A stretch of DNA of 53,188 nucleotides from an uncultured Fimbriimonadales bacterium (GTDB taxonomy: Bacteria; Armatimonadota; Fimbriimonadia; Fimbriimonadales; GBS-DC). Position numbers and translations under genes: made by a program. The first letter of the stretch is position 1. Each line of letters starts with the position of its first letter. Positions 1-53,188 of this stretch are shown here, in pieces. The DNA is taken from NCBI GenBank assembly GCA_937992175.1, contig CALKLF010000031.1, forward strand, positions 1 through 53,188, read 5' to 3'. Below the pieces are notes generated by a model that worked only from the letters and a program-made list of their open reading frames with translations, had not been told where the DNA came from and ran no database searches.

Positions 1-1
1 A

Positions 2-259
2 ACGCCGACACGCCTGCCCCAACCCCTCACGAACTCTCCCACGCCAGCAACGCCAGCAACGCCTGCCACACCAACCGTCCTCACAGAAACACGCTCCCAC
101 GCCGATGCGCCCGATCCCACAATCCTATCTGCTTCTCACCCGCTGCTCCCAACACCAACGCCAGCAGCAGTCCCAGAGCCTACACCCGCCCCGCCGAAAA
201 CACACGCTCCTTGCCCGCACTCGCCTACCCGCCGCGTGTTCTTTTGTGAGGGGTTATGA
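2..259 (+). CDS. C-terminal part of a Pro/Thr-rich protein (5' end outside window)
   Basis: The frame beginning at base 2 is open to a TGA at 257-259. It encodes an 85-residue tail with PTP/ATP-type repeats (for example NSPTPATPATPATPT and LLPTPTPAAVPEPTPAPP), followed by a short basic and Cys-containing end (RRVFFCEGL). Low-complexity Pro/Thr stretches usually act as extended linkers in envelope or secreted proteins; the function of this gene cannot be told from the tail. The stop overlaps the next start as ATGA (256-259), which suggests translational coupling and supports this frame over the competing frames. Other open frames across this stretch look like shadows. Confidence 0.5.
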   Translation, partial: TPTRLPQPLTNSPTPATPATPATPTVLTETRSHADAPDPTILSASHPLLPTPTPAAVPEPTPAPPKTHAPCPHSPTRRVFFCEGL

Positions 260-561
260 AGCCACCGAAAGCGCCAGTGCGGACCGTCTTCGCGCCACCA
301 TCGATTGGCACGCTGCCCATCCGCCTGCAATACCCGCCCGCGTGGGATCGGGCGCTGAGCGTGCAAATGGAGCGCCAGCGCATCCGGCTGTTCATTGAGC
401 CACGCCTTACCTGCCAAATGCTCGTTCGTGTGCGCCTGTCGGACACGCCCGAAGTGCGCGCGGTGCTGGCGGAAGCGCTCAGTGTGCGCATCAACGGCGT
501 CATCAGCGAAGCGCACCGTATTCGAGGGTGTTCGAAAAATCGGGGGGGCGTCAGCGTTTGA
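256..561 (+). CDS. Small protein of unknown function, 3' end replaced by a MITE-like insertion
   Basis: The frame codes for 101 residues. It starts at an ATG overlapping the upstream stop and preceded by GAGGGG. The first 86 residues look like ordinary coding sequence (MKPPKAPVRTVF..., then QRIRLFIEPRLTCQ and PEVRAVLAEALSVRINGV). The last 12 residues are read from the inserted element at 524-671, and the TGA at 559-561 lies inside it. Removing 157 bp (element plus one copy of the 9-bp target duplication) joins this frame without a stop to the LuxR-type gene downstream, giving one 235-residue ORF ending at 1120. The present gene may therefore be a truncated remnant. I do not recognise a family. 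Confidence 0.45.
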   Translation: MKPPKAPVRTVFAPPSIGTLPIRLQYPPAWDRALSVQMERQRIRLFIEPRLTCQMLVRVRLSDTPEVRAVLAEALSVRINGVISEAHRIRGCSKNRGGVSV

Positions 562-671
562 GATGCCTCGCTCCGCTCGGCATGACAAGGGGCATTCGGG
601 GCGCAACCCCTGTCATTCCGAGTCCCAGGCGAGGAATCTCTACCCACTCGAAGCGTTTTTCGAACACCCTC
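524..671. mobile_element. MITE-like element with 16-bp terminal inverted repeats
   Basis: GAGGGTGTTCGAAAAA at 524-539 is the exact reverse complement of TTTTTCGAACACCCTC at 656-671. The 9-mer ACCGTATTC lies directly outside both ends (515-523 and 672-680), as expected for a target-site duplication; it becomes CACCGTATTC if the terminal C is assigned to the target instead. The 148-bp interior has no ORF of its own but carries one copy of the GTCATTCCGAG palindromic pair (560-587 and 611-640). No transposase is encoded, so it would need one supplied in trans. Confidence 0.75.
560..640. repeat. GTCATTCCGAG palindromic pair, copy 1 (inside the MITE-like element)
   Basis: Left arm GAGATGCCTCGC...GGCATGACA at 560-587; right arm TGTCATTCCGAG...GCGAGGAATCTC at 611-640. 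The arms are imperfect inverted copies separated by a short spacer that itself pairs (GGGG...CCCC). The family recurs at 18051-18133 and 41093-41169. Confidence 0.8.
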
Positions 672-693
672 ACCGTATTCAAACGGTCTCTTG

Positions 694-703
694 GCAGGAA
701 ATC
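694..703 (+). promoter_or_regulatory. GCAGGAAATC motif, copy 1
   Basis: An exact 10-mer 67 bases before the LuxR-type gene. It can form a small GCAG/CTGC stem with bases 704-709. Exact copies occur in two other intergenic regions on the same strand (34452-34461 and 47274-47283). Its role is unknown. Confidence 0.25.
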
Positions 704-760
704 GCTGCAAAGAGAGCGAATCTTATCACGGAAACAAAACCCGTTTATAGGGGGCATCCT

Positions 761-1120
761 ATGCGAACGGTAAAGGTGATCATCTTGGCGCGAGACGAGA
801 TGGTGGCTGCGTTCCTGCGCGAAAGGATTGGCGCTATCCGTCCGATAGAAGTGGTGACGAGCGATACAGTGGATGCTGATGCAATCGTAGCCGACGGGGG
901 GCTATTGACCTTCAGCGAGCGGCGCGTGCTGCGGGTGTGTCAGCACCACGATTGCCTGAGCGATGTGGCGGATGCGCTTTGCATTAGGCGCGACACGGTC
1001 AAGAAGCACTTGGTGCGCATATATCGGAAGTTGGAGGTGAATAGCCTGCATCGGGCGTTGCTGCGCGCGAAGGAGCTGGGACTGCTGGACGAGCAGAGGG
1101 AGGGCAGAGGAGACTTATAA
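761..1120 (+). CDS. LuxR-type helix-turn-helix protein
   Basis: 119 residues. The C-terminal half is a LuxR/GerE-type DNA-binding domain: LTFSERRVLRVC, then the recognition-helix region IRRDTVKKHLVRIYRKL, then VNSLHRALLRAKELGLL. The N-terminal half (MRTVKVIILARD...) resembles the first strand and helix of a response-regulator receiver domain. It is far too short for one, and I see no acidic pocket, phosphoacceptor Asp or Lys, so phosphorylation control is unlikely. ATG 761 has AGGGGGC just upstream. The frame is also open upstream through the MITE-like element; before that insertion it was probably continuous with the gene starting at 256. Targets are unknown. Confidence 0.65.
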   Translation: MRTVKVIILARDEMVAAFLRERIGAIRPIEVVTSDTVDADAIVADGGLLTFSERRVLRVCQHHDCLSDVADALCIRRDTVKKHLVRIYRKLEVNSLHRALLRAKELGLLDEQREGRGDL

Positions 1121-1133
1121 GCGCGCGGGTATT

Positions 1134-1171
1134 CCCCCATGGTGTAATAAAAAAGTTTCCACCATAGGGGG
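1134..1171. terminator. Hairpin after the LuxR-type gene
   Basis: CCCCCATGGTG (1134-1144) pairs with CACCATAGGGGG (1160-1171) with one bulged base. The loop contains AATAAAAAAG. It lies 13 bases past the LuxR-type stop. No T-run follows, so a terminator or an operator are both possible. Confidence 0.4.
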
Positions 1172-1201
1172 TTGGTAAATCAGGGCAAAGTGTGGTATAA
1201 T
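1172..1201 (+). promoter_or_regulatory. Promoter of the WD40 chimera gene
   Basis: GGTATAAT at 1194-1201 with a possible -35 TTGGTA at 1172-1177 (18-base spacer). The box ends 33 bases before the ATG at 1235, and GAGGAAGGGAG lies between, so this mRNA has a leader and a Shine-Dalgarno. Confidence 0.6.
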
Positions 1202-1234
1202 AGGGTGCATACTTGAGGAAGGGAGCAAGCAATC

Positions 1235-1990
1235 ATGAAGCGGATAGGTGGCGTAGGAATAGGGGTGCTTCGCAGCATGCGCGTGGGATGGCTGCTGCTA
1301 ACTCTTCTGCCGGGCATCCTCTGGGCGCAAGGTAGACCCAACATCGTATGGATGGCAGGAGGACACAGTTGGAGTGTTTATTCGGTGTCGTTTTCGCCCG
1401 ATGGTTCGTTGTTGGCGTCGGGGAGTGATGATGGCACCATCAAGTTGTGGCGTGTGTCGGATGGGGCGTTGCTGCAGACCTATGACGAGGAAACAGGCAC
1501 AGGGGTCTTATCCATCCAGTTCTCGCCTGATGGTCGGCTTTTCGGCTACGGGCGATATGATGCGACGGTGGTGGTGGCACGGAATCCGGGCGTCGAGGAT
1601 CGCTATCCGCCTGATACAATAATTGTGGGGGGTCCCGAGGAGCGCGCCTTGGTGTGTCGTGAGCCGGTGCGCTTCCGCTGGACAGGCACCGATGACGCCA
1701 CTGCGCCTCAAGATCTCTACTTCCGCTGGCGACTGGATGAAGGCGACTGGAGCAACTGGTCGCGCAACACCAGTGTTAATCTGACAGGGTTGAGCGACGG
1801 CGAACATACATTTGAGGTGCAGGCGCGCGATTTGGCGGAGCGCATCGATGAGACGCCTGCAACGCGCACCTTCCGCTTCCGCAACGATCCCAACCCGCCA
1901 CAAATCAGCAATGTACGAGTCGATGCGCAAGTGGACCGCGCCGTCATCCAGTTCTCGAGTACCGCGAGTCTTTCGATATTGACATTGTAA
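1235..1990 (+). CDS. Secreted WD40 protein, chimeric and truncated
   Basis: 251 residues. A signal-type N terminus (VGWLLLTLLPGILWAQ) is followed by about two WD40 blades (HSWSVYSVSFSPDGSLLASG, DGTIKLWRVSDGALLQTY, VLSIQFSPDGRLFGYG), far short of a seven-blade propeller. At base 1595 the sequence switches to a segment about 95% identical in DNA to 2771-3128 of the next gene, encoding a DRYPPDTIIV...ALVCREPVRFRW beta-sandwich domain and the start of an FnIII-like domain. Homology stops at 1952 and the frame ends in a short random-looking tail (SSTASLSILTL). I infer a recombination product between a WD40 gene and a copy of the giant gene's domain. It may be expressed, since it has a promoter and RBS, but is probably not a complete functional protein. 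Confidence 0.6.
   Translation: MKRIGGVGIGVLRSMRVGWLLLTLLPGILWAQGRPNIVWMAGGHSWSVYSVSFSPDGSLLASGSDDGTIKLWRVSDGALLQTYDEETGTGVLSIQFSPDGRLFGYGRYDATVVVARNPGVEDRYPPDTIIVGGPEERALVCREPVRFRWTGTDDATAPQDLYFRWRLDEGDWSNWSRNTSVNLTGLSDGEHTFEVQARDLAERIDETPATRTFRFRNDPNPPQISNVRVDAQVDRAVIQFSSTASLSILTL
1595..1952 (+). repeat. 358-bp duplicated segment, upstream copy
   Basis: Aligned without gaps to 2771-3128 at a constant offset of 1,176 bases; I count roughly 16 mismatches, mostly at third codon positions. Both copies are read in the same phase. It encodes one beta-sandwich domain and the start of an FnIII-like domain. Confidence 0.85.
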
Positions 1991-2079
1991 TGGTCAATCA
2001 GAGGGGCGAATGGAAATGGGAACGATTCATCCTCTATGGTATGGGAAAACGTGCCTTTGAACAGGCAAACAAGTCTTGA
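1957..2079 (+). pseudogene. Orphan C-terminal remnant of an unidentified gene
   Basis: Immediately after the duplicated segment ends, a different frame is open to a TGA at 2077-2079. It reads like genuine protein (EYRESFDIDIVMVNQRG, then EWKWERFILYGMGKRAFEQA). It has no start or promoter. It is best explained as the surviving 3' end of a gene whose 5' part was replaced in the recombination that produced the WD40 chimera. The family is not recognised. Confidence 0.35.
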
Positions 2080-2101
2080 TCCAGAGGTAGGAGGTCTCAT
2101 C

Positions 2102-5100
2102 ATGCAGGCGAGAACGGTACTGATAGGGTTTTTGCTGTTTTTGGCGACAATAGTGTCCAGTTGGGCACAGCAATGTTCGCGTCAGTGTCCGCTATGGGAT
2201 GAAGATATTGGTTCCATTATTCTTAGTGGCAATGATGACGGTTCGGTAGGGCCGATACAATTACCATTTCCTGTGCCTGTATATGGCAACACATACACCC
2301 AATTTTGGATCAACAATAACGGGAATGTCACTTTCACAGGTCCTCTTTCCACGTATACAGCTTTTGCATTTCCGAACAATCGGGGCATCGTGATTGTGGC
2401 TCCCTTCTTTGCGGATGTGGATACGCGCCCAGCTGCGAGCGGCAAGGTGCACTATAAAGCCACCAACGATTATGTCGTCATCACTTGGAACAATGTTGGG
2501 TATTACAATAACCGTACTGACAAACTCAACCGATTCCAGCTTATCATTACGCGCGATGGCTACGCAGGATTCTCCTATGCGAACATGGAGTGGACAACAG
2601 GTGATGCGAGTGGTGGATCAGGGGGTTTTGGCGGCTCGCCTGCGCGTGCGGGTTTTGATGCTGGCAATGGGAGAGATGCACTGGTGTTTTGGGAGGGGAA
2701 CACGCAGCAGTCCCTACAGCTGTTGTGCTGTCGCACATTCTGGTACAACTTGCGTACAGGACTTCCTACGGAGGATCGCTATCCGCCTGATACAATAATT
2801 GTGGAAGGTCCCGAGGAGGGCGCCTTGGTGTGTCGTGAGCCGGTGCGCTTCCGCTGGACAGGCACTGATGACGCCACTGCGCCTCAAGATCTCTACTTCC
2901 GCTGGCGATTGGACGGCGGCGACTGGAGCAACTGGTCGCGCAACACCAGTGTTAATCTGACAGGGTTGAGCGACGGTGAACATACATTTGAGGTGCAGGC
3001 GCGCGATTTGGCGGAGCGCATCGATGAGACGCCTGCAACGCGCACCTTCCGCTTCCGCAATGATCCGAATCCACCGCAAATTAGCAATGTGCGCGTCGAT
3101 GCGCAAGTGGACCGCGCCGTCATCCAGTGGACGACCGATGAGCCGAGCACCAGTCAGGTAGAGTACCGCCTGCAGGGCGCGAGCAGCTGGCAGCGCACCA
3201 ACTTGGATACAAACTTGGTCACGGAGCACACGGTTACGATTACGGGGCTACAGGGTCATCAGACCTATGAGTATCGTGTGTTGTCGCGAGATGAGTGCGG
3301 CAACGAGGCGGTTTCGGGGATTGGAACATTCATTGTGCGCGCGGCGGATCTGCGCCCGATAGCGCTGCAGCTTCCGTCTGAATTTTGGCACAGGATTCCG
3401 TTTGAGGTCTCTTGGCAGATTAAAAACGAAGGCACTCTTGTAGCGTCTGACTGGATAGATCGGCTCTATTTCTCGCGCGACGACCAGCTGGATAGTTCTG
3501 ATAGATTTGTAGGAGACTATGGGTACGCAGGTCTGCTGGAGCCTGGACAATCCGTTACTCGTGCGCAAAACATCACGATTCCTCGCGCATGGATTGATGA
3601 GGAGGGTACTTACTATATCATTGTCGTAGTTGATGCTACTAATCGAGTGGATGAGGGCGTGCGTGAAGAGAATAATACTTTAGCGCGTTCGTTTACAGCG
3701 CGTGATACGATTCCTCCTACTGTATCCATCACGCGCGCTCCTGCGGAGGGCGCTTTAGTCTGTACGCTGCCGGTCGAGTTTGCTTGGCAGGGGAGCGATG
3801 ACTACACGCCTGCTGACCAGCTGCAGTATCGGTATCGGGTGAACGGCGGTGCGTGGACGGCGTGGAGTAACGAAACGCAGGTCAGCTTGACCAACCTGCC
3901 GCAGGGTGTGGCTGTGTTTGAGGTGCAGGCGCGCGATCGGCGCGAGAACGAGTCCCAAGTCGCGCGACGCTCGTTCCGCGTAGATACCCAGCCGCCCGTG
4001 ATTACCGCCTTGCGCACGGAGAACCTGCGTCCTATTAGTGTAGAGGTGGTGTTCGCGACCGATGAGCGTTCTACCTCGCGCGTGGAATATAAGCGCAGCG
4101 ACGAGACTGAGTGGCGCAGTGTGAACGCCAGCACAACTTTGCGGACCACCCACCGCGCGTTGCTTGCCAATTTACAAGCCGATAGTGAGTATCAGTATCG
4201 TGCGATTGTGCGCGACGAGTGTGGGCACGAGAATGTGTCGTCCACGCAGACTTTCCGCACTCCTGCAGGCGCAGATCTCGTCGTGTCGGCTGCCAACGCG
4301 CCTACACAGGCAACTGCGAACACCCCCTTCAACTTCAGCTGGACAGTGCGCAATCAGGGTGCGCTACGGGCTTCGCAAGCGTGGATAGACCGCGTCTACC
4401 TGTCACAGGACAGCACGCTGGGCAACGACGATCGGCTGCTGGCAGAGCGCGGTTACAACGCGGGACTGGACGCGGGGCGAGAGGTTGCCCGCAATGCAGC
4501 GATTGTTATTCCTGCCGATGTTGCAACTGGCGACTACTACTTGATTGTGTTCACAGACGCCCTGAATGCTGTGTCCGAGACCGACGAGAGCAACAATACT
4601 CGCGCAGTCGCTGTGCGCGTGCAGGCAGTCGATAACCCACCCGACACGGAGATCACGGAAGGTCCTGACGAGGGCGGGATAGCCTGCAGCCTGCCGATTA
4701 TCATCCGTTGGCGTGGTAGCGACGCCGAGACGCCTGCGGATCAGCTGCAATTCTCGTATCGCTTGGACAACCAGCCGTGGTCGGACTGGACAAACGACAC
4801 TGAGATTACGCTGAATGAGCTAAGCGATGGGGCGCATGTGTTTATGGTACGGGCGCGCGACGGCGCCGGTCAGGCTGATGCAACGCCTGCAATCCGCCGC
4901 TTCTATGTGGGAGTGAACCCGCCGCAGATAAGCAGCCCGCGTGCGCAGGTGCAGCAGGCTTCGGTTGTGATTAGCTGGGGCACGAACATCCCTGCGACCT
5001 CGCAGGTCGAGTACGGTACGACGCCCGCACTGGGGCAGAGCAGCCCGCAAGATAGCCAACTCAAACAAAATCATAGCGTCGTCCTGCGCGGGCTCCAACC

Positions 5101-8100
5101 GAACACCACTTACTACTACCGCGTGAAATCCGTTTCTGCCTGTGGCGTGGAATCGGTGTCGGAACTGTTCACCTTCCGTACAGGCAACATTCCTGACCTC
5201 ACCATCGAGCCTGTGCAAATCCCCAACGAGATGGGCACGTGGCAGACTTACATCTTCCAGTGGCGCGTGCATAACAACGGGCAGGGGGATGCCGTCGGCG
5301 AATGGTTCGATGGGTTCTACCTCTCGTCGGATGAGCAGTTGGACGCCAACGATCGGCTCATCCGCTGGGTTCGACGCCCTGCGAATCTGCGCAGCGGCAC
5401 GAACTACCTGAACGCTGCAGAGCTACGCATCCCCACTATCGAGCCTGGCGCATACTATGTAATCCTCATCGTTGACCCGCGCAATGCCATCCACGAAAGC
5501 GATGAGAACAACAATGTCGCGGTCTACGGACCCGTGCAGATTGTGCGCACAGACGCGCCCGTAATCGCAGAGATTGACGACGCAACAGCGGAGGAAGGCG
5601 TCGCCTACCGCGGCCCCACGCCCCAGCTGATCCAAGGCACGCCACCCATTCGCTGGAGCTTGCAGAGCGGACCGCCAGGCATGGTAATCGACTCGAACGG
5701 TCAAGTCTCGTGGGCGCGTCCTGTAGGCAATGTCCAGCCGTATGCGATCACTATCAAAGCGGAGAACGCCGCGGGCTCGGATACCGAGACTTGGTTGCTC
5801 ACGGTAGCACCGACTTATCGTGCGGAAGCACAAACCGACGCGGAAGTCGTCGTGGCAGGTACCCCTGTGACGATTACGGGGCGTGCGATTTCGCTAGCGA
5901 CAGGGCAACCACGTCCCAACTCACCTGTGAAGGTGCGACTGCGTATTCGCGGGCTGGAGCGCACGCTGGACGCTGTAACGAACGCTCAGGGCGAGTTCAG
6001 GGTGATCTATGTATCACTGCCGCGCGAGGCGGGGCAGGTGGAGCTCTGCGCAACGCATCCTGGCGATAACCGCTTTGAGGCGCAAGATCGCTTCACGCTG
6101 ATAGCGATGTATTATGAACCTGAGCGTACACAACACGACCTCATCCCGTTCACTGACTACGAGTTCACAACGGTCTTGCGTAATGCGGGTGACACGCCGC
6201 TTGGAGGCATTCAGTACGAGATTCTGAACCAACCGACAGAGTTGTTCGCGCAGGTTCAGGGTCCCAGTACGCTGGAGGGACTGGGGGCGGGCGAGGTACG
6301 CTTGCGCGTGCGCGCCGAGACGCAGCGCGATTTGCGGGGCACGCTCGTGGTGCGGGCATACAACGCGCAAGGCGTGCAGGCGCAGTGGGCGCTTCAACTG
6401 AGTATCCGTGCGCCGCGCCCCGTGCTTACTATTACGCCGAACCAATTAAAGGCAGCGATGCTGCGTGGGGATCAAACGCTGGTGAGTTTTACTGTACGCA
6501 ATGACGGCGGCGCACCAACCGACCCGATGCGTGTTGCCCTGCCGAATGCCCCGTGGCTGAACTTGACCACGAACGAGGTGATTCCGCCGCTCGCGCCCGG
6601 CGCAGAAGCCGTGGTGACGCTCCAACTTACGCCAGCTCCTGACCTACCTTTGGGTCCCTACAACGGAACCATTGTTGTCGGGCAGGGACTGTACTATGGC
6701 GTTGCCGTCCCCTTCCGCTTCAACTGCGTCTCGAATCGCAAAGGCGACCTCGCGGTTCGCGTGGAGGATGAGGCAACCTACTGGGGTTTGGACGGCAACG
6801 AGAACCCGAACCGCCCGTTGGTGCGTAATGCAATTGTGCAACTGCGCCACCCAGAAACGAATGTGCTGCTCTACGAAGCTGTTACTGAGAGTGAAAATGA
6901 GCCTCTGCTGATTCGCGACCTGACCGAGGGCTACTACACATTAGTCGTGCAAGCGCCGCAGCATGCCACTTACCGTCAAACTTGGCTGGTGGAAGGCGAT
7001 CGCGTCACGGAAGTGCGTGCGTTCATCCCGCGTGAGGTCATCCGCTATCGGTGGAGCGTGCGCCCGACCGACATCCCCGATGTAACCATCATAACGCTGG
7101 AAGCGGTCTTTGAAACCTATGTGCCGCAGCCTGTGGTGACCGTGAACCCGCCGTTAGTGGACTTGTCTCAGATAGAAGAGTCTGCACAAATTGACTTCGT
7201 AGTGGAAAACCAAGGTCTTGTGAAGGCGGAGAATGTGGAGTTGGAGCTGCCGTCGCATCCCAACTGGCGGTTCACGCTGCTAACCGATCAGATTGGCGAC
7301 CTGCAGCCGCGTGAGCGACGAGTCGTGCCCGTTCTGGTGGAGCGAGTTGAAGACGGCGGTTCCCTAAGCAATCCGCCGTGCACCATCGTGTCGGGTGTGC
7401 GTTGGGAGCTCGTGTGCTTCGACCGTAAGTACTATCGTGTGCCAATCGTGTGGGTAAAGGCGTATGGTAACTGCATCGGTGGCATCACTGGCTGGGGTGG
7501 AGGTGCGTCGGGCGGTATAGGCGGCGGCGGCGGCGGTTGGGGCAGCGGTGGCGGTACAGGCGGTGGAGCAGGTAACCCTTACTTCTATCCGCCCTCGTTC
7601 GAACCACCTCAAGAGTGTGAGCCGTGTGACCCTGCGAATTTCGAACCATCCCAGCTCGCCTGCTCTCGAGTAGACATCGGGCAGCTAACAGGACATGCTT
7701 TGAACGCTATGATAACGGCGCTTACGCAGGGCTGGGTTGGCGTGGAGAGCAATGATACAGAAACCTTCGCGCAGCTGTGCTTGCAGACCTGCTGCAACTC
7801 GGATGGGTCGATTGGTATTGCAGGGCGTGCTAGCGCAGGCTTCAGTATCCCGCTCAAGCTCAACAGAACCTCCGTGAGTGTTGATCTGAGTAATATCGAT
7901 TTGGAGCCAATCGAAGTGGATCTGCCTGATATAGGTCTGTGTAGAGTCGAACTAAACCTCTCTGGGAACGCAGAGATTGGAGTGATGGTTTCGGGGAACC
8001 TATCTGGGTCGGCATCGTACACACGCGGATGTGATGTAGGATGCGAGAACAATGTGCCTACCCTGCAAGCGCAAGGTAATGCTTCCCTAACGATCACTGG

Positions 8101-11100
8101 AGGCGGACGAGCTCAGGTTGAGGGAACTGCCAGTTTACAATGTCTCGGAACCCAGATAAGAAGTGTCCAAGTAACGGGCACTGCGACGGCAGTTGTCCAG
8201 ACAGGTGCAAGCTTAGGGTTCACCTACGACGACTGTAAGGGGCTTCGTCTGCTTAGGTGCTTTGAGGGAATCTTCGCCGAGTTCGAGTTGAGTCTTAAGC
8301 TAAGATATAGATTGGGCAATGAGGAGCAGGAGGTCGTTCTGGGCATTCCGTGTACGCGCTACTATTTCGTCTGCCCTGTCGGCAACAATGACGACTGTGC
8401 TCCCCCTAATGACTGCACCAACTTCGGATGTGGCGACTACTTCGGTCAGGGTGGGCTTATGATGGACATTGGCGATCTGTCAGGGCAGATAGAGCAAGCG
8501 TTGCGTTCGTCGTTGTCGCCGTACCTCTATCGCTACAAGATGACGCCCGTCTCTAACATGGAGCGCTACTTGGTAGGCGAAGATGGCGACTTTCAGCCTG
8601 CAGATGGCGAAGAGGGAGTCTGCGCTCGTGTGCGCGTGCAACTCCAACAACAAGTGGTGCTATCGCGTCAAGCGTTCAACGCGGAGTTGGAGATAGCGAA
8701 CCCTTCGGACGCTGAAAATGTGAGCGGGGTGCTGGCGTTCTTTGACATTTACGACGCGGAAGGCAACCTCGCCAGCGACAAGTTCGCTATCTACCCACCT
8801 ACCCTGCGCAACATCAACGCCATTGATGGAACAGGAGTAATCGCCCCTGACACGATAGCCACAATCAACTGGATTATCGTACCACGAAAAACCGCTGCAC
8901 CGCAGGAGACCACCCGCTACTATGTGAGTGGTGTGTTGGTCTACACGGTAGCAGGTACGACCTACACAGTGCCACTTCTGCCTGCGCCCATCGATGTGCA
9001 GCCCGATCCTACCTTGGAGCTGGACTACTTCTGGCAGCGCGATGTGTTCGCAGACGACCCGTTCACGCCGGAGGTGGAGCCATCCGAGCCGTTCTCACTC
9101 GGTCTGCGCATGATGAACACGGGCTTTGGCACGGCGCGGAATGTACGCGTGATCTCAGGACAGCCGCGCATCGTGGAAAACGAGCGCAACCTGCCTATCG
9201 AGTTCCGCATCATCGGCTCGCAGGTGAACGACCAGCCAATTACTCCGTCTCTAACGGTGAATCTGGGCGATTTGCCGCCACAATCGACGGCAGTTGCCCG
9301 CTGGCTGATGATTTCTAACTTCCAAGGGCGGTTCGTGGGGTTCAATGCGACCTACCGCCATGTGAACCCGCTGAACGACGACAGCCTCTCGCTCATCGAC
9401 CGTGTGGACATTCACGAGCTCGATCATGTTGTGCGTATCCTGCACCCGCAAGATGACCGCAAACCCGACTTTCTGGTGAACGCCACGCCTGACCCGCAGT
9501 ATCTCCCTGATGTGGTGTTCAACAGCACGGGCGAGGTACACCCTGTGCAGGCGCGCTTGGATGGTACCGTGGATGGTCCAATCAACAACGCACGGCTGCA
9601 AACGCGCTTGACTGTCTCAAACCCGCCCCAAGGGTTTGTCTATATCCGTATTCCTGATCCATCGGGGGGACAGCATCCCTTGCTGCGCGTGGTACGCTCA
9701 GACGGGCGCGAGATACTGATGGAGTCAAACGCTTGGACGACGCACCGCGTGCGCCGACCTGCAGGGGGCTCGCCCTACCGCGAAGACCTTGTGCACATTT
9801 TCGACCACGATAGCACGGGGGTCTATACGCTGATTTACGGGTATCGCCACCCCGTAAATGTGGATGCAGGCGAGACGAAGCTGCAGCGCGATGGTGTTGA
9901 GGTGCGGATGGGCGGGACAACTGGACTGGTCGTGACGGCTGTGTTCCCCGACAGTATCTATGTGCAGTCCCATGACCGCAGCGCGGGTATTCGCGTGACG
10001 AATGTGCGCGCACGCGAGGGCGACTGGCTGCGGATTCGCGGTACTCTGCTTACTGCTGAGAACGGCGAGCGGTATGTAGAGGCGCGAGAGACGGTCAAGG
10101 TCGGCGAGGGCATGCTCGATCCGCTCGGAATGACCATCCGCACCCTCTATTGTGGCGATTTCCACTTCAATCCGGCTACAGGCGAAGGGCAGCGCGGCAT
10201 GGCGGGCGGCGCAGGGCTGAATGTGATTGGCTTGCTCGTGCAGGTTAGCGGTGTGGTCTCCTCCACAGCAACGGACCACTTTCTCATGGTTGACGGCGAT
10301 GGTCGTGCTGTGAAAGTGTGGCTCACGCCAGGCATGGTCGCGCCGCCTGCGGGTGCGCTTGCGCGTGTAACAGGCATTGTCTCACCCCAGCGCATTGGTA
10401 ACGATCTGTACCCGACAATCCGTGTCCGCCGCCCAGAGGATGTCCAAGCACCACTGGAGCCTCTGCCGATTCACTCGCCTGCCACTGTAATCCGCAGCGG
10501 CTGGAACCAGTTCACTTTAGGCGGCGTGCCCGCGAATCCGAACCCGCTTAGCGTGCTAAGCAACTTCGACACAGGCGACGGTTTAGCGAACCGATTGCGT
10601 CGCTTCGAGCCGCTCAGCCAGCAGTGGCTCACCTGGGATCCGAACGCGCCGCAACGATTCGGTGGGCTACTGGTGGGTGAGGGCTATCAGCTACAATCTG
10701 CCAATAGCCTGCCCATCCAGTTCGAGGGCGTGCCGTTTAACGCCATTGATATCTGGCTGAGCCTGCCGCGTCAGGGCTACACTGTCGTGGGACATCCCTT
10801 CGATGCACCTGTGCCGTGGGAGACCGTGAAGGTGGTGGACGGCTTGCAAGCGCTGAATATGTTCACGGCGGCGCGAGTGCAGTCGCCTCCGTGGCTCGAT
10901 TCCAGAGCCACCTACTTTGATAACTTGAGCCAGACATCTCGCACGATGGGGTTGCCCACGGACAATCCCGACAGCGTGCTGATGGAGCCTTGGCTTGGCT
11001 ACCGCGTAGAAACCTTCCGCGACCAGTTAGCACTAATCGTCTCTAATCGTGCCCCAGTTGCCGTGGATGATGAGGCAGCGACAGAGATCGGAACGCCTGT

Positions 11101-11761
11101 CGAAGTGTTGGTGCTGGAGAACGACCGCTCGCCTGTGAACCGCTCTCTTAGCATCGTTGGGTGGACCCAAGGGCAGCATGGCACGGTTTCGCAACTGAGC
11201 GAGAGTGTGCTGGTCTATACGCCCAACTCTGGCTATGCTGGTCTAGACTCGTTCACCTACACTATAGCGGATAGCGACGGGTTCCGCGCTACGGCGACCG
11301 TCTACATCTGCGTCGGGCGTGTGACGCTCACAGGAATCGTACGGCTGAACACGCCTGTGTACGACCTCAACACCCGCTTGATATCCGTGCAAGTAGGGCG
11401 TGCGCCTGTCCAGCAGGTTACGCTTCAGGGCAGTGGACGTGAGGGTACCTTCACCCTGCGCGTGCCCGCATTTGGCGAATATGTGGTGAAAGTGAAGCCT
11501 CATGGTGCGCTCCAGCAGACGCGCACTGTGCGTCCTGAAGGAATCGACTTGACCGTGCGCTTTGATGGCGCGGGTGCAGGCTTGCCACTTGGTGATGCGA
11601 ACGGCGACAACTTCATCGATGACGCCGACCTGCTTGAGGTTCTCTTCCAGTTTGGTCAGACTGGATCGAATTTGAGCGGCGATCTAGACGGCAGCGGCGT
11701 GGTTGATGATGCTGACCTACTCATCGTGTTGTTCAACTTCGGCTTGTACGGTAATCCCTAA
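2102..11761 (+). CDS. Giant secreted multidomain protein (NIDO, FnIII-like, CARDB, Big_9, dockerin)
   Basis: 3,219 residues. ATG 2102 is chosen because AGGAGG lies 7 bases upstream and a signal peptide follows (VLIGFLLFLATIVSSWAQ). Visible order, approximate residues: NIDO-like domain 32-219 (APFFADVDTR); then a three-domain module repeated three times from about 229, 538 and 846, each with a beta-sandwich (E/D-G...CxxPV), an FnIII-like domain (PPxI...TSxVEY) and a CARDB domain (ending DExNNT or DENNNV); a putative Ig-like domain 1151-1239; a Big/CarboxypepD-like domain 1240-1332; further CARDB-like stretches; a Gly-rich linker 1795-1825; a Cys-containing region; two OB-like segments around 2600-2780; a cadherin-like Big_9 domain about 2982-3068; and a C-terminal dockerin-type EF-hand pair (DANGDNFIDDADLL, DLDGSGVVDDADLL). 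Probably a cell-surface or matrix adhesin. No sortase signal is seen. Several Cys residues could form disulphides. Confidence 0.85.
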   Translation: MQARTVLIGFLLFLATIVSSWAQQCSRQCPLWDEDIGSIILSGNDDGSVGPIQLPFPVPVYGNTYTQFWINNNGNVTFTGPLSTYTAFAFPNNRGIVIVAPFFADVDTRPAASGKVHYKATNDYVVITWNNVGYYNNRTDKLNRFQLIITRDGYAGFSYANMEWTTGDASGGSGGFGGSPARAGFDAGNGRDALVFWEGNTQQSLQLLCCRTFWYNLRTGLPTEDRYPPDTIIVEGPEEGALVCREPVRFRWTGTDDATAPQDLYFRWRLDGGDWSNWSRNTSVNLTGLSDGEHTFEVQARDLAERIDETPATRTFRFRNDPNPPQISNVRVDAQVDRAVIQWTTDEPSTSQVEYRLQGASSWQRTNLDTNLVTEHTVTITGLQGHQTYEYRVLSRDECGNEAVSGIGTFIVRAADLRPIALQLPSEFWHRIPFEVSWQIKNEGTLVASDWIDRLYFSRDDQLDSSDRFVGDYGYAGLLEPGQSVTRAQNITIPRAWIDEEGTYYIIVVVDATNRVDEGVREENNTLARSFTARDTIPPTVSITRAPAEGALVCTLPVEFAWQGSDDYTPADQLQYRYRVNGGAWTAWSNETQVSLTNLPQGVAVFEVQARDRRENESQVARRSFRVDTQPPVITALRTENLRPISVEVVFATDERSTSRVEYKRSDETEWRSVNASTTLRTTHRALLANLQADSEYQYRAIVRDECGHENVSSTQTFRTPAGADLVVSAANAPTQATANTPFNFSWTVRNQGALRASQAWIDRVYLSQDSTLGNDDRLLAERGYNAGLDAGREVARNAAIVIPADVATGDYYLIVFTDALNAVSETDESNNTRAVAVRVQAVDNPPDTEITEGPDEGGIACSLPIIIRWRGSDAETPADQLQFSYRLDNQPWSDWTNDTEITLNELSDGAHVFMVRARDGAGQADATPAIRRFYVGVNPPQISSPRAQVQQASVVISWGTNIPATSQVEYGTTPALGQSSPQDSQLKQNHSVVLRGLQPNTTYYYRVKSVSACGVESVSELFTFRTGNIPDLTIEPVQIPNEMGTWQTYIFQWRVHNNGQGDAVGEWFDGFYLSSDEQLDANDRLIRWVRRPANLRSGTNYLNAAELRIPTIEPGAYYVILIVDPRNAIHESDENNNVAVYGPVQIVRTDAPVIAEIDDATAEEGVAYRGPTPQLIQGTPPIRWSLQSGPPGMVIDSNGQVSWARPVGNVQPYAITIKAENAAGSDTETWLLTVAPTYRAEAQTDAEVVVAGTPVTITGRAISLATGQPRPNSPVKVRLRIRGLERTLDAVTNAQGEFRVIYVSLPREAGQVELCATHPGDNRFEAQDRFTLIAMYYEPERTQHDLIPFTDYEFTTVLRNAGDTPLGGIQYEILNQPTELFAQVQGPSTLEGLGAGEVRLRVRAETQRDLRGTLVVRAYNAQGVQAQWALQLSIRAPRPVLTITPNQLKAAMLRGDQTLVSFTVRNDGGAPTDPMRVALPNAPWLNLTTNEVIPPLAPGAEAVVTLQLTPAPDLPLGPYNGTIVVGQGLYYGVAVPFRFNCVSNRKGDLAVRVEDEATYWGLDGNENPNRPLVRNAIVQLRHPETNVLLYEAVTESENEPLLIRDLTEGYYTLVVQAPQHATYRQTWLVEGDRVTEVRAFIPREVIRYRWSVRPTDIPDVTIITLEAVFETYVPQPVVTVNPPLVDLSQIEESAQIDFVVENQGLVKAENVELELPSHPNWRFTLLTDQIGDLQPRERRVVPVLVERVEDGGSLSNPPCTIVSGVRWELVCFDRKYYRVPIVWVKAYGNCIGGITGWGGGASGGIGGGGGGWGSGGGTGGGAGNPYFYPPSFEPPQECEPCDPANFEPSQLACSRVDIGQLTGHALNAMITALTQGWVGVESNDTETFAQLCLQTCCNSDGSIGIAGRASAGFSIPLKLNRTSVSVDLSNIDLEPIEVDLPDIGLCRVELNLSGNAEIGVMVSGNLSGSASYTRGCDVGCENNVPTLQAQGNASLTITGGGRAQVEGTASLQCLGTQIRSVQVTGTATAVVQTGASLGFTYDDCKGLRLLRCFEGIFAEFELSLKLRYRLGNEEQEVVLGIPCTRYYFVCPVGNNDDCAPPNDCTNFGCGDYFGQGGLMMDIGDLSGQIEQALRSSLSPYLYRYKMTPVSNMERYLVGEDGDFQPADGEEGVCARVRVQLQQQVVLSRQAFNAELEIANPSDAENVSGVLAFFDIYDAEGNLASDKFAIYPPTLRNINAIDGTGVIAPDTIATINWIIVPRKTAAPQETTRYYVSGVLVYTVAGTTYTVPLLPAPIDVQPDPTLELDYFWQRDVFADDPFTPEVEPSEPFSLGLRMMNTGFGTARNVRVISGQPRIVENERNLPIEFRIIGSQVNDQPITPSLTVNLGDLPPQSTAVARWLMISNFQGRFVGFNATYRHVNPLNDDSLSLIDRVDIHELDHVVRILHPQDDRKPDFLVNATPDPQYLPDVVFNSTGEVHPVQARLDGTVDGPINNARLQTRLTVSNPPQGFVYIRIPDPSGGQHPLLRVVRSDGREILMESNAWTTHRVRRPAGGSPYREDLVHIFDHDSTGVYTLIYGYRHPVNVDAGETKLQRDGVEVRMGGTTGLVVTAVFPDSIYVQSHDRSAGIRVTNVRAREGDWLRIRGTLLTAENGERYVEARETVKVGEGMLDPLGMTIRTLYCGDFHFNPATGEGQRGMAGGAGLNVIGLLVQVSGVVSSTATDHFLMVDGDGRAVKVWLTPGMVAPPAGALARVTGIVSPQRIGNDLYPTIRVRRPEDVQAPLEPLPIHSPATVIRSGWNQFTLGGVPANPNPLSVLSNFDTGDGLANRLRRFEPLSQQWLTWDPNAPQRFGGLLVGEGYQLQSANSLPIQFEGVPFNAIDIWLSLPRQGYTVVGHPFDAPVPWETVKVVDGLQALNMFTAARVQSPPWLDSRATYFDNLSQTSRTMGLPTDNPDSVLMEPWLGYRVETFRDQLALIVSNRAPVAVDDEAATEIGTPVEVLVLENDRSPVNRSLSIVGWTQGQHGTVSQLSESVLVYTPNSGYAGLDSFTYTIADSDGFRATATVYICVGRVTLTGIVRLNTPVYDLNTRLISVQVGRAPVQQVTLQGSGREGTFTLRVPAFGEYVVKVKPHGALQQTRTVRPEGIDLTVRFDGAGAGLPLGDANGDNFIDDADLLEVLFQFGQTGSNLSGDLDGSGVVDDADLLIVLFNFGLYGNP
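2771..3128 (+). repeat. 358-bp duplicated segment, downstream copy
   Basis: The partner of 1595-1952. It lies inside the giant gene and encodes the first beta-sandwich domain plus the start of the first FnIII-like domain. It is in context with related but divergent copies downstream, so this is probably the source copy. Confidence 0.85.
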
Positions 11762-11787
11762 CGCGCGTGCCACAAGTGCCCTTTCTT

Positions 11788-11826
11788 ACCCCAGGTTCCC
11801 CCTAAAATCATGGGGGAACTTGGGGT
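11788..11826. terminator. Strong hairpin after the giant gene
   Basis: ACCCCAGGTTCCCCC (11788-11802) pairs with GGGGGAACTTGGGGT (11812-11826): 15 bp with one G-U, 9-base loop. It lies 26 bases past the stop. There is no T-tract on the plus strand. Confidence 0.65.
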
Positions 11827-11876
11827 AGCGCGTGAATCAGGGCGTTTTGCTCAAGCGAGGGAGCCTGTTGCGATGC

Positions 11877-11884
11877 GGTATACT
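11877..11884 (+). promoter_or_regulatory. Extended -10 of trmFO
   Basis: GGTATACT ends 10 bases before ATG 11895. No Shine-Dalgarno lies between, so the mRNA should be nearly leaderless. Confidence 0.55.
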
Positions 11885-11894
11885 TTCTGATGCT

Positions 11895-13226
11895 ATGCCG
11901 CGCGTCACGGTGATTGGCGGCGGGTTCGCGGGCGTGGAAGCTGCGTGGACTGCCGCTCGGCTCGGAGTGTCGGTTCGCCTCTACGAAATGCGCCCCAAGC
12001 GCAGCACGCCCGCCCACAAAACGGGCTGGCTCGCTGAACTGGTCTGCTCAAACTCCTTTAAGTCGTTGCTGCCCACCACGCCTTCAGGACAGCTGAAATG
12101 GGAGATGGAGCGGCTCGGCTCGCTGGTCATCCCTACCGCGCGCGAGTTTGCGGTACCCGCTGGCGAGGCGTTAGCCGTCGATCGCGAGCCGTTCGCGCAG
12201 GCAATTACGGCACGCATCGAACTCCACCCGCTCATCGAGGTGGTGCGCGAGGAGGTCACGCACATTCCTGACGACCGCCCCCTGATTATCGCCACAGGAC
12301 CGCTTACTTCCGACGCGCTGGCGCAAGAAATCGCCCGTATCACAGGCAAGCACCACCTCTATTTTTACGACGCTGTATCGCCCATCGTGGACGCCAGCAC
12401 TATCAACTACGACCGAGTCTTCTTCGGCAGCCGCCGTGAGAAGGGCGACCCCGCCTACATCAACTGCCCCTTCACCAAAGAGGAATATGAGCGGTTCTGG
12501 CAAGCGATTGTGGAAGCGGAACTAGTTCCCCTGCACGAGTTTGAGGAGCCGCGCTTTTTCGAGGGGTGCGTCCCGCTGGAGGAGCTGGCGGCACGCGGCA
12601 AGGATACTCTCCGCTTCGGACCGCTGAAGCCAGTCGGACTCGTCGATCCATGCACGGGCAAGCGTCCGTACGCCGTGTTGCAGCTGCGCCCAGAGAACAA
12701 CGAGCGCACGCTCTATAGCCTTGTGGCGTGCCAGACGCGCATGAAGTGGGGCGAGCAGAAGCGCGTGTTCCGCCTTGTGCCCGGCTTAGAGAACGCCGAG
12801 TTCGTGCGCTACGGCGTGGTGCATCGCAACACCTATCTCGACTCGCCGCGCCTGCTGCAGCGCACCTTGCAGTTCTGCGAGGATGGCAGGCTGTTTTTCG
12901 CGGGGCAGATGGTCGGCGTAGAGGGCTACATCGAGTCGGCGGCGTCGGGGATTATCGCGGGATTGAATGCGGCGCGGCTCGCGCTGGGCAAGCCCGTCGT
13001 TGCGCCCCCGCCTGAAACCGTCATCGGTTCGCTACTTCACTACATCAGTACTTATCCCCACAAAGACTTTCCGCCGATGAACGCGAACTGGGGACTGCTG
13101 CCAGAACCCGAAGACGCGCCGAAGGACCGCGACCTGCGCCGCCAGCTCAAACTCCAGCGGGCGCGGGAAGCGATGGAGCGCTTCGCGCAGGCGTTGATGC
13201 TGGCACCCCCCGTGCAGACGGTATAA
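11895..13226 (+). CDS. trmFO: Methylenetetrahydrofolate-tRNA-(uracil-5-)-methyltransferase TrmFO
   Basis: 443 residues, the usual length for TrmFO. The enzyme is an FAD-dependent cytosolic protein that uses methylenetetrahydrofolate and NAD(P)H to make ribothymidine at position 54 of tRNA. The sequence shows the N-terminal FAD-binding GGGFAGVEAAW, the family's SNSFKSLL segment, YDAVSPIVD, NCPFTKEEYERF, and the C-terminal GQMVGVEGYIESAASG block. ATG 11895 gives the canonical N terminus MPRVTVIGGG. The in-frame ATG at 11832 would add 21 residues not typical of the family and lies before the -10 box. The gene's stop overlaps the promoter of the TrkA-like gene. Confidence 0.95.
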   Translation: MPRVTVIGGGFAGVEAAWTAARLGVSVRLYEMRPKRSTPAHKTGWLAELVCSNSFKSLLPTTPSGQLKWEMERLGSLVIPTAREFAVPAGEALAVDREPFAQAITARIELHPLIEVVREEVTHIPDDRPLIIATGPLTSDALAQEIARITGKHHLYFYDAVSPIVDASTINYDRVFFGSRREKGDPAYINCPFTKEEYERFWQAIVEAELVPLHEFEEPRFFEGCVPLEELAARGKDTLRFGPLKPVGLVDPCTGKRPYAVLQLRPENNERTLYSLVACQTRMKWGEQKRVFRLVPGLENAEFVRYGVVHRNTYLDSPRLLQRTLQFCEDGRLFFAGQMVGVEGYIESAASGIIAGLNAARLALGKPVVAPPPETVIGSLLHYISTYPHKDFPPMNANWGLLPEPEDAPKDRDLRRQLKLQRAREAMERFAQALMLAPPVQTV

Positions 13227-13227
13227 T
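13220..13227 (+). promoter_or_regulatory. Extended -10 of the TrkA-like gene
   Basis: GGTATAAT overlaps the trmFO stop codon and ends 10 bases before ATG 13238, with no Shine-Dalgarno between. Confidence 0.55.
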
Positions 13228-13237
13228 ACAAGACGCT

Positions 13238-13903
13238 ATGTATGTCATCATCGCGGGCGGCGGCGATATCGGCTATCACCTGACGAAAGCGTTGCACCAG
13301 CACGGCTACGAAGTGCTGCTCATCGAGAAGAACCGCAAGCGGGCGATGGACTTAGCCGACGACCTCGGCGAGCGCGTGATGTACGGCGACGCCTGTGAGG
13401 TGCGCGTGCTGAACGAGGCAGGGGCGCGACGCGCCGATGTGGTGGTCGCCGCCACAGGCGACGACGAAGACAACCTGATTATCAGCCAGCTCGCGCAAAA
13501 CTTTTTCAAGGTCAAGCGCGTGCTGGCGGTGGTGCGCGACCCGCGCCACGAATCGCTCTTCTTCCGACTGGGCATCCACGAAACCGTCTGCAGCACGCGC
13601 TTCATTTTCAATATCCTCGAGCAGGAAGTGGAGTACGGCGAGGTGCTGCCCATCGGCGCGATTATGCGCGGCGATATCGAGGTGATTGAGGCGGAGGTGA
13701 CCCCCGAATCGCCTGTGGCGGGCAAGAGTATCGGCGAGATTGAGCTGCCCCCGAAGACGCTGCTGGCGGCGGTGGCGCGCAACGGGCAACTCACGCTGGG
13801 GCTGGCGAACCTGATTCTGCAGCCGGGCGATACGGTCGTCGCGCTGACCCCGCCGCAACACGAAAAGCAACTCGCGCGCGTGATGCGAGGCACAGCGCGA
13901 TAG
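13238..13903 (+). CDS. trkA: TrkA-family potassium uptake regulatory protein (RCK)
   Basis: 221 residues forming one RCK unit: an N-terminal Rossmann nucleotide-binding domain (MYVIIAGGGDIGYHLTKAL, acidic residue at the end of strand 2 in LLIEKNRKRA, GDACEVRVLNEAGARRADVVVAATGDDEDNL as consecutive elements) and a C-terminal TrkA-C domain (about 135-215, SPVAGKSIGEIELPP, LQPGDTVVALTP). Such subunits bind NAD(H) or ATP/ADP on the cytoplasmic face and gate a TrkH/KtrB potassium channel. The membrane partner is not in this window. The stop abuts the stop of hisI on the other strand with no spacer. Confidence 0.88.
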   Translation: MYVIIAGGGDIGYHLTKALHQHGYEVLLIEKNRKRAMDLADDLGERVMYGDACEVRVLNEAGARRADVVVAATGDDEDNLIISQLAQNFFKVKRVLAVVRDPRHESLFFRLGIHETVCSTRFIFNILEQEVEYGEVLPIGAIMRGDIEVIEAEVTPESPVAGKSIGEIELPPKTLLAAVARNGQLTLGLANLILQPGDTVVALTPPQHEKQLARVMRGTAR

Positions 13904-14281
13904 TTAGCCGTAAATCTTTTCTGGCTCCATCAGCACTGGCTCAACTTCCACCAGTGCGTTGCCCTGCGCCTCACGGTAAAAGCAGCTTCGATGCCCCGTA
14001 TGGCACGCGACGCCGACCTGCTCCACCTGAATCAGCACCGTGTCGGCGTCGCAGTCCACCAGAATCCGCTTCACACGCTGCACATGCCCGCTGGTCTCGC
14101 CCTTGACCCAAAACTGCTGACGCGAACGGCTCCAGTAAGTGCATAGCCCTGTTTCGACTGTGCGTCGCAGCGATTCGCGATTCATGTAGGCGACCATCAG
14201 CACCTGCCTGTTCTCGGCATCCTGAATGATGGCGGGCACGAGACCGTTCGAATCATATTTCAGCGCGTCGATCCAGTCCAT
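13904..14281 (-). CDS. hisI: Phosphoribosyl-AMP cyclohydrolase HisI
   Basis: 125 residues, the monofunctional form without a HisE pyrophosphohydrolase domain. It opens the purine ring of PR-AMP, the third step of histidine synthesis. Diagnostic residues are present: the Mg site DCDAD and the Zn ligands in [13 protein letters not shown], plus [12 protein letters not shown] and THESRSR-type [11 protein letters not shown]. The start is 2 bases after the stop of the PKD/Gly-rich gene, with AGGTGA inside that gene's end, so the two are co-transcribed. Other his genes are not in the window. Confidence 0.95.
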
Positions 14282-14283
14282 CT

Positions 14284-15309
14284 TCAGTTCACCTGAATCT
14301 CGATTTTGGCGGTTGCAGGCGGTCGGTTGCCGTAGGGATCAGCGATTGTAAGATGGACGGTATAAGTACCGCGCTTGGGGAACCGCCGTCGCACGACATT
14401 GCCGACGCCGTCCACCTGCGATGGGTCGTCGCCGAAGCTCCAGCGATACTCGACGGGCATGCTGACGCCCTCGGCGACACCGAAGAAGATCAGCTCATCG
14501 CCCGACGCGATGCTGAGCCGCGACTGGCTGCGCGAGGTGAACACGGAACCGAAAGTGTTCTGGATTGCCATATAGCCCTGCAGCGGGCCCGTTTCGGAGA
14601 GGGTGCGGATTTCGCCGATGTAAAAGACGCCGGTCGTGTCACCGAACAGCCCCAGCTTCGTGATTTGTCCGTTCGTATCGCGCAGTTCTGTGATGACGCT
14701 CAGCGGCAGGCTAACCGATTGCCAGCCCGATTCGTCGGTGCGCAGGTTCTGCAACGGGAGGAGCGTCTCCGTGCGTTTGCCGTCGCTGGTCTCGAACACG
14801 AGACGCAGCTCGCGCAAGGTGGGTGTTGTGGTCTGCCCACCGCCTGCTGCGGGGCTGCCAAAGCCGCCAGGTTGTTGAGGTCCACCCGCCTCGCCGCCGA
14901 AGCCCGGACCGCCGCGCGGGCCGCCTGCCTCGCCGCCGAAACTAGGACCACCGCGTGAACCGCCGCCGAATCCAGCCAGTCCCCCTGATCCACCCGCTGC
15001 CGCGCCGCTCACGCCCGGAAATCGCAAAGTGAATCGTATTACCTTGTCGGGCGCGTTCAGGTCGGCGCGCAGGTCACGCGGCGTATTGAATACAATCCAG
15101 CCGCCCGACAGGATGCCGCGCGTCAGCACCTTAATCGAGCGGCTCCCCACGAAAGTCGTCTCAGTGCTATCCTCGATGGTTCCAGAACCCCAGCTGCGCA
15201 GCGTGACGCCCGCCTCCTCAGCAGGTTGCCCTGCGTACAGCGTGACATCCGCCATCGCTACACTTATTAGCCCAACCGTCAGTATTCCTGCCCAGAGTAG
15301 CTGTTTCAT
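14284..15309 (-). CDS. Secreted Gly-rich protein with C-terminal PKD domain
   Basis: 341 residues. The start at 15309 (MKQLLWAG) is preferred because GAGG lies 8 bases upstream; ATG 15315 would leave only 2. A signal peptide ([20 protein letters not shown]) is followed by a beta-rich region ([11 protein letters not shown]..., [16 protein letters not shown]) and a Gly/Pro/Gln-rich insert at about 105-165 with [12 protein letters not shown] units. A second beta-rich stretch resembles half of a carbohydrate-binding-like sandwich ([10 protein letters not shown]..., [17 protein letters not shown]). The C terminus is a PKD domain ([14 protein letters not shown]...[15 protein letters not shown]). 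It is probably exported; the function is unknown. Its operon partner hisI is metabolically unrelated. The leader contains the palindrome cluster at 15325-15472. Confidence 0.7.
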
Positions 15310-15324
15310 CGTCATAGCCTCGTG

Positions 15325-15472
15325 GCACGGACTTCCAGTCCGTGCATACTCACAGGTAGTACGGACATTCTTGTCCGTGTCCCCGCGCCTAGACAGGACT
15401 GTCCAAGCCACGCCCGTCGCACGGCAGGACTGTCCGTGCCATAAAATCTGTGCTTGGGCGGGACGCCCAAGC
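15325..15472. repeat. Cluster of five short palindromes
   Basis: GCACGGACTtccAGTCCGTGC (15325-15345), ACGGACAttcTTGTCCGT (15361-15378), GACAGGACTGTC (15392-15403), GCACGGCAGGACTGTCCGTGC (15419-15439, imperfect) and GCTTGGGCgggaCGCCCAAGC-type (15452-15472). The same motif families recur at 24302-24351 and 32486-32594. If the -10 at 15484-15491 is used, all five lie in the leader of the PKD/hisI mRNA. Confidence 0.8.
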
Positions 15473-15483
15473 CACAGTTAGAA

Positions 15484-15491
15484 ATTCTACC
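15484..15491 (-). promoter_or_regulatory. Possible -10 of the PKD/hisI operon
   Basis: The minus strand reads GGTAGAAT, one change from the window consensus. It is 174 bases upstream of the start and back-to-back with the thiL promoter. Confidence 0.3.
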
Positions 15492-15497
15492 TGATTC

Positions 15498-15505
15498 GGT
15501 ACACT
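15498..15505 (+). promoter_or_regulatory. Extended -10 of thiL
   Basis: GGTACACT ends 6 bases before ATG 15512, with no Shine-Dalgarno between. This is the shortest gap in the window. Confidence 0.5.
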
Positions 15506-15511
15506 CCTGCC

Positions 15512-16510
15512 ATGCGATTAGACGTGCAACTGCGCGGCGAGAGTGCGCTGATCGAACGAATTGCGCAGAAAACCCACGATCTGCCCTGCGCGGGACGGGT
15601 CGCCGTGATACAGGGCATTGGCGACGATACAGCGGTGTTGCACACAGACTGCCAGACCCTGCTCTGGACGGCGGATATGCTGCTGGAAGGGATCCATTTC
15701 CGCCTCGATTGGATAGACCCCCATTCGCTGGGCTGGAAATCGCTGGCGGTGAACCTGAGCGACATCGCGGCGATGGGCGGCGAGCCAACCGGCGCGCTGC
15801 TGTCGATTGCACTGCCGCGCGAGTGCACGGGCGAATGGCTCGACGCCTTTATCGAAGGGTTCATAGAGTGCGCCCGCGCCTATTCCACCGCGCTTTTAGG
15901 CGGGGATACGAATCGCGCTGAGCAGGTAATTATCGATGTCTCGGTTCTTGGCGTCGTCTCGGGACGCCCCGTGCTGCGAAGCAGTGCGCAGTCAGGCGAT
16001 TGGGTCATGGTCACGGGCGCGCTGGGCGGCTCACGGGCAGGACTGGAGGCGTTGCTGGCTGGCGACACAGCAGGAATCGACCTGACGCCTCACTTCCGAC
16101 CTGCGCCGCGTTTGCAGGTGGGCGCGATCGCACGGGAGCTCGGCGCAACCGCGATGATGGATCTCAGCGACGGACTCGCCGCCGACCTGCCGAAACTGCT
16201 CCGAGCGTCGGGCGTAGGAGCGATTGTCTACATGGCACAGGTTCCCGTGCATCCCGTTGCACTCCACTGGGCGCAGACGCACAGCCTTGACCGCGCATTG
16301 TTTGCGATTGCAGGAGGGGAAGATTACGAGTTGCTCATCACCGCACCGCCTGCTGCCGCACAGCGACTGCTGAAAGAGATTCCCCGTCAGGCAGGCGTTC
16401 CGCTGAGCGTGATTGGGGAAGTGATCGCGGCGCGCGAACTCTGGCTGGAGCATCCCGACGGCAGACGCGAATCGTTCGCCGTTGCAGGCTGGGATCACTT
16501 CACGGTTTGA
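15512..16510 (+). CDS. thiL: Thiamine-monophosphate kinase ThiL
   Basis: 332 residues. It phosphorylates thiamine monophosphate to thiamine diphosphate with ATP, the last step of cofactor synthesis. The family blocks are visible: GESALIERI, the Mg/ATP site GIGDDTAVL, TADMLLEGIHFRLDW, LAVNLSDIAAMGGEPTGALLSI, GGDTNRA, MMDLSDGLAADL and AGGEDYELLITAP. The start has a -10 box 6 bases away and no Shine-Dalgarno. The last 11 bases overlap the end of nuoN on the opposite strand. No TPP riboswitch is seen upstream. Confidence 0.95.
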   Translation: MRLDVQLRGESALIERIAQKTHDLPCAGRVAVIQGIGDDTAVLHTDCQTLLWTADMLLEGIHFRLDWIDPHSLGWKSLAVNLSDIAAMGGEPTGALLSIALPRECTGEWLDAFIEGFIECARAYSTALLGGDTNRAEQVIIDVSVLGVVSGRPVLRSSAQSGDWVMVTGALGGSRAGLEALLAGDTAGIDLTPHFRPAPRLQVGAIARELGATAMMDLSDGLAADLPKLLRASGVGAIVYMAQVPVHPVALHWAQTHSLDRALFAIAGGEDYELLITAPPAAAQRLLKEIPRQAGVPLSVIGEVIAARELWLEHPDGRRESFAVAGWDHFTV

Positions 16511-17990
16511 ACCCCGCCTGAAGCGCAGGCGCGGGCGTCTCCGCCTGTACCTGACGCGCCGCGTGGCGGGCGGCGTTCGTCAGGCTCGCAGGCGCAACGC
16601 CCAGCCCAATCAGCCCCAGCACACACGCCAGCAGGCAGGCGACCATCGGCGCGGGCACGCGCCACGACACCGCCGCCTCGCGCGGCTCCGCGTAGAGGCT
16701 GAAAGTCAGGCGCAGATAGTACGCCGCGCCAATCACGCTGGTTAGCGCCAGAACCAGCGCCAGCAGAACCTGGTTCGCCTCTACCGCCGCAAAAAATAGG
16801 TACCACTTGCCCCAAAAGCCTGCGGTTGGGGGAATGCCAGCCAGCGAGAGCATCAGAATTGCCATCGCATGCGCGGCGAACGGACTGCGCCGATAGAGTC
16901 CCTGCAACGCTTCAACCGTCGTCGCATCGCCTGCGCGCGCCATCAGACTCAGCACGCCGAACGCACCGATAGTCATCAGGCTGTAGGCGACCAGATAATA
17001 CACCATGCCCGCCACGCCTGTAGAGTTTGCACTCACCAGCCCTACAGTGAGATACCCCGCATGCGCGATACTGGAGTAAGCCAGCATCCGCTTCGCGTCG
17101 CGCTGGATTAGCGCCGCAGCGTTGCCCACCACCATCGACAGCAGGCTCAGCCACCAGAGCAGGGGCGTCCAGAGTTCGGTCAGCGGCGCGACGGAGACCA
17201 TCAGGCGAATCAAGACGCCGAACGCCGCGACCTTCGCAACTGCCGACATGTAGGCGGTGGCAACCGTGGGCGCGCCCTGATACACATCGGGTGTCCATGC
17301 ATGGAACGGAACCAGCGACGCCTTGAAGCCCAGCCCAATCAACAGCAACACAATGCTCGCCGTCAGCAATGCCGCCGACGCCTCGCCCTGCGCCGCCCAA
17401 GCGGCAGGAATAGAGCGCAAATCCACATTCCCCTGCGCCCCGTAGAGCAACGCGATGCCGTACAGTAAAAACGCCGACGCGAACGCGCCCAGTAGGAAAT
17501 ACTTCAGCGCAGACTCCTCCGAACGCGCCTCCGTGCGCGACAAGCCCGCCAGCACATACAACGACAGGGAGAGCGTCTCCAGCCCGATGAACACCACCAT
17601 CAGGTTCGTGGTGGTCAACATCGCCATCGCGCCCGCGCTCGCAAACAGCACCAGCGGATAGAACTCACCGTAGCGCAGCCCGCGCGCCTGTAGGTAGTCC
17701 TCAGAAAAGAGTAGGGTCAGCACTGTCGCGCCCAGCACAGCAAGACAGAGGATCGAGCCAAGCGCATCGGAGACTACCATCCCGCCGAAGGTCACGACAC
17801 TGCTTTGCCAGACCGCAACCTGAAAATAGGCTGCGAGGGCTAACCCCAGCAGCCCAATCACAACGAGCGGCGTACGCTGCGAGCGCGGCAAAAACAGCTC
17901 TACAATCAAAGTCAACAACGCCGTAAAGACGACCACGCCGATGGGCGCGAGCGCGCTCCAGGTGATTTCAGGCTTGACGAACGCTTCCAT
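16500..17990 (-). CDS. nuoN: NADH-quinone oxidoreductase subunit N
   Basis: 496 residues, all membrane-embedded with about 14 predicted helices. It is one of the three antiporter-like proton channels of Complex I in the cytoplasmic membrane. Recognisable blocks: FIGLETLSLSLYVLAGL, SEESALKYFLLGAFASAFLLYG, PFHAWTPDVYQGAPT, LIQRDAKRMLAYSSIAHAGY, MLSLAGIPPTAGFWGKWYLF. These carry the conserved Glu of the FxGLE motif and the channel Lys residues. Start 17990 is chosen because a -10 box lies just upstream; the longer frame to 18026 crosses that box. The gene stands alone, with nuoHJK about 19 kb away and other subunits outside the window. Confidence 0.93.
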   Translation of the reverse strand: MEAFVKPEITWSALAPIGVVVFTALLTLIVELFLPRSQRTPLVVIGLLGLALAAYFQVAVWQSSVVTFGGMVVSDALGSILCLAVLGATVLTLLFSEDYLQARGLRYGEFYPLVLFASAGAMAMLTTTNLMVVFIGLETLSLSLYVLAGLSRTEARSEESALKYFLLGAFASAFLLYGIALLYGAQGNVDLRSIPAAWAAQGEASAALLTASIVLLLIGLGFKASLVPFHAWTPDVYQGAPTVATAYMSAVAKVAAFGVLIRLMVSVAPLTELWTPLLWWLSLLSMVVGNAAALIQRDAKRMLAYSSIAHAGYLTVGLVSANSTGVAGMVYYLVAYSLMTIGAFGVLSLMARAGDATTVEALQGLYRRSPFAAHAMAILMLSLAGIPPTAGFWGKWYLFFAAVEANQVLLALVLALTSVIGAAYYLRLTFSLYAEPREAAVSWRVPAPMVACLLACVLGLIGLGVAPASLTNAARHAARQVQAETPAPALQAGFKP

Positions 17991-17999
17991 GCGCCTCGT

Positions 18000-18007
18000 A
18001 TTATACC
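18000..18007 (-). promoter_or_regulatory. Extended -10 of nuoN
   Basis: The minus strand reads GGTATAAT, ending 9 bases before ATG 17990, with no Shine-Dalgarno. Confidence 0.55.
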
Positions 18008-18050
18008 TGCCCTGATTAGTGAGCATCGTTCGCGAGAAGTGATGCCGAAC

Positions 18051-18133
18051 GAGATTCCTCGCCTACGACTCGGAATGACAACTATAGTCTAGGCGCCAAC
18101 AGCCCTGTCATTCCGAGCGAAGCGAGGAATCTC
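18051..18133. repeat. GTCATTCCGAG palindromic pair, copy 2
   Basis: Left arm GAGATTCCTCGC...CGGAATGACA (18051-18080) and right arm TGTCATTCCGAGC...CGAGGAATCTC (18106-18133) are inverted copies around a 25-base spacer. No long terminal repeats like those of the 524-671 element are present. Confidence 0.85.
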
Positions 18134-18208
18134 GACGCCGATAGCAGTTCAGTTTGAGGCGTTTCTGGTGCCTCCCGTCGAAATTAGCAGGGGATTCCCG
18201 AAAATTGG

Positions 18209-18216
18209 GGTATAAT
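18209..18216 (+). promoter_or_regulatory. Extended -10 of the propeller gene
   Basis: GGTATAAT, 108 bases before the chosen start, which would give a long leader. An in-frame ATG at 18220 lies only 3 bases past the box and lacks a signal peptide. Confidence 0.45.
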
Positions 18217-18324
18217 ATAATGAAGTTCATTGTCGCCCCGATATTTATGGAAGGAGGGAGGCTTTCCGCGCCAAGATGCATTCGCTACATAATCGCAGAG
18301 TTCCGTAGTTGGCAGGGTACAGCT

Positions 18325-20019
18325 ATGCGACACTTTTACTTATGTGGGCTTCTGGCAGGGATGTTATGCGCAGGAACTGCCCAGCCTGCGCGCACGCCCG
18401 ACGGTATGCTCTGGGCAGGCACAACTTTCTCGCTTCAGGCTGTCGCGAGTGTGGGCAATCAGCCCGTTCAGTTGTCGAATCAAGCCAGTGTCTCCGTTGG
18501 CGCGGTGATTCAGTGGCGTATCGTCCACGAAACGCCCCCCGCGCAAACGATTCAGGGTTCGGAAGGCTGGTTTACGCTGCTGCTGACCAATCGTAGCAAT
18601 ACGGTAGACGCTTTGACGCTGCGCTTAAAGTCCAACGAAAGCAGCGACGCGAGTCCCTGGCGTTTCACCATGTTTGAACAGCGCGAGAACGGCTCGGGGT
18701 TCAACAACGGTAACCCTGTCACCGAGACAACCTCGTTCTTGATGCCCGGCGAAACGCGCCGCTTGTTCCTGCGGGCGAATCCCCCTGGCAACCGCAACAC
18801 AGATGGCGCGTTTCTGGACTGGCTGGGCTATTCCCAGCGCAACCCCTCGATTCTTGAAGCGCGCGAGTTTGCAGTGGGTGTCGAAGCCTCCCACTGGGCA
18901 CATACCTCTTCATCGACCTCTTCAAACCACCAGATTATGGGCGAACCGCTGCTGCTTGAGGGGCGGCTCTACTGGCTTACCTGGGATGGGCAAACCATGC
19001 GCCTGTACCGCACTCCGAATCCGTTGAGCGCAAGCGTCCCGTTTTCTAACAATGTCAGTTTTGAAGCTCGAATCAGTGCGCCTGCGCCGACCCACAACAT
19101 GGTAGCGATTGGCAATCGCTGGTACTTCCTGACCCAATCAGGTCGTCTGATGTTCTTCCACCTTTCACAGGCGCAAGGAGGCGCCACAATCGCAGCACAG
19201 CCCATTAACCTGCCGGAAGGGGTCTCGCCCGAGTTGAATTTGCCGCTTATCCGAGTGGGCGACCATTTATGTTTTGCAGACCGACAGAACCGCCTCTGGC
19301 TTGTCCACCCCACGACGCTTATGGTCGCTTCTATCGCTGCACTTTCCAACCAGTCGATTACTGCGCTGAGCCATTTACATGCAAACTTGTTTGCTGTGGG
19401 ACGCAGCGACGGACGAATTGATGTTTACATGGACTCCGTGCCCATTGTGCAAGGGCTGCGCGTTCCTGGCGCTGCGAATCAGCCCATACGCTTTATTAAC
19501 TTGCACGGTTCCGTGCTAACGGTTGTCGCGGGCAATACCCTGGGCGTCTATCGACTCGACACAGCGAAATGGCTCTGGTGGCGCGCGCTGGATAGCCCTG
19601 CGGTTACGCCGCCTGAGTGCGACTTGCGTGATGGCAATTGTTATGTTCTCACGGCGAGCGGGCAGCTCTACGGTTTCGACCTGTGGCGCGGTGGTTTAGC
19701 CCCGCTCTATCCGCAACAGTTATTCGGCGAAAACTCCGTATCACGAGCAGCGCTCAGCTGCGTCGCTCGCGCCGATCGCGAAGTTCCCTACCTCTACCTG
19801 CAGGCGCAACTCACTAATGGAACTGTGCACACCCTGTTTGTCGCTGCCAAGAACCCTCTCAATCGCTTTGTGTTCCCGGTTACGCTCACCAATACCCCCA
19901 TCGGGACGCGGTGGGTGTTCACAGACGCCACAGCGCAAGGGCTGGCGATTAACTGGGTCTCATCAGGCGCAAGCAGCGACGGCACACGCGGCGCGTTCTA
20001 TGGCTTCCTGCTCCGATAG
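18325..20019 (+). CDS. Secreted protein, beta-propeller-like, unknown function
   Basis: 564 residues. Start 18325 is chosen because it gives a good signal peptide (MRHFYLCGLLAGMLCAGTAQ); the Shine-Dalgarno there is weak, and ATG 18220 remains possible. Residues about 30-190 form a region typical of secreted coat or DUF11-like proteins (QASVSVGAVIQW, TLRLKSNESSDASPW, ETRRLFLRANPPGN). The rest consists of repeating short strands with WxLxxxGxL patterns (GRLYWLTWDGQTMRLYR, NRWYFLTQSGRLMFFHLS, DHLCFADRQNRLWLVHP, LFAVGRSDGRIDVYM), as in PQQ/quinoprotein-like propellers. No catalytic site is recognisable. The stop is 15 bases before the ABC transporter pair, which has its own -10 box. Confidence 0.6.
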   Translation: MRHFYLCGLLAGMLCAGTAQPARTPDGMLWAGTTFSLQAVASVGNQPVQLSNQASVSVGAVIQWRIVHETPPAQTIQGSEGWFTLLLTNRSNTVDALTLRLKSNESSDASPWRFTMFEQRENGSGFNNGNPVTETTSFLMPGETRRLFLRANPPGNRNTDGAFLDWLGYSQRNPSILEAREFAVGVEASHWAHTSSSTSSNHQIMGEPLLLEGRLYWLTWDGQTMRLYRTPNPLSASVPFSNNVSFEARISAPAPTHNMVAIGNRWYFLTQSGRLMFFHLSQAQGGATIAAQPINLPEGVSPELNLPLIRVGDHLCFADRQNRLWLVHPTTLMVASIAALSNQSITALSHLHANLFAVGRSDGRIDVYMDSVPIVQGLRVPGAANQPIRFINLHGSVLTVVAGNTLGVYRLDTAKWLWWRALDSPAVTPPECDLRDGNCYVLTASGQLYGFDLWRGGLAPLYPQQLFGENSVSRAALSCVARADREVPYLYLQAQLTNGTVHTLFVAAKNPLNRFVFPVTLTNTPIGTRWVFTDATAQGLAINWVSSGASSDGTRGAFYGFLLR

Positions 20020-20026
20020 GTACAAT
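20019..20026 (+). promoter_or_regulatory. Extended -10 of the ABC transporter pair
   Basis: GGTACAAT, its GG overlapping the upstream stop, ends 8 bases before ATG 20035. No Shine-Dalgarno. Confidence 0.5.
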
Positions 20027-20034
20027 ATGCCCCG

Positions 20035-20964
20035 ATGTGGGCTATCGAAACGCGCAACCTGCGCAAAGTGTTCCGACCGCTGATCGGCGGTAAGCCGATT
20101 ACAGCGGTCGATAACCTTAATTTGCAAGTACCCCCAGGTACCGTGTTCGGTTTTCTGGGACCGAACGGCGCGGGCAAAACGACCACCATCCAGATCCTGA
20201 TTGGGAATGTGTATCCCACAGCAGGCGAGGCGTTCATACTGGGACATCGCGCGGGCGCGCTCGCGGCGAAACGCAAGCTGGGCTTCCTACCCGAAAAGTT
20301 CCAGTTCCACGACTTTCTGACCGCCGAAGAGTTTCTACGCATGCACGGACGACTCGCGAAGATGGATGGTGCGACACTCCAAAAGCGCATCGATGAAGTG
20401 CTGGAACTGGTGGGGCTTACCCAGCGCCGCAAAAGCAAAATCCGCGAGTTCTCCAAAGGCATGCAGCAGCGCATCGGTCTGGCGCAGGCGATTATTCATG
20501 ACCCCGACCTCGTGATTCTGGACGAGCCGACCTCCGCGCTGGATCCGCTGGGGCGACGGCGCGTGCGCGAAGTGGTGCAATACCTCAAAGAGCGCGGCAA
20601 GACGGTCTTTCTAAACTCGCACCTGCTCTCGGAAGTGGAGCGGAGCTGCGATGTAGTGGCAATTATCGATAGGGGGCGCGTGGTGAAGCAGGGCGCGCTG
20701 GACGAGCTGCTGGTGAACCGCTCGGTTGTGAGCATTGAGCTCAAGCGGGTGGAGCCGCGCGTGCTGGAAGCGATGGCGCAGGTCGCGCAGAAGGTGCAGC
20801 CTGTCGACGAGCGCAGGGTGACCGCGGAAGTCGCCCAAGAGGACGATATAGCGGAACTGGCGCGGGCGATTGTGCAGGCGGGCGGCGCGCTCATGGGGCT
20901 GCAGGCGCACCGCGAGACGCTGGAAGATCTGTTTATCCAGACGGTGGAGGGAGAGAGCAAGTAG
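20035..20964 (+). CDS. ABC transporter ATP-binding protein (ABC-2 export type)
   Basis: 309 residues. All nucleotide-binding motifs are present: Walker A GPNGAGKTTTI at about 45, the Q-loop region FLPEKFQF, signature FSKGMQQRIGLAQA, Walker B DLVILDEPTSALD, and the switch His in LNSHLLSEVERSC. Residues beyond about 220 form the accessory C-terminal domain typical of the CcmA/NatA/DrrA-like exporters. It pairs with the permease 2 bases downstream, so the complex should be an exporter or membrane-modifying system in the cytoplasmic membrane. The substrate is unknown. Confidence 0.9.
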   Translation: MWAIETRNLRKVFRPLIGGKPITAVDNLNLQVPPGTVFGFLGPNGAGKTTTIQILIGNVYPTAGEAFILGHRAGALAAKRKLGFLPEKFQFHDFLTAEEFLRMHGRLAKMDGATLQKRIDEVLELVGLTQRRKSKIREFSKGMQQRIGLAQAIIHDPDLVILDEPTSALDPLGRRRVREVVQYLKERGKTVFLNSHLLSEVERSCDVVAIIDRGRVVKQGALDELLVNRSVVSIELKRVEPRVLEAMAQVAQKVQPVDERRVTAEVAQEDDIAELARAIVQAGGALMGLQAHRETLEDLFIQTVEGESK

Positions 20965-20966
20965 CG

Positions 20967-21806
20967 ATGGGTGTGATTGTAGCGTTGACGCTCAAAGAGG
21001 CGATGCGCCGACGGGCGTTTCTGGGCACGCTGATTATCCTGGTCGCGCTGTACGGGCTGAGCTTCCTGCCACGCGCGTTCAAAGAGGCGTTCGGCGGCAG
21101 CGAGCGCCAGTTCGAAATCGGCGTGAACATCGCCGTGCTGTTCGGCGTGGACATCATCAAGTTCTTCTCGGCGGTGCTGGCGATTCTGCTCTGTGCAGGC
21201 GCACTCACGGCGGAGATTGAGCGCGGCTATCTGGCGGCGATTCTGCCGCGCCCGCTCCACCGATGGGAGCTTTATTTAGGCAAATGGCTCGGCGTGATGC
21301 TGTTCAGCGCGGCGAACGCGACGCTCTGGACGGCGATGCTCTGGGTCTCGGTCGCGGTTCAGGGTCAGCCTCGCGTGGAGATGTGGCGTGCGCTGCCCTA
21401 TGTGCTGCTCTATCCTGTGCTGTACGGCACGCTCGCGCTCGCCTTCTCCAGTTTTCTGGGCGCGTCGATCGCCTCGATGTTCACTGTGGCGGCGGGCGCA
21501 TTTGCGTATTTTTCTGACCAATTCCTGCGCCCAATCGCGGCGTTTTTCGATGTGAAACTGTTGCAGCAGATTGTGTGGCTGTCGGAGTGGACGCTGCCGA
21601 TGGCAACGCTGAAGCGGCTGGTGCAGCAGCGCGTGGACACCATTCTGCCCCCTAGTATGGACGACGCACCCCCGTGGGGAACCGAAGCGATGTTGCGCTT
21701 CCTCAAGCCCGAAGTGCAAACGCTGGATATCGTTTATGTGGGCGTCTATATCGTCGCCGCACTGCTGATAGGGCTTCTCATCTTCTGGCGACGCGATGTG
21801 CAATAA
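20967..21806 (+). CDS. ABC-2 type transporter permease
   Basis: 279 residues with about six hydrophobic helices. After the first cytoplasmic helix (LTLKEAMRRRAFLGTLIILV) come ADIIKFFSAVLAILLCAGALTAEIERGYLAAILPRPLHRWELYLGKW-type elements; the EIERG...PRPLHR...GKW pattern is characteristic of the ABC-2 / NosY-like family. A long periplasmic or cytoplasmic loop (VDTILPPSMDDAPPW) precedes the last helix. It is the membrane partner of the ATPase 2 bases upstream. The stop is 7 bases from that of the convergent phosphoesterase gene. Confidence 0.88.
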   Translation: MGVIVALTLKEAMRRRAFLGTLIILVALYGLSFLPRAFKEAFGGSERQFEIGVNIAVLFGVDIIKFFSAVLAILLCAGALTAEIERGYLAAILPRPLHRWELYLGKWLGVMLFSAANATLWTAMLWVSVAVQGQPRVEMWRALPYVLLYPVLYGTLALAFSSFLGASIASMFTVAAGAFAYFSDQFLRPIAAFFDVKLLQQIVWLSEWTLPMATLKRLVQQRVDTILPPSMDDAPPWGTEAMLRFLKPEVQTLDIVYVGVYIVAALLIGLLIFWRRDVQ

Positions 21807-21813
21807 TCCGCCC

Positions 21814-22527
21814 TTACGAGGCGCTGCACACCCACCGTGAACCATGCTGCACCAGCGTCAGTAGCGTTACGCCCTTACAGAACGGCGGCGACTGGCTCAC
21901 CCACACGCCGTTCACCTGTTCGGGTGGGCTGATTGGGGTGTGCGAGTGTCCGCCTAAAATCACATCCAGCTCAGGGCACGCCTCCGCCAGCAGACGGTCT
22001 TGACTGACGCCAAGATGAGTGAGCGCAATCAACAAATCGGCTTCAGGGCGCAGGCGGGGAATCCATTGCCGGGCTGTTTCGACAGGCGGATCAAACAGAT
22101 ACGCGCTCAGCGCAGCGGTCTTCATGCGCGGCGTGACCATCGGCGTGGTCAGCCCAATTAGCGCCACACGCACGCCGTGATGGGTAATCTGCCATACGGG
22201 TTGCGCAGGCAAGGGCGTGTCGGGCTGTTTGGGACGAATGTTGGCGCACAGCAACGGGCAGGGCGCGCCGCGCGTCTTCGCCAGGAAGCCCCATGCTGTG
22301 ATGTGGAACTCGCGATTGCCGAGGGCAATCGCATCGTAACCTGCCTGACACATCCAGTCCCACGCTGGTTCAGGGTGCAGCGGCACCCCGAGATTGCCTG
22401 AACGGATACAGTCGCCTGAGTCAAGCAACAGGGCGTCATGGTGGGCTTTCAGCGCCCGCAGTTGCACGACGAACGCTTCATTCCAGCGATTGTGCGCGTC
22501 GTTCGTGTGCAGCAGCGCGATCCTCAT
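21814..22527 (-). CDS. Calcineurin-like metallophosphoesterase (5'-nucleotidase N-domain-like) with altered GNHE motif
   Basis: 237 residues, only the metallophosphatase domain; the C-terminal substrate domain of true 5'-nucleotidases is missing. Metal motifs in order: LLHTNDAHNRW (Asp and His), LLDSGDC (Asp), ALGNREFH where the family has GNHE, LIALTHLGVSQD (His) and LGGHSHTP (His-x-His). The catalytic His of GNHE is replaced by Arg while the metal-binding Asn is kept, so activity may be altered or lost. Start 22527 overlaps the trpC stop as ATGA, implying translational coupling. No signal peptide is seen, so it is probably cytoplasmic. Its role next to trpC is unknown. Confidence 0.8.
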   Translation of the reverse strand: MRIALLHTNDAHNRWNEAFVVQLRALKAHHDALLLDSGDCIRSGNLGVPLHPEPAWDWMCQAGYDAIALGNREFHITAWGFLAKTRGAPCPLLCANIRPKQPDTPLPAQPVWQITHHGVRVALIGLTTPMVTPRMKTAALSAYLFDPPVETARQWIPRLRPEADLLIALTHLGVSQDRLLAEACPELDVILGGHSHTPISPPEQVNGVWVSQSPPFCKGVTLLTLVQHGSRWVCSAS

Positions 22528-23315
22528 CGGCAGGCGTCCATCCATGCGCGCACCGTGGCGACGGGGTCGTGGGCGCGCATCAGCGCCTCGCCCACCAGCA
22601 GCGCGTGGGCGCCCGCCGCATGCAATCGCCGCACCTGCTCCGCCGTCTCGATCCCGCTCTCGCTGACGCGCGTGGTTTCGGCGGGGAAGTAGCGCAGCAG
22701 GCGGAAGGTGGTCTCCAGCGAGACCTCGAAAGTGCGCAGGTCACGATTGTTCACGCCGATCAGCGTCGCGCCCGACTCCAGAGCGGTTTCCAGCTCCCAC
22801 TCGTCATGCACTTCGACCAGCGCGTCCATACCGAGCGACTCCGCAAGCGCGCGCATGTCGTGCAGGCGTTTTTTCTCAGGCAGCGCGGCGACAATCAGCA
22901 AAATCGCATCGGCTTGCAGCGCACGACTCTCGTAAACCTGATACTCATCGATAATGAAATCCTTGCGCAGGGCGGGCAATGGGACGCGCTCGCGCGCCCA
23001 TCGCAAATGGTCGGGTTTGCCTTGAAAGTAGGGTTCGTCGGTCAACACGCTCAGCGCGTCAACGCCCGCTGCGTGATACCGTTCAGCCATCGCCACAGGG
23101 TCAAACTCTCCCCGAATCACCCCCTTGCTGGGCGAGGCGCGCTTGATTTCGCCAATGAGAGCGATGGAGTTCTGAGTGTGGCGCAGGGCTGCATGAAATC
23201 CGCGCGGAGCAGGTAGATCGAGCATACACGCCCTGAGATCGGCGAGCGGTAGCGTGCGCTTGCGCGAACTAATCTCCTCGCGTTTCGTCTCCAAGATGCG
23301 CTCAAGGATGGTCAC
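22524..23315 (-). CDS. trpC: Indole-3-glycerol phosphate synthase TrpC
   Basis: 263 residues, monofunctional (no TrpF domain). It closes the indole ring in tryptophan synthesis. The TIM-barrel motifs are clear: IGEIKRASPSKGVI (catalytic Glu and Lys), LSVLTDEPYFQG, LPALRKDFIIDEYQVYES, DAILLIVAALP, ALVEVHDEWELE, LIGVNNRDLRTFEV, VSESGI, and the phosphate site ALLVGEALM. The start codon is GTG 23315, the only one giving the family N terminus, placed 7 bases after a -10 box. Other trp genes are not nearby. It is followed by the overlapping phosphoesterase gene. Confidence 0.95.
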   Translation of the reverse strand: MTILERILETKREEISSRKRTLPLADLRACMLDLPAPRGFHAALRHTQNSIALIGEIKRASPSKGVIRGEFDPVAMAERYHAAGVDALSVLTDEPYFQGKPDHLRWARERVPLPALRKDFIIDEYQVYESRALQADAILLIVAALPEKKRLHDMRALAESLGMDALVEVHDEWELETALESGATLIGVNNRDLRTFEVSLETTFRLLRYFPAETTRVSESGIETAEQVRRLHAAGAHALLVGEALMRAHDPVATVRAWMDACR

Positions 23316-23322
23316 GACAGGA

Positions 23323-23330
23323 ATTATACC
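23323..23330 (-). promoter_or_regulatory. Extended -10 of trpC
   Basis: The minus strand reads GGTATAAT, ending 7 bases before GTG 23315, with no Shine-Dalgarno. It sits between trpC and the end of the upstream permease gene on the same strand, so trpC has its own promoter. Confidence 0.55.
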
Positions 23331-23354
23331 GACCAGACTGGCTGCATGACAGGC

Positions 23355-24284
23355 TCATGAGTTGCCCAGATCCGACGGCGGCTTCATCTTGCCCAGCAGC
23401 CCCATCAGCGCGACGACGGTCAGCAGGTAGGGGAGCATCAGCAGCAGGTCGGTGGGCAGCTGCACGCCGAACACGGGCTGCCCCTGCAGGCGCATTTGCA
23501 ACGCCTCAAAGAATCCGAATCCCAGCGCCGCGCCCGTCGCGCCCAGCGGATGCCACCTGCCGAAAATCAACGCCGCCAGCGCAATGAACCCCCTGCCCGC
23601 GCTCATGTTCTCGCGGAACTGACCTGTCGCCGCCAGTACCAGAAACGCGCCCGCCATGCTCGCAAACACGCCCGACCACAACACGCCAAGATAGCGCATC
23701 CGCTTCACAGGCACGCCCATCGTGCGCGCTTTGACCGAATCGTTGCCCACCGCGTACACTCGAAGCCCCCAGCGCGTGCGTGTGAGGAGCGCCAGCAAGA
23801 TAAACGGCAGCGCGAGCGCAAACAGCGTAAGCCAGCTCTGGTCTTTGAATAGCGCGTTGAGAATCGGCAGGTTCTCCAGCCCCCCCAGCGACATCGGGGA
23901 AAACATACTCACGACGGAGGTCTCGCCCGCCTCCTCGCGTGGCACGATAATCTGGCGAAACAGGTAGGTGCTGAGTCCCAGCGCGAGCAGGTTAATCGCC
24001 ACGCCGCTGACGATGTGGTCTGTGCGCCATTCCTGTGTGGCGACAGCGTGCAGCAGGGCGAGCGTCAAGCCCACCAGAATCGCGCACGCCAGCCCAATCA
24101 TGGGCGAGCCAGTGAGCAGCGCGCCCAGCGCCGCTGCGAACGCGCCCATCAGGATTTTGCCTTCCAGTCCGATGTTAATCACGCCCACGCGCTCGCTCAT
24201 CAACCCGCCCAGCGCCGCCAGAATGAGCGGGGTCGCCTGCCGAATCGCTGCGCCGAACAGTTGCCCGTCAAAGATTTCGCCCAT
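23355..24284 (-). CDS. ABC transporter permease, nucleoside type (NupQ/YufQ-like)
   Basis: 309 residues, about eight to ten membrane helices. The block LGGLMSERVGVINIGLEGKILMG is the hallmark of this BPD_transp_2 subfamily, which imports nucleosides with a BMP-family lipoprotein and an ATPase having two nucleotide-binding domains. Further family segments: DHIVSGVAINLLALGLSTYL, TRWGLRVYAVGNDSVKARTMG and GFIALAALIFGRWHPLG. ATG 24284 is chosen for its GAGGG 7 bases upstream over the GTG at 24296. The partner permease is upstream on the same strand; no ATPase or binding protein is in the window. Confidence 0.85.
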   Translation of the reverse strand: MGEIFDGQLFGAAIRQATPLILAALGGLMSERVGVINIGLEGKILMGAFAAALGALLTGSPMIGLACAILVGLTLALLHAVATQEWRTDHIVSGVAINLLALGLSTYLFRQIIVPREEAGETSVVSMFSPMSLGGLENLPILNALFKDQSWLTLFALALPFILLALLTRTRWGLRVYAVGNDSVKARTMGVPVKRMRYLGVLWSGVFASMAGAFLVLAATGQFRENMSAGRGFIALAALIFGRWHPLGATGAALGFGFFEALQMRLQGQPVFGVQLPTDLLLMLPYLLTVVALMGLLGKMKPPSDLGNS

Positions 24285-24301
24285 TTTAGCCCTCACTCGT
24301 G

Positions 24302-24351
24302 GCTTGGACAGCCCTGCTCAAGCATTTTTGCACGGACAGGACTGTCCGTGC
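24302..24351. repeat. Palindromes between the two permease genes
   Basis: GCACGGACAG, GA, CTGTCCGTGC at 24330-24351 is a perfect 10-bp stem with a 2-base loop. GCTTGGACAG...CAAGC precedes it at 24302-24323. They match the 15325-15472 family and lie inside the transcription unit. Confidence 0.8.
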
Positions 24352-24355
24352 TACT

Positions 24356-25393
24356 TTAGCCCTCCACGCGCCGTTTGCGCAGGTAAACCGCCACCATATA
24401 GAGAATTAACGCCGCCTGCACCACCACCGCGATTTCCTTGGGCGCGCCCGTTTCGGCATGCAGGTGATACGCTCCGCTGCGCAGCGCGCTCATCAGCCAC
24501 GCCGAGAGCAGCGCAAGCGCAGGATGATTGCCCGCCAGCAGCGCGACCGCAATCCCGTCGAAGCCGTATTCGCCTGGGAAGCCTTCAAAAAAGCGGTACT
24601 GCGTCCCGCAGACCTCGATCGCGCCTGCCAGTCCCGCCAGCGCGCCCGACAGGAGCATCGCTTCGACCATGCGCTGGGCAGTCGGGACGCCCGCCGCGTC
24701 GGCGGCGTCGCGATTTGCGCCCGTCGCGCGCGTCTCATAGCCCCACACGGTGCGATACAAGGTCAGCCACAGCCCCAGCGCAATCAACACCGCGATTCCC
24801 AGCCCCCAGCTCGCCTGCAGGAAGTCCTCGCGCAGCAGGGGCAGTCGGGCGGGGTCGGCAATCATGGCGGTCTGCGGCGCGTCGCCCGCGGGGTCTTTCA
24901 GCCGTTCCGTCACCAGCCAGTGCGTCAGGTACAGCGCGATGTAGTTGAACATAATCGTGGAGATGACTTCGTGCGCGCCGCGCCGCACCTTGAGCCACAC
25001 GGGAATGAACGCCCACAGTGCGCCCGCCATCGCCCCCGCCAGCAACGCCGTGGGTAGATGCATCCCGCTCGGTACGCCCTGCAGCGCGCCCGCCCACGCC
25101 GCCGCAAGCGCGCCAATCAACAGCTGCCCCGCCGCGCCGATATTAAACAGCCCCGCCTGCAACGCCACCGCCACCGCCAATCCCGTCAGCAGCAGCAGCG
25201 TCATATCGTGCAGCACGGCGTCCCACGCATCCTCGGGACCATAAGCGTCGGTGCGTGGGTAGCCAGTTGCGCCCTGAAGGATAATCTGAAAGCTTTCGCC
25301 CAGGGGCTTGCCTGCCGCCGCGATTAGCAAGGTTAGCGCAGTCAATACAATCGCCGCGCCCAGCAGCGCAGGCAGCACGCGCGTTCTCAACAT
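24356..25393 (-). CDS. ABC transporter permease, nucleoside type (NupP/YufP-like)
   Basis: 345 residues. Family features: an N-terminal helix with PLGESFQIILQGATG, then VALQAGLFNIGAAGQLLIGALAAAW (the subfamily's N-I-G-x-x-G-Q motif), RGAHEVISTIMFNYIALYL, and GAIEVCGTQYRFFEGFPGEYGFDGIAVALLAG. It should form the heterodimeric membrane channel with the downstream NupQ-like permease. The start is ATG 25393, with GTG 25396 one codon before as an alternative; neither has a good Shine-Dalgarno. The usual operon order (binding protein, ATPase, P, Q) is broken: upstream is a divergent broken Uma2 gene, so the ATPase must be encoded elsewhere or lost. Confidence 0.85.
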   Translation of the reverse strand: MLRTRVLPALLGAAIVLTALTLLIAAAGKPLGESFQIILQGATGYPRTDAYGPEDAWDAVLHDMTLLLLTGLAVAVALQAGLFNIGAAGQLLIGALAAAWAGALQGVPSGMHLPTALLAGAMAGALWAFIPVWLKVRRGAHEVISTIMFNYIALYLTHWLVTERLKDPAGDAPQTAMIADPARLPLLREDFLQASWGLGIAVLIALGLWLTLYRTVWGYETRATGANRDAADAAGVPTAQRMVEAMLLSGALAGLAGAIEVCGTQYRFFEGFPGEYGFDGIAVALLAGNHPALALLSAWLMSALRSGAYHLHAETGAPKEIAVVVQAALILYMVAVYLRKRRVEG

Positions 25394-25437
25394 CACGCGC
25401 TTCGTTCGCCGCGCCTGCGGAAACTCCTGCGCTTCGA

Positions 25438-25445
25438 GGTATACT
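25438..25445 (+). promoter_or_regulatory. Extended -10 of the Uma2 pseudogene
   Basis: GGTATACT ends 7 bases before ATG 25453. The core is near-palindromic, so the opposite strand (AGTATACC) could also serve the divergent permease gene. Confidence 0.4.
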
Positions 25446-25452
25446 GAAGCCG

Positions 25453-25935
25453 ATGTCTGTATCCGTCCCGTTGCCTGAGTCGACCGATCAAGAGCCTGCG
25501 GCGACGCACCCGTCGCTGCAGCGATTGCGCTTCACGCCGGAACAGTTCCATAAACTGGGCGCACTCGGCTTCTTTGACGACGACCAGAAATATGAACTGC
25601 TCTAGGAAGACATCTACCCGATGCCGCCCGAGGGACCAGAGCATTCTGCAGAGCGCACGCGCCTGATGTATCGCTTCGTGTCGCGCCAGACCAGCGCGTG
25701 GCATGTGCGCGTTGAAGCGCCCCTGCGGCTGGGCGACAGCGAGCCGATACCCGATATTGAAATTGTGCCCGGACGAGTCGAGGACTACGAAACCCACCAC
25801 CCCACGACGGCGCTGCTGGTGATTGAAGCCTCACACACTTCGCTGCCGAGAGACCGTACGCATAAGCTCGCCGTCTACGCGCAGGCAGGCATCCCCGAAT
25901 ACTGAATTGTGAACCTGTCAGGGCACACGGCTCCA
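25453..25935 (+). pseudogene. Uma2-family (DUF820) endonuclease-like gene, two in-frame stops
   Basis: The conserved frame begins MSVSVPLPEST and shows family signatures: RFTPEQFHKLGALGFFDDDQKYELL, then DIYPMPPEGPEH, PLRLGDSEPIPDIEIVPG, TALLVIEASHTSL, DRTHKLAVYAQAGIPEY and IVNLSGHT. It is interrupted by TAG at 25603-25605, where relatives continue into the (E/D)G(D/E) acidic region, and by TGA at 25903-25905, where relatives have Trp (GIPEYW). The rest of the C terminus is lost after about 25935. The -10 box survives. Both lesions are single-base changes, which suggests recent inactivation. TGA recoding is unlikely because neighbours use TGA as a normal stop. Confidence 0.75.
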
Positions 25936-26107
25936 CCTCAAGGCGCAGGAGCCGTGGCTTTCCCCGCTTTTTCAACCTCACCCCCCTCTCCGTAAGAGGT
26001 CAGAAAACTCGGCGGCTTGGGTGGCAAGGTTGTGCTGAGGCAGTGTTCCCTAATCAGACCCGAAGGATGGGGGGCAATGCCTCCAAACAATCAGGGTTGA
26101 CGAAGCA

Positions 26108-27760
26108 CTAAGTCGAGTCAGGTTGTTGCTCGCTTCGACTGCGCCACCACTGGATAAACCGCTTCGTCTCCGCCTCGCCCGCGCGCAAGCCGAGTCGCCC
26201 CCACCAGAAGGTCAGCAGAACAATCCAGCCCAGCGAATAGAGGGCATAGCGCCCGCCGCCGCCTGCGCCCAGCCACTCCTGATAGAGACCCCACCACGGG
26301 TGCAGGCGCAACAACCCACTCGCCAGCGCGTCCAGCATCGGAGCATGGAATAGCGCCCGATTAACAATCTGCACGACCCAGCTGCCAAACAGCAAGATGC
26401 CCAGTGCGACGAACAGCAACACGACGCCCTGCCCCGTTAACGATGCGCGCGTTTCGTAGTAGACGCGGGCGCGGCGCGTGTTGATGAAAAAGTCGTTGAA
26501 GTAGTCGCCCTGCAGGGGGGTGGGATAACGGCTCAGATAAGCCCAGCTCGCGCTGTAGATGGCTTGCGGCAGCACGGTCGCGCTGAGCCACACAGAGAGC
26601 GACCAGAGCAGCCACTTGCTGGGCGCAACCCACTGCCCCGCAGCCCAGCCCATCGCCAGATAAATTACGCCCGCCGAGAGCCACTGCAACGCCCACTGCC
26701 ACAGCAACCCTCCGAACGGATAGGGCAGCGCGAAACGCAGAGGCGCAGGGCGACGCGCCAGCGCAAAGTAGCCCGCCAGCGAGGCGACGCTCAGGTTCGC
26801 CAGCGCCGTCAGACAGAGCAGCACGAGCAACAATCGCTCAGCGGCGAGCGGACTGGTCGCGAACACCCGCGCCAACACGCCCGCATGCACGCCAATCACC
26901 AGCAACCAGAACGCCGCGCCGCCCCAGCGCATCAGCCGATACGCTGCCTCCGACCACCACTCGCGCCACTGCGCCGCCGCGAGCGCGCACCAGAGCATCC
27001 AGCCAAGCGCGCTTAGAACCCCACCAGCGACAGGAAGCAGTGGATACGCCGCCTCCTGAACCGCCGCCGTCAGGACGAACGGCGCGCCATACGGCGTCCA
27101 GAGCCATAACGGCAGGAACCACAGCGCGTGGGCGTTCGGAATCAGCCGTGCTAAGTAAGCCACCGCTGCTATACCCAGCAGAGCGATTCCGTGAAAGACA
27201 TGGAAACTCGTGAAGCGCACATTCAGCAGCGACGCTTCATCGGGCGCGTGGACGCCGCGCAACGAGTAGGCGTCTACTGCGGCGCTTAGCGCATACACCG
27301 CGAGCGCGAGCAACGCGCTTGCCAACCACATCCACGGCGTAACGCCGACCAGCAAGCATACCCACAACGCCGCTGGCGTCAGTGTCAGCATCGTCAACCC
27401 CGTCAGCGCGGTAATCGCCCCAATCCGCCCCAGTACGACGCCCAACGGATGCAACTCCGTCAGATACAGATCGACCAGTGTGCGCGTTTTGTAGACATCG
27501 CGCAGCACACGGTTCGCCAGCGGCGCAGCCACTACGAGCGGCAACCATGCGAAGACGCCCAGTGCCATCGCGCCGCTATAGCTCACCCCGAGCAGACGGT
27601 TTACCACCTCAGGCGCGCACGCCGCCAGAACCGCCAATCCGATACAGAAAACGCACCCCAGCCACAACACGGCAAGCGTCAACGCCCAATAACGGCGCGT
27701 GCGCACATAACGCCGGTACTCCAGCCAGAAAATCGTCGCTGCGCTTTGCAGAATCACCAC
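26108..27760 (-). CDS. Polytopic membrane protein, ABC-2 permease-like
   Basis: 550 residues with about 12 hydrophobic helices and very high Leu/Ala/Trp content. The N-terminal LEYRRYVRTRRYWALTLAVLW followed by NRVLRDVYKTRTLVDLYLTELHPLGVVLGR resembles ABC-2 permeases, in which an amphipathic helix precedes the first membrane span and (E/D)Kx(R/L)G-T-type loops follow. The start is one of three consecutive GTG codons (27763, 27760, 27757) that overlap the upstream stop as GTGGTGGTGA; 27760 is chosen for its 7-base spacing from GGAGG. It is the third gene of an overlapping operon. No ATPase is adjacent. The function is inferred only from membrane topology and context. Confidence 0.6.
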   Translation of the reverse strand: MVILQSAATIFWLEYRRYVRTRRYWALTLAVLWLGCVFCIGLAVLAACAPEVVNRLLGVSYSGAMALGVFAWLPLVVAAPLANRVLRDVYKTRTLVDLYLTELHPLGVVLGRIGAITALTGLTMLTLTPAALWVCLLVGVTPWMWLASALLALAVYALSAAVDAYSLRGVHAPDEASLLNVRFTSFHVFHGIALLGIAAVAYLARLIPNAHALWFLPLWLWTPYGAPFVLTAAVQEAAYPLLPVAGGVLSALGWMLWCALAAAQWREWWSEAAYRLMRWGGAAFWLLVIGVHAGVLARVFATSPLAAERLLLVLLCLTALANLSVASLAGYFALARRPAPLRFALPYPFGGLLWQWALQWLSAGVIYLAMGWAAGQWVAPSKWLLWSLSVWLSATVLPQAIYSASWAYLSRYPTPLQGDYFNDFFINTRRARVYYETRASLTGQGVVLLFVALGILLFGSWVVQIVNRALFHAPMLDALASGLLRLHPWWGLYQEWLGAGGGGRYALYSLGWIVLLTFWWGRLGLRAGEAETKRFIQWWRSRSEQQPDST

Positions 27761-28785
27761 CACGCACCCTCCTGCACCTTCAGCTCTGGCTCGGGCGCGT
27801 CCAACGCCCGTTGCAGGCGGCGCGCGGCGGCGGGCGCAAGCAACAGCGTCAGTCCAAAAGTCGCCAACGCCTGCGGAACGCCCCAGAGCGGATGCGGGAT
27901 GTACGCTGCCATCACCGTCGCCAACGGCGCAACTGCCATCGACGCCCAAAACATCGGATGCACCACCCACTGCCAGAAGGGAGCCTCGTTGAACCAGTCA
28001 ATCTGCTTATTCTGCTCCAGCGCGCTTACCGCCAATCCAGGTCCAAACAGCAAGCCGAGAATCGCGATGACCAGCAAGGTATATACCGCCGCCTGCCAGA
28101 GCAGCGTGGCGCGCTGCGCAACCAGAAACGGCATCAGCGTCTGCCACAGAACCCCCATCGCGACCAGGCACAGCCCAAACCGCACAAGCAACCCCACGCC
28201 CAGCCAGAACGACTCATACGCCGCCGTGGCAAGCGTAAGGAGAAACGGCGCGCCCCAGATGAGGTAGAGACGCAACGCGCCCCCCAGCGCATACACTGTG
28301 TAGGTTCCGTATAGCAAATCCCACCCGCTCAGGCGCGTCAGGCGCAGAAAGACCGAAGTGCCCTGCGCATGCTCGCGAGCGATCAAATTAATCTGCGAAG
28401 TGAAGCTGAGTGGCAGCAGGTTCAACAGCAAGAGAACCACCATCAACGGCGTCTTGTTGCCCCAAAAGGTAGCGAGGATGCTGCCCCCAGTCAGATAGTA
28501 GTAGCCAATGACCAGCAGCGCCAGACCATACAGCACGACGGCGCGTCGTCGATCGCTCGCGCGCCAAAACTCATGGTTGAGCGGCTTTACCTGGAGGCGT
28601 TGGGCGATTTCGGCGGCGAGTTCCCGCGCCCGTTCGTAGTCGCCCGCGCGCGTCGCCGCCTGCCACTGCCGATTGAGCGACTGAACCTGCGAGTCGGTTC
28701 CCGCGAGCCACTCCAGCGCGAGCATCCTTCGCAGCAGCCACACCGCCGCGTTTTCGGTAAAGTACCGCGTCCACCAGTCGCTCAC
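27754..28785 (-). CDS. Polytopic membrane protein, ABC-2 permease-like
   Basis: 343 residues. The GTG start at 28785 overlaps the upstream stop as GTGA. An N-terminal amphipathic part (SDWWTRYFTENAAVWLLRRML) is followed by a charged helical segment (about 25-75, VQSLNRQWQAATRAGDYERARELAAEIAQRL as consecutive coil) inserted before the first membrane span. Then come about eight helices, including LPLSFTSQINLIAREHAQGTSVFLRLTRLSGWDLLYG, which resembles the ABC-2 loop that docks on the ATPase. It probably dimerises with the next gene's product. No function is assigned. Confidence 0.6.
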   Translation of the reverse strand: MSDWWTRYFTENAAVWLLRRMLALEWLAGTDSQVQSLNRQWQAATRAGDYERARELAAEIAQRLQVKPLNHEFWRASDRRRAVVLYGLALLVIGYYYLTGGSILATFWGNKTPLMVVLLLLNLLPLSFTSQINLIAREHAQGTSVFLRLTRLSGWDLLYGTYTVYALGGALRLYLIWGAPFLLTLATAAYESFWLGVGLLVRFGLCLVAMGVLWQTLMPFLVAQRATLLWQAAVYTLLVIAILGLLFGPGLAVSALEQNKQIDWFNEAPFWQWVVHPMFWASMAVAPLATVMAAYIPHPLWGVPQALATFGLTLLLAPAAARRLQRALDAPEPELKVQEGAWW

Positions 28786-30509
28786 GGCGCGAAGACCCAC
28801 AGCGCGTTCACCTCCTGCATCGGCGCGTCGTTCAGCGTCGCCAACGGCGCGCCGCGTCGGTCGTAAAACGCCTGAACCCAGATGTAGTCGGCGGGGTTCT
28901 CGCGGACAATCGTCGCTGTCGCTGCCTGACCTGGGAGGAGTCGGGCGCGCCGCCAGAGCAGGGCAGGCTCCTCTATCCATGTGAAGCGAGCGAACACCTG
29001 CACGCCGTTCAACGGCTGGTTGCTCAGGTTGCGCATGAACAGCGCGTCTCCCTGCCTGCGGACTTCGAGGCGCGGCGGGTCGTCGACAAAGCGGATGAAG
29101 CAGACGCCGACACGCGTGCGGGCGTGACATCGAATCTCGACTGCAGGCGATGCGCCCTGATAGCGCGTTTGCACAGCTGCGTCTGGCGCGGCGGCGAACT
29201 CCAGCAACACCGCGCTGTCAGGCAGTCGGAGCGTATGGCGTCCCGACCCCAACGAGGCGTAGCCATAACCGATCTCCATGCCGTCGCCCGCCTCGCCAGG
29301 GTAAAGCCGCGTCAGCACTGCTGGCTCAAGCGTATCCGCGCGTGGAGGGAACACAAAAATTGCTCCCGATACCAGCAAGGTCAACGCGCTGAGCGGCGCA
29401 AACACGCTTGCCAGCCTGCGCCGACGCCGCAGCTGCGCCATGAGACCCCACACCAGCGCAGCATAGGCGACCAGCGCAACCGTCCCCGCTATTGTCTGAG
29501 CATAGCGCGTGCGTTGCTGCACCAGACTCACCGCCCCGTCGAACCGCTGGCTCAATCGTTCGCTCGGAAACGCGCTGCTGAGGGCGATAATCTCAAACAT
29601 TTCAGACAGCCCGTTCCAGTTCCGCCATCGGGGCTGTTCCAGATTGCCCATAAACAAATAAAGGCTACCCAGCCCCACCCGTCGCCAGTATAAAACGGGG
29701 CGACTCGCCTCGTCATGCGCGACCGCATGCCAGTCTTCTGTGTCAGCAGCGAGGGAAGCCAGTCCTGAGGGACTCGCAGCGAACTGGATCGTCGGCAAGA
29801 GGTTCGCGATGGGCAGCGCATTAATAGACGGTCCGAAGGAGCCGACGGAGATAACCAACGAGCCGCCCGCAACGAGCCACTGTTGCAACGCTCGCCACTG
29901 GGCTGCCGAGAGCGTCTCCGCGCCGCCCACCAGCGCAATCATCGGCAACTCCAGCAACGGCTGCAATTCGTCGGGTAACTCCGCTGGGCGGCAATAGTAG
30001 ACTTTGAACTGTGGACGGTCGGCGGCTGTGCCGAGCGACGCTTTGGAAGCGAACCGTGTCTGTTGGCGATTGAGCTGCTCCAGCCCCCCGATTATATCTC
30101 CGACGACGACAATCGGCACACGCAGCTGAAGCGGCAGAGGTAATTCGTAGCTCTGTTGCTCGCCATCTTCGCCGTGCCACTCCAAACGCGGCGCGCGGAA
30201 GCGCATCGGCATGGCTGAGCGCCGGACGGTCGCGACGCTCAGATAAATGCGCTTGCGGGCGTTGGCGGCTAAGTCCAGAGGATACATCTGCACGCCGCGC
30301 ACAGGGTCGCGCAGTATCAGCGCGCCGCGTGTGTTGCTTCCACGCCGCTCGAGGTCGACGATGTACACTGCGCGGTACCCCATCGCTTCGTCGTCAAGCA
30401 ACGGACGCAAGTTGATGCGCGTCTGCGCCGCCCCAAGCGTATTCCCCACAAGCGTCAGCACGAGAACCCATCCCCAGCGCACGGAGGGAATTTTCGCCTC
30501 GTTTTGCAA
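28782..30509 (-). CDS. Membrane-anchored protein with a GATase-like domain, unknown function
   Basis: 575 residues. A signal or anchor helix (WGWVLVLTLVGNTLGAAQ) is followed by a beta-rich domain (about 30-130) and a Rossmann-like segment similar to the class I glutamine-amidotransferase-like domains in GldG/DUF4350-type proteins (VPIVVVGDI, LPMIALVGGAETLSAAQWRALQQWL, GGSLVISVGSFGPS). No catalytic Cys is evident. Two helices follow (TIAGTVALVAYAALVWGLM and LSALTLLVSGAIFVFPP), then a C-terminal beta domain ending WVFAP. The TTG start at 30509 is uncertain: AAGGAGG is only 1 base away and no better start is in frame. It is the first gene of the three-gene overlapping operon. Confidence 0.55.
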   Translation of the reverse strand: MQNEAKIPSVRWGWVLVLTLVGNTLGAAQTRINLRPLLDDEAMGYRAVYIVDLERRGSNTRGALILRDPVRGVQMYPLDLAANARKRIYLSVATVRRSAMPMRFRAPRLEWHGEDGEQQSYELPLPLQLRVPIVVVGDIIGGLEQLNRQQTRFASKASLGTAADRPQFKVYYCRPAELPDELQPLLELPMIALVGGAETLSAAQWRALQQWLVAGGSLVISVGSFGPSINALPIANLLPTIQFAASPSGLASLAADTEDWHAVAHDEASRPVLYWRRVGLGSLYLFMGNLEQPRWRNWNGLSEMFEIIALSSAFPSERLSQRFDGAVSLVQQRTRYAQTIAGTVALVAYAALVWGLMAQLRRRRRLASVFAPLSALTLLVSGAIFVFPPRADTLEPAVLTRLYPGEAGDGMEIGYGYASLGSGRHTLRLPDSAVLLEFAAAPDAAVQTRYQGASPAVEIRCHARTRVGVCFIRFVDDPPRLEVRRQGDALFMRNLSNQPLNGVQVFARFTWIEEPALLWRRARLLPGQAATATIVRENPADYIWVQAFYDRRGAPLATLNDAPMQEVNALWVFAP

Positions 30510-30573
30510 ACCTCCTTCGGACAGCTTGGATAGTTTGAAATGTTATGTCGTCCCCGAAACGGGGAACGCGCCT

Positions 30574-30602
30574 CTGGTGCGACGGCATTCCTGCCGTCGC
30601 AC
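30574..30602. repeat. GCGACGGCATTCCTGCCGTCGC palindrome, copy 1
   Basis: TGCGACGGCA, TTCC, TGCCGTCGCA is a near-perfect stem. A copy in inverse orientation is at 31020-31048. Confidence 0.7.
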
Positions 30603-30713
30603 AGTTCAACGACGATGGTGGGGACGCTCTTGTACCGATAAAAACAGTTTCCCGCTTAGGGGGTTATGCCTCAAAGGTTAAACTGTCTTCTTTGCCAGCT
30701 GTTCTTGTTCCCA

Positions 30714-30838
30714 CCTCCCGACCTCCCCCGTGAACGGGGGAGGCGTGGCGGCTGCCTGCGCGTGCGCTCCCTCCCCGCTTGCGTGGAGGGTTGGGGTAGG
30801 GGCGGCAGCTTCGGCAGGCGTCAAGGTAAAAAGGGACG
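30714..30838. repeat. 125-bp dispersed repeat, copy A
   Basis: It contains hairpins CCTCCCCCGTGAACGGGGGAGG-type and CTCCCTCCCC...GGAGGG, then GGTTGGGGTAGGGGCGGC and GGCGTCAAGG...AAAAAGGGA. It aligns over its whole length with 42140-42260, roughly 80-85% identical by eye, in the same orientation. Confidence 0.75.
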
Positions 30839-30890
30839 CTTTCTTTGTGGGGCTTAAATGCATCGCGGTTGAAATTATCCTTAAATCGCG

Positions 30891-30978
30891 GGGTGCGTCG
30901 CGGACGCGCCCCTACATGTTTAGGCGTGTGGCATACGCAGCGTGTCACCCCTCTTAGGGGCGTGTCCGCGACGCACCC
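30891..30978. repeat. 24-bp inverted repeat
   Basis: The arms at 30891-30914 (starting GGGTGCGTCGCGGACGCG) and 30955-30978 (ending CCGCGACGCACCC) are reverse complements with one mismatch, around a 40-base loop. Confidence 0.75.
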
Positions 30979-31019
30979 TACGCGAAGCGGACGATTTTAT
31001 GTGGGAAGGGCTTGTTAGC

Positions 31020-31048
31020 ATGCGACAGCAGGAATGCCGTCGCACCAG
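31020..31048. repeat. GCGACGGCATTCCTGCCGTCGC palindrome, copy 2 (inverted)
   Basis: GCGACAGCAGGAATGCCGTCGC reads, on the minus strand, like copy 1 at 30574-30602 with one change. The flanking CTGG is shared, so the two copies bracket the cluster as an inverted repeat. Confidence 0.7.
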
Positions 31049-31057
31049 GTGAATAAG

Positions 31058-32347
31058 TTACCTACTACTCAAAAATTCCACCGCCCGCTGCAACACGGGG
31101 TCAGCAGACTGTCGAAACATTTCGCGCGTGAGCTCCACCTCAATATCGGGCTTCACACCTGCGCCCTCGATGCGGTTCTTGCGCGCCGTCTCGTAGTCCG
31201 CCAGCACGCACTGCAGGTAGCCCCCATGCGGCAGCTGCACGATTTTGGAGGGCAACGCCTTGCCGGGCGTGGGGCGTCCGATAATCACGGCGCGTTTCGA
31301 CTCCTGCAAGCCCGCCGCCAGAATCTCCGCTGTAGAGACCGAGAACTCGTCCACCAGCACCACCACAGACTTGCGGTAGTTGGGATTCTGCGGATAGGCG
31401 ACGATGCCGAATGTGCCGTCGCGCAGGCGCATAACGCCCAGCGTCGTCTCGCGTTGCACCAAATACCCCATCACGCCGCCTGCCATTAGTCCGATGCCGC
31501 CGATGTTCTCGCGCAGGTCGATAATCAGCCCGTCGGTGTTCGCTAACTCGCGCAGGCGCTTTGGCAACTCGCGCATCACAGGCGGGAAGAAGGCGTTGAA
31601 CGAGAGGTAGCCGATGTTGCCAGGCAGGATTCGGCTCTCAATCCGTACAGGGATTTCGGGCAGGAAGCCGAGCTGCACGCGCTCGCCCCGCGCCGCATTG
31701 CGCGTGAGCGATACCGTATGTTCCTTGCCCTCTAAATCGCGGTAGCGGATGCGCGCTTCACTGCCCCTGCGCCCACTCAAAAACGCCCGAAACGCCAGAT
31801 ACGCCTCGAACCGCTCCTCCACAGGAGGCAAGTTGCGTTCACGGATGCGTTTGAGGAGCAGTTCTGTGTCTATATCGTCGATCTGGAGTATCTGCGCGCC
31901 TGCGGGGACGCCCATCCGCGCCGCAGGCGAGCCTGCGCGCACGCGCGTCACGACGGGGCGACCTTCCACCAGCTGCACAGTTAGCCCTGTCTCGCCGTCA
32001 GAAAGCCGAGTGCGCGCCTCCTCCTGCGCCACGAACGCGCCGGGCGGGATTACCCCGAAATGCGACTGCTTCAACTCGCCCAGCATCTGGTTCAGCACGG
32101 CGTAGAACTCGTCGTCGGTCTTCGCTTCGCGGGCTTTCGGTTCATATTGCGCCCGCACCGCGTTCCAATCCACGCCGCCCAGTTTGGGATCATAGTGCGA
32201 GCGTTGCACCTCCTCCCACACGAACTGGAACACCTCCTGCCGTTGTGCCTCGCTGAGCCGTTGGCTATTGGCGCAGGAGGCAAGCGCAAGCAAGGGCAGC
32301 AGCAGCAACGCTCTACGGAGCCATCCGTTTCGAGCCAGTGGTTTCAT
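31058..32347 (-). CDS. S41-family (C-terminal processing) peptidase, lipoprotein
   Basis: 429 residues. The N terminus (MKPLARNGWLRRALLLLPLLALASC) ends in a lipobox, so the protein is probably anchored to a membrane on the outer face. Residues about 120-190 resemble a PDZ domain (VTRVRAGSPAARMGVPAGAQIL). The protease core follows: IGYLSFNAFF, DGLIIDLRENIGG, VVLVDEFSVSTAEILAAGLQESKRAVIIG with the nucleophile Ser in the S-x-S-T-A-E stretch, and the general-base Lys in TPGKALP. Tail processing or quality-control proteolysis is likely. Start 32347 has a GGTATACC box 7 bases upstream; the longer frame to 32386 runs into the tRNA promoter. Divergent from tRNA-Leu. Confidence 0.9.
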   Translation of the reverse strand: MKPLARNGWLRRALLLLPLLALASCANSQRLSEAQRQEVFQFVWEEVQRSHYDPKLGGVDWNAVRAQYEPKAREAKTDDEFYAVLNQMLGELKQSHFGVIPPGAFVAQEEARTRLSDGETGLTVQLVEGRPVVTRVRAGSPAARMGVPAGAQILQIDDIDTELLLKRIRERNLPPVEERFEAYLAFRAFLSGRRGSEARIRYRDLEGKEHTVSLTRNAARGERVQLGFLPEIPVRIESRILPGNIGYLSFNAFFPPVMRELPKRLRELANTDGLIIDLRENIGGIGLMAGGVMGYLVQRETTLGVMRLRDGTFGIVAYPQNPNYRKSVVVLVDEFSVSTAEILAAGLQESKRAVIIGRPTPGKALPSKIVQLPHGGYLQCVLADYETARKNRIEGAGVKPDIEVELTREMFRQSADPVLQRAVEFLSSR

Positions 32348-32354
32348 CGGGAAA

Positions 32355-32362
32355 GGTATACC
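32355..32362 (-). promoter_or_regulatory. Extended -10 of the S41 peptidase gene
   Basis: The minus strand reads GGTATACC, ending 7 bases before ATG 32347. It is itself palindromic. Confidence 0.4.
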
Positions 32363-32368
32363 CGATAG

Positions 32369-32376
32369 GGTATAAT
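32369..32376 (+). promoter_or_regulatory. Extended -10 of tRNA-Leu
   Basis: GGTATAAT ends 10 bases before the mature tRNA 5' end, consistent with initiation a few bases upstream of the RNase P site. This supports the box as a real promoter element in this genome. Confidence 0.65.
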
Positions 32377-32386
32377 TGCTGTCCAA

Positions 32387-32475
32387 GCCGGAGTGGCGGA
32401 ACGGGTAGACGCGCCGGTCTCAAAAATCGGTCTGGGGCGACTCAGGTGTGGGTTCGAGTCCCACCTCCGGCACCA
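32387..32475 (+). tRNA. tRNA-Leu(CAA)
   Basis: Acceptor stem GCCGGAG (32387-32393) pairs with CTCCGGC (32465-32471), followed by discriminator A and an encoded CCA (32473-32475). The D-arm region GCGGAACGGGTAGACGCGC is typical of Leu. The anticodon stem CCGGT/ATCGG encloses loop CTCAAAA, anticodon CAA. The long variable arm (CTGGGGCGACTCAG) marks a class II tRNA. The T-arm GTGGGTTCGAGTCCCAC is perfect. It decodes UUG. Confidence 0.95.
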
Positions 32476-32485
32476 GAATTCCGTA

Positions 32486-32594
32486 GCGCGGGCGTTCCCG
32501 CCCGTGCGGGCACGCTTGAGCGAGACGCTCAAGCCACGCTGTGTAGCGCGGGCGTCCCCGCCCGTGCAGATGCGCTTGAGCGTCCCGCTCAAGC
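32486..32594. repeat. Tandem 60-bp unit of two palindrome types before accD
   Basis: Two copies, 60 bases apart, of GCGCGGGCG/CGCCCGTGC-type hairpins (32486-32507, 32546-32567) alternating with CTTGAGCG/CGCTCAAG-type hairpins (32515-32533, 32574-32594). The second pair carries compensating changes (CGAGACG versus CGTCCCG) that keep it foldable. It lies between tRNA-Leu and accD, probably inside their shared transcript. Confidence 0.8.
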
Positions 32595-32611
32595 GACGCG
32601 AGGGAGGGCGC

Positions 32612-33430
32612 ATGCAAAGGCGAGGTGTAGCGCAGGAGAACTCGGAACAGTGGGTGCAGTGCGCGAAATGCAAGAAGATTCTGTTCCGCCCTGACTTTGA
32701 GCGGGCGATGCGCGCGTGCCCCCACTGCGGGCATCACCATCGCCTGCGCGCCTGCGAACGCATTCTGCTCACCGTAGACCCCGACACATTTCAGGAGATT
32801 GACGCCGACCTGCGCCCTGCCGACCCGCTTGGATTCCCCGACTACACCGACAAGCTGCGCAAAGGCACGGCGGCGTCAGGCGAAAATGAGGCGATTCTCA
32901 CAGGTACGGCGCTTCTAAGCGGCTACGAAATCGTGATTGGCGCGATGGACTTCGGCTTCATGGGTGGCAGCATGGGGTCGGTTGTGGGCGAGAAGGTCGC
33001 GCGGTGCTTTGAGCGCGGGGCGGAGCGCAGGCTGCCCGTGATTCTGTTCTGCGCGTCGGGCGGGGCGCGGATGCAGGAAGGCTTAATCTCGCTGATGCAG
33101 ATGGCGAAGACCACCGCCGCTGTGGGCAAGCTGCAACGCGCGGGCATGCCCTATATCGCCGTGTTCACCGACCCGACGATGGCGGGCGTGTTGGCAAGCT
33201 TCGCGTCGCTGGCGGATGTGATTGTGGCAGAGCCGGGCGCGCTGGTCGGCTTCGCGGGGCAGCGTGTGGCGGCGCAAGCCAGCGTGGGTAAGCCCCCTGC
33301 CAACTTCCAAACCGCCGAGTTCCAGCACGAACACGGGATGGTAGACCTGATAGTGCCTCGTAAACAACTACGCCCGACGCTGACCTACCTGCTGGAGATG
33401 TTCCTGCCTGTGGAGGCGCACGCGCGATGA
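32612..33430 (+). CDS. accD: Acetyl-CoA carboxylase carboxyltransferase subunit beta
   Basis: 272 residues. With AccA it transfers CO2 from carboxybiotin to acetyl-CoA, the committed step of fatty-acid synthesis. The N-terminal zinc ribbon is intact (CAKCKKILF...RACPHCGHH). The carboxyltransferase fold follows with GYEIVIGAMDFGFMGGSMGSVVGEK, LPVILFCASGGARMQEG, PYIAVFTDPTMAGVLASFASL, EPGALVGFAGQRV and HGMVDLIVPR. ATG 32612 is chosen for GGGAGGG 5 bases upstream and the family length; the longer frame runs into the tRNA. The stop overlaps accA as ATGA. Confidence 0.95.
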   Translation: MQRRGVAQENSEQWVQCAKCKKILFRPDFERAMRACPHCGHHHRLRACERILLTVDPDTFQEIDADLRPADPLGFPDYTDKLRKGTAASGENEAILTGTALLSGYEIVIGAMDFGFMGGSMGSVVGEKVARCFERGAERRLPVILFCASGGARMQEGLISLMQMAKTTAAVGKLQRAGMPYIAVFTDPTMAGVLASFASLADVIVAEPGALVGFAGQRVAAQASVGKPPANFQTAEFQHEHGMVDLIVPRKQLRPTLTYLLEMFLPVEAHAR

Positions 33431-34386
33431 TGACGATTTTCGACTTTGAGAAGCCCATCAACGAGCTGGAGAGTGCAATCGCCGAGTTGCGCCAACTCGC
33501 CGCCGAGAAAGGCTTAGACCGCTCGCGTGAAATCGCCGAACTTGAGGCGCAGCGCGAACGGCTGCTGAAGCAAATCTTCGCCCACCTCCGCCCATGGGAC
33601 AAGGTGTTGCTCGCCCGTCATCCGAAACGCCCCTACGCGCTGGACTACATCCGCCTGATGTGCGAAAACTTTCTGGAGCTGCACGGCGACCGTTTGGGCT
33701 TTGACGACCCTGCGATTGTGGGCGGGCTGGCGAAGCTGGGCGGCTATAAATTAGTAATTGTGGGGCAGCAGAAGGGACGCGACCTGAAAGAACGGCAGAA
33801 GCGCAACTTCGCAATGGCGAAACCTGAGGGCTACCGCAAGGCGATGCGCCTGTTTCGCCTTGCCGAAAAGTTCCGCTTGCCCGTGCTGACCCTCGTAGAC
33901 ACCCCCGCCGCCGATCCCGGTGTGGAATCGGAATCGCGCGGTATCAGCGAGGCGATAGCCCAATCGATGCTGACGATGTTTGAACTCACTGTGCCCGCTG
34001 TCGCTGTGATTATCGGCGAGGGGGGCAGCGGCGGCGCAATTGCCTTAGCCGCCGCTAATCGCGTGCTGATGCTGGAACATGCGATTTACTCCGTCATCCC
34101 GCCCGAAGGCTGCGCAGCGATTCTCTATCGCGACCCCAACAAAGCCCCCCAAGCCGCCGACGCCCTCAAACTCACTGCCGAAAGCGCACTGGAACTTGGG
34201 CTAATCGATTTAGTCATCCCCGAACCGCTGGGCGCGGCGCACCGCGACCCGCAAACTACTGCTCTGAGCGTGCGCACTGCTGTACTGCAGCAGCTGGACG
34301 AACTCAGCCGCATCGAACCCGACGCCCTGCGCGAGCAACGCTATCAGCGGTTCCGACAGGTAGGCGTGTATGAGGCGGCGCGATAG
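33427..34386 (+). CDS. accA: Acetyl-CoA carboxylase carboxyltransferase subunit alpha
   Basis: 319 residues, normal family length. Motifs: FEKPINELESAIAELR, the helical linker LEAQRERLLKQIFAHLRPWDKVLLARHPKRPYALDYI, FLELHGDRLGFDDPAIVGGLAKL, GQQKGRDLKER, ESESRGISEAIAQSM (a variant of the usual AEERGQSEAIA), GEGGSGGAIALAAANRVLMLEHAIYSVIPPEGCAAILYRD, and LGLIDLVIPEPLGAAHRDP. It forms the alpha2beta2 carboxyltransferase with AccD. Translation is coupled by the ATGA overlap, which fits 1:1 subunit supply. Biotin carboxylase and BCCP genes are elsewhere. Confidence 0.95.
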   Translation: MMTIFDFEKPINELESAIAELRQLAAEKGLDRSREIAELEAQRERLLKQIFAHLRPWDKVLLARHPKRPYALDYIRLMCENFLELHGDRLGFDDPAIVGGLAKLGGYKLVIVGQQKGRDLKERQKRNFAMAKPEGYRKAMRLFRLAEKFRLPVLTLVDTPAADPGVESESRGISEAIAQSMLTMFELTVPAVAVIIGEGGSGGAIALAAANRVLMLEHAIYSVIPPEGCAAILYRDPNKAPQAADALKLTAESALELGLIDLVIPEPLGAAHRDPQTTALSVRTAVLQQLDELSRIEPDALREQRYQRFRQVGVYEAAR

Positions 34387-34451
34387 GCGACGCGCGGCGT
34401 GAATGTGCCCCCACCGAGCGTCGTATTTCCTCACAGGCTCAGAGATTGTGT

Positions 34452-34461
34452 GCAGGAAATC
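34452..34461 (+). promoter_or_regulatory. GCAGGAAATC motif, copy 2
   Basis: An exact 10-mer in the 190-base gap after accA, 115 bases before the next gene. The gap otherwise shows only a GGGGAGG Shine-Dalgarno and no clear -10 box. Confidence 0.25.
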
Positions 34462-34576
34462 GCGCGCTGGTGCGGAAATTTTTTCCATCAAGCTCTGAAA
34501 CGCTCAACGCAGTTTTACAGGGGAGGTCTGTCCAAAGAACTGCGTCCTGAGCCAGAGCCAGTTTGGGGAGGTTGTA

Positions 34577-36577
34577 ATGCGACTGTTAATTGGCGTTGGG
34601 TTGCTCTGTGCTGGGCTGTTTGTGTCGGCTCGTGGGCAACCTGTGGAGCCGCATAGTTTCCCCGCGCTGAAATTGAGCCGCCTGCCTGCGATCGACGGCG
34701 TCGTAAACCCTGACGAGTGGGTGGGGGCGTATGCGGTAGAGCGGTTCTGGTCGCCCTCGCGACAGCAGTGGGGGGCGTTCCCCACGCGCGCTTATATCGG
34801 CTATGACGCGGAAGCCATCTATGTCGCCTTCATCTGCGGGGATCCTGAGCCGAGCCAGATTCGAGCGCAGGAAACCAAACGCGGCGGCTACCTCGAAAAC
34901 GACGACACGGTGATGGTACTCATTGAGCCGCAGGCGCGCGGGCTGGAGCCGTACACTTTCACCGTGAACGCGCGGGGGGCGCAATCAGACCATTTCCCCG
35001 CGGGCACGAGCGAGAACATCCGCTGGCGCGGCGACTGGCAGGCGGCGGCGCAGACTCTCCCCGACGGCTGGAGCGCGGAGCTGCGCATCCCGTTCCGAAT
35101 CCTGCGCTACCCGCCGAAACAGAACCGATTCGGGATTATTCTGGAGCGGTTCATCCCGCGCCTGAACGAGATTTACACCTTCCCGAACATGGGCGCATAC
35201 TATTCCGAGCGGCGTCAGAGCCTCTGGACAGGGCTGGAGCCGCCCCCACCGCGTTACCCTGTGATATTATTGCCTTATTTCACAGGTGACAGCGACCCGA
35301 ACCAGACCCGCGGGCGCAGCGGGCTGGACATCCGCTATATCGCGGGCGACCCGCTCACCGCCCTGTTCACGCTCAAGCCGGACTTCCGCAACATCGCGGC
35401 GGATGTGGCAAATGTGGATTTCTCCTACACCGAGAAAGTGCTTGCCGAGACGCGCCCCTTTTTCCAGGAAGGGAGTGAGTTTATGCCCCCCCGTGCCGCG
35501 TTCTACAGTCTGCGCGTGCAGGATCTGAACACGGGGCTGAAAGCCTTCGGGGCACTGAGCGACTGGCGCTATGGCGCGACGATTGGTGAGTACGAGTTTC
35601 AGGGGCGCAAGCGGCAGTTCGGCGTCGGGCGCGTGCGCTATCAGTTCGCGGAACGCTCGTTCATTAACCTGATCGGCGTGCGTCTGCAAGGCGAGGTGCA
35701 GGAGGACACGCTCGGCGCAATCGTCGATACGCAGCGCATCACCGGTGAGGGCGAGCTGCGCCTAACCGCCGCCTACTATAAACTCAGCGGCGACCGCGAC
35801 GGCGCATATCAGCAATACACTCTGCAGCGCAACGCCCGCGAACGCTTGCCAAACTATCTACTGCAATATACGGACATCGAGCCGAACTACCGTCCCCGAC
35901 TCGGTTTCGCGCCCGAAACGGGCTATCGCGGGCTGAAGTTCGGTGTGCTGTGGTTCGACCGCCCCGAAAGCGAGCGACTGCTCTATACAGAGACGCAGCT
36001 TGCCGTCACACGCCGCACGCGCTATGGCGGCGCACGCCTCGACGAGGGCGTCTCCACCCTGCAACAGTGGCTGTTCGCCTCGCTGAGTCGGCTCACAATC
36101 AACTTGGAGTATCTGAACCGCCCGCCGAATATCGACCGCACGCTGGGCGTCGAGTATGCGTGGAATGTGCTGGACATCTACCGAGCAGGGAGCGTGTTCG
36201 TGCGTTTCGGCGACCAGAACGGCGGGCGCAGCCTCTATGTGCAGCTCGCGCAGGCGTATGAACTCGCGCCGCGCTTCCGATTCAAGTTAGACTTAGAGAG
36301 CCTGGACATCGACTATCCCGACGCGCCCGCCGACCGCGCCCGTCAGTTAATTTTCACGCTGAACTACGAAATAGACCCCGAACGCGCGATCGGCGGCAGG
36401 GTAATCCTGAATCGGCTGGAGTTCGGCGGCGAGGTGGAGACCACGCGCAACTTTTACCTGACCTACTTGCAGCGTGTACGGCGCGGGTTCGACCTCTACA
36501 TTATCTACGGCTTGCCCAACGCAAGCCGCACGCAGAATCGACTCGCGGTGAAGCTGATTACGCCACTGGAGCTGTAG
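34577..36577 (+). CDS. Secreted protein with CBM9-like and DUF5916-like beta-barrel regions
   Basis: 666 residues, start supported by GGGGAGG 5 bases upstream and a signal peptide (LLIGVGLLCAGLFVSARGQ). Residues about 30-200 match the CBM9-like sandwich (LPAIDGVVNPDEWVGAYAVERF, AYIGYDAEAIYVAFICGDP, NDDTVMVLIEP, GWSAELRIPFRILRY). From about 225 to the end alternating beta-strands with aromatic residues resemble the DUF5916 barrel family (LKPDFRNIAADVANVDFSYTEKVLAETRPFFQEGSEF is its best-known block; later FVRFGDQNGGRSLYVQ, GFDLYIIYG). It is probably an outer-membrane-associated protein handling carbohydrate or hydrophobic ligands. The substrate is unknown. Its presence supports a diderm envelope. 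Confidence 0.75.
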   Translation: MRLLIGVGLLCAGLFVSARGQPVEPHSFPALKLSRLPAIDGVVNPDEWVGAYAVERFWSPSRQQWGAFPTRAYIGYDAEAIYVAFICGDPEPSQIRAQETKRGGYLENDDTVMVLIEPQARGLEPYTFTVNARGAQSDHFPAGTSENIRWRGDWQAAAQTLPDGWSAELRIPFRILRYPPKQNRFGIILERFIPRLNEIYTFPNMGAYYSERRQSLWTGLEPPPPRYPVILLPYFTGDSDPNQTRGRSGLDIRYIAGDPLTALFTLKPDFRNIAADVANVDFSYTEKVLAETRPFFQEGSEFMPPRAAFYSLRVQDLNTGLKAFGALSDWRYGATIGEYEFQGRKRQFGVGRVRYQFAERSFINLIGVRLQGEVQEDTLGAIVDTQRITGEGELRLTAAYYKLSGDRDGAYQQYTLQRNARERLPNYLLQYTDIEPNYRPRLGFAPETGYRGLKFGVLWFDRPESERLLYTETQLAVTRRTRYGGARLDEGVSTLQQWLFASLSRLTINLEYLNRPPNIDRTLGVEYAWNVLDIYRAGSVFVRFGDQNGGRSLYVQLAQAYELAPRFRFKLDLESLDIDYPDAPADRARQLIFTLNYEIDPERAIGGRVILNRLEFGGEVETTRNFYLTYLQRVRRGFDLYIIYGLPNASRTQNRLAVKLITPLEL

Positions 36578-36596
36578 TCGTGAGACCCTGCTTACA

Positions 36597-36604
36597 GGTA
36601 TAAT
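36597..36604 (+). promoter_or_regulatory. Extended -10 of nuoHJK
   Basis: GGTATAAT ends 11 bases before ATG 36616. No Shine-Dalgarno precedes nuoH, although nuoJ and nuoK each have one. Confidence 0.55.
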
Positions 36605-36615
36605 CCCTATCGCTT

Positions 36616-37818
36616 ATGACGCTTGCAGACTTCGGCTGGGCGATTGTGCGAATCGCCATCATGCTGGGCTTCCTGCTGAGCGTGCTGCCCTTAGTCATCT
36701 GGCTGGAGCGGCGCGCCTTGGCATGGTTCCAAAATCGCGTCGGACCGAACCGACTGGGACCGTTTGGACTGCTGCAGCCGATGGCGGACGCTGCGAAGCT
36801 GTTTTTCAAAGAGGAGATTGTGCCCGCGAGCGCGGACAGGTTCATCTGGGCGCTGGCGCCGGCACTGTCGCTGTTCCCGGCGTTAGTGGCGGCGGCGACG
36901 ATTCCATGGGGACCCAACCGCCTGCTGACCCCTGTGGCGGATGTGGACATCGGGTTGCTCTATTTTCTGGCGATGTCGTCGCTGGCGGCGTATGGTGTGT
37001 TGCTGGCGGGCTGGTCGTCCAACAACAAGTATTCACTGCTGGGTGGGCTGCGGGCGTCCGCGCAGGTGATTAGCTATGAGCTGGGCATGGGGCTTGCGCT
37101 CGCCACGGCGGTGCTGGCGTCGGGCAGCTTTCGGATGACCAGTATCGTCGAAATGCAGGCGCAGCCGTTGTGGGGCGTCGCGCCCTTCCTGCATAACTGG
37201 CTGATTTTCACGCCGTGGGGGCTGATTGGCGGCGCGCTGTTTTTCGTGTGTATGCTCGCCGAGACGAACCGCGCGCCGTTCGACCTGCCCGAAGCTGAGA
37301 GCGAACTGGTGGCGGGCTATCAGACCGAATACAGCAGTATGAAGTTCGCCGCCTTCTTTATGGGCGAGTATATCGCGATACTGGCAATCTGTGGGATTAT
37401 GACGACCTGTTTTCTGGGCGGCTACCTTGCGCCGATTAACTTCTCGCCGATTCAGGCGTTGGGGGAGCAGGGCGGCTTCTGGGGCGTGTTGGCGACGATT
37501 ACGGGCGCGCTCATGCCTCCGTTCTGGTTTATCCTGAAGCTGTTCGGGCTGTTTTTCAGTTTCCTGTGGATTCGCGCGACGCTGCTGCGCCTGCGCTACG
37601 ACCAGCTCATGAATGTCGGCTGGCGGTTCCTGATTCCCGTGGGCTTGGTGAACCTCGCGCTGCTGACGGTGTATGTGATTTGGGGCTGGATACCGTCGCT
37701 GATTGGCTACGGCGTAGCGATTGCACTCTATTTTGCGATTTTCGGCAGTCGCAAGCCCCAGCGTCGCGAGGTGGTTCTGGTCAGCGAAGCGCAGCCGTAC
37801 CGACCCAAGGAGGCGTAA
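36616..37818 (+). CDS. nuoH: NADH-quinone oxidoreductase subunit H
   Basis: 400 residues, about nine helices. NuoH lies at the junction of the membrane and peripheral arms of Complex I and lines the quinone tunnel. Diagnostic segments: WLERRALAWFQNRVGPNRLGPFGLLQPMADAAKLFFKE, SNNKYSLLGGLRASAQVISYELGMGLA, LAETNRAPFDLPEAESELVAGYQTEYSSMKFA, FFSFLWIRATLLRLRYDQLMNVGWRFLIPVGL. It is the first gene of a three-gene run; NuoI, usually next, is absent. Confidence 0.95.
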   Translation: MTLADFGWAIVRIAIMLGFLLSVLPLVIWLERRALAWFQNRVGPNRLGPFGLLQPMADAAKLFFKEEIVPASADRFIWALAPALSLFPALVAAATIPWGPNRLLTPVADVDIGLLYFLAMSSLAAYGVLLAGWSSNNKYSLLGGLRASAQVISYELGMGLALATAVLASGSFRMTSIVEMQAQPLWGVAPFLHNWLIFTPWGLIGGALFFVCMLAETNRAPFDLPEAESELVAGYQTEYSSMKFAAFFMGEYIAILAICGIMTTCFLGGYLAPINFSPIQALGEQGGFWGVLATITGALMPPFWFILKLFGLFFSFLWIRATLLRLRYDQLMNVGWRFLIPVGLVNLALLTVYVIWGWIPSLIGYGVAIALYFAIFGSRKPQRREVVLVSEAQPYRPKEA

Positions 37819-37819
37819 G

Positions 37820-38320
37820 TTGGGCGAACGGATCTTGTTTTTCATCTTAGCGATTGTGGCAATCCTCAGCGCGGGCGGCGTGGTGTTCTCGCGTAACCCG
37901 GTGCGCAGCGCGCTGCTGCTGGTGCTGAATTTCTTCACGCTTGCGTTGATTTACTTCACGCTCTCGGCGCAGTTCATCGGCGCGTTGCAGGTGATTGTGT
38001 ACGCGGGCGCGATTATGGTGCTGTTTTTGTTCGTGATTATGCTGCTGAATCTCGGCTCGCCCGACGCGATGCCGTCTGAACGCGACCTGAAGCGTCCGCT
38101 GGCATATCTGATCGGTTTCGGGATCTTAGTGACCCTGGTGGTACAGTCGCAGGCGTTGCTCTATCCGGGCGCGCCGCAGGCGAGTCCTGAGGTGGGCACG
38201 GCGCGCGTGATTGGGCTGGCGCTATTCACGCAGTGGGCGTATCCGCTGCTGCTAATGGGCGTGTTGCTCACGGTCGGCGTGATTGGCTCGATTCTGCTGG
38301 CTAGAAGGAGGGCTTCATAG
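37820..38320 (+). CDS. nuoJ: NADH-quinone oxidoreductase subunit J
   Basis: 166 residues, five helices. The TTG start at 37820 is chosen: AAGGAGG lies inside the end of nuoH, 6 bases before it, and the N terminus ([42 protein letters not shown]) matches the family. The key pi-bulge helix is present ([27 protein letters not shown]). One base separates it from nuoH's stop. Confidence 0.93.
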
Positions 38321-38321
38321 C

Positions 38322-38642
38322 ATGGATGCGGTGCCGCTGAATGCGTATCTCATACTCTCGGCGTTCCTGTTCACGATGGGCGCAGTCGGCGTGGTCGTCA
38401 AGCGCAACCCGATTGTGATGTTCATGTGCATCGAGCTGATGCTGAACGCCGTGAACCTGAGCTTTCTATCGTTTGCGCGGTATCAAACCGACCTACTGGC
38501 TCAGGTGTCGGGGCATGTGTTTGTGTTATTTGTGTTTGGCGTGGCAGCGGCGGAGGTCGCAGTTGGGCTGGGCATCATCACAGTCATGTTCCGCCTGCGC
38601 GAGAGCATCGATGTGGATGAGGTGACGCTATTGCGGGGATAG
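38322..38642 (+). CDS. nuoK: NADH-quinone oxidoreductase subunit K
   Basis: 106 residues, three helices, family length about 100. The two functional glutamates are in [16 protein letters not shown] and [23 protein letters not shown] lies 9 bases before ATG 38322, which directly follows the nuoJ stop. The last 15 bases overlap the 3' end of the convergent heparinase-like gene. NuoL, M and N are not next in line; nuoN is about 19 kb upstream on the other strand. Confidence 0.95.
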
Positions 38643-40553
38643 CTCCCACACGACCCCTGCATTCTCCAGCGTATCGGGGAATGCGCGTGTCTCGATCGCC
38701 AGCGTTGTGGAGGGAACTTTGTGCCCGAATCGGGGCGAGTACCAGCCGAGCTTTGTCGCCTCATCGCCTGTATAGAAGCGCGCCTCATACTCCGTCAGCC
38801 CCGACAGGCGCAGCGTGCAAACGCGCTCGCCGTCGGTGATCCGCCAGACGCCCGCGTCCACAGGCTCCATGCGCCAGTCGGGATGAAAATGCCAGTACCA
38901 CTGCGCCGAGCGCGCCGCGTCATGCACGATGGAGTCTCGCACAATCAGGGCGTTGTTCCGCAACTGCACGCGACGGAGAATCCAGTCGGGCGTGTAAGCG
39001 TCGGTTCTACCTTCCACAAGCCGTTGTCGCAGGTCGCACTGCGTGAACTCCGCGCGCGCCTTCCTGCCCCACAGGAATGGTCCCTGAATTTCGGATTGGT
39101 TGAGGCGGTCTAAGCTGAGCGTGTTGTGCGCAGGCGTGCTTCGAAAATGGTCGCGCCATTCGGGGTCTTCGTGATAGGCGTAGGTTCCCGCGTCGATGAG
39201 CAGGGGCTTGCCGTCCAGCGACGCCCAGAGGCTGAGCGCGTCGGCGTGTCCGTGCGCCGCGAGACTACCTAGCCCCAGCGGACCCGCGTCGAACAGAACC
39301 TGCCAGCGTTCCGAGTGGAGGACGGCATAGCCGCCATCGGGGTAGAGGCGCGAGTCAGTGATGCGCGCGCCGCCAGATGGCGCGTCGCCAAAGAGCCACA
39401 GGCAGAGCGCATTGTCGGCGTCGCTGAACGCGGGCGGCGGCTCGCACTTGAGCAGCTGCGCCAGCGCGCGCCCGACCACACGATGCCGATTCGCCGCGGT
39501 GCTCCAGAGCGGCGCAACCACGCCGTCATCCTCGTCCCCCACCTGCGGGACATAGCCCGAAGCGTCCATCACATTGCGCACGAACTCAAGGCTGCGCTGT
39601 GATCGCGCGGCGACCGCGTCGGGCATAGGCTGGAGCCGATAAGCGTGTAAATAGAACTCCCACACGAACGGCAGGTAGCCGAACGCCTGTTCGGCGTTTA
39701 CGCCATCGGGGTAGAACTGGCGCAGCGCCTCGCGATGGAGTATCTCATAACCCCGATTGCGCCACCGGCTCGCCCGCGCGCTATCGGGCAATAAACTTCC
39801 TAAAAACGCCAGCGCTGCCGCCTCGCCGATTAGATGATTGTTCGCCGACGAGCCGAGCGAGAGATGACGCTCAATAAACTCTCCATGCTGAACCAGCGCG
39901 CCGAGAATCTTGAGCGCGTCGGCATCGCTCAGGACATCGTGAATGAGCGCGAGCGTGTAGCTCCATGCGAAAACACGAATCGCATGTTCCAGCGCGCTCG
40001 TCCAGTGGATTCCCCAGCCGCGGGGATTGCGCTCGATCCAGTCCAGTAGCCAGCGTCGGCTGATTTCGGCGTAGCGCGGGTCGCCCGTGAGCGCGTAGGC
40101 GGTCGCCAAGCGCAGAATCGGCTGCCCGCGCGACGGCTCCCACACATACTTCACCCCGCCCGCCACACCGATGCGCCGATAGTCGATGGCTTTCGCGGGC
40201 GCGTCCATCCAGTCCTTGCCCAAAAGGTAATTGCGGTTCCAGACAGGCGGGTCGTCGATTCGCACCGGGTAGCCAAAAAGTGTCCACTCACCTCTGAGCA
40301 GGGCATCCGCTTCCTGAAGCACGCGCGCACGCTCCGCCTCGCATAGTGCATCAGGGCAAAGGCATAGCCGTTCACTTATACGGTTGAGAGCCGCAGCCGC
40401 TGCCGTATCGGAGTAATCGCGTCGCCAGGTCTGTTCGGGAGCCTCTTTGGGCAAGGGAGAGACGCGCTCCTGCACGGCGCGAACAAACCGGGCGACCACC
40501 TCGCCCGGCGACATCGCCAGCAACCGTTTGATCTTCCAGCGCAAAGAACTCAT
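38628..40553 (-). CDS. Heparinase II/III-like polysaccharide lyase
   Basis: 641 residues. It has an (alpha/alpha)-toroid N-terminal half ([109 protein letters not shown]). A C-terminal beta-sandwich carries the family's catalytic region ([57 protein letters not shown]). Such enzymes cleave uronic-acid polysaccharides by elimination, or work in capsule gene clusters. No signal peptide is seen from the start chosen ([12 protein letters not shown]), so it may act inside the cell. The frame is open further upstream, but the -10 box lies there. No glycosyltransferase cluster is adjacent. Confidence 0.85.
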
Positions 40554-40574
40554 AAAGCCGTTCGCCGCACAGAG

Positions 40575-40582
40575 AGTGTACC
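40575..40582 (-). promoter_or_regulatory. Extended -10 of the heparinase-like gene
   Basis: The minus strand reads GGTACACT, ending 21 bases before ATG 40553. It is back-to-back with the next promoter, their -10 boxes 24 bases apart. Confidence 0.5.
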
Positions 40583-40603
40583 TGAATGCACTATCGGTTA
40601 GCA

Positions 40604-40611
40604 GGTATACT
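40604..40611 (+). promoter_or_regulatory. Extended -10 of the nucleotidyltransferase-like gene
   Basis: GGTATACT, 22 bases before ATG 40634, with GAGGAG between; a leadered mRNA. Confidence 0.5.
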
Positions 40612-40633
40612 ATCCCCGAGGAGAACCCCAACC

Positions 40634-41080
40634 ATGACTGACGAACGCAGTTTCTTGGACGACCCGCGACCTGACGGGCGAGAACCCATCCCCGCGGAGC
40701 GCGTGCCGATGCTGATTGGTGTGTTTGAGCAGATGGAGGCGGTGTCGGTGGTGCTGGCGTTCACTGTGCGGGCAGAAGGCGTGATGCAGAGCGACGCCAC
40801 CTTCGGCGTGTGGATCGACGAGTCACTGCCCCACGAGGACAAAGTGGAGACCCTGCGCCAACTCGCGACGCGCCTGCACCCTATTGTCAGCCCCGACTAC
40901 TATCTGGATTTGATGCTTATTACCCCGCGCGACGCGATGCTCTGGCAGATGGCAACCGAAAACGGCGACCCCATCTACGCCCGCGACGAGGAAACCATTC
41001 AGGGACAGGTCGCTCTGCTTCAAACCCTGCCGCCCATCAGCGACGAGGAGCGAGATATCGATGTGATGCGCGTGATGTAG
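40634..41080 (+). CDS. Nucleotidyltransferase-fold-like protein without catalytic motifs
   Basis: 148 residues. The middle resembles minimal nucleotidyltransferases of the MNT/MntA type: AFTVRAEGVMQSDATFGVWIDE sits where the family has the G-S-x-A-x-G and S-D-x-D motifs, and DLMLITPRDAMLWQMATENGDPIYARDEE matches the usual ending (L-L-N-...G-x-x-I-Y-E-x-D). But GS is replaced by TV, and the second aspartate of the DxD pair is missing or displaced. If the homology holds, this is an inactive pseudoenzyme. There is no HEPN toxin partner adjacent, and the gene stands alone with its own promoter and GAGGAG Shine-Dalgarno. The C-terminal tail is acidic (SDEERDIDVMRVM). Homology is inferred from pattern only. 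Confidence 0.5.
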   Translation: MTDERSFLDDPRPDGREPIPAERVPMLIGVFEQMEAVSVVLAFTVRAEGVMQSDATFGVWIDESLPHEDKVETLRQLATRLHPIVSPDYYLDLMLITPRDAMLWQMATENGDPIYARDEETIQGQVALLQTLPPISDEERDIDVMRVM

Positions 41081-41450
41081 CGGTAGTTCTTTGAGATTCC
41101 TCGCCTTCAGCTCGGAATGACAATTACTGCATGTGCAAATTTGTCATTCCGAGCCGAAGGCGAGGAATCGACTCTGTTAGCAAAAATCTCTACTGCATCC
41201 CCTCTTCAGTTATAATACCGATCGGGGTTTCAAGCGAGACAAAAGCGGACGGAGCAGAAGGGGTATGCGCCTGTTTGCCCTCACTCCCTCTTCCGCCACG
41301 CGGAAGAGGGGGGAACTCGCGATGCAGCGCACGCGCTATGCTTCCCTCTCCCACGCTGTGGGCTTACTGCATGACAGTTTTTTGGACGCCCGAAAAAAAA
41401 AACGGTTCATCGGCTTGGGGTATCCTCTACCCCAGTGAGGTAGCAACCGA
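41081..41450. other. Intergenic region with repeats before the IS remnant
   Basis: It holds palindromic pair copy 3 (41093-41169), a CTCTTCCGC/GCGGAAGAG hairpin around 41284-41306, and the start of the IS end structure (41403-41458). No gene is seen. Confidence 0.6.
41093..41169. repeat. GTCATTCCGAG palindromic pair, copy 3
   Basis: Left arm GAGATTCCTCGCC...CGGAATGACAA (41093-41123) and right arm TTGTCATTCCGAGC...GCGAGGAATC (41141-41169), inverted around a 17-base spacer, 12 bases past the previous stop. Confidence 0.85.
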
Positions 41451-41458
41451 TGAACCGA
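41403..41458. repeat. Nested inverted repeat at the IS remnant's left side
   Basis: CGGTTCATCGG (41403-41413) and CCGATGAACCG (41448-41458) are exact reverse complements, and between them GGGGTA (41417-41422) pairs with TACCCC. The right arm contains the transposase ATG, so the structure could hide the start in mRNA. Confidence 0.7.
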
Positions 41459-42047
41459 CACACCACAGTATACCTTGCTTGGCAGACCGTCCAAGCCATC
41501 TCCCCCCTATGAGCCCCCCCAAAACCAAGCAACTCGCCCGCTTCGCCCACGGACTGTGCCTCGCCCAAAACTGCCAACTCCCCCAAGTCGCCCACGCCCT
41601 CACCGAGCACGCCACCCCTGCTGCCCACGCACGGTGCTTTCCACGCTTCCTCAGCACGGGTTCCCTTGACCTTGCCGACGCGCAGCAAGCCCTCACGCGA
41701 TGGCTCGTGTCCGCGTTGCGCCTGCCCCATCGCCTGACCCTGCTGGTGGACGAGACCACGCGGGGCAATCACCTGCGCGTGCTGGGAGTGGCGTTGGCGT
41801 TTGAGGGACGCGCCCTGCCGTGGGCGTGCTTACCGACACGGCGGGACAGACCGAGCGGGTGCGGGCGTTGCTGGACACCCTTGCCCCGGCGTTGCCTCCC
41901 CAACGCCCTGTATGGGTGCAAGCCAATCGGGGAATCGGGGTCAGTCCGAGGCAGCGCCGTCGGGTGCGGGGCTGGACGGCGGCGTGGGGGCGTCGTCGGC
42001 GTTGGGGAGCGCCGCCCCGCGCACGCGTGGCTGCCCCTCTCCGTTGA
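41451..42047 (+). pseudogene. Decayed IS transposase (DDE, IS4-like), two frameshifts and truncation
   Basis: The reading frame starts MNRHTTVYLAWQTVQAISPL and hits TGA at 41510. The next frame continues MSPPKTKQLARFAHGLCLAQNC... from 41509; a lost C in the run at about 41502-41507 explains the break. It shows the first catalytic Asp region LTLLVDETTRGNHLRVLGVALAFEGRALPW, then shifts frame again near 41820 into GVLTDTAGQTERVRALLDTLAPALPPQRPVWVQANRGIGVSPRQRRRV. There the second catalytic Asp of V-x-A-D-R-G is Asn. The YREKK-type Glu region is missing, and from about 42030 the sequence becomes unrelated repeat. Clearly inactive. Confidence 0.75.
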
Positions 42048-42139
42048 CGGAGAGGAGGCTGGGGGGTGAGGGAGAAAAAGCGCGGGAAGTCATAGCCGCG
42101 CCTCCCTAAGTTGAGGTTGAGCTATGTACCCTTACCAGC

Positions 42140-42260
42140 CCTCCCGACCTCCCCCGTGAACGGGGGGCGTCGTCGCTGCCTATGCTTGCGCTCCCTCCCC
42201 GCAAGCGGGGAGGGTTGGGGTGGGGGCGGCGGCTTCGGCAAGCGTCAAGGCAAAAAGGGA
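42140..42260. repeat. 125-bp dispersed repeat, copy B
   Basis: Partner of 30714-30838: CCTCCCCCGTGAACGGGGG, CTCCCTCCCCGCAAGCGGGG, GGTTGGGGTGGGGGCGGC and AGCGTCAAGGCAAAAAGGGA in the same order. It follows the IS remnant and ends 16 bases before the stop of the aldolase gene. Confidence 0.75.
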
Positions 42261-42276
42261 TGATTTTGGGAGGCAC

Positions 42277-43209
42277 TTACTCAGGCTCTGGGCGTCCATA
42301 GCTGCGCATGATGTCCTGAATCTGCTCGACGAGGCGCGCGGCTTCCTCGTAGGGGCGTTGCCAGATGTTGCGTCCGAAAATCAGCCCAATCGCGCCTGCC
42401 TCCATCGAGAGGCGCACCTTGTTCAGCACATCGGCGTCGTTGCCCTTCTCACCGCCCGACAGCAGCACGAAAGTGTTGACGGCGGAGTTGATGACACGCT
42501 GGATGCGCTGCTCATCGTTTTCCTCAAGCTCGTTATATGGCTTGGGGTGCTTCGCGCGTTCTTCAGGCGGGGCGAGCTTGGGAAAGTTGACCTTCACGAT
42601 GTCCGCGCCGAGTTCAGCCGCCGTGCGGGCAGCGTAGTCCACTGCCCAGAGGCTGTCGCGCCCGCCTTTCGCCTGCACCGCCTCGCCGCGCGGATACGCC
42701 CAAACAATTAGCGGCATGCCGTACTCCTCAGCAGCGGCGCGCACCGCCATAAACTGATGGAAGTCGTCATCCTGACGCGGCGAACCGACATAGAGCGTGT
42801 ACCCGACAGCGTCCGCCCCTAATCGCACAGCGTCCTCCACACGCGAATTAAGCGGCGACAACGCCTGTGCGTCCGACGGAATCTCCGTCTTGCCGTTTAG
42901 CTTCAAAATCAGCGGGATTCTGCCCGCGAACTTCGCAATATACTTCTCCGCAATGCCGTATTGAAACGCCACCGCCGAAAAACCGAGGTCAATCGCCAGT
43001 CGGCAGATGTAGTCAGGGTCGCCCGACGGCGGATAGGGGAAAAAGTCGCGCGGTCCGTGTTCCAGACCCTGATCGTAGGGCAGCACCATCAGCGTCCCGT
43101 TGCCAATCCCGTATTTATACATCATGCGGTACAGGCGTGTACGCTTACCCGTGCTGAGATGCGGGAGATCGCTCAATGAAAGCCGTTTCGATGGCATGGT
43201 CGAAATCAT
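42277..43209 (-). CDS. fbaB: Class I fructose-bisphosphate aldolase (DhnA/FbaB type)
   Basis: 310 residues. It cleaves fructose-1,6-bisphosphate in glycolysis or forms it in gluconeogenesis through a Lys Schiff base. The sequence has the archaeal/bacterial class I blocks: MVLPYDQGLEHGPRDFF, the substrate region LGADAVGYTLYVGSPRQDDDFHQF, MPLIVWAYPRG, the Schiff-base Lys in ADIVKVNFPK, FVLLSGGEKG, and the phosphate-binding AGAIGLIFGRNIWQRP. ATG 43209 is chosen for its AGAGGTGG 5 bases upstream; the upstream open frame to 43353 overlaps aroQ and has no support. It has its own promoter with a true leader, unlike most neighbours. Confidence 0.93.
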   Translation of the reverse strand: MISTMPSKRLSLSDLPHLSTGKRTRLYRMMYKYGIGNGTLMVLPYDQGLEHGPRDFFPYPPSGDPDYICRLAIDLGFSAVAFQYGIAEKYIAKFAGRIPLILKLNGKTEIPSDAQALSPLNSRVEDAVRLGADAVGYTLYVGSPRQDDDFHQFMAVRAAAEEYGMPLIVWAYPRGEAVQAKGGRDSLWAVDYAARTAAELGADIVKVNFPKLAPPEERAKHPKPYNELEENDEQRIQRVINSAVNTFVLLSGGEKGNDADVLNKVRLSMEAGAIGLIFGRNIWQRPYEEAARLVEQIQDIMRSYGRPEPE

Positions 43210-43230
43210 GATTCCACCTCTCTGCTGAGG

Positions 43231-43238
43231 ATTATACC
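43231..43238 (-). promoter_or_regulatory. Extended -10 of the aldolase gene
   Basis: The minus strand reads GGTATAAT, 21 bases before ATG 43209, with a Shine-Dalgarno between. Confidence 0.6.
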
Positions 43239-43301
43239 TGAGCAGCTTTGATTCCTTACAGCCCCCGAAGCAGCAAAGTTTCGGTAAGCGGTCAAAGCCG
43301 A

Positions 43302-43772
43302 TTATTCTGAACGGCGCGAGGGATTCTCCGCATTTTTGACCGCCAGTATCCACGCCAGCGCCTGCACCGCCAGCAGATAGCCATTTGCGCCGAATCCGCA
43401 GATGCTACCCACGCATACAGGCGCAATCAGCGAGGTGTGGCGGAACGGCTCACGCGCGTAAATGTTGCTCAGATGCACTTCAATTGTGGGCAGTCCAATC
43501 GCGCGGATGGCATCGCGCAGGGCGACGCTGGTATGCGTATACGCGCCCGCATTGAGGATAACGCCTGCCGCCCAGCCGCGCGCCTCGTGCAGGGCGTCGA
43601 TGAGCGCGCCCTCGTGATTGGATTGCAGGTGGCGCAACTCGATGCCCAGCGACTGCGCGAACTCCGCGGCGCGCCGTATGATACTTTCCAGCGTCTCGGA
43701 GCCGTAAATCGCCGGCTCGCGCTCGCCCAGCAAGTTCAGGTTCGGACCGTTCAACAGCAGCACGCTTCGCAT
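43302..43772 (-). CDS. aroQ: 3-dehydroquinate dehydratase, type II
   Basis: 156 residues. It removes water from 3-dehydroquinate in the shikimate pathway. Signatures: [20 protein letters not shown] with the catalytic Tyr, the lid Arg/Glu region, [36 protein letters not shown], the catalytic His in [18 protein letters not shown], and [17 protein letters not shown]. The start lies 7 bases past a -10 box. Divergent from the RibD-like gene with a 53-base intergenic region holding both promoters. Confidence 0.96.
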
Positions 43773-43779
43773 CGCGCCA

Positions 43780-43787
43780 ATTGTACC
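43780..43787 (-). promoter_or_regulatory. Extended -10 of aroQ
   Basis: The minus strand reads GGTACAAT, ending 7 bases before ATG 43772, with no Shine-Dalgarno. Confidence 0.55.
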
Positions 43788-43809
43788 GTTTCGCGCAGGT
43801 CGTTGGGCA

Positions 43810-43817
43810 GGTATCCT
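43810..43817 (+). promoter_or_regulatory. Possible -10 of the RibD-C-like gene
   Basis: GGTATCCT, a weaker match, ends 8 bases before ATG 43826. Confidence 0.3.
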
Positions 43818-43825
43818 ATAGGGCG

Positions 43826-44554
43826 ATGATTCGCCTCATCGATCGAACGGGCTGGCAAGGCGAGCCTGAGCAGCTCTATGCGGAGACGGCGTCGTTCCCT
43901 GAGCCGCCGCCTGACCGTCCATATATCTTTACAAACACGGTGACCACCCTCGACGGCAAGCTCATTCTGGGCGACATCGGCGGCACGGCGGCGGGACTGG
44001 GTAGCCCGATGGATCGACTGCTGATGCATCGCATCGAGGCGCTGGCGGACGCCGTCGTGATTGGCAGCAGCACGCTCCGCGCCGACAAACATATGAACTA
44101 CCCTCCCCACCTGTACCGCGCTGTCGTGACCACCAGCGGCGATCTGCCCACCGACCATGACTTTTTCCGAAAATGCGCCGACGGACGCGCACTGGTATTT
44201 GCGCCAAGCCATCTGCCTCCCGATAAAAAGCTAGCTCTGGAGCGCGTGGCGACAGTGCATTTAGTCGGCGAAACGCGCGTGGAGATTCCCGAAGTTGTGC
44301 GCATTCTGCACACCCACTACGAAGTGCGCTACCTGCTGGTGGAGGGCGGCGGTAGTCTGAACTTCTACTTTTTCGACGCGGGCATCGTGGACGAGATATT
44401 TCTCACACTTGCGCCGCGCGTCAAAGGCGGGGCGCACCTGCCCACGATGGTCGACGGCGCAGGCTTGCCCCGCGAACAAGTGCCTCGCTACGAGCTGATT
44501 TCCGCCTATCTGCACGAGAGCGAACTTTTCCTGCGCTACCGGAGGGCGCCATGA
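43826..44554 (+). CDS. RibD C-terminal / dihydrofolate-reductase-fold protein
   Basis: 242 residues. The fold of the reductase half of RibD is clear: [89 protein letters not shown]. In RibD this domain reduces a pyrimidine ribosyl intermediate with NADPH, but stand-alone members also act on other substrates. No deaminase domain and no other riboflavin gene are here, so the specific reaction is unsettled. Start 43826 fits the -10 position better than 43781, which overlaps the aroQ promoter. ATGA overlap with the next gene. Confidence 0.85.
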
Positions 44555-44970
44555 CCCTGCGCGAGTTCGTGCGCGACCAGATCCAGACAGTTTTTGACGC
44601 CTTGAAGGCGGGCGGCGCGCCGCCGCTTGGCGAGTACGACCCCGCCCAACTCAAAGAGTGTCAGCGCCGCGCCTATCCTCAGGTCGGTGCAACCAGCTTC
44701 CAGCCCGACGCCATCGTGCTGGAGTTCATCTTTCAGGACGCCAGCCTCGGACCTGCCGTGCTGAGCGTGCGCGTGCCCGCCCCTGAGCCGATTGTCTATA
44801 TGCCTGTGCCTGACTGGGTGATTGAGGATGTGTGGCTGGGCGATGTGACGGGGTCGTACCGATTCCTCTCAGAGGCGGAGCGGTTGTTAGCAGCATTTCG
44901 CGAGCAGGTGTTCACGGAACGGAATCGCGCCTACTTCGAGAAACGCGATATACCGAAACGCCGGGATTAG
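44551..44970 (+). CDS. Conserved-looking hypothetical protein, coupled to the RibD-like gene
   Basis: 139 residues, ATG overlapping the previous stop (44551-44554), GGAGGGCGCC just upstream. The protein looks soluble, with an N-terminal amphipathic helix (LREFVRDQIQTVFDAL), a predicted beta core (FQPDAIVLEFIFQDASLGPAVLSVRVPAP and IVYMPVPDWVIEDVWLGDV) and a charged C-terminal helix (SEAERLLAAFREQVFTERNRAYFEKRD). No catalytic motif or family is recognised. Coupling suggests a shared role or stoichiometry with the reductase-like protein. Confidence 0.6.
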   Translation: MTLREFVRDQIQTVFDALKAGGAPPLGEYDPAQLKECQRRAYPQVGATSFQPDAIVLEFIFQDASLGPAVLSVRVPAPEPIVYMPVPDWVIEDVWLGDVTGSYRFLSEAERLLAAFREQVFTERNRAYFEKRDIPKRRD

Positions 44971-45053
44971 AACTCCCCGTGTGAATGACTTGGGGCTCTG
45001 TTTTTTGCCCTCCCCCCAGCCCCTCTTCGCCGGCGTGGGCGAGGTCGGTATTA

Positions 45054-45377
45054 TTAGCCCTTCAATATCTCGTTGCAAAACCAGCCTGCAAACGCTTCGT
45101 TCACACTGACGAGGGGAATTTCTCCGATAAACTGCGTGTAGTCGATATGCTGACGCACAACTTCCTCAATCGTCTCGCGGACGCCTGCGCGGGCTTTCAC
45201 AATCAGCACGGTCTCCGTCTCCTGTTGGATTTCGCCCTCCCAGAGGTAGGCGCAGGTAATGGGGAACCAGTTCGTGCAGACGGCGATTTTCTGGTGCAGG
45301 AGGTCATACGCCACCGCCTGCGCTTCCTCAGGCGAGCTGAAAGTCAGGTAGTAAAGCGCAATCGCCTCACGCGACAT
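45054..45377 (-). CDS. cutA: CutA1-family divalent-ion tolerance protein
   Basis: 107 residues, the typical length of this trimeric cytosolic family. Sequence blocks: FSSPEEAQAVAYDLLHQKIAVCTNWFPITCAYLWEGEIQQETETVLIVKA and the following IGEIPLVSVNEAFAGWF, matching the CutA ferredoxin-like fold with its C-x-N and Y-x-W-x-G signatures. ATG 45377 has GAGG 6 bases upstream; GTG 45389 would lie in that Shine-Dalgarno's own gene end. It follows the aminopeptidase gene by 12 bases and is probably co-transcribed. The physiological role of CutA in metal handling is still debated. Confidence 0.9.
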   Translation of the reverse strand: MSREAIALYYLTFSSPEEAQAVAYDLLHQKIAVCTNWFPITCAYLWEGEIQQETETVLIVKARAGVRETIEEVVRQHIDYTQFIGEIPLVSVNEAFAGWFCNEILKG

Positions 45378-45389
45378 AGAGTACCTCAC

Positions 45390-46700
45390 CTATCGGCGCG
45401 TCAATCGGCCACGCACCATGCGCTCCACCTCGTTCGGCTCGCGCGGCAGCGCGCGGCTCAGGTTCTCCACGCCTGTCTCGGTCACCAAATAGTCGTCCTC
45501 GATCCGAATGCCAATCCCCTCCGAGGGGATATATAAGCCCGGCTCAATCGTGAACACCATGCCGGGCTTGAGCGGGAGGTTCGGGTCAAGGTCATGCACA
45601 TCCATCCCCAGCATGTGAGACAGTCCATGTAGGAAGAAGCGATCCAGCGTCTGCTCGTTCCCGTTCTCGTCTTTGGCGCGGAGCTTATGATTGCGGAAGA
45701 ACTCCACCACTTTCTGGTGCAGCTGCCCCAGCGTGATGCCCGGTTTCGCCTCTTTCTCGGCGTATTTCAGCGCGTCCAGCACCGCGACATAGAGTGCGCG
45801 CTGACGCGGGGTGAACTTACCAGAGGCGGGGTAGGTGCGCGTGATGTCTGCGGTATAGTAGGAATACTCTGCGCCGATATCGACCAGCACGAGTTCGTTC
45901 GCGCCGACGCGCCGCTTGTTGGCGTTGTAATGGAGGATGCAGGCGTTGGGACCGGAGCCGATAATCATCGGGTAGCCCTCGCGTTCGGAGCCATGCCGTC
46001 GGAAGGCGTCCTGCGCCGCGCCTTCGAGTTCGTATTCATAGACGCCGGGTGCGAGGCGTTGTGCGAGGGCGCGATGCCCCGCGATGCTTGCCTGAATCGC
46101 CTTGCGCATCAGCGCGAGTTCGGCAGGTGATTTGACCACGCGCAGCTGCGCGGTCAGCCGCTCGATGCCGCCAAGCTGCGTTTCGGGGTTCGCTTCGCGA
46201 ATCGTGTCGGCTAACGCGGCGCGCGCGGGGCGGTTAAGCAGCACGCGAGGATGGGCTTTCAACGCCTCTGCAAGGAACGCGCGCAGCTCCCCACGATCGC
46301 GGATGTCCTGAATGCCCGTCTCACGGCGCGTCTGCTCGTTCGGCTCGGGCAGCGGTCCTTCAAACAGGCGCGAAACGCGCGACTGACGGGGGAGGAACAG
46401 CACGGTCTCCTCACCCACGGGGCTGACCGCAGGCAGAATCACCAGTACACTGTTGACAGCTTCCAGCCCCGTGAGGTACATGAAGTTGCTCTCCTGCCGG
46501 AACTTCAGGCGTGTGGGCGGGCTGTTCTCGCTGGCGAGAATCGCAACCTGGTCGCTTTCGAGCATCTGGCTCAGCTGAGCGCGTCGCTGGGCGTACTCGC
46601 TGATGGGGATGCCCCACAGCGTCGGCGCGTCTGCTACAGCATACAGGCTGCCCCAGAGCAGCGTCAACCCCATAATCCATCCGAACGATGTGCGCAGCAT
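45390..46700 (-). CDS. pepP: Xaa-Pro aminopeptidase (aminopeptidase P), secreted
   Basis: 436 residues. An N-terminal signal peptide (SFGWIMGLTLLWGSLYAVA) is followed by the creatinase-like N domain (PISEYAQRRAQLSQML, FRQESNFMYLTGLE) and the pita-bread catalytic domain. The five metal ligands are all visible: two Asp in LVDIGAEYSYYTADITRTYP, His in FFLHGLSHMLGMDVHD, Glu in FTIEPGLYIP and Glu in IRIEDDYLV. It removes N-terminal residues next to proline. Export is unusual for PepP, which is mostly cytosolic, but common in bacteria that feed on proteins. Start 46700 is 7 bases past its -10 box. Divergent from an Rrf2 regulator. Confidence 0.93.
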   Translation of the reverse strand: MLRTSFGWIMGLTLLWGSLYAVADAPTLWGIPISEYAQRRAQLSQMLESDQVAILASENSPPTRLKFRQESNFMYLTGLEAVNSVLVILPAVSPVGEETVLFLPRQSRVSRLFEGPLPEPNEQTRRETGIQDIRDRGELRAFLAEALKAHPRVLLNRPARAALADTIREANPETQLGGIERLTAQLRVVKSPAELALMRKAIQASIAGHRALAQRLAPGVYEYELEGAAQDAFRRHGSEREGYPMIIGSGPNACILHYNANKRRVGANELVLVDIGAEYSYYTADITRTYPASGKFTPRQRALYVAVLDALKYAEKEAKPGITLGQLHQKVVEFFRNHKLRAKDENGNEQTLDRFFLHGLSHMLGMDVHDLDPNLPLKPGMVFTIEPGLYIPSEGIGIRIEDDYLVTETGVENLSRALPREPNEVERMVRGRLTRR

Positions 46701-46707
46701 GGTATTA

Positions 46708-46715
46708 AGTGTACC
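46708..46715 (-). promoter_or_regulatory. Extended -10 of pepP-cutA
   Basis: The minus strand reads GGTACACT, ending 7 bases before ATG 46700. Confidence 0.5.
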
Positions 46716-46718
46716 CAC

Positions 46719-46746
46719 CCACTGCAAAAGAAGGTCGAGTCAGTGG
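46719..46746. promoter_or_regulatory. Candidate operator: CCACTG-N16-CAGTGG
   Basis: CCACTG (46719-46724) and CAGTGG (46741-46746) form an inverted repeat that touches the rrf2 -10 box and lies 3 bases from that of pepP. The position suits autoregulation by the Rrf2 protein and control of pepP. Only 6 bp per arm, so it may be chance. Confidence 0.3.
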
Positions 46747-46752
46747 TATAAT
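46745..46752 (+). promoter_or_regulatory. Extended -10 of the rrf2 gene
   Basis: GGTATAAT, 31 bases before ATG 46784, with GAGGGG between; a leadered mRNA. Confidence 0.6.
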
Positions 46753-46783
46753 TTGGTTGAATAGTACGAGGGGATTAAGCGGT

Positions 46784-47257
46784 ATGACGAAGTTATTGGA
46801 TCTTGGAGCGCGTTCAGAGTATGCGGTTGCAGCGCTGGCGCGTCTGGCGCAGCGCGGCGAAGGCGCGATTGTCACGGTCAAGGAACTGGCGGAGGAAACG
46901 GGCATCTCGCAGCACTTCCTCTATAACATATTCGACGATCTGGCGCGGGCGGGGATTGTGCGCTCGTTTCGCGGGGTCAAGCGCGGGTTCATGCTGGTGC
47001 ACTCCCCTGAAGAAATCAGCTTCTATGACATCGTGGCGGCGGTTGAGGGGCTGATAGAGAAACCGCACTGCCTGCTGGATCGGAACCGTGTTTGCTCGGC
47101 GACGAACCCTTGCGCGGCGCACTTTTTCTGGATCGGCTTGCGGGATTACGCCGAGCAGTCAATGCGGGAGTTGACGCTGGCGCAGCTCGCGAAGAAGACA
47201 CCTTTCGACGGACGCGATGACCGCGTCCATTCACGCGACCACTCGCAGTTGCGCTGA
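46784..47257 (+). CDS. Rrf2-family transcriptional regulator with three-Cys cluster
   Basis: 157 residues. The N-terminal winged helix is typical of Rrf2 (RSEYAVAALARLAQRGEGAIVTVKELAEETGISQHFLYNIFDDLARAGIVRSFRGVKRGFMLVHSPEEISFYDIVAAVEG). The dimerisation region carries C-x7-C-x5-C (HCLLDRNRVCSATNPC), near the IscR/NsrR arrangement, so it may bind an iron-sulphur cluster and sense redox state, nitric oxide or cluster status. Sensing is inferred from the cysteines only. It starts at ATG 46784 with GAGGGG upstream and may regulate itself and pepP through the inverted repeat in the shared promoter region. Confidence 0.88.
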   Translation: MTKLLDLGARSEYAVAALARLAQRGEGAIVTVKELAEETGISQHFLYNIFDDLARAGIVRSFRGVKRGFMLVHSPEEISFYDIVAAVEGLIEKPHCLLDRNRVCSATNPCAAHFFWIGLRDYAEQSMRELTLAQLAKKTPFDGRDDRVHSRDHSQLR

Positions 47258-47273
47258 GAGGTCAAAAACACCT

Positions 47274-47283
47274 GCAGGAAATC
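47274..47283 (+). promoter_or_regulatory. GCAGGAAATC motif, copy 3
   Basis: An exact 10-mer after rrf2, 114 bases before the next start; with the following TGC it makes a GCAG/CTGC stem and GAAAT loop. Confidence 0.25.
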
Positions 47284-47340
47284 TGCCCCTCCTGTCAAAA
47301 TTACCATGCGTTGAACGAAGGAAGGGTTCGTTCCCAACCG

Positions 47341-47369
47341 GAAGCCCCTGTTCCAAGCCCAGGGGCTTC
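47341..47369. terminator. Perfect hairpin between rrf2 and the glycoside-hydrolase-like gene
   Basis: GAAGCCCCTG (47341-47350) pairs with CAGGGGCTTC (47360-47369), 9-base loop, followed by CCCCATTT. It lies 84 bases past rrf2 and 9 bases before the next gene's extended -10 box, so it could end the rrf2 transcript or act on the promoter. Confidence 0.5.
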
Positions 47370-47378
47370 CCCATTTAC

Positions 47379-47386
47379 GGTACAAT
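47379..47386 (+). promoter_or_regulatory. Extended -10 of the glycoside-hydrolase-like gene
   Basis: GGTACAAT ends 11 bases before ATG 47398. Confidence 0.5.
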
Positions 47387-47397
47387 ATGCTCCTGAG

Positions 47398-50391
47398 ATG
47401 ACACACAGGCAGGCGCAGGCAGTCGGTCTGATTCCCCGTTTAGAGTGGCGTATCCGTCCCGACAGCGAAGCTGGCGTCCTTTCCCAGTCCATGCGCTCGC
47501 GCATTGAGGGCAACGCGCGGCTCATCGGCAACGGCGGCAGCGCGACCTACGCTTTTCGCGTGCTGGGTGGGATGGATATCGGGATTCGCTTGACGGTTTC
47601 GGGTAGTGGGCAGCTGCGGGTGCGCACGCAGGCGGGCGGACTGCTCGCGCGCTCCATTCGCGGGAGCGGCGTGCAGCAGCTAAACCTCACGACGCGCATC
47701 CCGTTGAACCCGTCTGTGCAGAGTTTGCAGATAATTATCGAAGCGGCGCGGCGTGGGCAGGTGCGTGTATATGGGCTGGAAGTCGTTGCCGCTGATCGGG
47801 ACGAGGATCGCGACGGAGTCGGCGACGGCGTGGAGCGTCTGCTGGGCGCGCCCGCGAACGCGCTCCGCCCCACTACTCCCGTCGTCCCGCGCAGCTGCTA
47901 TCAGACCGGCGCGGACTACGCGCCCCGACTCGATCTGGCGACCGACGCGGTGATTTTGCACAGTTTCGACCCCGCACGGCTTGCCAACTGGAAGGCGCGC
48001 GGCTATCCCGTGTTGCTGATGGGCGGGTTTCGGGACTATTTGCCGTATGTGGAGGCGAACCCAAACGCCGTGCAGCGACGCAAGGACGGCTCCCCGATGG
48101 GAATTGACTCCAGTTTCTACCTCACGCCGACTCCTGAACGGATCGAGACGCTGGTTCGCCAGTATCTGATGATGCTGGACGCGGGCGCGGACGCGGTGTG
48201 CCCTGAGGAGCCAGAATACTGGGCGGACGCGGGCTACGAGGAGGCGTTTCGGCAGCTTTACGAGGCGCGGTTGGGCGTCGCGTGGACGCCGCCCGACGAG
48301 TCGCCCGCCGCGCGCTGGCGCGCCGACCGATTCAAAGCGCAGCTGATGAACGAGGCGGTGTACGCGATTCTCAACGCGGCGCGCGCCCGCAAGCCGAGCG
48401 CGAAACGGATGGTCGCCGTACATAGCCCGCTGAACTACGCGCTGTGGCGAATCTGCCTCGCCCACTACGCGCTGATTTTCGGCGCGAACTCTCCCGTCGA
48501 GGAAGTCATCGGGCAGGTGTGGTCGGACACAGTGCGCACGCCCATCCCGTTTGACGGCGACTATCGGGCGGAGCCGTTCGCGACCGCCTATCTGGAGTAC
48601 GCCTCGCTTGCGGGGCTGATGCGCGATTCGGGCAAACGGCTCTGGTTCCTGAGCGACCCGCTTTCGGATACGCCCAGCCGTCCGCTTGCGGAGCATCAGC
48701 AGTTTTACTTCAGCACGCTGGTCGCTTCGCTGATGTTTCCTGAGGCGACAGGCTATGAGATTCTGCCCTGGCCCGAGCGAATTTTCGGGAATGTGCCCGC
48801 CGATTATGCGACGGTCATCCTGAGCGCAGCGCGCGCCTGCGAGGCGATTGCGCAACAGTCGGGCGCGACGCTGGATGCGGGCATAGAAGGCATTGGGCTG
48901 CTGTTCAGCGACTCGATGACGGCGGTGCGCGGCACGCCCGAAATTGCGCCTGTGGAGGACCTGATGACGCTGGGCGTCGCGCTGGTGAACGCGGGCGTCC
49001 CGCTCACGCTCCACTCGCTGCAGCGACTCGCGGAGCGCCCGTTGCCGCGCGGGCTGCGCGTGCTGCTCTGGACGCCCGAAACGGTCAAGCCGCTGCGCGA
49101 GTCGGAGCTGCGCGCCCTCGCCGACTGGGTGCAGAACGGGGGGTGGCTGTTGGTCGTGGGCGGCGCGAACGGCTATGACGCGGTTGCCGAAATGCCCTGG
49201 CGACAGGCAGGGCAGCCCACGCCTCTTCACTGGCTGATGCAGATGCTTGGACGCTCCCTCGAGCTGGAGACCATCCCCGCCGAGCCTGCGCCCCCCGATG
49301 CCTGGCGCACACTCGGCGTCCACGGCTCAGAACCCGCGCAGGGAACCTTCAACCGACGCTGGGTGGACATCGACCTGAGCCCGTATGCGGGGCAGACCGT
49401 ATACATTAAATTCAGCGACAGCCTGCCCGACACGGGCTGGGGCGCGCTCCTACGGCAGGCGCGGCTGGAAGCCGACGGGAAGACCATCGCCGCGTTTTTC
49501 ACGGGGTCGCCCGCCGAGTCGCTCTTTATGCACACGAACCACAAGAGCCATCTCAACGCCAGCGGGGAACGCTTCGCCGATTATGACGCATGGTTCGTGT
49601 ACCGTTTCCCGCTGCCGACGGCGCGGAGCGTCGTTTTGCGCCTCGAACTCGCGCAGGAGTGGCGACTGGAGCTAAGTCTGCAACCGCCCTACAAGGAGCA
49701 TCTGGTTCTTCCGACACGCACGGATTTGCCTCGTATCAGCCTGCGCGACGACGAGACGATTACGATTTACCGAGTGCCCAACAGCGAAGCATTCTATACC
49801 TATCAGGGCGCGTCGGTCGGTGTGAGCGTGCGTGTGGGGCAGGGCGGGGTGGCGTTGCTGGGCGTGCCGGGCAGGGCGTTCGGCAACACAGTGGGCGGCG
49901 CGCGCGACTGGCGCACAGTGATGCAGTATGTGTGCGGGCTGGCGGGCGTGCGCTACCGTGAGCGGGCGCGCGTCGTCGCCCGACGGGGCGAGTGGGTCGC
50001 CGCCTACGGCACATACCGCACGACTACCCTGCGCGGGACTTATCTCGACGCGCTGGATCCGCGGCTCTCCATTCTGAGCGACCCGCCTCTGAACCCCGCG
50101 ACCCCACGCCTGCTGCTGCAGGTAGACAATCGCCTGCGCAACGCGGGACTGCTCCACACGAACGCGCAGGTGCTGCTGCGCCACGAGACCAGCGGGCAGC
50201 TCGCGTATCTTGTGCGGGGTCCTGAGGGCGTGAACGGCGTGGCGCGGTTCAGCATTCGTGGACTTCGGGGGCAGGCGAGCCTTACTGACCTGCTCGGCAA
50301 CCCGCTGCCCCTCAACGCCGAGCGCGAAGGCAACACACTGCTCGTGCGCTGGAACCTCAGCCCCGACGGGCAGGTGTTAACCATGCGGTAG
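47398..50391 (+). CDS. Large glycoside-hydrolase-like protein, specificity unknown
   Basis: 997 residues. An N-terminal beta-sandwich (about 30-130) is followed by a calcium-loop motif (DRDEDRDGVGDGVE, about 138-151). A TIM-barrel-like region (about 180-480) has features of clan-A hydrolases near GH42 (VILHSFDP, GADAVCPEEPEYW, then a helix with the FRQLYEARLGVAW pattern); the Glu residues in CPEEPEYW are candidates for catalysis, not proven. A GATase-like domain follows (VEDLMTLGVALVNAGVPLTLHS, LRVLLWTPETVKPL, LADWVQNGGWLLVVGG). A carbohydrate-binding-like sandwich (VDIDLSPYAGQTVYIKFSD) and beta-rich C-terminal domains complete it. The start is tied to the -10 box. No signal peptide is seen, also not from the earlier ATG 47311, which is odd for a polysaccharide enzyme. 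Confidence 0.65.
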   Translation: MTHRQAQAVGLIPRLEWRIRPDSEAGVLSQSMRSRIEGNARLIGNGGSATYAFRVLGGMDIGIRLTVSGSGQLRVRTQAGGLLARSIRGSGVQQLNLTTRIPLNPSVQSLQIIIEAARRGQVRVYGLEVVAADRDEDRDGVGDGVERLLGAPANALRPTTPVVPRSCYQTGADYAPRLDLATDAVILHSFDPARLANWKARGYPVLLMGGFRDYLPYVEANPNAVQRRKDGSPMGIDSSFYLTPTPERIETLVRQYLMMLDAGADAVCPEEPEYWADAGYEEAFRQLYEARLGVAWTPPDESPAARWRADRFKAQLMNEAVYAILNAARARKPSAKRMVAVHSPLNYALWRICLAHYALIFGANSPVEEVIGQVWSDTVRTPIPFDGDYRAEPFATAYLEYASLAGLMRDSGKRLWFLSDPLSDTPSRPLAEHQQFYFSTLVASLMFPEATGYEILPWPERIFGNVPADYATVILSAARACEAIAQQSGATLDAGIEGIGLLFSDSMTAVRGTPEIAPVEDLMTLGVALVNAGVPLTLHSLQRLAERPLPRGLRVLLWTPETVKPLRESELRALADWVQNGGWLLVVGGANGYDAVAEMPWRQAGQPTPLHWLMQMLGRSLELETIPAEPAPPDAWRTLGVHGSEPAQGTFNRRWVDIDLSPYAGQTVYIKFSDSLPDTGWGALLRQARLEADGKTIAAFFTGSPAESLFMHTNHKSHLNASGERFADYDAWFVYRFPLPTARSVVLRLELAQEWRLELSLQPPYKEHLVLPTRTDLPRISLRDDETITIYRVPNSEAFYTYQGASVGVSVRVGQGGVALLGVPGRAFGNTVGGARDWRTVMQYVCGLAGVRYRERARVVARRGEWVAAYGTYRTTTLRGTYLDALDPRLSILSDPPLNPATPRLLLQVDNRLRNAGLLHTNAQVLLRHETSGQLAYLVRGPEGVNGVARFSIRGLRGQASLTDLLGNPLPLNAEREGNTLLVRWNLSPDGQVLTMR

Positions 50392-50398
50392 GTACACT
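50391..50398 (+). promoter_or_regulatory. Extended -10 of the GT39-like gene
   Basis: GGTACACT, overlapping the upstream stop codon's end, ends 8 bases before ATG 50407. Confidence 0.5.
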
Positions 50399-50406
50399 TC
50401 GGTTGC

Positions 50407-51627
50407 ATGAGTCGCGCCGCGCTCTGGCTCTGGTTAATCGTGATTGCGCTGCGGCTTGCCTACGCGCTGCTGGCGACGCAGGTCGACCCGTTGCTTCGGG
50501 CGAACCCCTTGCACGGCGATGCTGTGATTCACGACAGTATGGCGCAGCGGCTCGCGTTCACGGGCGAGTATCGGCTGGAGAAGGGGTTGATGACCGCCCC
50601 CGCCTACATCTTTCTCATGGCGGGCGTGTATGCGCTGGTAGGGCATGCGCCCGACGCCGTGCGCGTATTAAATGCCCTGCTGGGGCTGGTGGCGCTGTGG
50701 GGGCTGTGGTTGCTCACGCGCAGGCTCACAGACGAACGGACGGCGAACTTGACGCTCATTTTAGGCGCGCTGCATCCGCACTTGCTAATGATTACAGGCT
50801 GGCTCTATACTGAAAACCTCGCGTTGCCGCTGGCGGTATGGGCGATTTACGGACTCAGTTTCTGGCAGGGGGTGGGCGGCGCGGCAGCGTCGGGCGCGCT
50901 GCTCGGACTGCTCGCGCTCACGCGGGCAAACTATCTGCCGTTTGCCCTGCTTGCTGTGGTCTGGCTGGTCTGGCGTGCGCGTTGTTGGAAACCTCCTGCG
51001 CTTCTGCTCTTAGCGACCGTGCTGACAGTCGCGCCGTATGTGGCGTATATCTCGGCGCGCTACGGGGCGTTTATTCCGATTGGATTAGGCGGCTATGTGC
51101 TGCTCTGGGCGAACAACGAGTATGCCGACGGTGGCTTCGACCCGCTGTTTCTGGAGCGCAACCTGACGATTGGGGGCGAAACGAAGTCCACGCGCCAGTG
51201 GCTGGACGCCGACGACCCTGTAGCGCGCGACCGTCAGGCGATGCGCCTCGCGTTCCAGTGGATTCGCGAGAACCCCATCGCGTGGCTACGCCTGCTAGGG
51301 CGCAAGATTGCGCTCACGCTCTCGGCGTTCGGCTTGCAGAACCCCGAAAATCGCGCCATCGCCGCCGCGTTGCGCCTTGCAGACGGCGTCTACTGGCTCT
51401 TTCTCGCGGCGGCGGGCTACGGACTGTGGAGGTTGCGCCGTTCGGAGAAGCTGGTCGCCGTGCTGATTGGGCTATTTATCGGCTGGACTCTGTTCACAAT
51501 CCTGCTTTACGCGGGGGGCAGTCGCCCACTGTTGCCCGCGCAGCCGTTCCTGGTGCTCGGTGCGGCGACGCTAATCGCTGCCAGCGTTTCCACGAGGTCC
51601 AATCAGTGCTATAATTCCTCCCGATGA
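50407..51627 (+). CDS. GT39/PMT-like membrane glycosyltransferase
   Basis: 406 residues with about ten membrane helices. The first periplasmic loop carries acidic residues in the GT-C position (NPLHGDAVIHDSMAQRLAFTGEY), and the early part follows the PMT_2/ArnT pattern (APAYIFLMAGVYALVGHAPDAVRVLNALLGLVALWGLWLLTRRL, then NLTLILGALHPHLLMITGWLYTENLALPLAVW). Such enzymes use polyprenyl-phosphate sugars to decorate lipids or proteins on the outer side of the membrane. Acceptor and sugar are unknown. The stop overlaps the RNase H start as ATGA. Confidence 0.8.
   Translation: MSRAALWLWLIVIALRLAYALLATQVDPLLRANPLHGDAVIHDSMAQRLAFTGEYRLEKGLMTAPAYIFLMAGVYALVGHAPDAVRVLNALLGLVALWGLWLLTRRLTDERTANLTLILGALHPHLLMITGWLYTENLALPLAVWAIYGLSFWQGVGGAAASGALLGLLALTRANYLPFALLAVVWLVWRARCWKPPALLLLATVLTVAPYVAYISARYGAFIPIGLGGYVLLWANNEYADGGFDPLFLERNLTIGGETKSTRQWLDADDPVARDRQAMRLAFQWIRENPIAWLRLLGRKIALTLSAFGLQNPENRAIAAALRLADGVYWLFLAAAGYGLWRLRRSEKLVAVLIGLFIGWTLFTILLYAGGSRPLLPAQPFLVLGAATLIAASVSTRSNQCYNSSR
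51610..51615 (+). promoter_or_regulatory. -10 box of the RNase HI gene
   Basis: TATAAT inside the end of the upstream gene, 8 bases before ATG 51624. It is the only box here without the GG prefix. Confidence 0.4.
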
Positions 51628-52046
51628 AACTCTACCTCTACACCGACGGCTCGTCGATTGGCAACCCCGGCGCGGCGGGCGCAGCGTATTTGATTAAGGA
51701 CGAATCGGGAAGGATTGTCGCGCAGGGGTGCGAGGCAATTGGCGTCGCCACGAACAATCAGGCGGAGTATATCGCACTGCTCAAAGGGCTGGAGCAGGCG
51801 CGTGCGGCAGGCGCCAATGTTATTGAGTGGTTCTCCGACAGCGAACTGCTCGTGAAGCAGTGGATGGGCGCGTACAAAATCAAAGACGCTCAGCTGCGCG
51901 CCCTGATGGAACAAGCGCGCCAGCTAACGGAGGGCATGCAGATTGTTCCTCACGCGGTACCGCGCAGCAGTTTGCCCGAAATGGAAATGGTAGACAACTG
52001 GGCGCGGGGCGTTGCCTTGGGGAGATTGCAAGTGAGAGGGGGGTGA
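51624..52046 (+). CDS. rnhA: Ribonuclease HI family protein
   Basis: 140 residues. It removes RNA from RNA-DNA hybrids in the cytoplasm. The active-site acids of RNase H are in place: Asp in LYTDGSSIGNPGAAGAAYLI, Glu in NNQAEYIALLKGLEQA, Asp in WFSDSELLVKQWMG and a likely fourth in MVDNWARGVA. The basic handle of E. coli RNase HI is absent, as in the shorter archaeal/YpdQ-like type. ATGA overlap with the glycosyltransferase gene plus an internal -10 box suggest both coupled and independent expression. Confidence 0.92.
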   Translation: MKLYLYTDGSSIGNPGAAGAAYLIKDESGRIVAQGCEAIGVATNNQAEYIALLKGLEQARAAGANVIEWFSDSELLVKQWMGAYKIKDAQLRALMEQARQLTEGMQIVPHAVPRSSLPEMEMVDNWARGVALGRLQVRGG

Positions 52047-52197
52047 ACTTGAGGCTCTCAAACCCTGTCTCGCCACCGAGCGCACTGCTGTATAGATTGT
52101 CAGCCAACGCACGCCCCCGACGGCGAAATCATGCAGGAACTCGGCGAAACGCTTCGAACCTACTATACGCCGAAGATACCTTGCCAACCATAAAAAC

Positions 52198-52203
52198 AGG
52201 AGG
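52198..52203 (+). promoter_or_regulatory. Shine-Dalgarno of the TPR gene
   Basis: AGGAGG, 8 bases before ATG 52212, fixes the start of the edge gene. The 165-base gap since rnhA shows no GGTAYAMT box. A short frame ending at 52189 (APDGEIMQELGETLRTYYTP) could be a gene remnant but has no support. Confidence 0.6.
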
Positions 52204-52211
52204 CAGCCGAA

Positions 52212-53188
52212 ATGCGATACCAACGCCTGAGTGTGACAGTAATCGCCGCCGTGCTGAGCCTTGCGCTGCTGGCGGGGCTGAGCCTGCCCTGCCACGCGCA
52301 GGAGACCCCCAACCCGCCTGCCGAACAACAACAGCGACCTGAACCCCCCCAACACCAGGACGCCCCCGCCCCCGAACCCCATCCAGACCTCAAACCACTG
52401 GTGGACGCTCTGCTGGAACTCATAAACGAACGCAAGCTCACCGAGGCGCTGCAACAAGCCGACGCCCTGCTCCAACAGGCGACCGAGAAAAGCGACAAAG
52501 TTGGGCAGGCGTATGCGCATCGGTTTCGGGCGTGGGCGTTGCAGCAGCAGAACCGCGTAGACGCAGCGTTGCCTGCGTGGGAGCAGGCGGAGCGGCTCTG
52601 GCGCGAGGTGGGGGATGGGGCGTTTCTTGTGGAGGCGTTGCTGGGGCGGGCGTTTTGCCTGTGGCGCACGGACGAGGCGGGGGCGAGGGCGTTGGTGGAG
52701 CAAGCGTTGGCGTTGGCGAAAGCCGAGGCGCGCCGTCCGCTTGCTGCAGCGAAGGCGTTGGGCAATCTGGGCGCTACTTGGTATAACGCAGGCGTTCTGA
52801 TAGTGGCTCAGCAGTGCTATGAGCAGGCGTTGGCGCTTTTTGAACGCCTCGCCCCCAACTCGCTGCAGGTGGCACGCACGCTGAACAATCTGGGGGGTGT
52901 GGCTTATAATCGGGGCGACTTGGCGGGGGCGCAGGGGTATTATGAGCGGGCGTTGTCCATCTATGAACGACTCGCCCCCAACTCGCTGCAGGTGGCAACC
53001 ACGCTGAACAATCTGGGGGCTGTGGCTTCTGATCGGGGCGACTTGGCGGGGGCGCAGGGGTATTATGAGCGGGCGTTGGCGATTTTTGAACGCCTCGCCC
53101 CCAACTCGCTGGATGTGGCACGCACGCTGCACAATCTGGGGGGTGTGGCTTATAATCGGGGCGACTTGGCGGGGGCGCAGGGGTATTA
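52212..53188 (+). CDS. Secreted TPR-repeat protein, truncated by window edge
   Basis: The frame is open from ATG 52212 to the last base (325 codons so far). A signal peptide (TVIAAVLSLALLAGLSLPCHAQ) is followed by a Pro/Gln-rich linker (about 31-57) and helical repeats. From about residue 170 these are clear tetratricopeptide repeats of the kinesin-light-chain type with a 41-residue period (LAPNSLQVARTLNNLGGVAYNRGDLAGAQGYYERAL), close to the 42-residue TPR_10/12 pattern. The domain that usually follows such arrays (CHAT or another effector) would lie beyond the window. Probably a protein-interaction scaffold outside the cytoplasm. Confidence 0.85.
   Translation, partial: MRYQRLSVTVIAAVLSLALLAGLSLPCHAQETPNPPAEQQQRPEPPQHQDAPAPEPHPDLKPLVDALLELINERKLTEALQQADALLQQATEKSDKVGQAYAHRFRAWALQQQNRVDAALPAWEQAERLWREVGDGAFLVEALLGRAFCLWRTDEAGARALVEQALALAKAEARRPLAAAKALGNLGATWYNAGVLIVAQQCYEQALALFERLAPNSLQVARTLNNLGGVAYNRGDLAGAQGYYERALSIYERLAPNSLQVATTLNNLGAVASDRGDLAGAQGYYERALAIFERLAPNSLDVARTLHNLGGVAYNRGDLAGAQGY
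52848..53188 (+). repeat. 123-bp tandem coding repeats in the TPR gene
   Basis: The unit starting CTCGCCCCCAACTCGCTG begins at 52848, 52971 and 53094, exactly 123 bp apart, with only scattered changes. It continues past the window edge. The near-identity in DNA indicates recent unit duplication or conversion. Confidence 0.9.

Follow-up and report, generated by a model that had tools for sequence, protein, structure and literature searches.

A short mobile element with IS5-like ends around a palindrome, from a family probably inserted by preference at the upstream edge of predicted promoters, in an uncultured Fimbriimonadales bacterium

The 53,188-nucleotide stretch analyzed here (the window; contig CALKLF010000031.1 of assembly GCA_937992175.1) carries near its start a 148-bp segment that a sequence-only reading described as MITE-like, which raises the questions of whether the segment is mobile DNA, what would move it, where it inserts and how a palindrome that occurs elsewhere without such ends came to lie inside it. 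The 16-bp ends were confirmed as perfect reverse complements and the 9-bp duplication was found on both flanks, as that reading had held. The features of the locus are as follows, with G000 denoting the genome of the window, other G numbers its relatives, and C numbers contigs.

256 to 561, plus strand: open reading frame truncated inside the MITE by a TGA at 559-561, with an in-phase continuation downstream once the element is removed
515 to 523, no strand: left copy of the 9-bp target duplication, ACCGTATTC
524 to 671, no strand: MITE, 148 bp, non-coding, with IS5-like ends around an apparently captured palindrome; about 20 near-identical copies in its own genome
524 to 539, plus strand: left terminal inverted repeat, GAGGGTGTTCGAAAAA, the same sequence as at both ends of a 1026-bp insertion sequence (IS) in G004
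560 to 640, no strand: apparently captured dispersed palindrome, GAGATGCCTCGC...GTCATTCCGAG...GCGAGGAATCTC, with solo copies in G000 and in relatives without the MITE ends
656 to 671, minus strand: right terminal inverted repeat (TTTTTCGAACACCCTC), the exact reverse complement of the left
672 to 680, no strand: right copy of the target duplication, ACCGTATTC; the empty site in G009:C34 is ungapped here
761 to 1120, plus strand: downstream frame with a GerE/LuxR-type helix-turn-helix domain (PF00196, E 1.5e-6)

The two ends are the sole matches with no more than 3 mismatches in the 53-kb window, where 0.22 would be expected by chance. The element between them contains no transposase gene and is crossed only by host frames and chance frames; an Rfam search of the window returned only a tRNA, and a plasmid collection searched at the DNA level gave no match to the element. 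Its inner palindrome pair consists of GTCATGCCGAG (576-586, minus strand, one mismatch) and GTCATTCCGAG (612-622), and as a single strand the whole element is predicted to fold into a near-complete long hairpin (z = -6.6 versus shuffles). The window also contains repeats of other kinds, including a 300-bp direct repeat with 96% identity (1595-1894 and 2771-3070) in the initial part of the long frames 1235-1990 and 2036-11761 and, at 52805-53188, 123-bp tandem repeats that run up to the contig end and are apparently coding.

The element is recently active, gene-less mobile DNA of this hot-spring bacterium. The search for further copies with these ends yielded many at a spacing of about 146 bp in its own genome, a 94%-complete draft that is broken at these repeats: there were 48 end matches at no more than 2 mismatches, against 0 for a reversed control pattern, and a search with the whole element found about 24 places with 91 to 100% identity, many of them truncated by contig ends, as would be expected of repeats that break an assembly. 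Some 20 near-identical insertions exist besides the window copy. Relative to the 146-bp consensus, most copies have 0 or 1 base changed, so the burst was recent; the window copy, with 10 differences, is older. Pairing of left and right ends on the 9 bases just outside them, with agreement at 8 or 9 of these taken as one insertion, gave nine distinct insertions where about 0.025 chance pairs are expected; this figure and the empty control together reject a chance origin of the ends and copies. The duplications lie within contigs in C31, C26, C62 and C75 and across contig ends in five cases (C34/C1, C36/C70, C78/C121, C80/C113 and C109/C54), and each of these five contig pairs can be joined across the MITE by its matching 9-bp duplication. 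A duplication length of 9 bp holds for these nine insertions and for several in relatives. In addition, a copy in C9 has a near-matching duplication that differs in G-run length, and a 264-bp copy in C75 contains additional palindrome sequence inside the same ends.

An empty site, which the earlier reading had proposed to look for in relatives, is present in G009:C34, where both flanks of the window element are contiguous and ungapped (...CAGCGAAACGCGCCGCCTTCAAACGGTCTC); the corresponding arrangement in the window is CAGCGAAGCGCACCGTATTC, the element, then ACCGTATTCAAACGGTCTC. When the element and one copy of the duplication are removed by script, a single frame stays open for about 235 codons and continues in phase into the luxR-type frame, whereas the upstream frame as it now stands ends within the element at 561. 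The frames 256-561 and 761-1120 may once have been a single gene. The insertion in the window is older and off target, and it breaks up an open reading frame.

The search for a full-length insertion sequence with the same ends was also positive. An intact 1026-bp element with 18-bp ends was found in G004 (C2:253849-254874), the Fimbriimonadales metagenome assembly KatS3mg016, which has long contigs; the MITE matches it at 18 of 18 bases on the left and 16 of 16 on the right. The element encodes a frame of 377 amino acids with a DDE_Tnp_1 domain (PF01609, 33.9 bits against a Pfam cut-off of 23). Against the NCBIfam IS5 model the transposase scored 33.6 bits, far below the curated cut-off of 140, so the parent is filed only as IS5-like, on a distant branch. 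The closest named match found was ISAae1 of Aquifex aeolicus, an IS5-like element with a DDE_Tnp_1 transposase (31% identity over 66% of the query) and a similar end, GAGCCTGTTGAAAAAATC; the 9-bp duplication and the promoter-edge target described below set the parent apart from IS5-like insertion sequences. The window's own 94%-complete draft yielded no intact transposase, only decayed or contig-end fragments (a decayed 990-bp copy in C67 and fragments in C84, C28 and C24). Parts of the 1595-3070 repeat region of the window recur beside the decayed copy in C67 (L044, 4354-5159). Ends of this type occur in most genomes of the family and are essentially absent from the order's other families searched.

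The MITE-like reading is thus supported by the copies, the full-length IS and the empty site. That the locus is ordinary conserved DNA or an assembly artefact has a negligible probability: many copies do lie at contig ends, but others lie within contigs with perfect duplications, the same structure recurs in independent assemblies including the long contigs of G004, and ordinary conservation is contradicted by the empty site in G009. More had been left open about the interior, for which the sequence-only reading offered either a mobilizable palindrome family or capture by a transposon. Its observation that the palindromic pair stands alone elsewhere in the window was borne out, GTCATTCCGAG occurring at 10124, 18069/18107 and 41111/41143 with no such ends nearby, and the palindrome occurs many times in G001, a genome without these ends. 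In sister genomes the same ends and 9-bp duplications enclose other palindromes, which vary by genome: CAGACACGCAGGTCTGCCCCTACA in G004 and G006, GGGAACCCCCTCCTGCAGGTTCCCCC and another in G009, G003 and G011, GACGGCTGAAGCCGTTCC in G012 and CGGGCGTCCCGCC in G013. Nothing in G000 matches the G004 interior, parts of which are present in G008 and G010. Since the palindrome occurs without the ends in its own genome and in G001, and other palindromes occur within the same ends, the palindromes are best regarded as independent repeats that were captured; of the two offered readings, capture fits better, given solo palindromes and exchanged interiors. The greater spread of the palindrome relative to the MITE could suggest that the palindrome family is itself the mobile unit and acquired its ends by chance, but this is very improbable, as unrelated palindromes carry the same ends and duplications, copies are bounded exactly at the ends, and the ends match those of a transposase-encoding IS. 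The ends therefore act as an interchangeable shell around palindromes. Solo palindrome copies of the GTCATTCCGAG / GAGGAATCTC type, also lacking transposon ends, span 41093-41169 and 18051-18117 of the window.

The flanks of the collected copies point to a sharply defined target, which the sequence-only reading had no means of seeing. Of the 188 flanks of all fetched ends, 63 had GTCA at -13 to -10, against no more than 8 at any other offset; in the outward direction this gives TTGAC with its start 8 bp from the element. Merging of similar flanks left 181 independent ones, and in 51 of these TTGAC began exactly 8 bp beyond the element's end, compared with 8 flanks at the next offset and no more than 3 elsewhere within 30 bp; in the window's own genome it stood at this offset in 11 of the 36 ends examined. 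Since only one of an element's two ends adjoins the -35 box after the duplication, the 51 flanks among 181 stand for about half of the insertions; of the insertions with clean duplications, about half, the window copy included, have no adjoining -35 box. A -10-like hexamer (at least 5 of 6 positions) followed at a spacer of 17 to 19 bp in 31 of the 51 TTGAC flanks, with the consensus CCCCTTGACAA...TGGTATAAT. In 450 kb of the same genome, a small and mostly coding sample from which the genome-wide background was estimated, such a hexamer followed TTGAC at 6 of 50 intergenic sites and 5 of 474 coding sites; the element-side value before merging (35 of 57) differs from the intergenic background with a Fisher p of about 1e-7, and the excess persists among sites with equal numbers of C's before TTGAC. 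The 9-bp duplication abuts the -35 box of intact, predicted sigma70-type promoters. Tolerance of intergenic insertions could account for part of the promoter excess but would not explain why it is precise to a single base. At several loci (L241, L254, L255, L259 and L260) the predicted promoters of the family share an extended form, CCCTTGACAAACG...TGTGGTATAMT, that is nearly identical at unrelated loci in several species. A literature search for promoter-targeting insertion sequences, with most subscription journals outside its reach, returned nothing specific, and we know of no description of insertion at one exact distance before gene start signals for this type of bacterial transposon.

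One target is shared between genomes. At the same position of a cytochrome-oxidase promoter there is a MITE in G000 (C109/C54, with TTGCCCCCT on both sides) and a full IS in G004, and element remnants lie nearby in G006 and G011. The promoter is free of the element in six relatives (G007, G002, G012, G008, G010 and G001), so it predates the insertions. In 12 places two elements lie 8 to 10 bp apart, a spacing expected if a site rebuilt by the duplication is struck again. Several elements that have a promoter pointing outward at either side show no matching duplication, among them the IS in G004; these are best explained by a presumed deletion or inversion between two copies at neighboring divergent promoters. 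The two 9-mers that flank the IS copy at 640-1661 of L220 (G014:C17), AGGGAGTAA and TTACTCCCT, are exact reverse complements of each other, a pattern that inversion between neighboring copies would produce by flipping a shared duplication.

Taken as a whole, the element is very probably a MITE with IS5-like ends and a captured palindrome that is moved in trans and whose family prefers the upstream edge of sigma70-type promoters. An IS5-like (DDE_Tnp_1) transposase of Fimbriimonadales would act in trans on the 16- to 18-bp ends and insert the element through a 9-bp staggered cut, enzymatic steps that we infer from the ends and duplications seen in the sequence. The duplication would comprise the 8 bp before the -35 box and its first T (NNNNCCCCT/TGACA), with the -10 box 17 to 19 bp further on. 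The promoter core would then be kept whole and the target site rebuilt after each insertion, so that repeated landings could build arrays of elements in tandem, 9 bp apart; the copy in the window is one of those that landed off target, inside an open reading frame. The ends, duplications, copies, empty site, parent element and target statistics are established by the sequences, and mobilization in trans, a role for RNA polymerase and activity of the promoters are presumed.

How such a target would be recognized allows two readings. There is about an even chance that the transposase reads plain DNA sequence, such as CCCCTTGACA, and that promoters are struck for no other reason than that this string forms their -35 region. 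The sharpness of the motif is consistent with this, as are the occurrence of CCCC before TTGAC at background promoters too and the presence of a -10 box at 5 of 8 background CCCCTTGAC sites. Yet where fewer than three C's precede TTGAC, a -10 box is present at 5 of 20 element-side sites versus 5 of 486 in the mostly coding background, and non-consensus -35 boxes (TTGCCA, TTGCAT and TTGCGC) with a strong -10 are also struck. Guidance of insertion by promoter-bound RNA polymerase, or by a DNA shape imposed just upstream of the -35 box, is possible at somewhat lower probability. In its favor are the enrichment of the whole promoter, including a -10 box at a spacer of 17 to 19, beyond the -35 motif, and the constant spacing between element and promoter core; a similar picture could arise from a bipartite sequence preference or from selection for harmless sites. 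The background being small and mostly coding, sequence reading and polymerase guidance are inseparable here. A broader proposal, which we put forward only tentatively, is that this DDE lineage and its MITEs recognize working promoters, probably through the bound RNA polymerase, and so use a safe site that stays intact and is regenerated, while the shell takes up host palindromes.

Safe-site targeting is well known in some eukaryotic retrotransposons and in Tn7-type elements. For Ty3, which integrates at Pol III promoters at a fixed distance from the core, the Pol III machinery provides the guidance; the fixed distance is shared, whereas Ty3 is a eukaryotic retrotransposon and guidance in the present case is a hypothesis. 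The MITEs of Haloquadratum walsbyi resemble the present element in that their ends and duplication length match a transposon to which their interior is unrelated (PMC3119063), and mobility was inferred for them even without a functional transposase copy being found (PMC3119063). The difference is that the interior in the present case belongs to a separate family of dispersed palindromes, which varies by genome, and that the target is a promoter edge. The Correia/NEMIS elements (CREE) of Neisseria are likewise short, non-coding and mobile, with inverted ends and a bearing on promoters. Their target duplications resemble the -10 box (PMC9330008, PMC2229807), their target is of the TA type and they may form fusion promoters, in contrast to the complete promoter kept here 8 bp outside the element. 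Palindrome-associated elements of the IS605 type (PATEs), defined as having neither terminal inverted repeats nor a target duplication (PMC3119063), were rejected as an assignment, the perfect inverted ends and 9-bp duplications being present.

A recently active MITE is a known kind of thing, and this one is confirmed as real. What is new is that the palindromes inside the ends are interchangeable and, chiefly, that insertion favors the upstream edge of promoters with single-base precision. If this preference is true, insertion at one exact pre-promoter position by a simple DDE insertion sequence and its MITEs would represent a new, testable mode of targeting, and host promoters could repeatedly gain new upstream DNA. 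The swapping of interiors inside constant ends would offer a concrete route for the spread of widespread bacterial palindromes whose mobility is unexplained.
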